Origin: Ceratothoa steindachneri
Taxonomy: Eukaryota > Arthropoda > Malacostraca > Isopoda > Cymothoidae
Reading direction: 5' to 3'
NCBI GenBank assembly: GCA_963969495.1
Contig: OZ018321.1
Location: 102,053,578-102,117,577 of the forward strand
DNA length: 64,000 nt
The notes beneath the pieces were generated by a model, which had not been told where the DNA came from, did not search any database, and saw nothing but the letters and a program-made list of their open reading frames with translations. Both the position numbers and the translations under genes were made by a program. Every line of letters starts with the position of its first letter. The first letter of the stretch is position 1. Shown here in pieces: positions 1-64,000 of the stretch.

Positions 1-2950
1 CCCATCAGCGCCAGAGAACCGCATCATTATGGGGTTTTTATCAATATTTTTGCTCTCTGGATGCATAGCCGAATTTTGATCGGGAGATGGTCCATAATGT
101 TCATGGTAGTGACCATATTCCCATTCAGATACCATTTTCTGTATGCGCTGCGCATGAAAAATAAACACTATCGTGCTTTCTGTGGGCGCAGTTGTCTGTT
201 ATCGACCGAGTCTGAGATAGCACTCAAAGTGTAAGTATATGCCTTCATGCCTTATATGATAAGCACCACCCAATCGATTTCACCATTAGAGTTAGGGCTA
301 GTTTCTTGTATAATTAAAGTAATCTCACCCGTTCTGGAGCGCATTTTAGGACCCTTTAATCTTGGCTGAGTCATTCGCAACTGCTTTCTCCGCATTCTCT
401 AACCGGAATGCTGCTACGTCAAATTCAATGCAAGTCGTGATGCTGCCAAAGACCTCCGACCTGGCTTCACCTAGAGGTGCGGCGAAACTTTTATCAACAG
501 GTTTAGACTAAATAAGTTGCGTTACGCTTTCGCTTTTTGTGCGGACACCAACCCTGTCAGGACAATATCTCCTATACCATGTTTCGACATTAATGTGAGC
601 GCGGCAAGGAGATGTTTTTGATTTGTTCAACAGGATTTAGCCTGATAGTATCCTCCTAGACTCCTGGGAAATTAAAACTGTGTTCGCTTTTCAAGATCTG
701 CGGAGAGATCAGTCTACCCAGCCTCGTGTCCGCCGAATTTAGCTAACCTAATTGTGTGCAAGCTGATGAATAAATTAGTAAATATTAGATTAGCTTCTTC
801 CTATAAATCGGAAGCCAACTGTCCTCAGCACAGTGTGACTTCCACAATTTTCACTATGCCACAGATGCTCTGCTCAGGATGAAAGATAAATACTGCGATG
901 CTTTACTTCGTAGATAGCCCTATGACATTGTCTTTTTCTATCCAGAGAATTCCTATGATCCAAAAAGGGACACCTTCCAATTTTCATATCTGAATTTTTA
1001 CAATATCTTCGATTCGACGTCTTTAAGTCCTGCTACTCAGGACTTTAGTAGCAACGACATGACATCGGTGCTGCCAGACGATGCTCTAACTACGTTTAAC
1101 GTAGAGAAGGTTTCGATCACTTTAGATACGGCTCAAACGTCAACTCTAGAGCGTCGAATCCAACAGGCATTCAACTGCATCTCACGATAATGAAACGCAC
1201 AGCCTTCGTTTTCCTTTGGATGATTAACATAGTGCATTTTTATGCTCAGCCACGGCCTGACTCCGAGCAAGAATTGTATCTAACCTGGATTTGCTAGAGG
1301 TGGTAGATTCGCTACGTTTTTTTGTCTTAATTTAAACTAGCGCCTCTTCTGGAAAGCCCATATCACCAGCTTTGGGGTTTTTGTATCCATTCTTTGGACA
1401 TTCACCCTTCAATGATTTTCAGCAATTTGGATGCTAATAGGACTACAAATCTTTGGTTCTATCTATCCTTAATTTGCTCATAACTTGACTACTGATGTGA
1501 GTTTTGCGCGCTTATTGCCGAGTGTAAATTTCAGAAGGTGGAATCAATCATCGCACTGTTCTAATTTTGGCGATCGGTGCCTTCCGCCATTCCATTATTT
1601 AGGGCCTACTTTTTGATTTTGTGGATATGCAACATGTTTAAACCACTCTCAATGCATTTTTCGCTTGTATGCGTGAGCATGGCAGCTCTCTAAGTTGACA
1701 AAGGCTCTCAATGTATCTGAGACCGATTGCGACGCTGTCCAATACCGCAGAGATACGCCAGTCATACTCTAAGCCTTTTGAGTTTAGCTCTTGGAAATTC
1801 CTTTGAGAACTCTCTGTAGCTCTCGAGTCAATTGTGCTTCTGATATTGCTATCCTAAAGGGTACCACCTTGGAATATTTGTCTCCACACCTCTGCTCCCA
1901 TAGCTACTACAGCGCGGAGAATATTGCGTTCGACATTTTAGGGGATGCTTCGTATCACGCAACAAAGATGGCCCCATTTCTGTAGAATGGGTCGGCTTTT
2001 ACCACGTATAGCCTTATGTTTGAAGTCAGCAATGTACTGCTCTCTACGCAAGATAACAGCTCGTGCCCAGTTTGGAGACAAGATTCTGATTTATGTTGTC
2101 TCACAGAGTATCCTCTGTGCGTTTTAAACATTGGAATACCCTCACCCAAACCCCCTGCTTGGTTTGTTATATTTGTTAAACACCACGGCTGCTGCTAGTC
2201 GAGCGGATAATAAATATCTGATGCTAGTCGAGCGGATAAAGATTATAGGCTGCTTAGTTACTGGAATCTAGCAATTTTTGTGAATGAGGGTGTCGATGAG
2301 TGGACCAAAGAGTTCAAGAAAACTTGGCGACCAAACCAGCATTTCGTTCTTTCTCTCATTGAAAACATGTCAGGAAATAGATCAGCTCTCCGGACTGCCT
2401 GACAAACAAGAAAGGAGACGGCCGATGTGCACTCTCGCACCGCCACTCTTCTCGCGGACCAACCCCAATGCATAGATGGATTCAGGTTGCATTCCGTTGT
2501 ATTTGAATTGGACACACTCGTGGGACCCGCCGCCATTTGATTAACGTTTTACTGCACTTTATTTCGACGACCGCCTGATCCACCAGACTTCTATGTCCAT
2601 TCTAATTGAGTGTCCCACTTTGGGGGATCTTTGTGAACGTTAACTCTCACTGTACCAACACGAAGGGGATCGCTACAAGATCGGATCGTAAGCACAGAGT
2701 TGTAGACTGTATGACATTTTGGAAGAGGTTGGCCTTCTCCATTTGATCTGACTCAATTGCTGCTAGATGCATGCCCCTGCGCCCAGGAAAGGCGGGCTTT
2801 TTTCGCCTTTTTAGTGGTTTGATTTGTTCCTATTTGTTTGGTTTCTTTGTTGATTGTTTGATATTGGTTTTTGTTTTAATCTAGTTTAAGATTAGCCTGA
2901 CATTTCTTTCCGGCAATTTATGCCTTCAGAGCAGGCGTCAGATAGGCACT
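1..2950. other. Decayed, unidentified region with coding character
   Basis: This stretch is visibly less AT-rich than the sequence from 2.95 kb onward and reads as fragments of protein-like sequence broken by stops and frameshifts. The longest clean piece on the plus strand runs from about 919 to 1,189 and ends at a TAA; it is rich in Ser, Thr, Asp and Phe with no motif I recognise. Other plausible pieces lie at 1,791-1,985, 2,016-2,198 and, on the same strand, about 2,270-2,536. I cannot assign a family. It could be a very old transposon, an endogenous DNA-virus remnant or decayed host exons. No terminal repeats or target duplications were found. Confidence 0.35.
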
Positions 2951-3591
2951 AGTAAAAAAATTAAATTATCAGAGGAATATTATATAATATTATATACAAA
3001 CTGTGGATATTGGTGTTTTGTTTTCCATAATGAAAATACTTTATAGAGGATTTAAAAGTTAATCAATATAACGTACACTGAATTGAATGAAATCAACATT
3101 TAAAATTAATTTTGGAATTCTATAATTTCAAAATTAAATTTCAAATACACGATCTTTTAAGATATTTTTGCACTAATTCCTTTTTTAAATTCATAATATA
3201 TCCGACCAGCATCACTAAACAGTGAGTCTCTTAATGGCAAAAATTAACGCAGCTGTGTTGATTTATGTGTCCCAAAACAACATGCGTTGTGGCACTTATG
3301 AGTGCTGAATGCTTAGTTTTAGAAATTAACTTGGTTATAACTTTGGCAAAATATTTGTTTGGGGGATGAAGTTTGAGAATACAAATTGGTTCTATTTAAA
3401 AATATGTAAATATTAGAGAACGCAAATGAGTAGAGGAAAATAGGAACCACCAATAATTCTCACCTATGTTTACTGGAAAAATAGAATATTAAATCTGCGT
3501 CTTGAATTATCATATAATATAAGTCCCATAAATTCGAATTCATGGAAGAAGCAGTCATGATTTTAATATTAAATGTACATTCCTAGGTAAT
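2951..3591. other. AT-rich spacer, nothing recognised
   Basis: Very AT-rich sequence with short runs of A and T and no open frame of interest. No terminal repeat or RNA gene was seen. It ends at the 8-bp target duplication of the hAT-type element. Confidence 0.5.
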
Positions 3592-3599
3592 ATATAGAC
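3592..3599. repeat. Left 8-bp target-site duplication (atatagac)
   Basis: The octamer immediately before the terminal sequence CAGTGGTCTTCAACC matches 7 of 8 bases of the octamer just after the opposite terminus (atatagaa at 7,283-7,290). Eight-base duplications are the signature of hAT transposition. Confidence 0.7.
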
Positions 3600-4149
3600 C
3601 AGTGGTCTTCAACCTTTTTATGATAGTAGCACCCTAGTTGCTATCTAGAAGAAGTCGCAGCACCCAATATAATATAAATTACGTATAAATACATGGAAAG
3701 CACTTCAAAATTAAAAATGATTCACATTTAACCTAATTTCATCTAAATAAAACATTTAGAATGAAAATAATTTAATCTTACGTTTAAAAGTTTAATGGGA
3801 TTTATGGCTTAAGGAGTCCAAACCGCTCATGAGAGAAGCGTCGCAGTCAACCGACGGTTGGCGGAACTCTGCACGGCAAAAGGAGTCTTCTTTGTAAACC
3901 CCTACCGCACCTTTTAAGGGAGGAACGACCTGTATAAAAGGTGCGGAGTGCATCTTTCCTTTAAAGGGAACGCTGTAGCCGCAAACATGATTCAGGATGT
4001 TGTGGAGCGGACCCAAAGAAGTGTCAGGCCCCGAGTAAAGGAGGACGTACGTCAGTACACCCGTGTTACTCCAGGAACGACCTTTTCTGAAATCACAAAG
4101 AGGGAAGTGACCCCTCACAGAGAAACAAAGCGGGAAACAGAATTTAGGG

Positions 4150-6910
4150 AGTCCTACAGTCTGGGACTCACTCAAGGTTCTTCTGTTTAAAGCGAGGTCT
4201 ATCAGAAACAAGTTCCTTGAACTTCGTGGCCTCGTAGCAACAGAAGAACCTGAGATTGTGGCCATAACGGAATGGTAGATAAAAACCTCAAGCCGAGATT
4301 TTGAAGGTGAATTCACGATTCCCGGTTACCAGCTCTTTCTGAACGATAGACCAGACAGAGAGGGTGGCGGTGTGATGTTATATGTCAAGGATACTCTCAA
4401 CTCGACATAATACAACATCGTATCCGACCATGAACGACTAGGTGTTAACCTAGAGATAGGTCCTGCCAGATACAGGACCCTGGTGCTTTACAGATCCCCT
4501 GCCGAACTCTTATAACAGGACAGGAGTCTGTACCAGTTATTGGGCGAACTTGTAAAAGACTGTGTATCATCATAGGGGATTCCAACACACAAGTTAACTG
4601 GGAAACCAGAGAACCCTTTGGTAAGATCGCACTACTTCTGGAGTTCGGGAACAACAAGTTCCTGACTCAATGGTTGGTATAGCCAACGAAAGGAGACAAT
4701 ATCCTCGACTTGGTTTTCACCTCTGAGGATTACATCGTTGAGGACCTCCCTGTTGGCGAAGAACTCGGTGGCAGTGACCACCGACTAATTAGATTTGTAG
4801 TCAAAGTCCCGAAGGCAGGGCCTGCAACTAGTAAATCGAGGAAACTTGATTTGAGAAGAGCAGACTTTGCAGGTCTTCTTGCTGGACTGACTGACGCGAA
4901 GCTAGAAGTGTGCAAGGCTATTGAAGACTCGTGGCACAGTTTCAAATCCACATTCATGAATCTTGAAACGCGTTTCATCCATCTGAAGTGCTCCCGTCGG
5001 TCTTTTGTTGAACCAAAGTGGTATAATCGAGCAATCGGCCAACTGCTTAGGGAGAATAGAACTGTGTACTGGCAATCGAAGATCTCGGGTGACTTTGACG
5101 AATAGCGGAGGCTATCCAGGAGAGTGAAGTCCTGCATAAGGGCAGCTAAGCGGTCTGAGGAACTTCTGTTGGCGAGACTTTGTAAAGAGAATCCCAAGGA
5201 GTTCTTTGGATATGTAAATAGCCTAAACCAATCCGTCGAAGGATTGGCTCTTTGAGGAATGAGGAGGGGAAATTAAAGCACTCAGATGCAGAAAATACCA
5301 ACCTCCTCAACGACTACTTCTCTTTAGTGTTTACTGTATAGTGTGGTTCCATCCCCCACCTAACGGATTCCTACTCGGGGGAAAAGTTATAGGATAGGGA
5401 CTTCACCCAAGGAGAAATAAAAAGGAATATCACTGACCTAATGACGAATAAGTCACCTGACCCGGATGGGTTCCTACCTAAAGTGTTAAAAGAAGTGCGC
5501 GATGAAGTGTGACGACACCTAAGCGCAATCTTAAACATGTCAATCCGGACCGAATGCGTTCCTAGAGACTGGAATCAAGCGGAGGTGACTCCTATCTTCA
5601 AGAAAGGAGACCGTAGCTAACCGTCGAACTACCTACCTATCAGTCTGACTTTGATAGTCTGTAAACTCATGGGAAGCATCATGGTGGAAAAAATGACGTC
5701 GCATTTAGAGTTAAAGCTGCTACTGAGGAGTTCCCAGCACGGCTTCCGAGGGCAACGGTCATGCCTGATGAACCTTGTGGAATTCTTCCACTTCGTCTTC
5801 AGTGAGCACGATCGGGACAAGGCGGTGGATGTGGTCTACTTAGACTTTTCGAAAGCCTTTGATAAGGTACTACACCGCCTCCTTCTCCAGAAAGTGCGAG
5901 CGCTGGGCATATATGGAAAAGTAGCAGGCTGGATAGAGAAGTGGCTAAATGGCTGACGGCAACGGGTGGTGCTGAATGGACAGGCTTCTGAGTGGGTGCC
6001 CTTTACTAGCGGGTTGCCTCAAGGTTCTGTCTTGGGACCACTATTATTTATCATCTACGTCAACGACATGGACGGTGACATGATGGCCAATATTTCTAAA
6101 TTTGCCGACAATACGAAGCTTGGTATGAACGTTGCAAAGTATGGAAATACTGCCCGTCTACAAAATGATCTTCGGATGATTGGGGAGTGGTCGGATACGT
6201 GGCAAATGCCTTTTAACGTAAAGAAATTTCAAGTGATGCATATTGGTCACCGAAATAGCCGATAATCCTATATTCCTAAGGGCACTGCTCCTGAACTCAC
6301 CGAAACTCAGAAGGACTTGGGTGTAACTATCACCAGTGACCTCAAGTTTCTGAAACAGTGTATTGAGGTGGAGAAGAAAGCCCAAAGGATGTTAGGGTAT
6401 ATAAAGCGACAGTTTGTATATCGAAACAAGGAGATAGTACTGTGTCTGTACAACTCCCTCGTCCGATCGCACAAAGAGTATGCCGTACAATTCTGGAGTC
6501 CTTCATTTCGAAAGGACATCGCGAGATTGGAACGCATGCAAGCCAGGGCAACCAAACTGATTCCCTCTATCAGACGTAAAAGTTATGAAGATAGATTAAG
6601 GGAATTAGATCTGTTCTCGTTTGAAACCCGTAGAGTGCGTGCTCAGCTCATGGAAGTTTTCAAAATACTTCGAGGGTTTGACAATGCTGACTACAGGGAT
6701 ATTTTCACACTTGCTGAGAGCAGAACAAGAAATCACGGCTTTAAACTTGAACTGAAGCGTTACAACCGCGATCTGTTTGGAAAAATTTTCACGTACAGTA
6801 TCTACGGTAGTTGGAACGCACTTCCGGTGGAAGTTGTCAACAGTGAATCTGTTGACCAGTTCAAGTCAAGACTAGACAGGGTCTTGAAAAGTGGCCGTTT
6901 AAGGACGTAA
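4150..6910 (+). pseudogene. CR1-like ORF2: endonuclease and reverse transcriptase remnant
   Basis: The endonuclease domain spans about 4,190-4,810 and is interrupted by several stops. Its GGGVMLYVKD segment (near 4,365) and GSDHRLIRF motif (near 4,775) are clear. The RT domain spans about 5,400-6,265, with the palm A motif SKAFDKV (near 5,850), the B motif GLPQGSVLGPLLF (near 6,015) and the C motif reading FADNTKLG (near 6,102), where the usual FADD has lost its second Asp to Asn. The C-terminal part, 6,317-6,910, is the longest open piece (197 codons) and includes the LERMQARATKLI segment usual in this group. Stops, a frameshift and the FADN change make it non-functional. Assignment to CR1 in the wide sense (CR1, L2 and relatives) is from family knowledge; the exact clade is not determined. 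Confidence 0.8.
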
Positions 6911-6989
6911 AGCATTTGACCAGATATTTGCCCGCTCGACTGCTTGTCCAAAGCTACCCTTATTGAATGGACCGTAAGGTCTTCTAGGG

Positions 6990-7021
6990 TACTTTCGCTT
7001 CTTGTTACTCCTTGTTACTCC
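6990..7021 (+). repeat. Short direct repeats at the 3' end of the CR1-like element
   Basis: The sequence reads cttcttgttactccttgttactcc, with the unit cttgttact repeated. Its position just after the ORF2 remnant suggests the tandem-repeat tail used by CR1-group LINEs instead of poly(A). Confidence 0.45.
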
Positions 7022-7282
7022 TAATTCTTTAATATTAAGACCTAGAGTTGACAGAGCAACTAACATTTCTTCCTTTCCCGTCTTCAATCTTTCTCTTTTC
7101 TTTGGTGTATTTTGCACAATGCAGAGAAACTAGTTTCAAAATATTCTCAAGTGTCGCTAGATTAATTTTTACTAATGTTTTATATTAGAATTTTTGCAAT
7201 TTGAGCATTTTAAAAAATGATATTTGGTCGCTTCGCGGCACTCTTAGTTGGCCCTCGTGACCCTCGTGGTTGAAAACCATTG

Positions 7283-7290
7283 ATATAGAA
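7283..7290. repeat. Right 8-bp target-site duplication (atatagaa)
   Basis: Partner of the octamer at 3,592-3,599 with one mismatch at the last base, directly following the hAT-type terminus. Confidence 0.7.
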
Positions 7291-10200
7291 GGAGCTAACC
7301 TATAATGAAATTATTGCGAGATATCGATATGTCGTATTTTATTTTATTTTTACACGAGGAATTTTTACAAAAATGATATTATTTTAGATCAGACAAGAGC
7401 ACTGGTCCAAATTATGATAATAATAATATCCATGATTCTTTTAAAGCTGCTACCAAACTTAGAAAATAAAGACCTAAAAGTCCTAAAGATGGCATCGAGA
7501 ACATCGCAAGTGTTCAAATGTCTACTCAAACTTATTTTTGCTGTGAGAGAACATATTAACTTGGGACTTGGACGCGACATTCTGTAACCTTACGAAAACA
7601 ATTTTCAAAGAAAAATTCTACATGTTGAAAATCACGGGGGTACGAATCTGTGTTGCAAAACACACTTCGTCTTTCGAGCAAAATATTTCCAAGGAACCTT
7701 CTAATTAAAGCATTGCATTTCTTTACTTCTAATTAAGAACGCAATAGCAATATGGCAATTTACCGCAGAAATTATATAATAATAGATCTGTAAGGCACAG
7801 TTTAAAGTGGTGAGATAGAAATTTCTAGGAGGAATAAAGTCCTGGTAGACAAAAACTAGTTTGAGAAAGCCGAAATCACTGGGCCTAAAAGCATGTTCCG
7901 CCTCTCCATATGTACCAGTGAACATGCGAATCCCACTTGCGTGTTCAAGCATTACAAACAAGCACCAGAGAAAGTAAACTAAGCATTAGCTCGAAAAATA
8001 AGCTTTTTTATTATTCTTATTTTGGCGAATGTGGATGGTAGCCAAAAGGTAATAGACGCAGGAACAGCTTGACTGTCTTAGTGATACAGATAATACCAAC
8101 ATTAGCATATCATAGTGAGATTATAATTTGTCAAAAGAAAAGTTCCTAAGATAGAAAAATTGTAAATTTCAAAATTGTGGAGTAATTTGAGGTCGTGAGA
8201 AGAATAAATACAATAGGAAAAGAATCGGTAAGAGATACATATGGTGTGATTATTGGTTTTAACGATTTTGTGTCTGAGAACATTCTAAGGTCGTAAGAAC
8301 TTATGAAAAGAATGGTAAGAATAGATGTTAAGAAATTCAGTAAAGAGCGACTGTCCTGTTATGGTCCGTTTATTGTTCACGTTTCGTTCACAGGGTTTCT
8401 TCAGAACAGTGACAGGAGTTTTGATTTTGAACTAGAGAGGACCTATTCTTCTCTGCACTCGGGTCTGCAGGAAACCAGTTTTTCTCGTCGCTCAGAACAC
8501 AAATAGTAGGAGGGAAGAAGAAACGCCAATAAAACGAACACATTCGATTGGTATTTCTTGTTTTTCCCTACCATAATTATCCTCAGGAGCTAAAACTCTC
8601 TTGTTGCAAGATAGTTTTCCCAAAAGCGTAAATTGTGTAATTATATGAATGGTGTTTTTAAAGAACATGGTAATAAATACAGAGATTGAAATAAAGGAAA
8701 AATGTACTTTGAAATTGGGAGAGGTGTATAGTATATAGAAGAAAGGTATATAAATAATTATCCGACTTGGAGTCTAATGGGAGAGGAAGTAGTACATTTG
8801 GCTAAAAATAACTTTTTTTGGACCTTGTTAAAAGATAATGAGGTTAAGAGAGATTTCTCTATAATACAATAGAAAATAAATCATAGGAGTTTATACAATA
8901 TTTAAATTTATTTATGTAGTCTGTGTAGAGATTGCGATAGAACCGGAATTTTGCAAATCACGTAGCCTAATCCAATCTGGACTAGGATAAAAAATGGCTT
9001 TATGATTGAAAATAACACAAATCTTTTCCTGTCTTGCATAATCCTTTGGACAAGTATAAGTAAAAATCCTAAAATACTTGATGAGCAGCTAAACGTAACA
9101 TCATGAGGTATGTCTGCAGTGGTTAAAAATTTATAACATGCAGATTAGATCTGATATTTATAATAATAAAAAAGCGTAGAAATGCCCACTTAATTCCGAA
9201 ATTCAGCAAAGATCCAAATAAAGCGAAGGCTTATAACTAAACAAGTAGGTAAAATGCTGCATCACTACGATGTCGTATTTGATAATTCTATATATTATTG
9301 AGTATATAAGAATTAAGATAATGGCAATAAAACTAAGTAACTGAGTATTTTATAAAGAAAAAACAATATGGAAATGGAGCCGCAGATGCCAGCCGCGACA
9401 TAGCTGCATATGCTACATATAACCACTTGCGTGTAAACTTAGTGAATAACAAGGTCAGTAGATATTTGTAACTAAAAATATACAAGAGTTTGGAAATACA
9501 AACAATGAATACTTTAAAAGAATGAGAAAACAACGAAGCAGACACCTCGTACACCACTTTCCTACCAAAAGCGCAAACTAAACCGGAATTTATATCAAGA
9601 TGAGTTGAAATTATATGTATTTCTAATTCTAAGGTAGTTCTAAATATATTTACTTATTTGGTTCAAACTCTTCATTCAAAGCTCCGAATGGCTGTGAGAG
9701 TTAAGGAAAGAAAACTGATTTGTTTAGTTCATGCTTATCGAGATTATTGCAGATTTTGAGCAATGCTTCTTTAGTTTACTTGGGTTCTTAGATACGCAGG
9801 GATCAAGAAAAGACACGTTTTTTTAGAATTTCAGAGTTGTTAAAAAATCATCAATAATTGCAATAAGTTGGTCCACCAATGACGAAACATTGTCCCAACG
9901 GAGCGGTCCACTAGATCATTTAATCTTTAGATCCTTATGAGTTTGCTAACGGCGGAGCTATCGGAGGTAGTGTCAGATAAACGCTTTAAAATAAAATAAA
10001 AAAAATGAGTTTGCCAGGCATTCGTTTCTTTAGCAGTGTTTTTATGTCACATAATATTACGACATCACTCTTCTCTTCCTCATCGAACATCTGTTTAAAT
10101 ATTTTGTCAAATTGCCCTTTATTTTATTGAGTTTTCTCAGTCCAAATAATTTAACGTTTTATTCTGCATTTTCTACCATATTACAAGTGCTAAGATAATC

Positions 10201-10675
10201 TCGACCGATTTCAGATATTGTGAAACTGAAATCTGCGCTGGGATGCAACAGAAAATTATATCAGTCTTAAATATAAGACATTTATCATGAAGTAAATCTG
10301 CCTTAAACAAAAATTTGCCATCAAATTTAGTAGACTAAACAACCAAAAGGTAAAATATTCGCGCGGTTATAAGTCAAAACTTTCCCCGCCCCCCCTCCTC
10401 AAAATATATTAAAATGCTTGACTCAGCAGCGCGTTTCTCAGATATTTCCCAAGCGATTTTCTTTGACCAATCCAAATATTTAATCTCCATCAAGCTCTGC
10501 CCAGATTTTCATGATTCAGAAAATATGTCGGTACCAAGTGAATAAAGCCTATTTTATGACCAGTAAAATATTTTGGAGTAATATTTTTAAAAAATTTAAA
10601 ACATGATCATTGCACCTGTGATGTTCTCATCTCTGTCTATTACATTCTAACGTAGGCCTTAGTTGTAGTAACAGT
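7291..10675. other. AT-rich stretch, no gene or element recognised
   Basis: Mostly AT-rich, apparently unique sequence. Short open frames occur (for example 8,303-8,506 plus and 9,333-9,557 minus), but none has a recognisable motif or a biased composition suggesting selection. No terminal repeats, tandem arrays or RNA genes were seen. Confidence 0.5.
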
Positions 10676-10679
10676 AATA

Positions 10680-11060
10680 ATTGTTTGCCAGCCTTTATTC
10701 AGGCGAATCCCGATCGGAAATAGACATATAGGTCACAGTATGGCAATCTCTAGTGAGCCCGAGGGAACCAGAAGTCCTGCCTGTTAGGGAAGAGATGCGA
10801 GGAAGGAAGGTTTAGGTTTTGACACCAAACAGCGTCCAGGTGCAACCTTCGTCACCCCAGGAGTGGAGGACCTGTTCCGCGTCAGATTTATGAGGATATC
10901 GCCAGAGTACAAGGCTGAGCACCGCGCGTCTACCAACTGTTAGCCAGATCTCTACGTGCGCTGAGGCTTGTGTCCGCTCTTGTCCGGATCAAACCCGGTA
11001 CTGCGACGTTAGCGGACCAACGCCATATACACCTGGCTAGCAAGAGCTCTAGGAATTAGT
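10680..11060 (-). mobile_element. tRNA-derived SINE, minus strand
   Basis: Read on the minus strand from about 11,060, the sequence starts with a tRNA-like head. An A-box-like TAGCCAGGTGTATATGG is followed about 30 bases later by a B-box-like GGGTTTGATCC. A GC-rich body of about 250 bases follows, then an AT-rich end near 10,680. Length, order and composition fit a tRNA-derived SINE with internal Pol III promoter boxes. It stands out sharply from the AT-rich flanks. The parent tRNA is not identifiable by eye. No target duplication was confirmed. Confidence 0.55.
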
Positions 11061-11559
11061 TCCTGATACAATCAGTGTCCAGTACCGTCTGTATCTGTAT
11101 TCAGAGCATCTTTCTCTGTTTATCACAAAAAAAATAACATTGAATTTTAGATTTTCAGTAAGCAATAGTATCACGTGTGCCAATATTTTGTAAATAATAC
11201 TAATTTTTTACAGTATAATACACGATGCTTGACTTCAAAATGAGTTTGATTTCTGAAACTATATATGTAAACTTGCCTCCGAAAGTATTCACACTCTTAC
11301 CTAATACCAAAATCTTTGCTATAGTTTATGAACCTTAAACATATTTCATGGTAACGATATTTGGAGTCATTGAGACAAATGTATTTACAGATACACCTAC
11401 AAAGGTGAACAAATTTGGTGAACAAATAAAAGAATGCTCACATTTAAGAAATTTATCACTAAATATTGTTAGTACAATCTCGTTTTCACATAGATTTAGT
11501 TCATATGAGAAAGGTTATGAGTTTCTAACTCATACGAATAGTTTTTGTTACCTACAAGT

Positions 11560-12425
11560 GGGGCCTCAAAAATGTTTGTAGAAAAATGGAATAAAAAAAT
11601 AAAATAAGATTTTCTCTTTTAACGCAAGCTCATTTGAGGTTAAAACACTTTTGTAAGCGATGATACCATCCTTATAAACCATTTCTATAAAACTGAGAAT
11701 AAAAAATTAAGAATTTTTTTTTTTAACACAAGCTCCTTTAAGGCTAAAACACTTTTGGAAATGGTATAGAAATGGCATATCCATTTAAACCATTTCTATA
11801 AAACTGAGAAAAAATATTTTATAATTTTCTTTTTCAACACAAGCTCCGTTTAGGTTAAAACACTTTTACAAGGATGATACCATCCATTTAAACCATTTCT
11901 AATAAAACTGAGAAAAAAGAATTAAAAATTTTCTTTGTTGACACAAGCTCCTTTGAGGATAGAACACTTTTGCAAACGATAATACCATCCATATAAACCA
12001 TTTCTATAAACCTATGAAAAAATAATTAAGAATTTTCTTTTTTAACACCATCGCCGTTGAGGTTAAAACACTTTTGCAAGCGATGATACCATCTATTTAA
12101 ACCATCTCTATATAAATGAGAACTCTGAGAGTTAAACCAATTTAAAACAGCTCTTTTAACATCATCATCAGAAGATGTTAATGTTTAGAAAAATAGGAAG
12201 CATTCAGGGTACTAGTCTTTCTTCCGTAGATGATGATTAAAGAACTGTTTCAATTTGGTTTAACTCTCAGAGACCTCAGTTTTATTTAAATTGTTAATTT
12301 AAACGGATAGTATCATCGTTTGCAAAAATCTTTTAACCTCAATGAAGGTTATGTTGAAAAATAAAATTACATCATTTTGTTTAAACTTTATTCCATTTTT
12401 CGACGAACTTTTTGAAAACCCCTCT
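11560..12425. repeat. Large imperfect palindrome (about 865 bp)
   Basis: The two halves are inverted copies. The outer arms share gaaaaatggaataaa near 11,581 with its reverse complement near 12,398. The middle arms share a ggttaaaa/acgatgatac block. The inner arms share ctctgagagttaaacc at about 12,124 with its reverse complement near 12,270. The loop is about 12,172-12,228. The outermost bases (gggg, then tcaaaaa and gttcgt-like sequence) resemble mariner-type termini, so this may be a foldback or MITE-like element. No transposase is encoded. Confidence 0.65.
11615..12120. repeat. Tandem repeats of about 105 bp, five copies
   Basis: Five successive units each read roughly: (a)acaagctcctttgagg, ttaaaacacttttgcaa, a gatgataccatcc block, an aaaccatttctataaaactgagaa block, then an A- and T-rich linker. 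Units begin near 11,620, 11,727, 11,836, 11,940 and 12,045. They form the left arm of the palindrome, while the right arm holds only about one inverted copy, so the array expanded on one side. Confidence 0.75.
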
Positions 12426-12799
12426 TATAATTTAGACATGTCAAAAAAAGGCTACAACCCTCTAACAACTATCTTTTCCGCATCGCAATCTTGATAGTCT
12501 TATTCCTACAATCAATCATCATGGCAAAAGGCCTTCCTACATTAAATCGAGAATAATTACAAAATGAAAATCTAAGATCAGTTACAAAAAGATTTCTCTA
12601 GAAATAGATATCCTACAACTACAGCGTAATTAGTAATAGTCAAAACTTAAGGAATTTCAGACAACCTCAAACCTCTCTTTCAGTTCGTCTTCTAAAAATC
12701 CCATTCCGCGCGTTTCGAAGGCTCTTTATATCTGTTAGTGGAACACAAGGATGACTAGAATGGAGATAAAGGATCAGCTAGGAGAGTAAGACATCAATG

Positions 12800-12897
12800 A
12801 TAGTTGGATTACATCGTCGAATGTATTACATAAAGCGGAAAGCCATGAAGGTCATCCGAGAAAGAGTCAAAAAATTCATTTGTAAGCCTCCTGAAGT
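12800..12897 (+). pseudogene. Tc1-like transposase fragment, upstream part
   Basis: Just before the hAT terminus the plus strand reads through KKFICKPPE, matching the position of the K-P-x-(E/D)-F-W segment that precedes the first catalytic block of Tc1-like transposases. The downstream blocks resume immediately after the hAT element at 19,343. The more N-terminal helix-turn-helix region is not clearly legible. The assignment depends on the downstream part and on collinearity. Confidence 0.45.
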
Positions 12898-13488
12898 AGG
12901 CCAACCAAGGCTGTGGAGCTGATACCTAAATCCTAAGCTCCAGCTCTGACTCCAGCTCCAACAGTTTGAAATTTACTGGCTTCAGCTCCACGTTTTGAAA
13001 TTTCTAGCTCCAGCTCCGGCTCCTAGCTTTATTTCATCTCACCATATATTAATGATTGATATAGCCTACTGAAATTGTATTTTGCTCAGTGTTATTCATA
13101 GGCCATAATAGATAGCTTATTAAACTAAATTCCAATGACTATACCTCCTATTTGCTAATCTCCTATTATTGATTAGTATATAATCAATAAAAGCTAATTA
13201 TTGATAATAATATAAATTTACAACATATATTTTTATTTACAACACAGCTATCTTTTGTTTACTATAAGTCAAATGTTTAAGTGAAAATTATAAAGAAATG
13301 TATAAAAATGTTTCATACTGGGATGAGTTTCAAATCTTTATTTTATGTTAAAATTTTTAATTTTTATTAGCTTTTCTTATACTTTTACTCCAATAAGTAT
13401 TAATATTTTTTAGTTTTAATAATGACATATTTGACTGTTAATTTTAAATTCTCTTTGAAATTCAAAAATTACCTTATATTCTTTATTT

Positions 13489-15050
13489 TTAATTCATTAT
13501 TGTTGTCAAAAATAAAACTGTTTCTGCCAAGTCTCCTTTCATTGATGCTCTTAAATCTAATTTTATAATGCTTAGTGCGAAAAATGGTCTTTCCACGCTG
13601 CTTTGGGTGGAAGGCATCACTGTTACAGTCCTAGCTACATTTCTTATAATCTTTGGATACAGGAGTAAGACTTCTTCTATAGTCAGTTTTGATGAGCGGC
13701 TCTGTTTTTCTACTTCATCTAACCCTATCAAAATATTTTCTTGAAATTTGGTTTCTTCTATATTAAGAGGTTTGTCTCCATCTTTATTGATGCGCTTTAT
13801 ATTTGCCTTTTAAATTCTCTCTAAATAATTTAAAAAATCTTCATTATCATTTAAAGAATCTGATTGGCTGCTAATGATTTTATTTTCTTCTTCTTGGTCT
13901 CCTCGATTGTCTGATCTTGGACCTCTCATGCGAATAGCTACTTCATAAAATGCTGTATTTCCTTTAGCCTTCTGATCATCATTCAATAGAACTCTGTCCA
14001 TTGGGTCTGCATAAACAGAACCTAATAGGATTGTATTTTGTAAATGTAGTTTCTCCTTTCTCTTCATTGAAGATACAATTCCATCTGAAAGAAGTCAACC
14101 AGTTTGACCAAAGCGATATAATAATTCCTTCTATGCCAGAAAATTTTTTCCAGGGGTTAAATTTTCAGTTTGCATTTTTTTTGTGGTGGAAAAAGGAAAG
14201 CGAAGTAAAACTCTCTAATTCTGACAATTGCATCCATTCCTATTCAGTGAGTGAGACATCTTTATTAGCTAGCTCTTCTTAATATGGTTTCAGCTCTAAC
14301 AAACTCTTGATCATCATATAGGTGCTCCCCCAACGTGTTTCTTGATCTGGAGTGGCTTCCAAACCTGATTGTCTTTTCAAAATAGAGTCGATTTTTGGTG
14401 GTCTAGCTGCAGAGACTACTTGTGTTATTCTACTGATTATAGTTGCTACAGGGTGTCCTTTTAAACCATCTCTTATTGCTAACTGTAGTGTGTGCACAAC
14501 ACAACGCTGATGTTGGATGAAAGATAATTTAGAAGCTTCTTCAATCAAATCATTTAACTTCTTCAAGCAAATCATTTAAATGTTCCTCTTCAGGTGTTAT
14601 AAAATCATCATTTTCAGAGATGTCTTCATCAATTGACATTTCAATTATTGTTGCTAAATTATTTGTTTCAAGTGTACATAACATATTTGAAGCATTGTCT
14701 GTAATAATAGATAGAACTTGTTCTTTCTCAAATTCAAAATTCTGTAAAACAGTTTCCACCAATTTTGAAAGATATTCTCGTGTGTGGTTTGCATGTGTAT
14801 CTTTAACTGCCAAAATAAATAACTCTATGTCGAGTGCATCCATCCATTTTGAGGAACATAAGGGTTTTACGAAATTCTTCTATTCGTTGGTAGCTTCTTT
14901 AAGTATGATCTTCCTAAGTTTATCTTTTTCTAAAAACCCTCCGAGTTTTTTAGCCATTTCTCCATTAATACTTAAGAATGATGGTTTAGATAAAAAAAAT
15001 AGAGATATACTGTTTTTTACCACCATTTCTATAATATGCTCCTTGTCGTA
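13489..15050 (-). pseudogene. hAT transposase, central and C-terminal parts
   Basis: On the minus strand the order is: a central segment with IITDNASNM (near 14,690), the conserved D-x-(A/G)-x-N-M catalytic block of hAT enzymes; then QHQRCVVHTLQLAI (near 14,500), the C/H-rich block; then ETRWGSTYMM (near 14,320), the R-W block; and finally VMPSTQSSVERPF (near 13,610) with the dimerisation region ending at 13,489. Pieces lie in different frames with intervening stops, for example between 14,550 and 14,575 and near 14,280, so it is a pseudogene. The order and motifs make the hAT assignment firm. The N-terminal BED finger is displaced to 18.7-18.97 kb by later insertions. Confidence 0.85.
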
Positions 15051-15489
15051 GAATGGCCCCTTTTTTTAATCACTTCACACCTGATACCACTTTTATGTAC
15101 GAGAATGCCCCTTTTTCATCTCTCTACACACAAACTGCTTTTGTAGTGGTATTCTTTGTTGTCGTGATATACTTCTTTGATGAAGTAGGCTTTGTTCTAA
15201 GAGTGCTAACTAATATTGTTATTTTAAAAAAGAGAGCCGTGTCAAACACGTAAGGATATAGATAAATGCCCAAGAATTCCAGAAATAAACATATATTTTT
15301 AACTTTAACAATTTAATACACAAAAACTAAACATTGACCACAGAAATACTCCGAATATTATAATACACAATAAATATTTTAATTAGCTTGCCCCTCTAAA
15401 ATTGGTTAAATTCGCTACACACTTTAATATATAAGATTTAGGCTTATTGACTCTACTGGAGTTTAAATACCTCAGGAATTTTATTGTCT

Positions 15490-17700
15490 CTACGACGTGT
15501 GCTGACCGGCCAGATGGAGGCGGTCGAGATCACGGGATACTTTTGGCGAGGGTAGCAGATGGGGGTCCACATGGTATTCAGGGGGCTTCTTCAAGGACGA
15601 GAACAATCATGGTGCTTTAGGCGGCACTAGGGTAGGCGTGGTCCCTCTGGCGAGAGTAAGTCGAACTTTGTTCTTAAACCAAGTTAACTTAGAGTTCGGT
15701 TTGACCACCGAGTAACGGGCTCGAGGGGGAGCTTTTCTCCTTCGTTACTTAATTCTTCATGAGCGAGGACTGAACTCGGGGAGAGTCTTCTTCAAGGGCG
15801 AGGATCGAGGAGGGGGGGTTTCTCTGACGAAAATAAGTTAACTCAAAGGTCGGTTTGGTAACCAGGAACTAGCTCGAGGATGAGTTTCTTCTTAGTTCCA
15901 ACCTTCCTCAAGGGCGAGTATAACGGAGGGGGGTTTCCTCTGACGAGAATAAGTTGAACTTGGTTCCTCAACCAAGTTAACTTATGAGTTTGGTGTGGCC
16001 ACCAAGTAATGGGCTCGAGGGGCAACCTTTTCCTTCTTCATTTTTTAGTTCCTCAAGGACGAGGAATACCCCTGATGTTTAAGATGCACCAGGATATGAG
16101 GAGTCTCTCTGACGAGAGTAAGTTGAACTTGAACAAGTTAACTTAACGTTTGGTTTGATAACCAGGGACTAGCTCGAGGATGAGCTGCTTATTAGCCCCT
16201 TAAGGTAGGTAGCCCTGCTTCTCTTGCAGGTTACTTCTTAGTCTGACAACTCGAGTATTCTACCTGTCCATTCTTGGTAGCCCGATCTTAATTCGGGGAC
16301 TTCGTCACCTGGAGCCTGACGTATTCTACCATGATTTTCCTCAGGGTTTTTTATTTATACCTCGTCACCCCACTGGGGGAGAAGTAAGAAGGGGGGTGGC
16401 TTGAGGACGGGCCCAGAAAGGTTCTTATTCCAAACGGTTTTTCCCACCAAGTCTTACATCGGCTCCCGTTAGCCTTCGAACTTGGGAGAAACGCGTCTCT
16501 AATTTCTTACTTGAGGTGAAATTGAATATCACTGTGAGGGTATGGAACGTACATACTCGCATGCCGCCAGACAATCGTCGGAAGAAAAGAAATTTGTCAT
16601 TTGAGTTGACCTTCGTCTCTTCTCTCTTCCCCACCCTTCCCCGATATTCTACCGCCGAATTCCGCCTTCTCCTTGACCTAAGTCGTTATCCGTACCAAAC
16701 TTCCCCAAAAGGCGACAGGAAGTCTGACGAAAGAAGGCTTATCTCACAGAGAAGCCTAAATTATATGTGCCTACTTTATAATACCATGGAGATTGTCCAG
16801 AAGGCGCTGCGATAAGCGAATTGTCGTATATGGAATCTTTCTCTCGATTTCACTGAGTCCGCGGTATAAGTGACAACGTGGTTCATCCCTCGGCAGAAGT
16901 GTTCCAAACCTACTCGCGTAACCCTCACGTTGAACGAGAGTCGTTGCCGTAACGTATCGACTGCCAAGGCGCCGCAGAGTTAACTTGGTCGCTGTCTCAA
17001 AGTGTTCCTGAGGCAAATCCCGCCTCGCATAGTCTGTGACTAGAAGAATACGCTATGTTGTTCAACGTAACTTGAGAAAGAAAAAGGAACATCCAAATAG
17101 TTACTGCAAGTTACTATTTGTTAGCGTCACATCCAGTTAGGGTTGAACTAACCGGAACTGCAGTAAGCAGCCCAGAACCCGTCGTCTTATCCCCCCTCTC
17201 CCCAAAAACTCGTGTTAACGCCCCCTAAACCTCCCCGTCTGGACCTGATTAGTCGTCTCTCCAATCCATCACAATTAATGGTAATCTGTAAACCCAGTGT
17301 CCCTCTATTCTCAATTACCTATTTAATTAACAGTGATTGATACTCCCATTGAGTCATTATAAATCTAGACGCTTAACGTCAGTGTTATTCTCCCTTCCTT
17401 TTTTAAAGAGATTCAAGTGAGTCATTCCCTGATATTATTATTTATAATTGCTGTCAACCCGGACTAATCCGTGTTTAATATTTAATCCTCATTTACCTAA
17501 ATGGCCCTTTAACCATTTCTACTAATTATTATTTTGGTGTAGAGTAAAGTTTATTTTTGTACGTGTGTTTATTTGTGGCTCCTCCTTTTTTACGTACCCT
17601 TGGCAAGACTTTAATTAAGAATCCCTTCGGCTAATATATTCAACCTGTATTATGCATTCTTAGAATTTAACAATCACAAACCTTTCCCCAGTAACAAGTG
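15490..17700. repeat. GC-richer insert of unknown type within the hAT element
   Basis: A block clearly richer in G and C than its surroundings separates the hAT catalytic region from its BED finger. It includes the tandem repeats at 15,646-16,200 and a C-rich stretch near 17,190-17,240. No protein motif was recognised in any frame. It could be a solo LTR or part of a large non-coding element, but I found no matched terminal repeats. Confidence 0.4.
15646..16200. repeat. Four imperfect tandem repeats of about 115-175 bp
   Basis: Each unit begins tctgacgagagtaagttgaact, continues through caagttaactta, a ggtttgaccaccaagtaa-like box, a gctcgagg(g/a) box and a ttcctcaagggcgagga box. Copies start near 15,646, 15,820, 15,940 and 16,103. 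Long and short versions alternate: copies 1 and 3 carry gggctcgaggggg, copies 2 and 4 carry ctagctcgaggatgag. This suggests a higher-order dimer that was duplicated. Confidence 0.65.
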
Positions 17701-17777
17701 GGACTTTTATAGTGAGAATCCTGGCCGTGGCACAACCCGCCTCTAACTAGCTTCTGCACGTTCAGTAGGAATTAAAG

Positions 17778-17779
<2 letters not shown>

Positions 17780-17838
<59 letters not shown>
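17780..17838. repeat. (AT)n microsatellite
   Basis: Uninterrupted AT dinucleotides for about 58 bases, between the GC-rich block and the MITE. Confidence 0.95.
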
Positions 17839-17839
<1 letters not shown>

Positions 17840-18171
17840 GATCGTAGATTGAGTCATAGGGTCACAATACCATCGACTTAAACAAAAGCAGTGTGTCCAG
17901 ATCAAGGACTAGAATAATTATTGGACCAGACTATGAGCAATTCTACCACAATCACTGTCGTAGGGGAGATCTTGCATTTTACAACCTTAGGCCTTTAATA
18001 GCGACGAGTGACAATGCGGTGTGGTTACGTGTTTGACCCCACGGTGCCGGGGCCGGATGTCTTTGCGGTAATCGCCTCGTGTCTCCACTGAGAGAGAACG
18101 GGGGAGTGAAGATTCTCCTAAACTCCTTATTTTATCAGTGGTCTTTGTGACAGTAGCATTATTTGTTGCAT
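17839..18171. other. Short unassigned stretch between (AT)n and the MITE
   Basis: About 330 bases with a G+C-rich middle (about 18,020-18,110). No hAT transposase motif was visible, so it is probably part of another insertion. Confidence 0.3.
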
Positions 18172-18710
18172 AACAAGGTCTCCTGACCAAAAAGTCGCTT
18201 GCTCTCACTTATTCTGATATATGACCTTACGACCTTCAAAACTTTCAAAAATTCACAGACTAACCTTGGGAAGACCTCAGCAATTCTATCATTAGAAAGG
18301 GAATGTAGAACAACATAAGGATTTCAAATTTCGTTAGAATCGGCTAAATTGTTATGATGTTATTGCCAAAACAAAATAATTTACGGATTAACCTTGGGAA
18401 GACTTTGGTAATTATATCATTAGAAAGAGAATGTAAAACAACATAATGGTTTCAAATTTCGTTCAAATGGGTCCAATAGTTATGATTTTATGGCCAAACA
18501 AAATAATTCCTGGGCTAACCTTGGGCGAACTTTCGCAATTATATCATTCGAAAGGGAATTTGAAACAACATAAGCTTTTCAAATTTTGTTAGAATCGGTC
18601 TAATAGTTACAATGTTATTACAAAACTAAAAAAAGCAAAACGGGGACCGACCGACATAATGAGATGTAGAGTAGCCTGCGTTTAGACTCGCACGCGACGA
18701 AAAACTTGTT
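18172..18710 (-). mobile_element. MITE-like repeat family, copy 1 (inserted in the hAT gene)
   Basis: One end reads aacaaggtctcctgaccaaa then aagtcgcttgctctcact. The other ends in cgcacgcgac then gaaaaacttgtt, so AACAAG and GTCGCGTGC-type sequences face each other as inverted termini. The interior holds three about 127-bp tandem units, each starting near gattaaccttgggaagac and ending near aatagttatgatgttatt. Other copies lie at 47.42, 51.74 and 61.26 kb, the last two in opposite orientation. It lies within the hAT transposase gene, just downstream of the BED-finger piece. Confidence 0.7.
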
Positions 18711-18975
18711 ATTGGTGAAATTTGTCCAACACGTTTCATATTTTCAGTTGATGTACTAACTTGAGTGTCTTTCTTTTTGACGATTTCATATATTTTTGGA
18801 TGGAATCTCTGTAGATGCCTTTTCAAATTTGATGGTTTGCCAGTCATAGTCAGTTTTTTTTTATCAGAGCTTGTAGTGCCGCTTGTAGTGATCAAGGAAC
18901 TAATTCTAGTTTCACAAAATTGTTCACCAACATTAGCATCAAAATTAACCCCTCTCGTTCAATGGCTGATATAAA
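18711..18975 (-). pseudogene. hAT transposase N-terminal piece with BED zinc finger
   Basis: On the minus strand a BED-type finger is recognisable by its second half: KPSNLKRHLQRFHPKIYE, the LxxHL-x(4)-H pattern that ends BED fingers. A Ser/Thr-rich linker follows, then the reading is cut off by the MITE at 18,710. The first Cys pair of the finger is not legible in this frame. In intact hAT enzymes this domain binds the terminal repeats. Here it is separated by over 3.5 kb from the catalytic region. Confidence 0.65.
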
Positions 18976-19369
18976 TCTTTGCCGTCATTTGTGACAATAA
19001 ATTACTCAAAGACGGCAGATCTTGCTTATGTTTGAGATGTAGTAGCCACTTTAATGGGGTTCTAGAACATAAATTATACAAGTTAAGCAAAAACAAGTTG
19101 TGTAAGTTACAAATTAAAACATTAATTCTAGATTATTATGTAAAAGAAAAATAAATAAATAGTTAATTTATTTGGGAAAATAATATGGTTTAATTTTAAT
19201 AGATCCCGATATAATGAAAAGGATTTTTCAAATTGATACCTTTTTATTATTGTTGAGAAAGAGGAAAAATTATGATGCACTTTTAGTGTATGGAACTGGA
19301 GCCGACTCTAGCTCCAGCTCCAGCTCCGGCTCTACAGCCCTGATGCTCACGATCATTTTGAGAAATATT

Positions 19370-19865
19370 TTGATTCTGGAAGCTATCCATGTAATCTGGT
19401 CAGAACAAACGAAGATATTTGCTTGGAAGAAATGATATTAGGTATTTTTTCCGAAAAAATGGTGGGCTGATCTTCCAAAGAACATGGTTCTCACAATACA
19501 ACATGGAGGTGGATGTATTATATGTTATGGGGCATTTTCTGTGCAAAAGGCGTTGTGCTCTTTATTGAATTAATAATTATACTACAGAAAGAATCCTGAA
19601 TATATCTGCCGAGTGATACTTTCAACCTTGGCATAGGAAGAATATGGGTTTTTCAACAGGAAAAAAAACAAACGCCTCAAAATTGTTTCCTTGCAAGGCT
19701 GAATAAAGCTAAAATACACGTTTTGGAATGACCACAGAGGTCACCAGACCTCTCAAACCAAGAGAGAACTTGTAGCATGAACTGAAAGTGCCCGTCCATG
19801 CTAAAGACAAATGAGCCAAAATTCCTTCCTAAACTTGTTTGAACCTAATTTTAAAATATAATAAT
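19370..19865 (+). pseudogene. Tc1-like transposase fragment, downstream part
   Basis: Directly after the hAT right flank the plus strand shows IWSEQTKIFAW (canonical form IWSDETKF). It continues with a GGG-x-I-x-x-YG segment near 19,508, WVFQQ near 19,649, and PQRSPDLSNQE near 19,735 (canonical WPxQSPDLNPIEN). The first catalytic Asp reads as Glu, and there are stops in the frame. The N-terminal part lies left of the hAT element at 12.8 kb, which implies that the hAT element inserted into a Tc1 gene. Confidence 0.7.
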
Positions 19866-22906
<3,041 letters not shown>

Positions 22907-23399
22907 CTGGTTAGATAATTACTAGAGGGAACAGTAAAACAAACTGTTCTCACTGGTTGTACAAAAATGACAACCCCCTAGAGCAAAGCTAAACATAACC
23001 AAAAGAACCAAGTAACATTAATGAATAAAAAATAAATAAATGCAAATATAACTTATGTTTTGCTTTGCCGCATTTCTTTTCCACATTTAATGGCAGCCTG
23101 TTGATTTTATTGTTACATTTAATAAGTGTTAGAAATATTTTTTTTAGACCTTTTTGGTGAGGCTTTATTTTTAATAAAAGATACAGCCATAATTTACCCT
23201 TTAGCTCCTTGGGATCAATTCTAGCCAACGATCCCCCAAAACACCATTCCTAATTAATAACACCCAAGAAACCTATTGGTATATTTTAAAAAAATCGGTA
23301 AAATAACTTTTATTAAACAAATACCAAAATAAATTAAACTAACAAAAAGTAAAATATTACTCCAAGAACAAAAGAGAAATATCGGAAAATAAATTTTCA

Positions 23400-23710
23400 A
23401 ATACACTCAAACCGAGTCGATCCTGCTACATAGGATAGGTCCGGTGAGGTCAGATTGGGTTTTGTTAGGCACATTATTTCAGTCATTTGACTCCCACTGC
23501 TGAAAGAGGCCCTTTCTCATTTCTCTGTAGAGATTTGTCTCATCATGAGAAGTTTTGTGTCTTAAGCTACCATGATTGCCCAAAGCAGATTAGTATCTAG
23601 GGGTCGAGAGCGAAAGAAGACAACACTGGATTTTTTTGCCGCGACAGAAAGCGATCCCAGGACTTTTCTTTGAAAATCCAGCACACTAATCACAACGCTA
23701 CCGAGCCTCA
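23400..23710 (-). mobile_element. tRNA-derived SINE, minus strand
   Basis: Read on the minus strand from 23,710, the head GGCTCGGTAGCGTTGTGATT then AGTGTGCTGG matches the acceptor, D-arm and A-box layout of a tRNA. It is followed by an anticodon-arm-like segment and a degenerate B-box (GTCCTGGGATCGC). A body of about 240 bases follows and ends near 23,400. It is clearly different from the SINE at 10.7 kb. No poly-A or target duplication was confirmed. Confidence 0.6.
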
Positions 23711-24253
23711 TCTTACCATTATATAGAGATAATAAATAAAAGGCTTAATAGAAAAACGTAATTATTTACAGGCACTTGGTACATCGCGAAAACATTTCCT
23801 GTCAATATCTCGTTCCCCCGAGTTTGAACAAAAGTGTTATCTATACCTGTCTTCAAAAAAAAGGACCAAAAGAACATTAAAAAACGAAAATTCTGCCAAT
23901 GCTGCAAGTGGGACGTTTTATGTAATCTTGAGCTATTTTTACGAGTATATAGAATTTTCTGTGGACAATTTACGCCAGCATTCTTTAAATCTCATTATTG
24001 GAGTTTTACGAAAGCTTGTTTTTTACATTAGAATTAAGATAATTAATTAAACTACCTTATCTAACCAACATAATCTAGCCAAAATAACTTAAGCAATTTA
24101 AGCTAACTAATTTTTTTTTAGTAATGGGATCCCATCTTGAGACTGCCTGCTTGGGCATAGAAACTTGAAGCCGCCGTGGCATTTGTGGGCAGGTCCATGG
24201 CAACAGTCAAGGCGCAATAGCGCGCAACTTTAAGTTCCCCTTTGCCAAGCAGC

Positions 24254-24730
24254 TCAGAGAGCTGCCCGTATTCCTACCAAAAAATAGGTGTGAGGAAGAG
24301 CGAAACGCTGGTCTGGTCGCCAAATCCTTGCGGACTGTTTGGCGCCCTCATTGGCGGGCTCATTTCCCGCAATTCCTAAATGTCCAGGAACCCAGCAGAA
24401 GATAATTTCGTCATCCGCCCTGCTCGCCAAAACCGCGGGATCAAGGATATCGAGAACTAAGGGATGCGGAGATTCCAATGCTCTGAGAGCAGTCGGGGCG
24501 CTTTGTGAGTCGCTATAAATCACCATCTGGTCTCCCAACCGGGAACGTCGCGTTATCTCCCATAACGAGCGGTGTATTGCAACCAGCTTGGCCGTGAAGA
24601 CAGACGCAGCGCCTGGTAGAGCCACGCTGACTTCAAACTGGGTGGATATGGCGTGGAAAACGAGGCCTTCTTGGGACTTGGAGCCATCCGTATACACTAG
24701 CACGCTTCCAGCGTGACACGAAGTGTGCTG
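24254..24730 (-). pseudogene. Jockey-like ORF2: RNase H domain
   Basis: A 150-codon open piece carries the RNase H motifs in order: VYTDGSKS (first catalytic Asp), an ELxAI-type segment with KLVAIHRSLW where the usual Glu is replaced by Lys, YSDSQSA (third acidic residue), and CWVPGHLGIAGNEPANEGA (His and final acidic motif, with the Asp of the usual NExAD replaced by Asn). The fold signature is clear but two acidic positions have changed. RNase H at the C-terminus is found in Jockey/I/R1-type LINEs. Confidence 0.8.
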
Positions 24731-25299
24731 ATAAAAGCGCTTAAAAGCAATACTCCCAGCGCTTTAGAAGCTTTGGGAGCAGAGGCGTGGTGACAAATAG
24801 TTGAAGGTGGTACCGTCTAGGGGGCGTCCTGGGCATAACGAAGGGCGCCACCGGCCCGAGAGCTATACCTAGCTCTCGAAGGGGTTTCCTATTCCTAAAC
24901 CAAAGGGCTTAGAATATGACGCTCGGTGGTATAGCCATCGTCGAGATCAGCTCCGGATGCAGTGAGAGCTGTTGGCAAACCAGGCAGGAGCCGGGCTCGC
25001 GCGTACAGGCGAATAATCTACTGTGCATGGCACAGCGCAAGTGAAATCTCCCCAGCATCGACTAGTAGGCTCTCAATGGGAGAAGCGCAGAAGGCAGAAG
25101 TCACCAGGCAAAGGCCAGTATGGTGGATCGAGACCACCTTCCGCAATGCACGCTCGGCTGCGGATGCATAAAACTCGCATCCGCAGTAGAGCTTGGAACG
25201 AACAAAGGATCACTAGAAAAGTAAGGCAGTAGTCCTGTCAGCGCCCCAGCGCTGAACGTTATGGAACGAAGAATATCCACAGTGCAATGCATGTTGGAG

Positions 25300-26600
25300 T
25301 CGATGCTCATGAGTTTTCATCTTGATCACCCCAAGAGATCAATAGGTAGTCCACGTAGAACATAGCGAGAACATCTTCCGGGAGCGGCAAGGTAATGCTG
25401 TTGATGCTCAGGGCAAAGAGTGTGACTCTGAGGACATTTTCCTGTCGGGCATTCTCCTCTTGTGCCATTGGGCCCGCCGGAGAGCTCCCTTCCTCCCTCA
25501 GAACGTGGAATCGACGATCTGGCAAAAATTTTATATAAAGATGGAGAGTCGTACCCTCTCCTCCATCGTTTGGAGAATCTCAATGTTACCGTATCGCCAT
25601 GCGGTATCAAATACCTTGTCCAGGTCGAAAAACAGCGCAGCGTATGGCATTCTACGAAGGAATCTCTCGTAGAAGGCATTTTCTAGTCGGAACAAAGCAT
25701 CTGACATGTAGTGGAACTAGCGGAAGTCGCACTGTGCAGAAGAAAGATGTCCTGCGCTGTCCAGAATAAAGCTACTTAGGATTTACCAATTTCTCCATCT
25801 ACTTCTACACGCAGGAGGTTAGATGGATTGGGCTTAAACCGGCTAGGGTAGAGTGATCTCTCCCCAGTTTCCGAAAAGGGAGGACAGTAGTGATGTGCCA
25901 GAAATCTTGGATGATACCCTCTATCCAGATGTTGTTGAACAAATCTAACAGAAAGGCCATGACTCTCTCACCAAGGTGTCGAAGCATGGCGTACGGGATG
26001 CCGTCCAGACCAGGGGCGGTGTCCACGCAATAACTAAGAGTGGAACCCAATTCACTCAGAGTAAACCTATCATTAAAGGGTTCTTCGCTTCTGGAGCTAG
26101 GGTCCAGTCAATGGTCTTCCGCGACATCACGACGCGCTAGAGAATGCGGAAAAAGCGGTCGCAAAGGATTCCTCCACGGACGCGGGTTCTGAGATTCCGG
26201 TCTCATTCTCCTGGATAACGGGAGGGATGTTCTGCGATAACCTGCCCTGAATCCTTTGGACTAGCTTTCAGACTTATGCTAGAGGGAACTTTTCGTTAGG
26301 TGAAGACACCTTTGCTTGCCAAGAAGAGCGGCGGTGGTGCTTCGAAGTATACCGGAACCTAACCCTAGCCCGACGAAATTCACTGAGAGTGAAATCGTTA
26401 GGGTGGCGCTTATAGTGCATGTATGCATAACGCTTCTGTTGAGGGCTATCTCACACTCAACTGAAAACCACGTGAGTGGTCGGCATGCAAAAAGGCCAGA
26501 CATTCTAGAAAGAGTAGTAAGTCCTAGGGCGATGAAGTTGCTGGAGAGAAACTCAACGGCCTCATCTACCGAACTAATTCCTCGACTAAGACAGATAAAT
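25300..26600 (-). pseudogene. Jockey-like ORF2: reverse transcriptase domain
   Basis: Fragments in several frames show DTAPGLDGIPYAMLRHL (26.0 kb), the PG-x-DGI-(P/S) entry motif of LINE RTs; a TTVLPFRK segment; a palm A region near 25,640 (FFDLDKVFDTAWRYG in one frame); and the catalytic block AMFYVDYLLIS near 25,365, in which YVDD has become YVDY. Several frameshifts separate the parts. It is catalytically dead. Confidence 0.75.
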
Positions 26601-26639
26601 CATTTATTTCCTTAAATGCGAACCACTGCGCCCGCGCCA

Positions 26640-27592
26640 AACACCACCGGCGCGGGTTATCGGGTGGCAGCGGTCCAGAAAGTGATATTTGAATGCAAAA
26701 GTGATGACTACTATGGATGTCATCTACCAACCCCAAACAAAATCAAGTTGTGCATCCGGAGGGCACAAAGATAGATCGAGACAGGAAAACGAAGCGGTTC
26801 TCGGGCAGTGATGCGTAAACTCATCCACATTTAGGACACGTATCTCCAACTCGTCGATCAGGTCAGCTCCTCTCAGCTGGGCCGAAGTCCGTGGCAATTC
26901 CATTGTAGGAATATGTCCTCCACGCCTCGCTCGGAGGAGATGTGAGAACCCTCTTCGAAGAGAAGGCTCTCACGAGAATGGCCGTACTTTTTCCTGGAGC
27001 CAGACCTCCGGGCGCTGTTGGCCAGACAATGCGCTGAAGGTGCTGTCGCTTTCTATGACTTATCGGAGGAGGTTTAGAACGCCATGCTAGTGTTTTTTTC
27101 CCTCCACATTGAAACCTTAGGCGAGCGGGACGGCTTTGGAGGCGGGGGTCCGTCTTTTGGAGGATCTACCGTCTCCGAGCCACCCAGCTTACCACTAAGT
27201 GTGGGCGAAGGAGCCGAGAAGCTCCTTTACTGCCTGCAAACTTTCAGGGGAAAACATTATGAATCCCAGAAGATGGCCTCATGACTCTCTTCATGGGGTG
27301 TTGCCCTCTCTGAGTCTAACGACTCGATGAAGGCGCTCAGCTGGTTCGCATTATGCGAAACGGTCACGTTGGCGGAAGGAAGATGAGCCTTAGTTTCAGG
27401 CGGGGCTGGGTGTGAGCCGTTTGTGACGTCAGCTCTACGAGGGAATCGCCCAGGGTGGATAGAACCTGCAGAAGGGTTCCGAATTAGCGCGGAAACGACC
27501 ATGCTCGTAGGCATCGCTGTGCCAGGAGCAAAGGATGTCTTTTTCAACATTGAAGCATAGGAGGTCCCAGGTAGCGTTGGAAGCGCCAGCAT
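26640..27592 (-). pseudogene. Jockey-like ORF1 end and deleted endonuclease
   Basis: The minus-strand piece at 27,592-27,257 is Ser/Pro-rich and includes TSYASMLKK, as seen near the end of Jockey-type ORF1 proteins. The following sequence to about 26,900 closely parallels the plus-strand copy at 49,210-49,390 (for example ccgataagtc, cagcgcattgtctgg and tggaattgcc shared). The endonuclease then jumps from its N-terminal block to a late block around the gagctggagata match, so the middle of the domain is missing. Confidence 0.65.
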
Positions 27593-27689
27593 GGTGCCAT
27601 GAAGGCAAATGGATACGCCATTTATGGGGTTGTATCTAAAAAGAGAGCATTAGACCCCCTCACGGAAAATGCTTCGCTAGTAAACATAT

Positions 27690-27981
27690 TCTATTAACAA
27701 AAGAACAAAAGTACAAAGAAAATTTCAGCAATAAATCGAAGTAAAATTTCATTGGTTTAGATGGCAGGTGGTTCTTTCTTTGAAGACCTGCGAAGGATTA
27801 TCCATGAACTGCGTGAAGAGCAATGTCAAGTTTAGTAGAGGAAGCGTTATGGTGCTGTGCATATTTTGGGGTGAAGCAACTGCTAAATTTATTCATTGAA
27901 GGGTAGAAAGAGTGAATGCTTAACTGTACAAAAATCTTACGCCCACGCAGTCTTTGTCCCATATGGAAGCCGCAATTTCCC
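27690..27981 (+). pseudogene. Tc1-like transposase, 5' part (split by the LTR element)
   Basis: The plus strand shows GSVMVLCIFWGE (canonical GGSVMVWGCFS) near 27,841, followed in a shifted frame by LFIEG and LNCTKILRPR segments matching the block after it in Tc1-like enzymes. The reading stops exactly where the 5' LTR begins and resumes after the 3' LTR at 36,800. Several stops are present. Confidence 0.6.
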
Positions 27982-28792
27982 TGTGGTGGAGCGAATGTGA
28001 GTGTGTATGAAGGACCATTCTCCCACCCCTTTTTCCAATACCTTTTCCCTCCCTCTGTAAGAATGTGTATGTGAGTAGGAATGGGTTTTTTATTATATTT
28101 TCTTTTGTACATATGTATTTGATTTCATGTTGTATAAAAAGGTTATTTAACATCTCATGTTTTTTCTTTAAATTAGCTACTAAATGTTAAATATTTTTCT
28201 GAGACAGCACTCAAGTAAAGGAATAAATAAACATTGCCTGCATTTTGTAAGAGCGACTGGAATAAAACATTTTGAAGAAATTTAAATAAAATTTAAGAAG
28301 TCTTCTAATAGTAGTTGATTGCGGAGGGCTTTAATAGCCTAAAGAAGTGAGTGGATCTAGACGAAAACTAGCTCGGAGGCGCCAGGCCCCATCAGACGCG
28401 CACACCCAATTTTTGTCACAAGAGTGATTGCTGGCAAGATTTTACCCGTGGGAGCGGGCAAATCTTAGACCGTGGTACCAGGTAAAATAACTCCTCTTTT
28501 TGTTGTCTCTTGTCTTTTTGTTGTCCCTTCTTTTTGTATTTTCTGTCTCTTAGTATTAATATATATATTTTTGATTGATAGGGTTCCAGGATAGGATTAT
28601 TTTAGCTATATATATAAATAAGCTCATTGTGTGCATATTTACCCATATTTTTGTAAATATTGTTGTATTTTTTTGTTAGTAAAGGACTGTACATACAATC
28701 CGTTTCATTCTCCTTCGATTTATTACGTCCTGATTATTGTAGGAAGCTGGTTGGATCGATTGGGGTTAGGTGTAGATTTTCGGCCCGCTACA
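27982..28792 (+). repeat. 5' LTR, 811 bp
   Basis: Begins TGTGGTGGAGCG and ends CCCGCTACA. Aligned with 35,964-36,799, it differs by roughly ten changes in the first 480 bases. A TATA box (TATAAAAA, 28,133-28,140) and AATAAA signals (28,222 and 28,262) mark promoter and polyadenylation functions. The 3' LTR is longer mainly because of an expanded AT tract. Confidence 0.92.
28133..28140 (+). promoter_or_regulatory. TATA box of the 5' LTR
   Basis: TATAAAAA followed by GG, preserved in both LTRs and placed in the first fifth of the LTR, with AATAAA about 90 bases downstream. A likely U3 promoter element, inferred from sequence only. Confidence 0.5.
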
Positions 28793-28794
28793 TT

Positions 28795-28811
28795 TGGTCC
28801 CGAATAGGGAC
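28795..28811 (+). promoter_or_regulatory. Primer binding site, tRNA-Lys-like
   Basis: Two bases after the LTR terminus the sequence reads TGGTCCCGAATAGGGAC. It matches the classic tRNA-Lys(UUU) primer site TGGCGCCCGAACAGGGAC except for the CG-to-T change after TGG and one C-to-T change, so tRNA-Lys is the probable minus-strand primer. The site is also self-complementary (GTCCC/GGGAC). Confidence 0.6.
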
Positions 28812-28926
28812 GTTTTACCTCGAAACTGGGAGCGTGATGGGATGGATTGCAGTCCATACCCAATTAGAGTAATAGGTAGTTTGGTTGTTTTTCGCCTTTG
28901 TCTATCACTGTTACTAACCTAGGAGG

Positions 28927-30600
28927 ATGGTTTCTGTCGAACAGGGCCTCGATGATGAGATCGTGAGACTGAGGCTGGAATCAAGGCAGAAAGAGGAGAA
29001 ATGTATGATGTTGAGGAGCGTGATTGATGGATTGAAGAGTGATGTGATGAGTATGGATGAGAAGACAGACAGGATGAGGAAAGAAATGGACGAGAGACAG
29101 AAGCAGGTCGACCAACAGATAAGGGACTTAAATGACATGATGAAGGAGTCAGGACCGGTCTTAAGACCCTTGACCTTGACCCCTGCTCCAACTAAAGGGG
29201 ATAAGACTAATGGGATCAATGGGAGTGCGTAGGAGTCTAGAGAGGATAGGGTGATTATGAGTGATAGGAAGGACGGAAAATGGAAGAGAGTTGAACGCAA
29301 GAGAAGAAAGAAGACTGGTTCAAAGGGGAAGGATAGGAAGGTAAGAGGCAAGAGTGTAGACTCATTGTACTCGGATGAAGAAGAGAGTGATGGTATGATT
29401 GGTATGAGTGAGAGTGAAGGCAGCTCAAGTGAGAGTGAAGTGAATGTGGGAAAGGGTATTTTGATAAGGGAAGTTCCAAAGGTAGATAGGTTTAGGTTAC
29501 ATGGTGGGAAAAGTGTGAAAGAATTCTTCAGGGAATTCGAGCGATATTGTAAGCTCAAGTACCTGGAGAAGAGGGGATATTGAATTAATGTTTTGGGGAA
29601 ATGTTTGGAGGGAAAGGTATTGGAGTTTTTCCGTGTGATTACAAGCGTAAGGACACCGAGGTACAATGATGTGAAGGAGAGATTGATTGGGCAGATGAAA
29701 CGAATGAAAGAGAGTGTGAAGTATAAAAGAGTGAATTAATTTGAGGAGGCTCAAATGGGGAAGAGTGAAAGTGTGAACATGTATGCACATAGGCTTGAGA
29801 GTATGGCGAGAAAGAGGTATCGTGATGATGATGTAAATGAATGTAAATCACTGATGAGGAAGTTTCTGGACACGATCCCGTAAAAAGTGAGTGAATAGAT
29901 GAGTGGTAATAGAAAGGAGAGAATGAGACTGACAGGTGAACGGTCGATGTAGGAGGATGTGTTGGAGCTGTTGAAAGATGGACGATTTCATGATGAAAGC
30001 GATCTAGAAGAGGATGTATGGTACAGTGTGAATGTTGGGGGTAAAAAGCCCAGGAGCTTTCATCCACCCCAGAAGTTTGTCAGCTACAGGGATGCCCTGA
30101 AGGCTGCGCCAGCTGGAGTGATGTCGAACTTTCTTGGCCAGCAGAATGGATAGGTAAATGGAGGGTGGTCGAATGGAAGGGGGCAGATGAATTTCAAGCG
30201 TGGGAACGGATATATAAGAGAGAAACCGAGCTATGCCTCAGCAAATGAGGGACCGAATGGTGGGAGAAAGATTGTGGAATGTCGTCAGTGTGGAAGGAAA
30301 GGTAATATATTGGCAGAATTTAGGTGGGCGTCTGGTGCATGTTTTAGGTGTGGTAAGAAAGAGCATATGATAAAGGATTGCCAGGAAAGTGGAAAAGAGT
30401 GCTTCGAGTGTAAGGAAATAGGCCATTTGAAGAAAGATTGTCCGAAGTTAAATGGTTGAGTAACTGCTGGGGAAAGTATAAAATATGCATGTGGTAATTG
30501 TGGAAAGGCTGGTGATATGCAAGAATGTGTCGTGACCAGAGAAATGTATGTAGCTTTTGTGCGATGGAAGGACATTCAAGTAAAAAGTGTTGAATTAGAC
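28927..30600 (+). pseudogene. gag of the LTR element: coiled coil and zinc knuckles
   Basis: All recognisable gag sequence from the ATG at 28,927 to 30,459 stays in one frame, broken only by stop codons (for example at 29,230, 29,581, 30,151 and 30,460). The first 75 residues are highly charged with heptad character, suggesting a coiled coil. A Lys/Arg-rich linker follows. The central part (about 29,480-29,950) holds the retrotransposon capsid-like region. Two CCHC knuckles of the form C-x2-C-x4-H-x4-C stand out: CFRCGKKEHMIKDC and CFECKEIGHLKKDC (30,340-30,445), preceded by a degenerate one (CRQCGRKGN). Traces of another knuckle lie at 30,490-30,600. Gag would form the particle and bind RNA. 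Confidence 0.85.
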
Positions 30601-30729
30601 TGAGAGCGCAAGGTGTGAATGGAAAGTCTGAAGCGGGAAACTGATTTGTAAGAGGGTACATGCTGAAGTATCCTCTGGGTGCATGAGTGTGAGTAATGTG
30701 TTGGTAAGTCTGTCTAGTGTGAAAGTGCT

Positions 30730-31112
30730 GTCTAGGAGGAAGTATGAGTGTCTGAGTGTGAAGGTGGAATTGAATGGAATTGAGTGTTTGGCTTTAATAG
30801 ATTCTGGATGAAAGTCAAGCTTGGTGTATAAAGATGTGTATGACAAGGTTAGCGAGAAAGCCCTTCTGTCTGAGTGCAAGGGTAGTTTGGTAGGTATTGG
30901 TAATAGAAGAGCGCCTCTGATTGGAATGATAAGGTCACCTGTTCGAATGCATGGTATGTTGATGAATGAATGTGAATTTTCTGTGATTGATAAGGTGAGT
31001 AGTGAGTATAGTGTGATTTTAGGGTATGATTTTATAAAAATGAATCATATGGTTGTGCATCCTGCGAGTAATCAGATTGAGAGAAAGATTGGTAAAAAAT
31101 GGGGTGTATAAG
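30730..31112 (+). pseudogene. First retropepsin-like protease domain of pol
   Basis: The plus strand reads CLALIDSG at 30,785-30,808, the D-(S/T)-G catalytic motif of retroviral-type aspartic proteases, immediately followed by a TGA stop. The sequence continues with SSLVYKDVY and ends with VILGYDFI near 31,013, the hydrophobic-hydrophobic-G motif that completes the active-site scaffold. The catalytic triad is intact, but the stop after it breaks the frame. This is the standard gypsy position, between gag and RT. Confidence 0.8.
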
Positions 31113-31539
31113 TTGTATGTAGGGAAAGATGGTAGCGTTTTGAGGAGTGTGTTTACTGGTATTAAGGTGACTGCTATGGAGAATGTAAGGCTTGTGAAGG
31201 GTGAAAGGGTGTCTGTTAGAGTGAGTTGGAGTAAGGATGTTAGTTTGAATGTGGGTAAGAACACTGTGATTTTGGATGGATAGGATGCGTGTTATAAAGG
31301 TAAGGCGTGTTGCTGGTGTGTTTGATGGCTTGATGAGTATGAAGGATCCTTTTCTATGTGTGCAGGCGGACCCCAGGGTGAAAGGACAGGTGAGGAGTAT
31401 CCAAGTCAGAGATGTACTGGGTCACCTCTTCACTGTCAATGAGGTAGGTATGGATGATAGCACGGATGTCAGGGTCAATGTTGCAGGTGAAAAGACGTCT
31501 GGATGGACGTATAATGGTTGAATTGGATGGATGTTTGAC

Positions 31540-32990
31540 TGAGTATGAAAGGGAGGATGTGTATCGAATGATATTTGAACGAAAGGGGGCCCTCAGTAAG
31601 GGTGATCTAGATTTTGGGGTTGCAAAGCTTCCGGAATTCAAAATTGTCCTAAAGGCGGAGTCCCCAATCTATCAGCGGCCGAGGTATTTCCCACGTCCGG
31701 TTGCTGATGAGATTAAGCAGCAGTGTTTGGAATTAGAGAAATTGTGGGTAATTGAAGAAAACAAGAGTGCATGGAATAGTCCAATTGTGCCTGTACGTAT
31801 GCCGGATGTAAGATTTCGTGTGTGTGGATTATCGAAAGGTGAATGAAAGGACTGTGAAAGAAAGGTTTCCGATGTTTGTGGTATCTGAGTGTGTGTATAG
31901 TATGCATGGGATGGAGTGGTTTACGAAGCTGGATCTGGTACGGGGTATTATTAGATGCCCATTGCTGAGGAGAGCGTGCCGGTAACTGCCTTCTCTTCAA
32001 CAAAGAGGCATTACCAGTTCCGGAACCTCAGCTTTGGGTTGGCTAATGCTCCCGGAGCCTTCCAGCGTGCAATGAATGTTGTGTTGAGTAAGTTTGCAAG
32101 TAAGAATGTGATTGCGTTTATAAATGATATTTTGATTATGACAGAGACTTTTGAGGAGCATATGAGATTGGTTTATGATGTGGTGAGAGCGTTGGAGAGT
32201 GTTGGTTTGGAAGTGAAAGTGGTGAAGTGTGAATGGTTTGCGAAAGAAGTGGAATACCTTGGGCATATGGTGAGTGAGAATGGTTACGAAATTCGCCGAA
32301 GTATTTGGAGAAAGTGCGAATGTTTTTGAAACCAGTGACTGTGAAGCAACTGAAGTCGTTTTGGGGTTTGATTGAGTTCCAGCGAAAGTTTATACGTGAT
32401 TGTTCTGGTGTGAGTAAGCCTCTGACTGAGTGGATGGGCAAGAAAGGTAGTAAATTTGTCAGGTGGAATGATAAGATGTATGAGGCTTATGAGAACCTAA
32501 AAGAGGCAGCGGCTCAAGATCTTCGAATTGGCGTATCCAGATTATAGTTTGAATGCTAAAATGCTTGAATTGTATACAGATGCGAGTGGGTATTGTATGA
32601 GAGGTTTTCTGATGCAAGAGCAGCGTTTGAACGGAGAGAATATCAGGCGAATAATTGGGTATGTATCCAAGTCTATGAATGTTGCAGAAAGAAAGTATTC
32701 GACTGTGGAGCATGAGTTGGCTGCGATAAGTGCGGCGTCCGTTTTTGTATACTGTGAGGGTTGTGATTAAGACTGACCACCAAACTCTTGTGTATATGCA
32801 GCGTATGAAGTGGGCTGATAGTAGGATTGCGAGGACTTTGAAAAATTTGAGTGACTTTGACTATGTGATTGAGTACGTGCCAGGTGAACGAAATGGAGTG
32901 GCTGATTTGATGTCAAGATATCCTGGTACGAATGATGAAAATGTGTGTGAAGTGATGATCATGAATATTTGCTTAAAGGGATTATGAATG
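31540..32990 (+). pseudogene. Reverse transcriptase and RNase H of pol
   Basis: RT begins around 31,590. YQRPRYFPRP and SAWNSPIVPV are followed by a frameshift before the YRKVNERT segment, then FTKLDLVRGYY (palm A, 31,920-31,950), FGLANAPGAFQRAMN (palm B) and FINDILIM (palm C, near 32,119), where the canonical Y-(L/I)-D-D reads F-I-N-D, losing one catalytic Asp. VEYLGHMVSENG follows. RNase H runs 32,560-32,930 with LYTDASG, ERKYSTVEHELAAI and KTDHQTL, covering its acidic residues, and ends with YVPGERNGVADLMSR. At least four frame changes occur between 31,276 and 32,730. The order and wording are typical of Ty3/gypsy. Confidence 0.9.
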
Positions 32991-33000
32991 GAAAGGAGAG

Positions 33001-33474
33001 TTAGGGGGTGGTGATTCCTTGTTTGAGAGAGTATGGAATGGTTTGCAAGATTTAAAGAGTGATGGAGTAGATGTGAGAGTGCCCGATAGTGTGGATGACT
33101 TAAGGAAAGAGGTAATGAGTGAAGTATTTAGGAAGCCTGAAAGCATTGGTATGGAAAAGGTGAGGAACTTCACGAAATAATTGAGAGCGATGTGTATACA
33201 AGGGATCCCGCCATTTCAGGAAGTGTTGGTTGTAGTGAGTCGTTTGTATGGAGTGATTGTTTATGTTCACTTTGGTGGTGAGAGGCTGATTGTGTACAAA
33301 GATGAGAAGATTAAGGGTTTGAATGCTTGTGTGGTGCATCTGCAGTGTTTGAGTGGTGTGCACTACAATTGGTTAATTCAAAAGTGTTCATATATGAGAG
33401 AGAAGAATGATTGTGTACATGAATATGAGTGCGTGGTGAGTGATAATGTGGGAGTTGATAACAGTGTGGATTAA
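33001..33474 (+). pseudogene. OTU-like cysteine-protease domain between RNase H and integrase
   Basis: One frame is open from 33,001 to 33,474 apart from a single TAA at 33,178. It shows the OTU family signature in order: GGGDSLFERVW at 33,004, corresponding to the D-G-x-C-L-F-x-(A/S) nucleophile block with Ser at the Cys position; DDLRKEVMSEV about 35 residues on (the conserved LR segment); the EVLVVVSRLYGVIVYVH strand-helix segment; and VHLQCLSGVHYNWL, with the HY(N/D) general-base block. The distance between nucleophile position and His is 115 residues, as in OTU domains. In this copy the Ser for Cys change and the stop would inactivate it. In OTU enzymes the domain cleaves ubiquitin or similar linkages; here it might process the polyprotein or counter host ubiquitin-based control, which is inference. 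Confidence 0.65.
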
Positions 33475-33539
33475 GTGCTGATGTTGGTGTGCTTGTTCCT
33501 TCTGTGTATTGCTAACATGGTGGACCTGATATGATGAAA

Positions 33540-33880
33540 GCGAGAGTGAAAGTTGGTTAAAGGTTTTCTGGAGCGCAAGTGTCTTTGGTGAATGAGAGGA
33601 TTTTGAGTAAGTATGATAAATTTAGATGTTGCGAGCATAAACCTGTGAAGTTACGGATAAGTGGATTAGGAAATGGCATGATAGTGGCATGGGAACAGGT
33701 TAGTCTGAAAGTGAGTTTGGGTAATGATGAGAATGTGAAGCATGACTTTGTGATTCTGAAAGATGAGTAAATGCCGCGTTGTTTCTTGCTTGGTGTAGAC
33801 TTTATGAGATTGAATAATTTGTCTTTTGATGCTGATAAGGATTGTCTTATAAAAGGTGGATGTGAGGTGATGAGGTTGTA
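33540..33880 (+). pseudogene. Second retropepsin-like domain before integrase
   Basis: The frame gives SGAQVSLVNERIL at 33,568-33,606, which lines up with the D-(S/T)-G-A-x-(V/I)-S motif but has Phe at the Asp position. A beta-rich stretch follows (KLRISGLGNGM, VSLKVSLG, HDFVILKDE) and then, after a TAA, FLLGVDFMRLNN at 33,783, the (I/L)-(I/L)-G-x-D-(F/Y) motif closing a retropepsin fold. Gypsy elements normally have one protease, upstream of RT; this one lies after the OTU-like domain. The missing Asp and the stops make it inactive in this copy. Confidence 0.5.
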
Positions 33881-33914
33881 GGAGTATGCGAAGAATGTTG
33901 TCAAATTTTGTGGT

Positions 33915-35214
33915 ATGATTGAGTTGGTCATGGATGATGAGAATGAGATTTTAAGTAATGATGATATTCTAGAGATGCAAGAGATGTGTCCTTTTGTCAG
34001 TGAGTTGAAGAGGTGTGTAATGATGCATGTTGATTTAAATACATGGCCTGAGTGTTTAAGTGATTTTAAGAGGTATGCTAAGGATTTTGTTGTTTGTGTG
34101 GATGTTGTATATTTTATGAGGCATGTGAAGGGTGGTGATGATATGTATGTACCTGTGATGGCCTTGGTTGGTATGATTGGTCTGATGAAGGTTGTGCATA
34201 ATTATTATGGGCATATGGGTAAGTTTAAGCTATGGGAGTGTATGAAGGAGTGTGTGTTCCATCCTTTTCTGAGAACTGTTGTGAATGATGTTCGACTACG
34301 TGTGAAAGGTGCCAGAAGCGAAAGGTGCAAGGTGTGCAAGTGAAACCCCTGATGTTGAAAGTTGATGCGAAAGAACCGTTTGAATTGGTAGTGATTGATT
34401 GTGTGTCTTTGCCGAGTACGAGTGCTGGAAATGTTGGTATGGTTGTTATGGTTAATCATAAAAGTAAGTTTGTGTATGCAGCGCCTGTGAGAGATAAAAG
34501 GAGTGTGACTGTTGCGCGTGTGGTTGAGCATTTTTTTCCCCTATGTGTGTATGGAAGCCTAAATGATGTCTGAGTGATAATGGGCCTGAATTTGTAGGAG
34601 AAGTGTTTGAGAAAATGTTGAGAGAGAATGGTGTGGAGCATGTGAGAACGACTTCGTATGTACCATCTTCAAAGGGATCGGCTGAACGTACGATAAGAAC
34701 CCTGTGTGAGATGTTAAGAATGATGAGTACGACAGTGAATGACTGGGATGTATGTATGAGAAGAGTGTTGTGGGCGTATAATTCGACAGTGCATAGTGCA
34801 ACTGGAATGTCGCCGTGTCAGTTTGTGATGAATTTTGAAAGGCGAGTGAAAGATAGGTTTCGTTTGAGTGAAAGTGAGCAGAGTGTATGGCGTGAGGCAC
34901 ATGAAAAGTTCCGTTCATTTGAATTAGGTGCAAAAGTATTGAAGGTGAAAGAAGTGAAGGGTAGGTTGAATGTGTCAAAGATGAGTGAGAAGTTTGATGG
35001 ACCTTATAGAGTTGTGAGAGTTTGGGAAAATGGGGTGACGTATGATTTGGAGAGTTTGAATGACGGTATGACTGAGAGAGTGCGGGCTTATCAGAGTCAG
35101 TTAAGGAGATGGAGAGAACCTCCTGACTACCTGGTGAGTCATCCAGAGAGAGAGGTAAAGTGCATGATGTTGAGATTGAATGTGATAGGATGGATCTGTC
35201 TGGAAAAGAGCTAG
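33915..35214 (+). pseudogene. Integrase of the LTR element
   Basis: The N-terminal zinc-binding H-H-C-C domain reads HNYYGH at 34,197 and CKVC at 34,331. The catalytic core carries VVIDCVSLP (first Asp, near 34,394), SDNGPEF (second Asp, near 34,574) and KGSAERTIRTL (Glu). The spacing of the last two is D-35-E, as required. A TGA just before SDNGPEF and frame changes near 34,325 and 34,600 break it. The final open piece of 203 codons (34,603-35,214) covers the end of the core and the C-terminal DNA-binding region, including KFDGPYRVVRVWENGVTYDL. All three catalytic acidic residues survive. Confidence 0.85.
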
Positions 35215-35909
35215 TTTTAGTCTCGAGGAGTAGAAAGCGTACAAAGAAGAGTGAAAGGAAGAATGCAAGTACCAATGAAAGTAAGTCTGAGCAGAGTCTT
35301 TCTGGTATGGGGGAGCTTGAAAGAGAGATTGAGTGTTTGCAAAAACAGGTGAGTGATTTGGCTGGTATAAGTAGACGAGTGAGTGAGCTGCCTGTGCCTG
35401 ATTTTTCTGGTTTTGGGAACAGTATAAATGATAGTGTGTTTGGGCAGAATGAACCTAGTGTGCCTGATTTTTCGGGTTTTATGAATGGTAATAGTAGGAG
35501 TGAGTTTGATGTAGTGAATGATGAAGTTGCTGATTTTTTAGGTTTCTGGTGGGAACCAGTCGAAGGGGTTTCTGGTATTCCTGTTGAGAATACAGGGGAT
35601 GTGAGTGACCCCTCTGTTTCGCAGGAGTGTGCTTTGAGTGTGATGAGGGCTGTGAGTGAGGAGCTGATGAATGGGGGTATGAATAGTGAAGGTTCTGAAC
35701 GGAAGAGTATGAAAGAGATTTGTCGTGAAATGGGAGAACTGGTAATGAGGGCTAAAAGTATGGTGGACGATATGATCAATAGTGACGATGAGACTGACAA
35801 GACGACTGATGAAAAAACCCGACTGATTGCTACGCGTAGCCAGGGACCAGTAGACGAGTGTGAATGGGTGCAGAAGGGTGCGATTGAGTATAAAAGATAC
35901 CGTGAGTGA
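35160..35909 (+). CDS. 3' ORF of the LTR element, function unknown
   Basis: A 249-codon open frame overlapping the end of the integrase frame by 55 bases. It is the longest uninterrupted plus-strand frame in the element. The start is Lys/Arg-rich (SRKRTKKSERK). The middle has a repeated PDFSGF motif (twice, plus a variant ADFLGF), each followed by polar linkers. The end is acidic, with DSDDETDKTTDEK-like composition. No signal peptide, membrane segment or furin-type site suggests an envelope protein. It could be a C-terminal extension of pol reached through a frameshift, or a separate accessory protein. A host-like start signal cannot be judged. Confidence 0.55.
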   Translation: MHDVEIECDRMDLSGKELVLVSRSRKRTKKSERKNASTNESKSEQSLSGMGELEREIECLQKQVSDLAGISRRVSELPVPDFSGFGNSINDSVFGQNEPSVPDFSGFMNGNSRSEFDVVNDEVADFLGFWWEPVEGVSGIPVENTGDVSDPSVSQECALSVMRAVSEELMNGGMNSEGSERKSMKEICREMGELVMRAKSMVDDMINSDDETDKTTDEKTRLIATRSQGPVDECEWVQKGAIEYKRYRE

Positions 35910-35950
35910 GGATTGAGAGTGTATTGTGAGTGACTGTGGTCGAATGGCTT

Positions 35951-35963
35951 AAGGAAAGAGGGG
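35951..35963 (+). promoter_or_regulatory. Polypurine tract
   Basis: AAGGAAAGAGGGG sits directly before the TGTGG start of the 3' LTR, the position of the plus-strand primer in LTR elements. Confidence 0.85.
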
Positions 35964-36591
35964 TGTGGTGAAGCGAATGTGAGTGTGTACGAAGGGCCAT
36001 TCTCCCACCCCTTTTCCCAATACCTTTTCCCTCCCTCTGTAAGAATGTGTGTGTGAGTAGGAATGGGTTTTTTATTATATTTTCTTTTGTACATATGTAT
36101 TTGATTTCATGTTGTATAAAAAGGTTATTTAACATCTCATGTTTTTTCTTTAAATTAGCTACTAAATGTTAAATATTTTTCTGAGACAGCACTCAAGTAA
36201 AGGAATAAATACACATTGCCTGCATTTTGTAAGAGCGACTGGAATAAAACATTTTGAAGAAATTTAAATAAAATTTAAGAAGTCTTCTAATAGTCGTTGA
36301 TTGCGGAGGGCTTTAATAGCCTAAAGAAGTGAGTGGATCTGGACGAAAACTGAGCTCGGAGGCGCCAGGCCCCATCAGACGCGCACTCCCAATTTTTGTC
36401 ACAAGAGTGATTGCTGGCAAGATTTTACCCGTGGGAGCCGGCAAATCATCGTAAACCGTGGTACCAGGTAAAATAACTCCTCTTTTTGTTGTCTCGTGTC
36501 TTTTTGTTGTCCCTTCTTTTTGTATTTGCTGTCTCTTAGTATTAATATATATATTTTTGATTGATAGGGTTCCAAGATAGGATTGTTTTAG

Positions 36592-36645
<54 letters not shown>

Positions 36646-36799
36646 GCTCATTGTGTGTATATTTACCCATATTTTTGTAAATATTATTGTAATTTCTTTT
36701 GTACATACAATGCGCTTCATTCTCCTTCGATTTCTCACGTCCAGATTAGTGTAGGAAGCTGGTTGGATTGGGGTTAGTCTAGATTTTTGACCCGCTACA
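35964..36799 (+). repeat. 3' LTR, 836 bp
   Basis: Begins TGTGGTGAAGCG and ends CCCGCTACA. It is nearly identical to the 5' LTR except for scattered substitutions, a one-base insertion in gaaaactgagctc, and an AT tract near 36,594-36,640 that is longer than in the 5' copy. Confidence 0.92.
36594..36640. repeat. (AT)n tract inside the 3' LTR
   Basis: About 46 bases of AT dinucleotides. The equivalent place in the 5' LTR has only tatatatata, so the expansion came after insertion. Confidence 0.9.
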
Positions 36800-37075
36800 G
36801 CCCAACCTGCCATTTTTATACAGTATAATGCACCTTGGCCAGGGCAAAGTTGTGAAGAATTTCCTGGATCAGGAGGAAGTAAGTGTCATGCACTGGCCTA
36901 AGCTGAGCCTGAAAATCAATACGATTGGGAAATTGTGTAAGTGACTACGAGAGAAATGTAACGAGAGAAACCCAAGCGCGTCGAAGAACTTTGGGAAATA
37001 TTACAACATGAATGGGCGAAAATAACACCAGAAGAATGCTTTCAGTTAGTGCGCTCCTGTGACAGAATATAGTAG
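36800..37075 (+). pseudogene. Tc1-like transposase, 3' part (split by the LTR element)
   Basis: Directly after the 3' LTR the plus strand reads KVVKNFLDQEEVSVMHW and then KLSLKIN (canonical WPxxSPDLNP), LREKCNERNPSASK, and in a neighbouring frame ITPEECFQLVRSC. These are the C-terminal blocks of a Tc1-like transposase. The matching upstream half ends at 27,981, so the LTR element split the gene. The third catalytic residue region is shifted and stops are present. Confidence 0.75.
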
Positions 37076-37430
37076 TGAGTAACCGATAGTAAATGTCTGC
37101 ATAGTATTTTGACTACAATATTTTTAGAAGAAAAATACTCTTTTGCACCTAAAAGTTTCTTTCATCAAAATATGTACAATGTATATGTAAAACTTATAGC
37201 AATACTTATTTTATATCCGTAATTTATCATGCAATACTTACCATTATTGGGTTTTTAGCTAAGGTAAGTTTTTTGATGGAAACCTGTCTATTTCTTTTGT
37301 ACTGTATTGTTATATGTTTTGCAATAAATGGTTTCTGCGTCTTTCTTTCTGTCCTCAAAAGGTTTGAGAAAGGCAGAAAGTTAATATGGCGAAAGCCCTG
37401 TAGTAGTTGTCTGCAGAGCTTGTATTTGCT

Positions 37431-37433
<3 letters not shown>

Positions 37434-37480
<47 letters not shown>
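37434..37480. repeat. (AT)n microsatellite
   Basis: About 46 bases of AT dinucleotides at the downstream edge of the minus-strand Penelope-like RT piece. Confidence 0.93.
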
Positions 37481-37485
<5 letters not shown>

Positions 37486-37499
37486 TAGATACATATAGC

Positions 37500-38160
37500 C
37501 ATTATTTTTAAAGAAAGTTGTAGAAAAGAGAATTCTCATTGCAGCAGTATATATGAAGAACATATATTGTAGGCTCGATGAATAAGAGTTTTTATTGAGG
37601 ATAACTCAAGGTTTTCTGGCAAAAAACTAAAGAAGCTTGTCCCTAAACCTGTAAATGTAGACTTCCTATAGATTGAAGTTTTAAACTTTGTTCCTGAAAG
37701 TTTAATATCTATATCTAAAAATGGAAGTCTACTATTTTTCTCGATCTCCATCGTAAAATTTATATTTTATGTCTAGATTCAAGGATTTAAGGAATTGTTC
37801 CGCCTGTTGTCGTGATTTCATTAATACAAATGTTCATTGACATAATGCTTGTAATATATAGCTTTATATTCAATGGGACAGTTATTGAGCCAGAGTTGTT
37901 CTTAATGGAATAAGATGATGTCCAGGAAAGTTGGCCCAAGTGGAAGGCCCATCCCCACTCCTTTTTGGAAGTAAAATTTTTTATTCAATATAAAATACGA
38001 ATTTAATATAGCCAATTCCAAAAATGACTTAAATAGTTTTTTTGTAAAACCTTTTACTTTTTGTCAAGAATTAAAAAGAGTGTTTGTACAAATCTGGATT
38101 GTTTCATTCAGCGGAATATTTGCGAATAAGCTTTCGACGTCCTATAGACTGCTGCGTTTA
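37500..38160 (-). pseudogene. Penelope-like element, reverse transcriptase part (inverted)
   Basis: On the minus strand a Penelope-like RT end is recognisable: SRLPFLDIDI and YRKSTFTGLGTSFFSF in the open piece at 37,751-37,536, followed by TLIHRAYNICSS. Upstream, in broken frames, are segments resembling the G-x-x-MG-x-P-LGP block near 37,960. After ICSS the protein would continue into the connector, but the sequence runs into an AT tract. The C-terminal continuation is found on the opposite strand from 38,163. Confidence 0.7.
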
Positions 38161-38162
38161 GA

Positions 38163-38790
38163 ATTCTCGTTTCTAAAACTTTCTTTACAAACAATGGCTA
38201 CCTTGACTCATTAGTGGAAAAACATTAAAAACTTTCTCAATGCTCTCTATCAAAAAAGTCCAACAAAAAATACTATAGAGTAAATATCCATTTTCTTTAG
38301 TCTCCCATACTTTGGTAAAAAATCAAATGACTTTCTAAATGAAATTAAGAAGACTAAATAAATTCTATCCATATCTCGACCCAAAATTCATATTAAAAAA
38401 TGGGCACAGTATTGGATCTTATTTCAGCTATAATGACCGAATTCCATTCCCTTGCCGCTTCTCTGTAATTTATAAATATAGTTGTGAATCTCGCGATTCA
38501 TTTTATATTAGTTCGACGATTAAATCAGTCTATTCTCGCATCGAGCAGCATTGAGGAAGGTCGACCCGCAAGGGGTTGATTCTAAACAAACCAGACCACT
38601 CGTCCATACGAGATCACATCAAAGCATGAAAGTCTGAGATTAATATGGATAATTTTAACAATAATAAGTCATAGCCCTAATCCCAACGAACTATGAATAT
38701 TAGAATCACTTTACATCATAAAACTAAACCTAATTTAAATATAAATCAAACTGCTTCTAATCTTTATACAGCTATTGTATCATGAATTAT
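38163..38790 (+). pseudogene. Penelope-like element, connector and GIY-YIG endonuclease part
   Basis: The plus strand starts with tctcgtttctaaaactttc, the same place in the protein where the minus-strand piece stops. It continues with SLPYFGKKSNDF (38,297), the connector motif of Penelope-like proteins, NKFYPYL and SIGSYFSYNDRIPFPC, then the endonuclease: VIYKYSC (GIY position), YISSTIKSVYSRIEQH (YIG position, Gly replaced by Ser, with the catalytic Arg and His region retained) and HSSIRDHI. GIY-YIG nucleases of these elements cut the target DNA. Stops occur after DHIKA at 38,629. Confidence 0.75.
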
Positions 38791-38894
38791 TCAATTTTTT
38801 ATTCTGGTATTGTGCAGCCTATCCTAAATTGCAATATTCAATATTAGTATTTTATGAAAACTAGAAATTTTAACCCTTTACTATCTTAGTTTTT

Positions 38895-38945
38895 TAGTGC
38901 CGATGATGAGGCTAGGATAGGACCTCGAAACGTTCAACCTCAGAC
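38895..38945 (+). ncRNA. Candidate hammerhead ribozyme core of the Penelope-like element
   Basis: The sequence has TGATGA at 38,904-38,909, a short stem (GAGG at 38,908 region with CCTC at 38,923-38,926 enclosing ctaggatagga) and GAAAC at 38,927-38,931, followed by GTTC. This is the order of the hammerhead core (CUGAUGA, stem II, GAAA, short stem III, cleavage at UH). The first core base is A instead of C, and the outer stem I is not clearly paired. Hammerhead motifs are known in Penelope-like elements, and the motif lies just past the GIY-YIG part as expected. Confidence 0.4.
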
Positions 38946-39540
38946 AAATAATGATGCCTTATATATAAGATAGCGTTAACTTTAACATAAAAGGGGAATG
39001 CGAATGTTCCCGCGGATTTTCACCGATTTAATGTTTTGATAAGTGAACAATACAGTTCAAGTCAAGGCGGATTCCGTAATCCGCTAGAACTTTGATATTC
39101 CCGTATTCTGTTAAAGTAAACGCTAACTTATACAAAGGGACAAAGGGCCATTTGAAGTTTATATTTTTAGATAAATGGATAGTTGCCTAGTCACCAATGG
39201 CTCCCACTGCCTCCGCGACTGATCTCGACGGTGCCTATGCGGCCGACAGAGGACAATCCTATTTTCTGCCATGGCTTACCAACCTAAGCGGTAGCATCTA
39301 CCTCCGGGCGATTTGTAAAATTAGGTGGGCGGTACGCACTTTTGTTATACAATACAACATCGCTCCTAAACGAGCAAGTAATTATATCTATATTTCTTCA
39401 TGGCCATCTACCCTCGAAAATGAGGTCCCTTCGCTTCCATGAGTGGCAGTGATCTATTACTTTGACTTTTGACAACTTTTATCTCTCTGCTTGTGTCATT
39501 TTTTAAGGTCAGTTACAGTTACTATTTCCTCTCGTTATGT

Positions 39541-39650
39541 AAGTGCCGTTTGCTTAATTAGCTGTGTTATTTTGTGAAAGTTCAATCGAGTTATTCTTTG
39601 GTCTCATTAAATAAGTGCTGTTTGCTTAATTAGCTTAGTTATTTTAAGTT
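39541..39650 (+). repeat. Direct repeat with 71-bp period
   Basis: aagtgccgtttgcttaatta at 39,541 recurs as aagtgctgtttgcttaatta at 39,612, each followed by gct, gttatttt and a similar tail. It lies immediately upstream of the ZBED-like hAT gene. Confidence 0.75.
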
Positions 39651-39670
39651 AAACCCTTAATATTCAAACA

Positions 39671-41392
39671 ATGAGGCCAAAGAAAAAGTATCCTAGTTTG
39701 TATTCACATGAATACTTGTCATATGGTTTTATTCAATCGCCTGTAGATAGGTTAATGTCAATGTGTTTGTTACTCCATAAACCTTTTTCAAATGAAGCAC
39801 TCAAGCCATCTAGATTGGTGGAACATCTTAGCACAAAACGTTCGGAAAAGAAAGACAAGCCTATAGAATTCTTTCAAAATATTGCTGAACAAATTGAAAA
39901 AACTGCATTGTTAGTTACCGTATTTCAGAACATATTGCTAAAGGTGGCAGTGCGCACACTATTGGTGAACAGTTTAATGCTATGCTTTCAAGAGCTGATA
40001 TCAACAATGATGCATCAGGACACAACAAATGTCCTAAGAAAAGCATCTTATATCTACAATTCAAACAAGATGATTTTCTTTGCAAATAGATGAATCTACA
40101 AATACTGATAATGATGCATTGCTAATGGCATATTTCCGATACTTTAATGATAATAATGTACTTAAAGAAGAGATGCTCTTGCAGATAAGCTTATTACAAA
40201 TACAATAGGAACATCAATTTTTTGAAACTGTGAAATCATACTTCGAAAAGAATAACATTCCACTAACAAACATCATTGCCTGCGTGACAGACGGAGCTCA
40301 ACCTATGGTTGGTCGATATTGCGGCTTTATAGCGCACTGGAAAGGGGAAGCCTCTAATGTTCGCTGTATTTATTGCATAATTTATAGACATCTTATTTTA
40401 AAAAAATTGAGTCCAAGTATGCACTCATCATTGAATATTGCTGTAAATGCAATTAACAAGATTAAAACAAATGCTAAAAATGATCGATTGTTTCGGCATA
40501 CTGCATACTACAGTTCAGGGGCTTTCAAATGGTCAATGTTTGATATATTTTGTCGAGCTATATGAGTGTGTATTGCAGTTTTCGGAAAGTAAAAACTAAT
40601 TAATTCGTGCCATCAAGTAAGAGAAGTAAGGAATCATGTCGTTTACTTGCCTGACATATTCACAAAGTTAAATGTTAACTTGCATCTTTAAGGGTAATTA
40701 TGAAACTTATTGAGTGTAAAAAGGTAGTCTGTTTATTTATCCACAAACTCAATTTATTCAAAATAAATATCATTCAAAATGAATTGCATCAGTTTCCAGG
40801 ATTCTTATCAATCAAAATTGAGCTCACAGAAGCCGACTTGGCTATATTTAGCAATAATCTTAATAAACTACCCAAAGACAGGGAAAATCGTTTTTAAGAT
40901 ATCCTCAACCTTGAATTCAATGCATGGTTAGAAATTTCATTTAACACAGACCTGAATGATGTTGAAGTCATCTGCCAAGAAGAACTATTGCAATTAGAGT
41001 ATGATACTGAATCAAAAGCAAATTTTAAGGAATGAGGATACCTACAACTTTGGCAGAACAAGAAATTGCCCCAGCTCTATCTAAATCTATAAAACAGAAT
41101 TTCCTCACTACTCGTGGCTTTCCCTACCTCATACTTGGTTGAAAGTGGGTTCAGTATTGTGAATCGTATTCGTACCAAGGAGAGAAATTGCTTGATAATA
41201 TGCGAAAGAGGGGACCTTCGGTTGTTTCTTACAAAAGTATACCTACCATCCATTCTTAAATTAATCAGCACCAACCGCAAGGATTACATTAAAAGTAAAC
41301 AAGATTTCAGTACAGGTTTTATGTCGGTGTGCTTAAAGCTTCTTATTTTTAAGAAAATCGTAAAAGTGGGCGGTGGATTAAAAAAAGGTTAG
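39671..41392 (+). pseudogene. ZBED-like hAT transposase gene remnant
   Basis: An ATG-led frame of 140 codons starts RPKKKYPSLYSHEYLSYGF, matching the lead-in of ZBED5-like hAT proteins. The BED finger after it has lost its cysteines (MCLLLHKPFSNEALKPSRL, then HLSTKR). Next come a DESTNTDNDALL segment (40,090), VTDGAQPMVGR (40,288, the D-G-A catalytic block) and, in the C-terminal part, FPTSYLVESGFS and NRIRTKERNCL (41,122-41,190), the dimerisation motif of the group. Stops at 40,093, 40,208, 40,563, 40,895 and others kill it. The right end near 41,380-41,400 (aaaaaaaggttagaaa) resembles a hAT terminus, but the partner was not found. Confidence 0.75.
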
Positions 41393-41399
41393 AAAGCTA

Positions 41400-42140
41400 T
41401 GCCTTAAGCCATCTGGATTTAGAACTAGGAAACTCCTTCGAGAGGTCGGTGTAGCTCTCGGGCCGGTAGCGTCTTTGGTTCTTCAGAGGACGCCATCCAG
41501 GAGGGTACCAATTTTTATTATCTGTCTCTCCACTTTGCTCCAAAATATTTGAAAGTGCTGGAAGTATTTATTACCTTCAACATTTTGAAATACACCTTGT
41601 GCCACAATGGATCCGTGTCAGTGTACAGGGATAATTCCAAGTAACAGGAGGAGCTTGTCTTCCACCGCTCGGTACGGGCTACTAAGCGTCGTGCCCGGTT
41701 CGGAAAACATATTGTAATCTTTAGTCTAAGCTCTAGACCTGTTCTCTTGAAAATATTCGTTTGCAACATAATTTCTAAATTATCTCGTCTGTTCTTACTT
41801 GTGTAGTAGACATTTGCTCGGCACCTGGCATTGAGATAGCCCATAAACATTGTGAAGAGACAGGCGCCAAAGATTTCACTGGCCAACACCAACTTTATTG
41901 TCTAAGTATTTTTAGCTAATTTAGGACAATTTCGATGTGCTGAATCCAAAAATCACATTGGTTATGGTCAATCAGGTTAACTTTTTGAATGTTTGCCATT
42001 TTCTATCCTTATTTTACATGTACGGGTATTTTCTATTTATATGATGCAAAACTCTTTCTAATTTCTTTAAATAACCGAATTCTGAAGAGTTTACATGCAG
42101 CAATTTTTTAGTAACTGGTATTTTCTTTCAGGTGAATGAA
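41400..42140. other. Unassigned spacer
   Basis: The minus strand carries a 124-codon open frame at 41,518-41,892 with no motif I recognise, and I do not call it a gene. An intron-end-like tract (ttttctttcag, 42,121-42,131) comes just before the cysteine-rich coding remnant. Confidence 0.35.
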
Positions 42141-42149
42141 ATGAATTTC

Positions 42150-42975
42150 GCCAGAGGATCTTTAACAATAAACCCGATATATTCTACTACATCTGCGACG
42201 AATACACTGCCTGTTTTAACAGCAATTCAGTCACAAGTTTCATAAAGCAATGTCATGATGCTTATTTTGGTATGAAACCTCGTGACTAGGATAAAGTTCG
42301 GGCGCCACACTTGGTTTGCAAGACATGCACCAGGAATCGGAGACGTCGGACCGAGAGCAAAAAGAGCTGTATGAAGATAGAAATTCCCAATGATTGGAGG
42401 AAGCCGACAAACCATTGCACTGACTGCTACTTATGTGCTATTGATTTGATTGGGATCAGCAAAAAGAACTAGAGCTGCCTCAAGTATGCAGATCTTCTAT
42501 CAGCACGTCGTCCTGTAGATCAATGTGATGATATTCCAGTAACTGTCTTTGGAGAACTTCCTGACATTAGTGATGAAGATTCCTCCAATGTTGAAGAAAA
42601 TGAAGAAACATTTATTGACGATGATGTTCTACATCTTTTTTCCCCAAAGGGGCTAAATCATCTAGTTTGTGATATCAGCTTGTCAAAGTCCTCTGCCAAA
42701 CTGTTGGCCTTCATTGTGAAGAAAATAATTCTCCTCTCTGACAGTGGTCGCTTCATCTTCTGCCGCAACTGACATCATGAGTACGTCTGTTTTTCTGCAA
42801 AGAGAAAGAGCTCGTGTACTCTACTGATATTGAGCATATTTTCCACAACCTTGGAATGCCACAGTCCCAACTTTAAGCTTTTAAGACTGTTCAGTGACAT
42901 CAGCAAGCGATTGCTAAAATGTTTTCGTCTGCACAGCGACAACCACTTGCTTTTGTACCCCGCACTCAATTATTC
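42150..42975 (+). pseudogene. Cysteine-rich protein of a repeat-associated arthropod family
   Basis: In one frame the plus strand reads CDEYTAC, CHDAYFGMKPRD, a TAG, DKVRAPHLVCKTC and WRKPTNHCTDCYLC, a set of spaced Cys pairs. An acidic stretch follows (DDIPVTVFGELPDISDED), then LNHLVCDISLSKSSAKLL, and finally FKLLRLFSDISKRLLKCF near the end, corresponding to the W-R-L-F-I-D-S-S block of the family. From memory this protein occurs in many near-identical copies in arthropod (and some other invertebrate) genomes with the same order of blocks, usually near mobile DNA. Its function is unknown to me. Two stops and a frameshift make this copy a pseudogene. A preceding CAG could be a 3' splice site. 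Confidence 0.55.
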
Positions 42976-42976
42976 T

Positions 42977-42977
<1 letters not shown>

Positions 42978-43043
<66 letters not shown>
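42978..43043. repeat. (AT)n microsatellite with a central AC
   Basis: AT dinucleotides interrupted once by acatat near 43,014. It truncates the cysteine-rich pseudogene. Confidence 0.93.
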
Positions 43044-43046
<3 letters not shown>

Positions 43047-44655
43047 TCCTTATAATCTGGGATCAATGAGCAACAAACAGGGGGTTGCTTATATCAGGAC
43101 ATCAAAGAGATTGATACCAGGTATCAGTGACGCTGTGATGCAGTCATGATTGCTGCTTACTTTTTTACTCTCAAGAAGGACATTTATACCATTCACCATT
43201 ATAGGTAGTTCGAAAAAACGAAATTCTGAACAATGATGATATAATATCCAATTTATTAGGTTGGAAACAAAGTTCCCGCACATCCTTTTTTTAAAGTTTA
43301 TTCATTAGATATTTATAAATATGAACAAAAATCAACCGAAAATGTCAAAATTGTAATCGTTTTAGTTATAAGATCTGATTTTTAAAAAAGCAACTTAGCA
43401 CAAAGACTTGACCTGATCGGCGAAAATGGATGACAGTTTCGAATTCAGCGGTCAGAATTGTGTCCTAAATCAGTTGGAAAAACTTACATGCCCTACAAAG
43501 ATTATCTTTGTAATCCTGACTTTTTATTAGGTTGTGCAGAGGGAAGTAGATTTTTCAGGCGTACGAGTAGCAATTAATATTGGCATCAATTTGGTCTCAA
43601 TTTTAACGGACAAAAGTGCTTCATCCAGGTTTTAATTTCGGGCATTTTAAGCCACTTCTGATTGAACAGTTTCATTTGTCTGTGTTTTTTTTTTGCGGAT
43701 CCAGCTCTATGTATCTTTTGCAATATGCTGAGTTTTCTTCTTCTCATACCTTCCATTGTTTATTTAGTTTTAAGCTCTTAGTTATCATTAATGTTCTGAC
43801 AGATGTAGCTTTTATTGGCTTCGAATCCGTATATGAATTTGCCAAACTTGATTTCCTTGAAGGTTCCTTGGCTGACAGTGACACAGACTTCAGGATAAAT
43901 TGGTAACCTCTTTTGAAGTAGAAATGTCTCATCTCATTTTTATCTTCTTCACCCGTTATGCCTTTAAATGCCCGATTTGAATTTACCTTCTATAATGGTG
44001 TTTGCGAGTCTTCTTATTTATTGTACGTTTTAGAGTGTGAATGCTTTGTTGACGTATACTTTAAGGTTGATGTTCCTTGTTTCTATGGTTTTATTTCCAT
44101 CTTCATTTGTGTCTTTGGGTGTTTCTTCATTGATTCGTGTTTCAAATTATTTTGTGCCTTCTTGTGTAGGCCAGTCTTAAAGATTTCTGAAGATAGGTGG
44201 TTCACTTGGAACCACATTTTCTTCATCTCGTTCCTTTCCCGTTAATTTTTCTATATTCATAACGTGCGAATATATGATGCACGTCAGCAGTTAGGTTGAT
44301 TTTCCTTGGTGAACTGTCAAATGAGTCTGTGCTTCGTTCATTTGGCTGACCGTAGTTTTTTTATACTCCTTGTATAAGTTGCGTTTCGTTTCCTTACCTC
44401 GTCTTCTTTTGTTTTTTTATCCTTCCATTCCCTTATTCCCTTCCGTTTGAAGCAAAAGATGACCCTTGTTCTGTTTGATCCCTTAGAGTTGATACATTTT
44501 TTCGTTTTTCTGCGCATTCCCAATATAGGGTCTTTTTCCGTACAATTTCGTCACCTTCAATAAGGTAACATCTGAAGTATATTTGGATGTTAATATATGA
44601 ATAGTCCTCTTTGTTTGATCTGCCTTTCTATTTCTGTCGTTGCTCACGCTTTCGT
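43044..44655. other. No gene recognised
   Basis: Contains a possible mariner-type terminus at 43,256 (taggttggaaacaaagttcc), but neither a partner nor a transposase was found. Open frames at 43,616-43,906 and 43,958-44,245 are Phe/Ser/Cys-rich and lack motifs. Confidence 0.35.
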
Positions 44656-44660
44656 AAATT

Positions 44661-44688
44661 GGTGTGTGTGTGTGTGTGTGTGTGTGTT
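44661..44688. repeat. (GT)n microsatellite
   Basis: A pure GT dinucleotide run of about 28 bases. Confidence 0.95.
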
Positions 44689-45316
44689 TGTTGTCAAAAT
44701 TTGATTTCTTCATTTACAATGATCACCTCTTGGTTCTCTTTTATCTCCGTTTTACTTTGTTTATTATTATTCGATCCTACCCAGATATCCACATTCTGGC
44801 AGATCACAGTTCCATTTGCTATGATTTGGGCAAGGGGGGGGGATGGGTCAATAATAAGCTTGTAAGAATTCTAACTCTGCGGAAGTAAGATTATCCTGCA
44901 GGCAGGCAATCATCAAGCGTCAATTGTAAACCGGCTAAGCCGGATGGATTAGATCTTCAGCTGGAGAGATGTGATGTAATGGGAAAGATAATCCAGCTTC
45001 CAAACAATTTTCTAATCTGATTGTCTAAGATAAAAGAAGGAATTCTTTCCTCAACCCAGAAACAGACCGTACAGACAAGCTGGAGAGAGGAGAATAATAA
45101 GTCTTATATTTCTTATATTTTAAGAACAAGATTTTTTTAAGGGGTTTGAATAATATTTTTTCTTTTAGTTCTGTTGTCACCTAAGTAGATTTAATTTTTG
45201 TATCAAAGTTATTTCTAATAATTCCTTTATAATATAAAAAAAATAAAATGGTAAAGTTCAGAAATAAATTTAAGGATCGAATTTTTCTGAATTTTGTAAA
45301 ACTAAAAGAATTACAA

Positions 45317-45432
45317 ATGGTGAAGAAGAAGAAGATGAAGATGAAGAAGAAGAAGAAGAAGATGAAGATGAAGATGAGGATGGAGATGAAGATGAAGATG
45401 AAGATGAAGATGAAGAAGAAGGAGAAGAAAAG
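45317..45432 (+). repeat. Purine-only GAAGAT/GAAGAA tract
   Basis: About 115 bases made of gaagaa and gaagat hexamers, preceded by an AT-rich spacer. The Lys/Met-rich reading frame through it is a by-product. It may adopt triplex structure. Confidence 0.9.
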
Positions 45433-45790
45433 AATCTTCAGGGTGTTAACATAAAGAGTCTATAAAGGGGATTATAAAAGGCGGTTAAGATTAGCAAATT
45501 AGGCTGTAGGCCACACCCCCGCAGGAGGGCCTGTGTAACCAAGCTCTTCCTGTTAAGGAAGAGAACAGCAGCTTGTATGTCTTATATAATATTTTATAAC
45601 TAATTGTCGATAGTATAACGATTGTTTAATGGCACTCTCTCGTGTTAAAATTCACAGTTCAAATTGGTAAATACTTGTACAATATAGCAAGTAAAATTTA
45701 ATTGAAAACGATTACATATTAATAAATTTAATAACAAAAAACAATGAAAAAATTATCACAAATGTATTGAACACGTTACTTAATATTTAG
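45433..45790. other. Spacer with one small hairpin
   Basis: At 45,543-45,564 ctcttcct and aggaagag form a perfect 8-bp stem with a 4-base loop (gtta). Nothing else was recognised. Confidence 0.5.
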
Positions 45791-45799
45791 TTACCGATT

Positions 45800-46330
45800 A
45801 ATTATTGACAATTTCAGCTTGCATACATCTTCTGTACTTTGTTGTAAGTTATTAGCAGTGGCAATGGAAGCCAAATTCTTGATTAAAGAAAACTTTCAGG
45901 CTTTTCAAATTTCGTGAGGTTTTCGCATGGATTCATATCTTTTAGCTCATTTCACAGATTCTCAATGCGATTGAGATCAAGGGATTGTCTCGGACATTCT
46001 ATACCGTTGATCTTCCTTTACAAATTCATTCCTTGTTACTTCCGTGGCATGCTTTTAACTTCGTGGTATCTACCTCGAGTGATTGTAAAAAATGAATATT
46101 TGGGAATATATTCGATTAATCATAGTTCTAGTAACTACATGAATTCCACCGGTGCATAGTGATGAAAAACATGTCCTTATCATTATATTATTGCCAACAC
46201 CGAAATTTGCTTTTGGGATGGTTTTGCAACAATTGAATTTTTCTCTTTCCAATCATTGTTCGAGGTGTTCCTTCCAAAACTTCTCTTTTTGTTTCATCGG
46301 CCCAAATAATGCTACTCCAAACCCAAGAGG
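45800..46330 (-). pseudogene. Tc1-like transposase fragment, minus strand
   Basis: The minus strand reads GKREKFNCCKTIPKANFG then a long middle block, and near 46,000-45,960 CPRQSLDLNRIENL (canonical WPxQSPDLNPIENL) followed by NELK. It continues with ENLTKFEKPESF and stops near 45,800. The piece that should hold the first Asp near 46,320 reads FWPDETK in one frame, so part of the catalytic block survives. Stops and frame changes are numerous. Confidence 0.7.
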
Positions 46331-46379
46331 ACTTCTCTCTCTCTCGCAATCAGTTAGTATAAGCTAGTCAGGCCTCAAC

Positions 46380-47420
46380 GCGTATCCTCCTCGATAAGAG
46401 GCTTTATCTTGCGGTTGTATAATGGTGGAGCTTCTTGCTAATGCTACCCTTGCTTACCACTTTATCTGTTTCCTGCATTTCTTTCTGTATCTCAACTCGG
46501 TTGGAGAATGGTTTTCTTTTCACTTTCGGGGCTACAAGCTTTGCAACACTTTACGATATTTTCCAAGGACGTCCTACTCTCAATCACTTACCAGCAATAT
46601 AGTTTTCTTCCCATTTTCAAATGATGGTTCTGGCCGTTTTGAGGGTATGAGAGGGTATTTTTCCTGTGCGAGCCTCTGTTAATGATGGGGGTGTGGTGTG
46701 CGTTGGCTTAGGGCTAGTTGGAGTATGTATGGCCTTGGGCGTAAGTGTGCATGTTTTTTGTGTTATGAAGTAATTTAAGTCCTGAACCCATGGCTAGGGC
46801 GGCAACTGTGCTTTCTTTTATTATTGTGGAAAAGTCTCCCGCTCCATTAATGAACACCTGCGAGGATGTGAATGTGATAAATCTGAAAGGACCCCCCAGA
46901 GGATGCAAAAGCATGGAGTACTTGATGATAGGTGGGGTCAAATCTAAGACCATACAAAGTATTACTACTTTCTTGGGGGAGGGGGAGACTGGGCAACTGG
47001 CTGCAGGCTGGGTTTCTGGTCGGGCCAGTCCTCTGAAGGAAATTGTAGGCGAAGATGTTCCGTCCTGCTTGCCGATTCACTTGTCCCCTGATCCGAAGGC
47101 GAGGCGAAAAGTATGTAGTCATACAATGTTGCTTCTGGGAAATCACGGTGACTTTTGATTGTGGCCTTTCCTTGTAACTGATATTCGTCTTCTTTTCTCT
47201 CTTACAAAAATAACCAGCGTCCAAGTGCGAAAGAAACGCTTTGGATTCTTTCAAGTACGAGATAAAAAATTCGGTGCGTGCAAGCGGATCTTGAGCGAGC
47301 AGTCAATGAAAGAAATTACGAATTAGTGTAAGTGTATGTGTGTGTATGTAGAGGACAAAAGTATGCGTAGATAGAGAGAAAAAGATAAAAGTAGTGAAAA
47401 GAGAAGCTAGTGTGAGAGAT
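46380..47420. other. No gene recognised
   Basis: The segment 46,690-47,260 is less AT-rich and open on both strands (122 and 135 codons, mutually antisense). Neither frame has a motif I know, so I leave it uncalled. Confidence 0.3.
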
Positions 47421-47423
47421 TTG

Positions 47424-47535
47424 AATAAGGTCCGCTGACCAAAAAGTCGCGTGCCCTCACTTATTCTGATTTATGACCTTACTACCCTCAAAGCTTTAAA
47501 ATAATTCCCGGATTAACCATGGGAGGACCTTGGTA
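47424..47535 (-). mobile_element. MITE-like family, truncated copy 2
   Basis: Begins aaggtccgctgaccaaaaag then tcgcgtgccctcacttattc, as in copy 1, and includes one incomplete internal unit (ggattaaccatgggaggacc). It is cut off at the start of the pentamer array. Confidence 0.75.
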
Positions 47536-48090
47536 TAGCCACATAGCTCAGCATAACAGAGTAAATAACAGCTCAGCATAGCATACCATAGCCTAGTATA
47601 GCATAGCATATCATAGCCAAACCTAGTATAATATAGCCTACCCTGTATTAGCCTAGTAGAGCCAATCCTAGCCAAACATAGGATAGCCAGGCCTAAAATA
47701 GATTAGCCTAGCTAAGCCGGGCCTAACCTAATAGCTTTGTATAATCTTGCTCGCCTAGTATAACCTAGCATAGCATAGCCTACTTTATCCAGCCTTAGTT
47801 TAGTATAGCCTAGCCTATCGTATCCTAGTATAGCCCAGCCTAACTTAGTAGACCCTAGTCTAACCTAGCATATTATAGTATAGTCTAGCACAGCCTAGCC
47901 TAGTATAGCCTTGCCTAGCGCAACATTGCCTAGTGTAGCCTAGCTTACTATAGCATAACCTGGGATAACCAGGTATGGCTTAGCATTCATGCCAGTGCCT
48001 AGACTAGCGTCGCTTAAAGTAACCTAGCCTAATATAGTCAAGCTAGAATAGCCTACTATAGCCTAGCCAATATATCCTTGCATACTATAG
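47536..48090. repeat. TAGCC/TAGCA/TAGTA pentamer array
   Basis: About 550 bases of degenerate 5-base units of the form TAGCN or TAGTN (tagcctagcatagcatagcc and variants). No open frame or higher-order period is obvious. It begins exactly where the MITE fragment stops. Confidence 0.85.
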
Positions 48091-48099
48091 GCCTGCTGG

Positions 48100-49305
48100 A
48101 TTCAAAAGGTTTCTGATTATTCGCTCCACTAATGGCATCATGTTGGCCAACGGCAACATGTTCTATCATAGAAGAGCATTAGCTCGCGTCATTGGTAGAG
48201 AGCCAGTGACACGTTTCTCGGCCAAAATTAGAGCTCTTCGGACACTTGATGGGACGCCGGTGAGTGTGACGCCACATTCTAGCAGGAACTTTCGTTAAAG
48301 GGGTATTAAATGCAAGGGAACTCGTGGCCTACTCTATAAATGGCATCATATTAGGACTGACCGACAAAGGAACGGTCAAGGTCAAACGTGTGATGAGAAA
48401 AAAGGGAGGGGTCTCGAGACCCAACCCTACACTCTTTGAATGTTTGACTGTGACAGGATCCCAAAGTCGTTGGGTTTCGGATGGTATTGCTACCGCGTAT
48501 AGGCCTCTTTGCCACTACCGTGCATGTGCTATTACTGCCACCGTTTCGGCCACATGAATTGCCCCTGTAGACGTGCAAAATCAGCGTTACAGAAACTATG
48601 TGTTAGTTGCTCCAAGGCCGCATATGATAATTCCAAACTGTATTTGGCCAAGTGTGTCATTTGCGAAGATCCATATCCTGCTTCTTCGAACCAATATGAT
48701 GCGTATTTACTTGAAAAGAAGATATCCTGGCCGTTCAGATCCAGAATCGTCTATCATTTCGCAAAGATGAGGACTTGGTCATGGCGCTCCTGGGGCTGCC
48801 TGGGACGCCTTATGAATTAAAGTTGAGAAACACAGCCTCTGGAACTCTTCTGCGGGTTCTACCCAACCCGGGCGCTCCCCCGGTAGAGCTGGGAGCCCGA
48901 CTAAAGCCAGGCGTCCCCCACTTCTCTCAGCGTGACCGTTTCCCATAAGGCGAAACGTCAGTGTATCCATAGGACGCAACGTTCCTGAAGTTGTTCGTGA
49001 ATCCGTCTTCCGAAGTTCCTAAAGCTACTCCCCGAACGGAGAACAGCACCAAAGAATCACCAGTTCATACGCTCACACTCAGTGCTGGGTTGGGTGACAC
49101 GAAAATGGTGGATCCTTCAAAGCAGGGACCTCCGCCTCCGAAGCCGCGACACCTGCCCAAGGTTTCAAGACGGAGGGAGGAAAATACTCGCATGGCGAGT
49201 ATATTCTCCCCCGATAAGTCGTCGAAGCGACAAAGCATTCAGCGCATTGTCTGGACAACAGTGGGCAGATTTTTGCCTCCGGCAAGCGTACGGCCATTCT
49301 CGTGA
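48100..49305 (+). pseudogene. Jockey-like ORF1 (Gag-like) with zinc knuckle
   Basis: In different frames the sequence gives ELVAYSINGI and GTVKVKRVMRKKGG (48,330-48,410), then CYYCHRFGHMNCPC (48,527-48,568), a CCHC-type knuckle. CVSC and CVIC pairs follow and then a Leu/Lys segment (YLLEKKI, 48,708). The end, 48,991-49,305, is Pro/Ser/Lys-rich. Frameshifts near 48,300, 48,540 and 48,800 break the ORF. The protein would coat LINE RNA. Confidence 0.7.
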
Positions 49306-49350
49306 GTGTCTTCTCTTCGAAGAGGCCCCTTGCATCTTTTTCGAGCTAGG

Positions 49351-50038
49351 CATGGAGGATATATTCCTTCAATGGAATTGCCGTAGACTCCGAGCTAACT
49401 GTGAGGAGCTGTGGAGGCAAGTCTCCTCCCGTTTTCGTTTGACTATCTTTTTGCAAGAGACCATGCTGGGGCTTGGCCCCTTTCTACCACCTAATGATAT
49501 AAGCGTTTTGTGACCCCACCACAGCATAGGAGCAAGTCAGTAGGATGCTCCATTTACACCGCGCACGATGTCTCTGTTCTTCTCTTTACTTTGAAAACCT
49601 CCCCACAGGCAGTAGCAGTGCAGCTGCAGCTAGATAGGAAGTATACTGTTATTTCTGCGACAATCTACCGTCATCAATCTTCGACGGAGGTGACTTCCGG
49701 CGCGTCGTGAGAGAGTTGCCGAGGCCCTCTCATTTGCTCGTGGATCTAAACAGTAGACACTCCCTCTGGGGAGACTACTCAATCAATCCCATTGGTTAGG
49801 ACCTTGCCAACCTAATCGAAGAGCTGGAGATAGGTTTCCTAATTATGGATGAGTTTCCGCATCACTGCCCGATAACCACTTCATTTTCCAGTCATAATCT
49901 ATCTTTGTGCCATTCGGATACACAGCTTTATTTTGGAGGGCGGAAGGGTATTCGATGACCTCCATGCTAGTGATCAGTTTCCTATTCAAATATCATTTTT
50001 TGTGCCGCTGCTATCTGAGAGCTCGCCCGTTGGTGCAA
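49351..50038 (+). pseudogene. Jockey-like endonuclease domain
   Basis: Opens with EDIFLQWNCRRLRANCEELW, the first endonuclease block (Q-W-N-x-R/N-G-L), and TIFLQETML (the catalytic Glu block). A later segment includes LLVDLNSRHSLWG (canonical GDFN-x-H, near 49,737) and a DLHASDQFPIQIS block near 49,960 (SDH-x-P position, with His replaced by Gln). Stops at 49,513 and 49,710 and a shift near 49,735 break it. Confidence 0.75.
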
Positions 50039-50039
50039 A

Positions 50040-50960
50040 GGAGGCCCTGTTTGTTTTCATGGGAGGCCAGCCCCATGTGGCCCCTGCAGGCAGGGATGCT
50101 TCTCTTCTTCTTATGATCTTCGGCCTTCTTCTTTTGATCATTCTTACATATCTTACACGATTTTACGACTGAATTGGCGTTTTGCGTCTGAGCTATCTTC
50201 ATGGCTTGTCATGGCAAAGTTAAGGGGTAGTTTTGGAAACCTACCCACTAGAACAATTATTTGAGTGTTCTGAGCTAATTTTATCGTTGCTTGTCTCTCA
50301 ATGGCCTGTGCGAAGATTTAATTTCTTTTCTTTGTTGATGGTTATTTTTTGTTTAATTATTATTTTTTTTGCGGCCATCCACTGCTAGGGCAGTCTGTGG
50401 TCCTTGAGAATTAATGCACTTCTTTTGGTCATTACGACAATCGTTGCTGCCGTGCTTAATACTTACGTCGCACTGAGAACAGCGTGAGAGAGTATCCAAG
50501 CAGTCTTTGGAGCAATAGTATTCTAGTTGAAAGCACCTCCTGAATGTCATTATAAGGATACATTCTCCCTTGTCAATTCAGTATGTTGTTATTCATAAGT
50601 TAAATGTTAAAAGCCAGGGCCTCTTCGCCATTTCAGTCTCCTTGAATACCATTTTAATGCGCTCTTGTTTGGCTCCTCTCATTTGAATCTAGGAGGATAG
50701 AAGCCATCGGTTTTATTGCTACTGGGGAAATCAATACTTCCATTTACTCTTTTTAGTGGCACATTGCAGTGTACCTCTTTGGTTAGTCAAAAAGCCTTAC
50801 CAGGTCGGCTTTTAAGGTTCCAATAGCCAACCTCAAAACCTCTTCTTTTGTAGGTTTATGTGCTCGCTGTATGTCCCTAAGGGGGAAACTCCCCCCACGC
50901 TCACATTCGCCTTTCATCTTGGGAAATTGACTCTATAACATTCCACTTAAAATAAGAGGG
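50040..50960 (-). pseudogene. Possible ORF1 remnant of another LINE, minus strand
   Basis: On the minus strand, RRCFQLEYYCSKDC and CSQCDVSIKHGSNDC (50,535-50,433) resemble the two or three zinc knuckles of LINE ORF1 proteins, and CKICKN appears at 50,155. The knuckle spacing is imperfect. The remainder is in broken frames. It starts where the Jockey-like copy ends. Confidence 0.3.
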
Positions 50961-51730
50961 AAGTATGGATTAGTGTGACCTAGATGCAAGGCCCAATTTA
51001 GAATCTCTTTTTTACTTTCCCTTAATACTATTTTCCAAAATGGGAAGATAAACGAACTATGGTAGAGACTAAATTATGTAGGGAGCTAAACTTGGTATGT
51101 CCGTACTCGTTGAATTCGGAAATTCTAATCATTCATCGCCTAATCACCAATCTCCATCACTAAATGATAAGAATTACTTCTTTCCTTTCTTTGTAAAGTG
51201 ATGTAATAAGTGTAATCAAAAATTACATAGAAATAGAGTGGAAAAATAAGGCTAAAATGGCAAAATGTGTTTGGTCTGGATAAGGTTGTACAGACGCCAG
51301 AAGATATGGCTAATCTCTTGATAAGTAATTGTTCTTTATTGTGATGTTTACTTGTCTTTCGTTATCTTCTCTTGTGAGTTTTGAGTTGCTTAGCTTCATT
51401 TTTACTGTTTTGATTTTTATTTCTTCTTGATTTTGTTTATTTGTTTTTCTTTGAAATTCCTCATTTTGATGTAATTCTTCCTATGACTTTTTCTTGATTC
51501 ATCTTTATTTCCGGTTTGGGAACTTCTTTAATTTATGCGGTTTGTGGCTTCTACTGAGTCTTCTTCGTGTTCGAACGAGTATCTCCACTTGTAGATGCCG
51601 CTTTCTATTCCCTCCAGGATACCGTCGGTGTTCCACTCTTCAGTTAAATTATTGTGTCGGTTTGTGTATATATTTTAAGGTCTATTTTTTTTTCTCGATC
51701 AGGTTTGAGTTCCTAGGAATGGCTGTGCCT
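50961..51730. other. AT-rich spacer, nothing recognised
   Basis: T-rich sequence on the plus strand (51,350-51,700) with one 81-codon Phe/Leu-rich frame at 51,494-51,739. No known motif. Confidence 0.45.
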
Positions 51731-51737
51731 AACTTTT

Positions 51738-52247
51738 AGTCGCGTGCGACTCTATCTCTCATGATGTTGGTCAGTCGTCGGGCGCTTCGTCGGTCCCCGT
51801 TTTTTTTTTTTTATTGTTTTGGTAATAAAATTGTAAGTATTGGCCCGATTCTAACAAAATTTGAAACACTTATGTTTATTTCCATTATCTTTTGAATGAT
51901 ATAATTTCCAAGGTCCTCCCAACTATAGCCCAGGTTTTTTTTCTTTTGGCAATAGCATCATAACTATTCGGCCGATTCTAACTAAATTTGAAACCCTCAT
52001 GTTATTATACATTTTATTTTGAATTATATAATTGCCAAAGTCCTACCAAGGTTAGTCTAGGAATTATTTGGTAATAATATCATAACTATTTGGCTGATTC
52101 TATCCAAATTTGTAACCTTATGTTGTTTTACATTCGCTTTCTAAGGTCCTCCCAAGGTTAGGCCACGAATTATTAAGAGTTTTGAAGGTCGTAAAGTCAT
52201 AAATCAGAATAAGTGAGAGCATGCGAATTTGGTCAGTAGACCTTGTT
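51738..52247 (+). mobile_element. MITE-like family, copy 3
   Basis: Starts agtcgcgtgcgactctatct and ends aagtgagagcatgcgaattt then ggtcagtagaccttgtt. Internal units carry ccaaggttagtctaggaatt and ggttaggccacgaatt. Opposite orientation to copy 1. Its right end marks the start of the RT remnant. Confidence 0.78.
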
Positions 52248-52249
52248 AA

Positions 52250-53830
52250 TCTATTCATGGATTTCAGAAAACAGTCTAAGACTTATTTCATCCGTCGGAC
52301 CTCCAAGCCCTGACGCCGGTCCACTGGGATATCGTATTGGCCAACCTCTCCAACAATCTCAACGTGTCGGTATTTAAGGTGAGAGACAATGAGGAAATAC
52401 AGTCACTCATTGCTCTTTTCAGGTTTAGGTCCCAGTTGAGTCGCGAAAAATTCTTAAGGCTTCATAATCGCCTACGTTTATTCCACAACGTATTCTAGCA
52501 CAGATGACAGGTCGCCTTACGGGACGCACAGGAACAGTAAGCCATCGCAACAGACATCAGAGTAAGTGAATCCGCACTTATTGGTCCACGCGTCCAGGAC
52601 ATAAGGTTCCAGAGCCCCAGGTATGGATCCTAGGGATCTTAACAACCTTCCTACGTGGGTCGCAGAGGTAGAGCGCCACAACGAAGAAGATCTCCGCCGC
52701 GCCCAAATCTTCCTGCAAAACGTCGCTAATGCGCATGAGGATTAACAGAATGCGACGGAGAATGCGCATCTTGCCCTCTTTCTCCAGCTCCTCGACTTCT
52801 CAAGAGTTTTGCTCACTCTCTCCCCCTTTGATCTCTAGAATGTGGTGCGAGGCTTCCTTCTCCCTAGACTCAGAAGAAAAGTCCATGTCATCGTCATCCG
52901 GTGGGAACTTCTTCCCCCTCCCCCGCCTTTCGCCTGTCGCCTCCTCTCCTCGCGGAAATACGGCAAACAATTGACATCAACCTAAAGGACCACGTTGACA
53001 TCGAGATTGAAGAGGCTGGAGCATCCATGCAAGAAATGCGGGACTTTATGGATCAGACAGCACAGGAATTGGGCTCACTTCGTATTGAGGACCCCATTCT
53101 TCAAACCACATCGCTCAGGCAATCCAGGGACGCGGTGTGCTTTTTCTAGATCCGCAAAAGGTACCGCAGCTGGGTAGCCTCGACAGATCGAGTCCTCCCC
53201 CAGGTCAAGCAGTTGATACAAAATGGAATCGTCGACCGCTCCACCAACATCTCCTATGCCCACATGATCTTTCCCGTCCTCAAACCGAATGGTACGTGTA
53301 GTATACGACATGAATCGTATATCAGACTTCTACTCCCATCTCTCATTCTGTCTTTCCCCTGTAAGAAAAGTGTCGACCCAGTGTTCCTGTTCAATCTTTG
53401 CCGCCAAAATAGATTTGAAGAATGGCTTCTACCACGTCCCTATACACCATGCGGCCTGCCATTTCTTCGGCATTGTGATTAATGCTGTCAAATATTGATT
53501 TACTCGCTTACCTCTGGGCTTTCCTGGAAGCCCCTTTATAAAGCATACTGCTCTGGCTGATGTTTTTAACAAATGTGTTGTTATGGCCAGCGGCAGAGCC
53601 CATTCATATTTATACGACGTTCTCTTTGTGGGCCCCCAAAAGGCCGTCCGCAAATGCATCCGCCTGGCCATGAGCTCTTCTCTAAATATTAACCTACCTA
53701 AAACCAAAAGAAGATTACCTCCTAGGAGTAAGGATTGGCCTTCCTATCAGAAGATGCGCTCTCACAACGGACCTGTGCAATAAGCACTCTACTTAGGTAA
53801 AGTATTACTCAACTCAACGACGCCGCCCTT
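52250..53830 (+). pseudogene. Reverse transcriptase remnant of uncertain clade
   Basis: The start (52,300-52,500) reads LANLSNNLNVSVFKVRDNEE and RSQLSREKFLRLHNRLR, gag-like. RT motifs follow: SYAHMIFPVLKPNGTC, DLKNGFYHVPIHHA (53,412-53,453, palm A region), TRLPLGFPGSPF (53,505-53,540, palm B) and SYLYDVLFVGP (53,607-53,637, palm C, Y-x-D-D with Tyr for the first Asp). The remainder reads KCIRLAMSSS and LCNKHSTYL. The wording fits LTR- or DIRS-like RTs better than LINE RTs. No LTR, RNase H or integrase was found. It is truncated where the next LINE begins. Confidence 0.6.
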
Positions 53831-53879
53831 TTTACGATCCCGGCCATGGAATATAAGAAGATGAAGAACGGAAACGTAC

Positions 53880-54490
53880 GTAAGCACAAGTAATAAGCAG
53901 TACACTCTAGAAGTAGACACAAAACATGGAGAACATAAAGAACCCCTAAAAACCTTTAACACTAAACACGAATGGATAGTTGGGAAAGTGAATGAATATG
54001 GCAACATATTCAGAAGGGCGGCCCCCAGCATTATCCTAATATCTGAACACGGTGTCAACACTAATAACATACAGATGAAAATCCTGAACTACCACGCCCT
54101 GACAACGAAATCCACACAAGATAGATTCGACGGTGCTGCAATCGCCATAAGAAGAAACATCACCTTCAAAAGGCTCTCAGAACTTGATGAGTCCTTCGGA
54201 GCTGTCGAAATCCATACACTTGTTGAGGGACTCACGATTGCAGCAGCATACCAGCCACCTCGCCGTCCCTATTTGCCCATCAATACTCTTCCCCCTCTAA
54301 CTGCCTACTGCAGTAATACATTAATAGGGAGCGACCTCAATGCTAGTCTGGAGGCATCTGGCTACACCAGAACAGACGAAAGAGGCAGAAATCTTCAGCT
54401 TTTCATTGGCCGGGATAGACTCGAGAGAGCCTAGCCGGAATTTCCGACCTACATCACAGAAAGATCAGCGACAGGCCTGGACATAATATG
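53880..54490 (+). pseudogene. LINE endonuclease domain
   Basis: A 148-codon open piece (53,988-54,434) contains IILISEHGVN (catalytic Glu block), FDGAAIAIRRN, YQPPRRPYLP and LIGSDLNASLEASGY (the GD-x-N-A-x-H/S catalytic block). After a TAG at 54,432 the domain continues with YITERSATGLDIIW and VPSDHISIM (near 54,512), the SDH motif. Apart from one stop and a frame change the catalytic residues look intact. Confidence 0.8.
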
Positions 54491-54499
54491 GTAAGTATA

Positions 54500-56584
54500 C
54501 CTGGCCCCATGGTTCCAAGCGACCATATCTCCATCATGACCACCATCTCCCTCGCACCTATCATACTTCCTATCCAACCCAGAAAAAGCTTTGCAAAAGC
54601 AAACTGGGAGCTGTACAAACGAATGCTCAACAGCTTTGAACCAGCCAACCTGAGCGAAGCTATACTGGAAGAGATTGAAGAGGAAATAAACCGCATTACA
54701 CTCCTGATCATGGAAGCGGACGAAAAGTGTATTCCATACATCACGCACAAAAGCCCTCCGCAACCCAAGTGGACCAAGGCGATGCGAGATATTGCCTCAG
54801 AACATAGAGAGATCTATAAGGGAGTCAGGCAATTTTCCCCAAACAGTGATCACACCAGAAGACTCCGACAATTCAGAGAGGAACTCAAAGAGCGGATTAA
54901 CTTACAACAACTGGTCATATGGGGCGGAATTATTAAGAGGCTCGACACAGAGCAGAATCCCGAGAAATTCTGGAAGGAGATAAAAAACTGAGAGGTATGC
55001 CCCCGAAGGAGAAAATAAAGATGCAATATCATGGGAAAATTATAGAAGATCTAAAGCGACTTGAAAGAATGTTCAGAAGATACTGGCGAAAAATATTCTC
55101 CATCCCCCCTGAAGAGAACGAGGATTTTGACCTTGAATTCGAACATCAGGTGATTGAAGAACTCAATACTATAATCCACCGTACGCATCCTCACCCGCAC
55201 GTTTCAGGAAAGAGGAGAATGGAGGCCCACGGACAACCGATCACTGTTAAGCAGTTCCTAAGCACGCTCAATTTTTCAAGCAGAGTGCTCCTGGCTGGAC
55301 AGGGATTACTAAAAACCATCTGGTAAACGCTCCCCCACGCCCGCTACAGGGCATTGCGAACGTAATAAATGCAGCACTGAACACTGGTTACTTTCCTGAT
55401 GGATACAAGGTGGCAAGTAATCTTTATACCCAAGGGGAAAAAGTTGCCAGAACAGCTGATGGACTACAGGCCCATCTCCCTCTTGGAAATCATCGGCAAG
55501 ATTCTGGAAAAGATTCTAGCCAATAGGATTCAGAAACAACTTAATAAAATGGGGGCCCACAACCCACAACAATATGGCTTCCGGAAGAAGCCTAGAACGG
55601 ACACCGCACTCGTGCTCCTAACCGAGAAAATTGCCAAGTGCCAAGCGGATGGAAACTACATTGACATCGTACTAAGGTACGGGTAAAAGGCCTTCGACAA
55701 GGTCTTGCTGAGGGGCCTTCAACATAAGACCCTGAACCTTCAGCTAGACGTGATCTGGAACGAATTATCTGCGACTTTGTCATGAAACGGGGCAACCAAC
55801 TCATGATTGAGGGTTACCAAGGACCAGAGTTCCTCTTCGAGGCCAGAGTCCCGCAGGGAAGTAGTCTGAGCCCCCTCCTTTATCTAATCTACACAATAGA
55901 TTTACCAACTCCGGTAAAGGAGGTTAATTATATCTCCAGTTTGCGGATGATATAACCCAGGTGATCCCTGGGACATACAGGAATCCCAGGGCTTAGGTTC
56001 TCGACACTGCAAATGAAATCAGCAACGTAAATGAGTATGAAAGAAAGTGGAAGATCTGCACGAATAGCCGAAAATTCAAGATCCTTGCCCTCGGCCACAG
56101 AAAAACAGTGGATGTGACAATAGGGGAGCTAATATTTCCATATCACCAGAAATGGAGTGTTCTGGGGCTCAACATCACCTCCACCGGGTATAGCGATCAT
56201 TTCATAACGCGAGAAAATCTGACGAAGTTAGAACTCAACAAACTCCACAGACTTAGAAATATGAGTGCTAAAAACTTTAGAAAGTTATATATTATGCATA
56301 GTCGAAGAGCAACACTCATATATCCCGCGGTGGTGGTCCAAACCCTAAGTAAGACTCGCTTGAAGCACCTGCAAAGAGTCCAGAATAAGGCGTCTCTCTA
56401 TATAAACAAACACAGAAGGAGAGATCAAATACCCCAAAGAGAACTCCACCGAAGAGCCGCCTTGACACCAATCAATCTGGCGACCCAAAGTCTAGCCAAA
56501 GAAACTTTGGAGAGGATCCTGAATGAAACGACACCCGAACTAGCGGAGGGTCTAAACATCCCAGCGAACAAAAGTGGAAAGTGA
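54500..56584 (+). pseudogene. LINE reverse transcriptase and C-terminal region
   Basis: The RT begins after a linker rich in Lys and Glu (54,488-55,326). VIFIPKGKKLPEQLMDYRPI (55,407-55,466) and QYGFRKKPRTDTAL precede the palm A block KAFDKV after a TAA at 55,684. PQGSSLSPLLYLIY (palm B, 55,850-55,893) and LQFADDITQVIPG (palm C, near 55,933) follow, with both Asp residues retained. The C-terminal region to 56,584 is open for 158 codons and includes KLNKLHRLRNMSAKN-like and HLQRVQNKASLYI segments. Frame changes occur near 55,330, 55,680, 55,740 and 56,000. Confidence 0.8.
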
Positions 56585-56640
56585 CCCGAACTAGGCAATT
56601 TCCCAGCTCGAGACAATGCTCAGAGGAACATTTGGCACCG

Positions 56641-59600
56641 TTGTTCACATAGAGACCACACTAAACAAACAACTACACACACTATATATTAACAAAAAAC
56701 TCACAAACATGAATAAATATTTTAAATGGAAGCTATATAAATGTATATATTTCATTATAACTAGTAATTAAGAAAAGAAAAAATACATAAAGAGAAAAAT
56801 AAAATATAGTATAGAAGAATTAGATTACTCGATTAACTACATATAGTATTACTTTCAAAATCTTATCTCTTAAAATAAATATAATATTAAGGAGATAAAT
56901 ATATATAAATGAAAAAAGAAGTATATATATATATATATATATGAAAGTGTAAATAAATAAAATAAATAAATATAATAATTTTAATAATTTAAACAAAAAA
57001 TATATTTCAAAACTTAGAAAAAAAGGTTGCAAAATAAGTATAAAAGAAAAGCTTGAATGCGTCCAAACACAAAATCAGGTTCACACAAAAATACAAGTTA
57101 CAGGATTGAAGGTCATGGACAAAGAAAAAGAAATCTAAATAAATAAAAAGCGTAGCCCTCACTACCAGGGCAAACCATACATACTCTCTTCACCCACAAT
57201 CTATTATCTCATCTTCAACACCAATTCTTTTCTTAACTAGTATTCATCAAACCAAATCAAAGTCGGCATGGCTGTTTTGGTACGCGTTCGCTGCACACGC
57301 TTTCCCGCTTCGCCTTCCTCTCCCGCCCTTCCGGCCTACCCCTCCTTTGTGTGCGGGAAGTTTCCGCTTTACTATATGTACATATATACTGCGTGGAATT
57401 CGTATTCCACTTCCTCTGTTTGCATGGGATTCCCGTCGCATACTTTTGCAGCTAGTAATAAAGGATGGGTCCTTCTTCCAGTGTGGGGGAAGGACCACAA
57501 ACTAAAGCAAGTAACCTATATTTAATTTTAGCTTAAATCACAAGAAAATTATAAAAATCATACACCAATGAATTTTCAGTGAAATTGCCCCCGAAGAAAT
57601 TAGAGGTCTGAAGTTAATTTCATTCCAACTTTAATTCTTTCAAACTAATTATGGTAAAGTTCCTTAAATAATAATAATTTATTCCTTAGAGTAGAGTGAA
57701 TTTTTGATAAAATTTCAACTGTGTAATATAGAGTTACATATGTATAGTTTTATTACCGACATTGATTGGTATTGCAAAAGTATTGTGGGTGTACACACTC
57801 AACATGGAAATATTTCAATGGTTTATTGATCAAATAAATAATTCGGAATATAAAACTAAGGATTTTAACTAAAGACTTTACAAGAAGGGATGAAGTAGAA
57901 GAAGATGAAAAAATTATGTAGAAATGTTCAAGTTGTGGAAGAGAGTCAAAGGGGCAAGGAAGGGAAGCGGACTTAGGTGGATAGATAATCATGAAATGAT
58001 TACGCTGAAATAAGTGTTATTTTAAATGTTTTCAATTATAATGAGACCTTTTCCCTACTCAAAGTCGATACTAAACCATTTCATATTTTAACACACTAAT
58101 AAGTAACGTAGCGTCTCTATTATCGTGAACATAGATATTAACTTTAAGATTTCAAAACACTCACATCTCAGACCAGTGAACTCATTTTGCGCGGCTGAGA
58201 AATACAAAGAGATTAAGGGAATTCAAATTGGTAAGATACTTTGTAAATATATTCAAAATGCTTTATCAAATAAAGTTCCGAGACCACCTAGATTTGGAGC
58301 TTTAGAAATAAGGAACATCAGTTTAAGAAAATGATACTTTGGAAGTAGTCGAATAGTTTTCTTTAGAAACAGATGAAAGGAATTGAGATACCGATGGGGC
58401 ATGCAGTACCCAAGATTGCTAGTCTATAGGAGAGGCGAGAGTGAGAGAGTGCAAAAGAGAGGATTCGAAAGCTCTTATTTAGTAATGTGCGCCTAATTTT
58501 GCGTCATACTCGTACCTTGATGAAATAGGACAGTTTAGTTGTACAATTATTGCTATGAGGCAGAAATGTGAATTTATTGCCAATGTGTACACCAAGGATT
58601 TTTACTCTCTCGACTAGTAGAATGGGTTACCACTATCTCCTGGTTGTCAGTTACATAATTCCTCTGCTGATGTTAGTTAAGAGCAAATAGAATGAATTAG
58701 CAATGTTTAATGATAGTTATTTGTCATTAAGCCTTGCATATGCTGATAAGAGAACTCTATTTACCTTTTCGTTGATATTGATTACATTATAACCCAAATT
58801 ATTAGAGAGGTGTTATCTACATATTGAATACTAGTGGTTTTATGGCATGAGAAAAAATCATTCACATAATAGGGGAATAAAAATTGCCCCAAAATAATAC
58901 CTTAGGGCACGCTATACTCAATTTTAACTTGACTGTATTTAATTTGGTTTGGATCGACATATTGCTTTCTGTAAGTTAATATTACATAATTCATTACAAG
59001 CGGATGCCCGTCCCTTCTTATTTGACCAATTTCGCGCGTAATTGCACACGATTTATTCTATCAAAAGTTTAGATGAGCCTAAAACTATGGAGGCAAAATC
59101 TTCTGGTCGTTATTATTTTTATAAATACAGTCCATAATTGCCACTATTGCTACTTCTTTCGAATAATTGAGCATCTGATAAGAGACCCTCCATTATAATG
59201 AAAAGAGTCATCTAATAGTATAAAGAAATTATGTAACTTTAAGAATGTTGGCAAAATAGATATTTAGCGATGTTTGAATGGAGCGCAGAACTACCGAACC
59301 CCTTTAAAATTGGGAGTGATATCAACATTTTTTAAAGTCTTCAAAGAACCTCAGTTGTACAAGTTGAGTTAATAGATTTGATCGAGGCAAAAAAATTAAG
59401 CTTATATCATTTAACGTCCTTCAACGTAATTTCATCCTGGCAGAGGATAATATGACTAAACTGAAACTCCCGCGAATCTGCAGGCGGCCAAAAATCTTCA
59501 AAACATCTGTGTATATGAGGGATGAAATTGGGGATTGTCGTGTCAACTAAGCCAAAATATAAATTTCCTTCGTTTACATTTGCATTATTGTCAGTAAGAT

Positions 59601-60222
59601 TATCATAAAGCGATTCCAGTGATAGTTGGAGGTAGATCCCTAGAATGTGAAGAGACAGAATGTCAATGGCTACTTTGATATGAATAAATTCTATATGAGG
59701 GGAGAGCATACAGGACCGCTAAGAAATTTGATAAGAAATATTATGCTTTGCAAATATACTTACATCACCACGACGCTCTTTACGAATCCAATGTTTTGCT
59801 GCAGACTATGAATTATGCTCTTTTTATTTAGTAAAAAGTACAATGGTAAATAATCAGTATTTGCTTGAATGCTTCTGCTGTCGATATTAAAGTGAACAAG
59901 GATAAGTTCTTCTATTTTCATGTAGATGCAATTACAGGATGTTTAGGGTGAATTTGACGGAGTTTTTAGGAAATCTTTGATTTATCGCTGAAGAGTAAAG
60001 GCGTTGGATAGCTTATAGAGTGTTGTTTTAATCGAGGAAAAGTTAGCTGACATGGAAGAATGGAAGTCCTCTGAATATTGGAAACGAGTTACCTACATCA
60101 TAATAATTTGCACCTGGTATCAAAATGCCGACATCATGACCTGGTGTCCAATGCTACTCGTATATTAAACTGTAAAGGCTGTAAGAATTGACCTGGGCAG
60201 CTGCAACGGAGACTAAGAAGCC
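56641..60222. other. AT-rich stretch, nothing recognised
   Basis: Contains an AT tract at 56,924-56,942, an A- and T-rich segment to 57,160 and a locally GC-richer piece at 57,260-57,500. No transposon domain, RNA gene or terminal repeat was found. The open frames at 57,268-57,525, 58,125-58,334 and 59,407-59,709 have no known motif. Confidence 0.45.
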
Positions 60223-60910
60223 TTGGCCAGTAGAAAAGAAGATAGTAGGCGTTCTGACTGCGACCGCACGCCGGAGTTAATCCAACAACTGCAGGGCAAG
60301 GTGATCGAAGACCAGAACAAGGAAATATGGGCTTTGGCGAGAGAGATGGACGGTAGAGTCACCACCTTGAATATGTCCCTGAATGAGGACCTTCGCTACC
60401 ACTTTTGCAAGAGGCGCAAGGGGAAAATTCTAACAGCCAAGGCCAAAGATAATTGCTTGACGAAGGCAAAGAAGCTCCTGGGCAAGCTAAGGCATCCTGT
60501 TGAGCCGGAGACAATCTGGTTCTTCTCAAATGAAAGGAACTTTTGCCAGGACCAGATGATAAGCACCGAGAATAAAAGGTGGCATGCCTTTAATCTATGC
60601 AACTTTTCTCGTATAATGAAAACTAATTCTCCCAAACTGTTATGGTATGTCAGTGTGTCCCCATTGAAGATGACGCCATGCCGCCCTGCATGCTTTAGCA
60701 GGGTGTTAGGCTCAATTCAGATTGTTATCCGGAGTTGGTTGAGATTATGGTCAAAACATGGATGAAGATGATAGTAGCTGGAAGGCAATACCTCCGGAGA
60801 TAGTTAGAAGTAGTTGTTGGAGAATTTCTACGAATTCACCATCCTACTTTGTGGACTCCTATATTACTATGTGCGGTTGCTACATAGATCTACAAACAAT
60901 GAAATATATA
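60223..60910 (+). pseudogene. Mariner-like transposase remnant
   Basis: A 180-codon open piece reads KAKKLLGKLRHPVEPETIWF then FSNERNFCQDQMIS, matching the mariner block whose usual form is WFFSDEK-x-F; the catalytic Asp is Asn here. ENKRWHAF and MKTNSPKLLWYVSVS follow. The next part, in another frame, reads YPELVEIMVKTWMK (near 60,731) and then a partial match to the last catalytic region by 60,900. The second catalytic block (QQD-x-A-P) is missing, so an internal deletion is likely. The N-terminus holds an RSDCDRTPELIQQLQGK region that may be the end of the helix-turn-helix. No terminal repeats were found. Confidence 0.65.
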
Positions 60911-61261
60911 TGTATATGTTTCTACATAAGTTATAGAGTTAAATGTAGAAATTTGCTTGTATCTTATTTTTCTATTAAATAATTTTTTTTCCGTACTCTT
61001 AACTTTAATATTCAGCTAAAGTAGAAGAGTAATACCGACAGGTACATTATAAAATAAATAAAAAAAAATATATATATATATATATATACATATAGTAAAT
61101 ATAGACAGGGAAAGAATAGAAAAAGTAGTTTATTTAAGCAAATTCCCACCCGTGATACACCTTAAATATTTAACAAGATCGTGTTTTGAGAAATTCTTCA
61201 ATCTTTAGTCTTCAAGGCTATAATTTTAACGCGCGAAACACCATCCTTTGAGAAGAACTTA
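60911..61261. other. AT-rich spacer with short AT tract
   Basis: An (AT)n tract of about 22 bases lies at 61,067-61,088. Nothing else was recognised. Confidence 0.6.
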
Positions 61262-61738
61262 GCAACTCTATATCTCATTATGTCGGTCGGTCAGCCCCGT
61301 TTTGATTTTGAGGTTTTGGTAATAACATTGTAACTATACGGCCGATTATAACGTGATTTCACACCCATATGTTGTTTTACTCTCTTTTTCGAATGATATA
61401 ATTACCAAAGTCCCTCCAAGCTTAGCTCTGGTATTAGTTTGTTTTAGCAATTCTAACGAAATTTGAAACCCTTCTGGTCTTTTACATTTTCTTCCGAATG
61501 ATTTGATTACCAATGTCCTCCCAAGGAGAGGCCGGGATTTATTTGGCAATAACATCGTAACTATTCAGCCGGTTCTAACGAAATTTGAAACCCTTATGTT
61601 GTTTTACATTCTCTTTCGAATGATTTACTTGTCAAAGTACTCTCAAGGATAGTCCGGGAGTTATTGAAAGTTTTGAAGGTCGTAAGGTCATAAATCAGAA
61701 TGAGTGAGAGCACGCGACTTTGGTCAGCAGACCTTGTT
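61262..61738 (+). mobile_element. MITE-like family, copy 4
   Basis: The start region reads tatctcattatgtcggtcgg then tcagccccgttttg and the end aatgagtgagagcacgcgac then tttggtcagcagaccttgtt, as in copies 1 and 3. Three internal units of about 125 bases carry gtaactatacggccgatt and gtaactattcagccggtt variants. The left terminal sequence is the least well preserved. Confidence 0.78.
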
Positions 61739-61740
61739 TC

Positions 61741-61783
61741 ATTTTAGTCCGCCCAACGAAAGCGGCGTTGGGCGGGCTAAAAT
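61741..61783. repeat. Near-perfect 18-bp hairpin
   Basis: The arms ATTTTAGTCCGCCCAACG (61,741-61,758) and CGTTGGGCGGGCTAAAAT (61,766-61,783) pair with one G:T mismatch around a 7-base loop (aaagcgg). It lies 2 bases after the MITE terminus. Confidence 0.9.
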
Positions 61784-61941
61784 GTCCTCCCGCCATTTCC
61801 TTTGGTATTTACACATACCTTTGGCTTCACACTTATGAAAGCACAAATAAAGTGGCTCTTGGTATAATAATTTATTTTAAAAAGGATTAAACTCATATCT
61901 ATTTCGTTTTGAGAGGCCGGTTTTCCCAGTCTCACTGCGCG

Positions 61942-61982
61942 CATCATATTTGCACCTCTTCATTAGTGGTGCAAATATGATG
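61942..61982. repeat. Perfect 15-bp inverted repeat
   Basis: CATCATATTTGCACC (61,942-61,956) and GGTGCAAATATGATG (61,968-61,982) pair perfectly around 11 bases. Related GC-rich flanks (cccgcc near 61,789 and ggcggg near 61,984) suggest a larger foldback structure of about 245 bp including the first hairpin. Confidence 0.9.
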
Positions 61983-61989
61983 TGGCGGG

Positions 61990-64000
61990 AAGTAAGACCC
62001 AGATAATAATACTTCGTTACAGTGGGAACATTTATTTTACAATCTACTCCTGGTAATTGAGTAATTTGAATATCGTTGCGTAAAGAATGGACTTCAAAAG
62101 CGAGAATGCAGGAATCATTAAGCTGGAAAGAGTAAAGTAGTTGTGAATGGTGAATTATCAGCCTGGTACCAAAGTTTTCTTTTAATAATTCCAACCTCCT
62201 TTGTATATTTCTTTTTCCAATTTAATGGAAGTGCTTCTAGGTCTTGTGATAACTTTTCCTTAAGGGTTAAGGATATCTTATCTTTAATTTCTGGATAATC
62301 CGAGTAACGCCTATAGATAGCGATATGAAAGTAGGTAGAGATTGTACCATATTTGCACCAGAACGTCGGATGTAATGCTTCTCTTTTCTTTTTGCATTAT
62401 ATAATTTTTGTGCCAAAAAAGATCAAGTCTGAGATCGAAAAGGTAAAAGGGAGGTGTAGCAGTGTTAAGAGAGGGTAGCAAGCATCAGAATTATCATCAG
62501 GTCAAAAGGATGGTTAAGAGGTCCTTTCAAATGAAAATATTCATATTATTTTATTGCTTTAAATTTTATGGTAACTTTTACTGAAGTTTTATTAAACATC
62601 CTAGCTTTATACAAGCATATTTTTCAAATTTTTACTATAATCTGGGAGGATATACATAGAAGACCACTCATCCAGTTTTTTCCTTTTCCTAACGACTGCT
62701 TATCGACTCATGCAAATGGGACTGTTGTGTGATCGTGTTTTAGCAGGATAGGTTGAGGGAAAGACGTCTTCAAGTTGTTGACTATATGAACAGGCCGCTG
62801 GTAGAAGCAGGCTTCTCTCCGCCACCTGAGCGTTCCTTTTTCTTTTGAAAGATTTTTTTTTTTGTTTAATTAAAACAGCTTAAAGTTAGGTTTGTTTTAT
62901 GATGTCAGTAGATATACACTCTTCCTGGTGACCACCCGATGAACGCATTATTTTCTCTTAAATCCTCTTTCTTTTAACTTTATCTAGATTTTCCGATTAA
63001 TTAGAGTTATCCATTACTAATATAATGTCTACCACTGAGTTTCGTACTGCAGTACTAATTTTGCTACCATCATTAAACCTTATCATGTTTCCCTTGTTAT
63101 TCAATGCTTTGCTCAACACTGTACTCCCATACACATAAATGAACTTTTGATTGTTATTTCCGATCATATAATGTAAAATCCTTGATCGAATATAGAATCC
63201 ATTGAACGGCATACTTGCTGTTAGAAAACAAAAAATAAGCTCTATAAATTTCCAGATAGTAAAGAAGGGAAAGCCTATATTATGTTTACTTATTCACCAG
63301 GAATAACAAAAACAGGGAGAATTTAAATTTCATTTGTGAGATACTTAGAAGGACAAAACCGACAGCCATTCCTTCACTATGATCTTGCCTTCTTTATAGC
63401 TTGTCAACAAAAAAAGGAAAAAGAGGATTTTGATAACTGATCTATGCTTATTTTTTAAATTTTTTTTAGGCCAAGCCCCTAAGAACATTCAAAGCCAAAG
63501 CAATTTTGCAATAACCCCTCTCCCATCAAATAGACATGCTACTCGAGGTAATTAAGCTAAAATAACGTTTAGAAATAAATCAAAGCATTATCTGAGCCTT
63601 ACAAAAGGGAAAAATGGCGGTACAAGAAATATTTCATAGAACACTCCATACCCTCCTTAACGAATCATCATACATACACTTCTACCGTCCAATGCCAACA
63701 ATCAATCTAAATTAACGAAAAAATCCACATATTCATTGCTTCCCTTATAGCCATAGCAATCATTATCCACATGCAAGCACGGTAATCGACTAGGAGAAAC
63801 TCCGCATTACATTGATATACGTATCTAGGAAATATATTCCTTGTGATGATCCCAAAATAAACCAGAACCCCTAGCGACCCCACTTTCAACGAGGTATTTC
63901 CCTCGTAAAAACCATCGACCCACTTACCAATACCTACGATAGGTAGCTACTATTTTACAGCCATGTACACTGTATTTCCTTAATAAAAATAAAGAGCTTG
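61990..64000. other. AT-rich stretch, nothing recognised
   Basis: No element terminus, coding motif or RNA gene was identified up to the end of the window. Short open frames (62,997-63,212 and 63,707-63,889, minus) lack motifs. Confidence 0.5.

What the first reader, a model, noticed from the sequence alone, without database searches (positions are those of the whole stretch)
33001..33474. OTU-like cysteine protease domain embedded in a Ty3/gypsy pol, between RNase H and integrase
Seen: a single frame with GGGDSLFERVW, then an LR-containing helix (DDLRKEV), a VVSRLYGVIVYVH strand-helix segment and GVHYNWL, the four landmarks of OTU proteases in the right order, with 115 residues between nucleophile position and His. 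Known: OTU domains are deubiquitinases and some mobile elements and viruses carry them; gypsy pol normally goes straight from RNase H to integrase. Inferred: the element family acquired a deubiquitinase-type or processing protease inside pol. This copy has Ser for Cys and one stop, but the rest is well kept, suggesting a functional ancestor.
Basis: partly seen in the sequence, partly recalled or inferred. Interest (0 to 1): 0.88.

Follow-up and report, generated by a model that had tools for sequence, protein, structure and literature searches.

The report
Serine OTU domain in retrotransposon Pol
Between its RNase H and its integrase, a broken copy of a virus-like jumping gene encodes a domain that is predicted to fold like the ubiquitin-cutting OTU enzymes but has a serine where those have their catalytic cysteine; all eight relatives that cover the site share that serine, so it is likely a serine-type ubiquitin-handling part of the element rather than a damaged cysteine protease.

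Summary

Main correction: the serine is not damage. All 8 relatives covering the site have GGGDS, and all 10 covering the other end keep His-Tyr/Phe-Asn. The Asp three residues before the OTU cysteine is Gly throughout. This is an OTU-fold family with a fixed serine. In 4 of 5 relatives that reach it, a D-T-G retropepsin-like stretch is present, so Pol would read RNase H, OTU-like, second retropepsin, integrase.

Most likely mechanism (inferred): a Ser-His-Asn site acting on ubiquitin-type tails; a non-cleaving ubiquitin binder is nearly as likely. Published assays of the serine OTU Drosophila Otu conflict. None of the papers listed by my searches places an OTU domain in LTR-retrotransposon Pol.

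The parts
27982..28792 (+). 5' LTR (TG...CA)
   Evidence: 762 identities in 853 aligned columns, 59 of them gaps, with the 3' LTR
28795..28812 (+). candidate primer-binding site, begins TGG; tRNA not identified
   Evidence: sequence read; assignment by position only
30154..30456 (+). zinc knuckles (CCHC) of Gag
   Evidence: Pfam zf-CCHC E 9.2e-11; knuckles at 30,340 and 30,400
30776..31108 (+). first retropepsin-like region; DSG at 30,800-30,808 followed by a stop, ILGYDF at 31,016
   Evidence: motifs read; no Pfam protease hit for 30,812-31,111
31448..32329 (+). reverse transcriptase, in pieces
   Evidence: RVT_1 E 2.7e-19 for 31,955-32,329; no hit for 31,448-31,846
32501..32987 (+). RNase H, in two frames
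   Evidence: RT_RNaseH E 5.1e-13 and 8.7e-5
32977..33177 (+). N-terminal piece of the OTU-like domain with GGGDSLF (33,004-33,024)
   Evidence: relatives-only profile E 3e-14; motif position
33181..33474 (+). C-terminal piece of the OTU-like domain with HLQCLSGVHYN (33,337-33,369) and end stop
   Evidence: relatives-only profile E 1.1e-25; 53% identity over 75 residues with P0001
33561..33878 (+). second retropepsin-like stretch, broken by a stop at 33,768; SGAQVSLVN and LLGVDF; Asp of D-T-G not present here
   Evidence: BLASTP to P0001 31% over 68 residues, E 8e-14 for the single comparison; motifs
33882..35214 (+). integrase region in pieces: IDCVS 34,394, SDNGPEF 34,573, SAERTIR 34,678, GPYRV 34,999
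   Evidence: motifs; rve E 0.0071 and 0.01, below the curated cut-off
35951..35963 (+). polypurine tract next to the 3' LTR
   Evidence: sequence read
35964..36799 (+). 3' LTR (TG...CA)
   Evidence: alignment to the 5' LTR

Best explanation
The 33,001-33,474 frame is a decayed copy of an OTU-like domain (its fold predicted from a relative) that related retrotransposon Pol proteins carry after RNase H, with serine at the catalytic-cysteine position in all eight relatives that cover it, and it likely works as a serine-type OTU module that would bind and cut ubiquitin or a ubiquitin-like tail. Shown: the motifs, the place in pol, the fixed GGGDS and His-aromatic-Asn motifs, and weak but consistent OTU profile matches. 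Predicted: the OTU fold (model of P0010). Inferred: Ser, His and Asn form a working triad; the aromatic residue after His selects Gly-Gly tails as in known deubiquitinases; the target is ubiquitin on the element's own Gag or Pol or on host factors at replication or integration, sparing them from degradation. My odds: OTU ancestry 0.93, Ser fixed in the family 0.9, actual hydrolysis 0.4. This copy itself cannot make the protein.
Against: The window domain alone has no Pfam OTU hit up to E 10 and its PDB matches are designed proteins. No family member reaches Pfam's OTU cut-off (P0013 19.4 of 23.3 bits). Canonical Cys and the Asp at -3 are both absent. Another paper found serine OTUs of Drosophila (CG3251, Otu) inactive, also after Ser to Cys (PMC4654579, passages). 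The window copy was not folded; active-site distances were not measured. The tree is mostly unresolved, so how many lineages keep Ser independently is unknown.
Confidence: 0.45

Rival explanations
1. Pseudo-deubiquitinase: the OTU-like domain has lost hydrolysis and serves as a ubiquitin- or Ubl-binding or scaffold module of Pol.
For: Cys and the Asp at -3 are lost in every sequence covering them, 9 of 9. CG3251 and Otu with Ser were inactive in vitro (PMC4654579). Pseudo-DUBs are common, about 13% of DUBs (PMC10919355, passages).
Against: Ser, His and Asn are strictly kept, more than a mere binder would seem to need; serine Otu was active in another laboratory (PMC12263153).
Confidence: 0.35
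2. Internal processing protease: the domain cuts the element's own polyprotein between RNase H and integrase rather than ubiquitin.
For: Its place at a domain border of Pol, next to a retropepsin-like stretch.
Against: A retropepsin-like region is already present upstream (DSG at 30,800), so another processing enzyme is not needed; the aromatic residue after His fits Gly-Gly tails (PMC7391069).
Confidence: 0.08
3. One reading: a cysteine OTU protease that lost its Cys only in this copy.
For: This copy has a stop and frame changes, so chance substitutions are expected.
Against: Ser in all 8 relatives that cover the site.
Confidence: 0.04
4. SGNH/GDSL esterase domain misread as OTU.
For: The letters GDSL occur in 6 of 9 sequences, GDSM in 3; rotifer LTR elements carry GDSL esterases as ORF3 (PMC5408684, passages).
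Against: Top structure matches are OTU; the residue three before the His is Ser or Ala in 11 of 11, not the Asp of the DxxH block (recalled).
Confidence: 0.01

Closest known systems
OTUD3, OTUD1, OTUD5 and other OTU deubiquitinases (Pfam PF02338)
   Same: Predicted fold over about 123 residues; order of nucleophile helix, Leu-Arg helix, strand-helix and His strand; His followed by an aromatic residue
   Different: Ser for Cys; Gly for the Asp at -3; Asp at -1; inside a retrotransposon Pol; below Pfam's cut-off
Drosophila Otu and CG3251 (serine OTU, OTUD4 family)
   Same: Ser at the nucleophile position of an OTU domain (PMC4654579, passages)
   Different: Host genes with a Tudor domain; keep the Asp (D37) three before the Ser, which this family has lost; Cys-to-Ser changes there are scattered and recent
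Ginger1 DNA transposons
   Same: Mobile elements that join a Gypsy-type integrase with an OTU domain (PMC2836005, passages)
   Different: Cut-and-paste elements with terminal inverted repeats; OTU lies C-terminal to the integrase-like transposase; no reverse transcriptase
Helentrons with OTU-like cysteine protease
   Same: OTU-like domain in a large mobile-element protein (PMC6431247, passage)
   Different: Rolling-circle DNA transposons
dUTPase in Pol of retroviruses and LTR elements
   Same: An extra domain taken into Pol, in some retroviruses between RT and IN (PMC5408684, passages)
   Different: Unrelated enzyme; in rotifer elements it lies between PR and RT
Ddi1 and ASPRV1 retropepsins (for the stretch after the OTU-like domain)
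   Same: They are all 8 of the PDB matches of its profile; D-T-G in 4 of 5 relatives
   Different: Host proteins; no match is significant by itself (best E 0.18)

Membership tests
OTU cysteine proteases | OTU fold | tested here: met
OTU cysteine proteases | catalytic Cys in an Asp-Gly-x-Cys loop | tested here: not met
   Ser in 9 of 9, Gly at the Asp position in 9 of 9
OTU cysteine proteases | catalytic His followed by an aromatic residue | tested here: met
   11 of 11; motif from PMC7391069
OTU cysteine proteases | Asn or Asp two residues after His (recalled) | tested here: met
   Asn 11 of 11
OTU cysteine proteases | Pfam OTU curated score | tested here: not met
   Window: no hit; P0013 19.4 against 23.3 bits
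OTU cysteine proteases | deubiquitinase activity | not testable with these tools
   none
Ty3/gypsy LTR retrotransposon | LTRs with TG...CA, and the order protease, RT, RNase H, integrase | tested here: met
   integrase by motifs and sub-threshold rve matches
Ty3/gypsy LTR retrotransposon | GPY/F motif in integrase | tested here: met
   GPYRV at 34,999
Ty3/gypsy LTR retrotransposon | target-site duplication | tested here: inconclusive
   flanks TTCCC and GCCCA share only CCC
Ty3/gypsy LTR retrotransposon | place on an RT tree | not tested
   no RT tree was built
Ginger1 DNA transposon | terminal inverted repeats and OTU C-terminal to the integrase-like transposase | tested here: not met
   direct LTRs; OTU-like domain lies upstream of integrase
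SGNH/GDSL esterase | DxxH block with the catalytic His (recalled) | tested here: not met
   Ser or Ala three before His in 11 of 11
Retropepsin (stretch after the OTU-like domain) | D-T/S-G active site | tested here: met
   D-T-G in 4 of 5 relatives, D-C-G in P0011; lost in the window copy
Retropepsin (stretch after the OTU-like domain) | retropepsin fold | tested here: inconclusive
   P0001 model mean pLDDT 41, not searched; Pfam RVP in 4 of 6 members, best E 0.0013, gag-asp_proteas in 2 of 6, best 2.9e-4

The most novel reading that the evidence does not exclude
A whole lineage of Ty3/gypsy-like elements runs on a serine-based OTU enzyme, a deubiquitinase chemistry whose existence is disputed, followed by a second retropepsin: RNase H-OTU(Ser)-retropepsin-integrase would be a ubiquitin-directed protease cassette inside Pol, like in logic to the ubiquitin-linked retropepsin Ddi1.
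Probability: 0.15. Interest if true: 0.88.

Novelty: new variant of a known kind. Interest (0 to 1): 0.62.

Why it matters
OTU and Ulp1 domains in DNA transposons have been read as a sign that the ubiquitin pathway matters in transposition (PMC2836005, passages); none of the papers listed by my searches puts one in LTR-retrotransposon Pol. The fixed serine gives a natural family in which to ask whether a serine can stand in for the cysteine of a deubiquitinase. Assays of the serine OTU Drosophila Otu disagree: inactive (PMC4654579) and active (PMC12263153). If the domain works, ubiquitin control would be a built-in part of a retrotransposon's Pol, and the RNase H-integrase border would again prove a place where Pol accepts new functions.

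Tried and rejected
Pfam on the two stop-free pieces and on the X-read domain gave no OTU hit. PDB search with the window domain alone gave three designed proteins. The first protein search, with the C-terminal piece, found nothing; the 165-residue query found P0001 alone among 14 candidates; the profile of the two found 13 proteins, P0001 included, among 1,148 candidates. The weakest, P0013, has E 0.89 there and was kept because it has both motifs and a Pfam OTU match; without it the counts, window included, are Ser 8 of 8 and His 10 of 10.

Scans for DNA loci gave no relative in viral contigs or genome contigs. Searches failed because the alignment had no stretch conserved enough. My motif pattern left out some leucine codons and misses the window itself, so its genome-contig scan says little; the corrected pattern hits the window once and viral contigs never.

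The second AlphaFold2 job (P0001, for the retropepsin-like part) had mean pLDDT 41 and was not searched. The two retropepsin-like regions of the window show no BLASTP similarity worth the name (E 2.9). The domain tree (11 of the 12 rows; P0011 left out as too short) has one strongly supported branch, the window with P0001, P0002, P0003 and P0007 (100/99); the other 7 of 8 inner branches are weak. Ginger1 and SGNH esterase were considered and rejected (Membership tests). Rfam (gathering thresholds) and tRNA scans of the window found nothing.

Ten paper searches were answered. Seven bear on OTU domains in retroelements: listed were 13 of 13 papers, 25 of 60 (21), 20 of 278 (56), 12 of 537 (72), 12 of 21 (96), 20 of 2,437 (114) and 12 of 112 (115). 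None of those listed was seen to report an OTU domain in LTR-retrotransposon Pol, judged by titles, starts of abstracts and, for a few, passages; the library holds open-licence papers only, so this is weak evidence of novelty.

Full report
What is there. The element lies between two LTRs, 27,982-28,792 and 35,964-36,799, both TG...CA, with 762 identities in 853 aligned columns of which 59 are gaps. A TGG-beginning candidate primer-binding site follows the 5' LTR and a purine tract precedes the 3' LTR; the flanks give no clear target-site duplication. Inside follow zinc knuckles (E 9.2e-11), a retropepsin-like region with DSG at 30,800, reverse transcriptase (RVT_1 E 2.7e-19), RNase H (E 5.1e-13), the OTU-like frame, a second retropepsin-like stretch, and integrase with SDNGPEF, SAERTIR and GPYRV (rve matches only E 0.007-0.01). 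The coding parts are spread over all three frames with stops between, so this copy is dead. The host was not identified.

The observation. The frame reads as described: GGGDSLF at 33,004-33,024 and GVHYN at 33,355-33,369, 115 codons from Ser to His, one TAA inside. It can be followed upstream to 32,977, where it meets the RNase H frame.

Is it OTU? The sequence of this copy alone says little: no Pfam OTU hit for the pieces or for the domain with X at the stop, and only designed proteins among its PDB matches. Relatives say more. A protein search with the 165-residue stretch gave P0001 (E 2.9e-25), and a profile of the two gave 13 proteins. Five of the 13 carry a Pfam RNase H match in the same protein, upstream (P0003, P0007, P0008, P0009, P0012), so the order RNase H then OTU-like domain occurs in open frames elsewhere. 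P0001's only PDB match up to E 10 is OTUD3, at E 0.72. The family profile's best PDB match is OTUD3 at E 0.05, aligned end to end with Ser opposite the Cys of DGNC and His opposite His, above nine unrelated matches at 0.77 to 1.8. Pfam OTU is matched by 3 of 12 trimmed members, best E 4.6e-4, and by full-length P0013 at 0.0016, under the curated cut-off. None of these is decisive alone.

The serine. In the alignment of 11 of the 13 relatives with the window, GGGDS is present in 9 of 9 sequences that cover it, and His and Asn in 11 of 11, with Tyr (9) or Phe (2) between them. Pairwise identity over the domain runs from 25 to 67% in 54 pairs. P0004 and P0005 were left out: P0004 lacks both sites and P0005 covers only the next stretch. 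So serine is the family's residue, not damage in this copy. The Asp of the canonical Asp-Gly-x-Cys loop is Gly, and an Asp sits just before the Ser. A Cys five residues before the His is also invariant (11 of 11); I have no explanation for it.

What the serine may do. One paper found that two Drosophila OTUD4 homologues with Ser, CG3251 and Otu, do not cleave ubiquitin chains, even after Ser was changed to Cys (PMC4654579, abstract and passages). A 2025 paper detected deubiquitinase activity in Otu purified from S2 cells and cites an earlier report of the same (PMC12263153, passages). A survey of papain-like proteins names families with a conserved Ser and two enzymes that keep some activity after Cys to Ser (PMC10318531, passages). 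The residue after the His is aromatic in most deubiquitinase families and contacts Gly-75 of ubiquitin (PMC7391069, passages). From this I infer a site for ubiquitin-type tails. Strict conservation of Ser, His and Asn tips me slightly to hydrolysis (0.4) over binding alone (0.35). The loss of the Asp at -3 speaks the other way. Distances in the active site were not measured, since the tools give no model coordinates.

The neighbour. P0001, P0002, P0005 and P0006 have D-T-G and P0011 has D-C-G in a stretch that, in all but P0005 (which does not reach so far), follows the OTU-like domain. In the window the matching stretch starts SGAQVSLVN and lacks the Asp. Pfam RVP is matched by 4 of 6 members (best E 0.0013) and gag-asp_proteas by 2 of 6 (best 2.9e-4). 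All 8 PDB matches of its profile up to E 10 are Ddi1 (6) or ASPRV1 (2), best E 0.18. The one model attempted was poor. I take it as a second retropepsin, likely but not proven; that integrase follows is seen in the window only.

What is known. Ginger1 transposases carry OTU domains C-terminal to a Gypsy-type integrase (PMC2836005, passages), and animal and some fungal Helentrons carry OTU-like proteases (PMC6431247, passage). Extra domains in Pol are known, such as dUTPase between PR and RT in rotifer elements or between RT and IN in some retroviruses (PMC5408684, passages). Of my ten answered paper searches, seven bear on OTU domains in retroelements. None of the papers they listed was seen to report one in LTR-retrotransposon Pol; most lists were capped and the library is open-licence only, so this is weak evidence. 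The domain should not be filed as an OTU cysteine protease, because the Cys and the Asp of the loop were tested and are not met. It is an OTU-fold, serine-bearing variant in a retrotransposon.

Noticed in passing
27,980-36,780: Strong strand bias: G 0.299 against C 0.114 in the element, about 0.19-0.20 each outside (GC skew about 0.4-0.5). Codon usage or one-sided mutation could cause it.
   Followed up: no
33,346-33,348 and relatives: Invariant Cys in the motif HLQC, five residues before the His, 11 of 11. A shifted nucleophile is not excluded.
   Followed up: partly
35,127-35,909: Open frame of 260 residues overlapping the end of integrase, no Pfam match better than E 0.63; position of an ORF3, nature unknown.
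   Followed up: partly
18,250-18,631 and 51,808-52,134: Two tandem arrays with the same 127-base period far apart in the window; they may be one satellite family.
   Followed up: no
5,621-5,953 (+) and 24,257-24,763 (-): Fragments of other retroelements: reverse transcriptase (RVT_1 E 1.6e-10) and RNase H (E 1.9e-8).
   Followed up: no
relatives P0005 and P0007: Their ends look like translated sequencing adaptor (recalled), so P0007 was cut before its false tail in alignment A5.
   Followed up: partly
literature lead: Human vertnin is listed as an inactive OTU-like protein (PMC10318531, passages); whether it descends from such a Pol domain was not tested.
   Followed up: no
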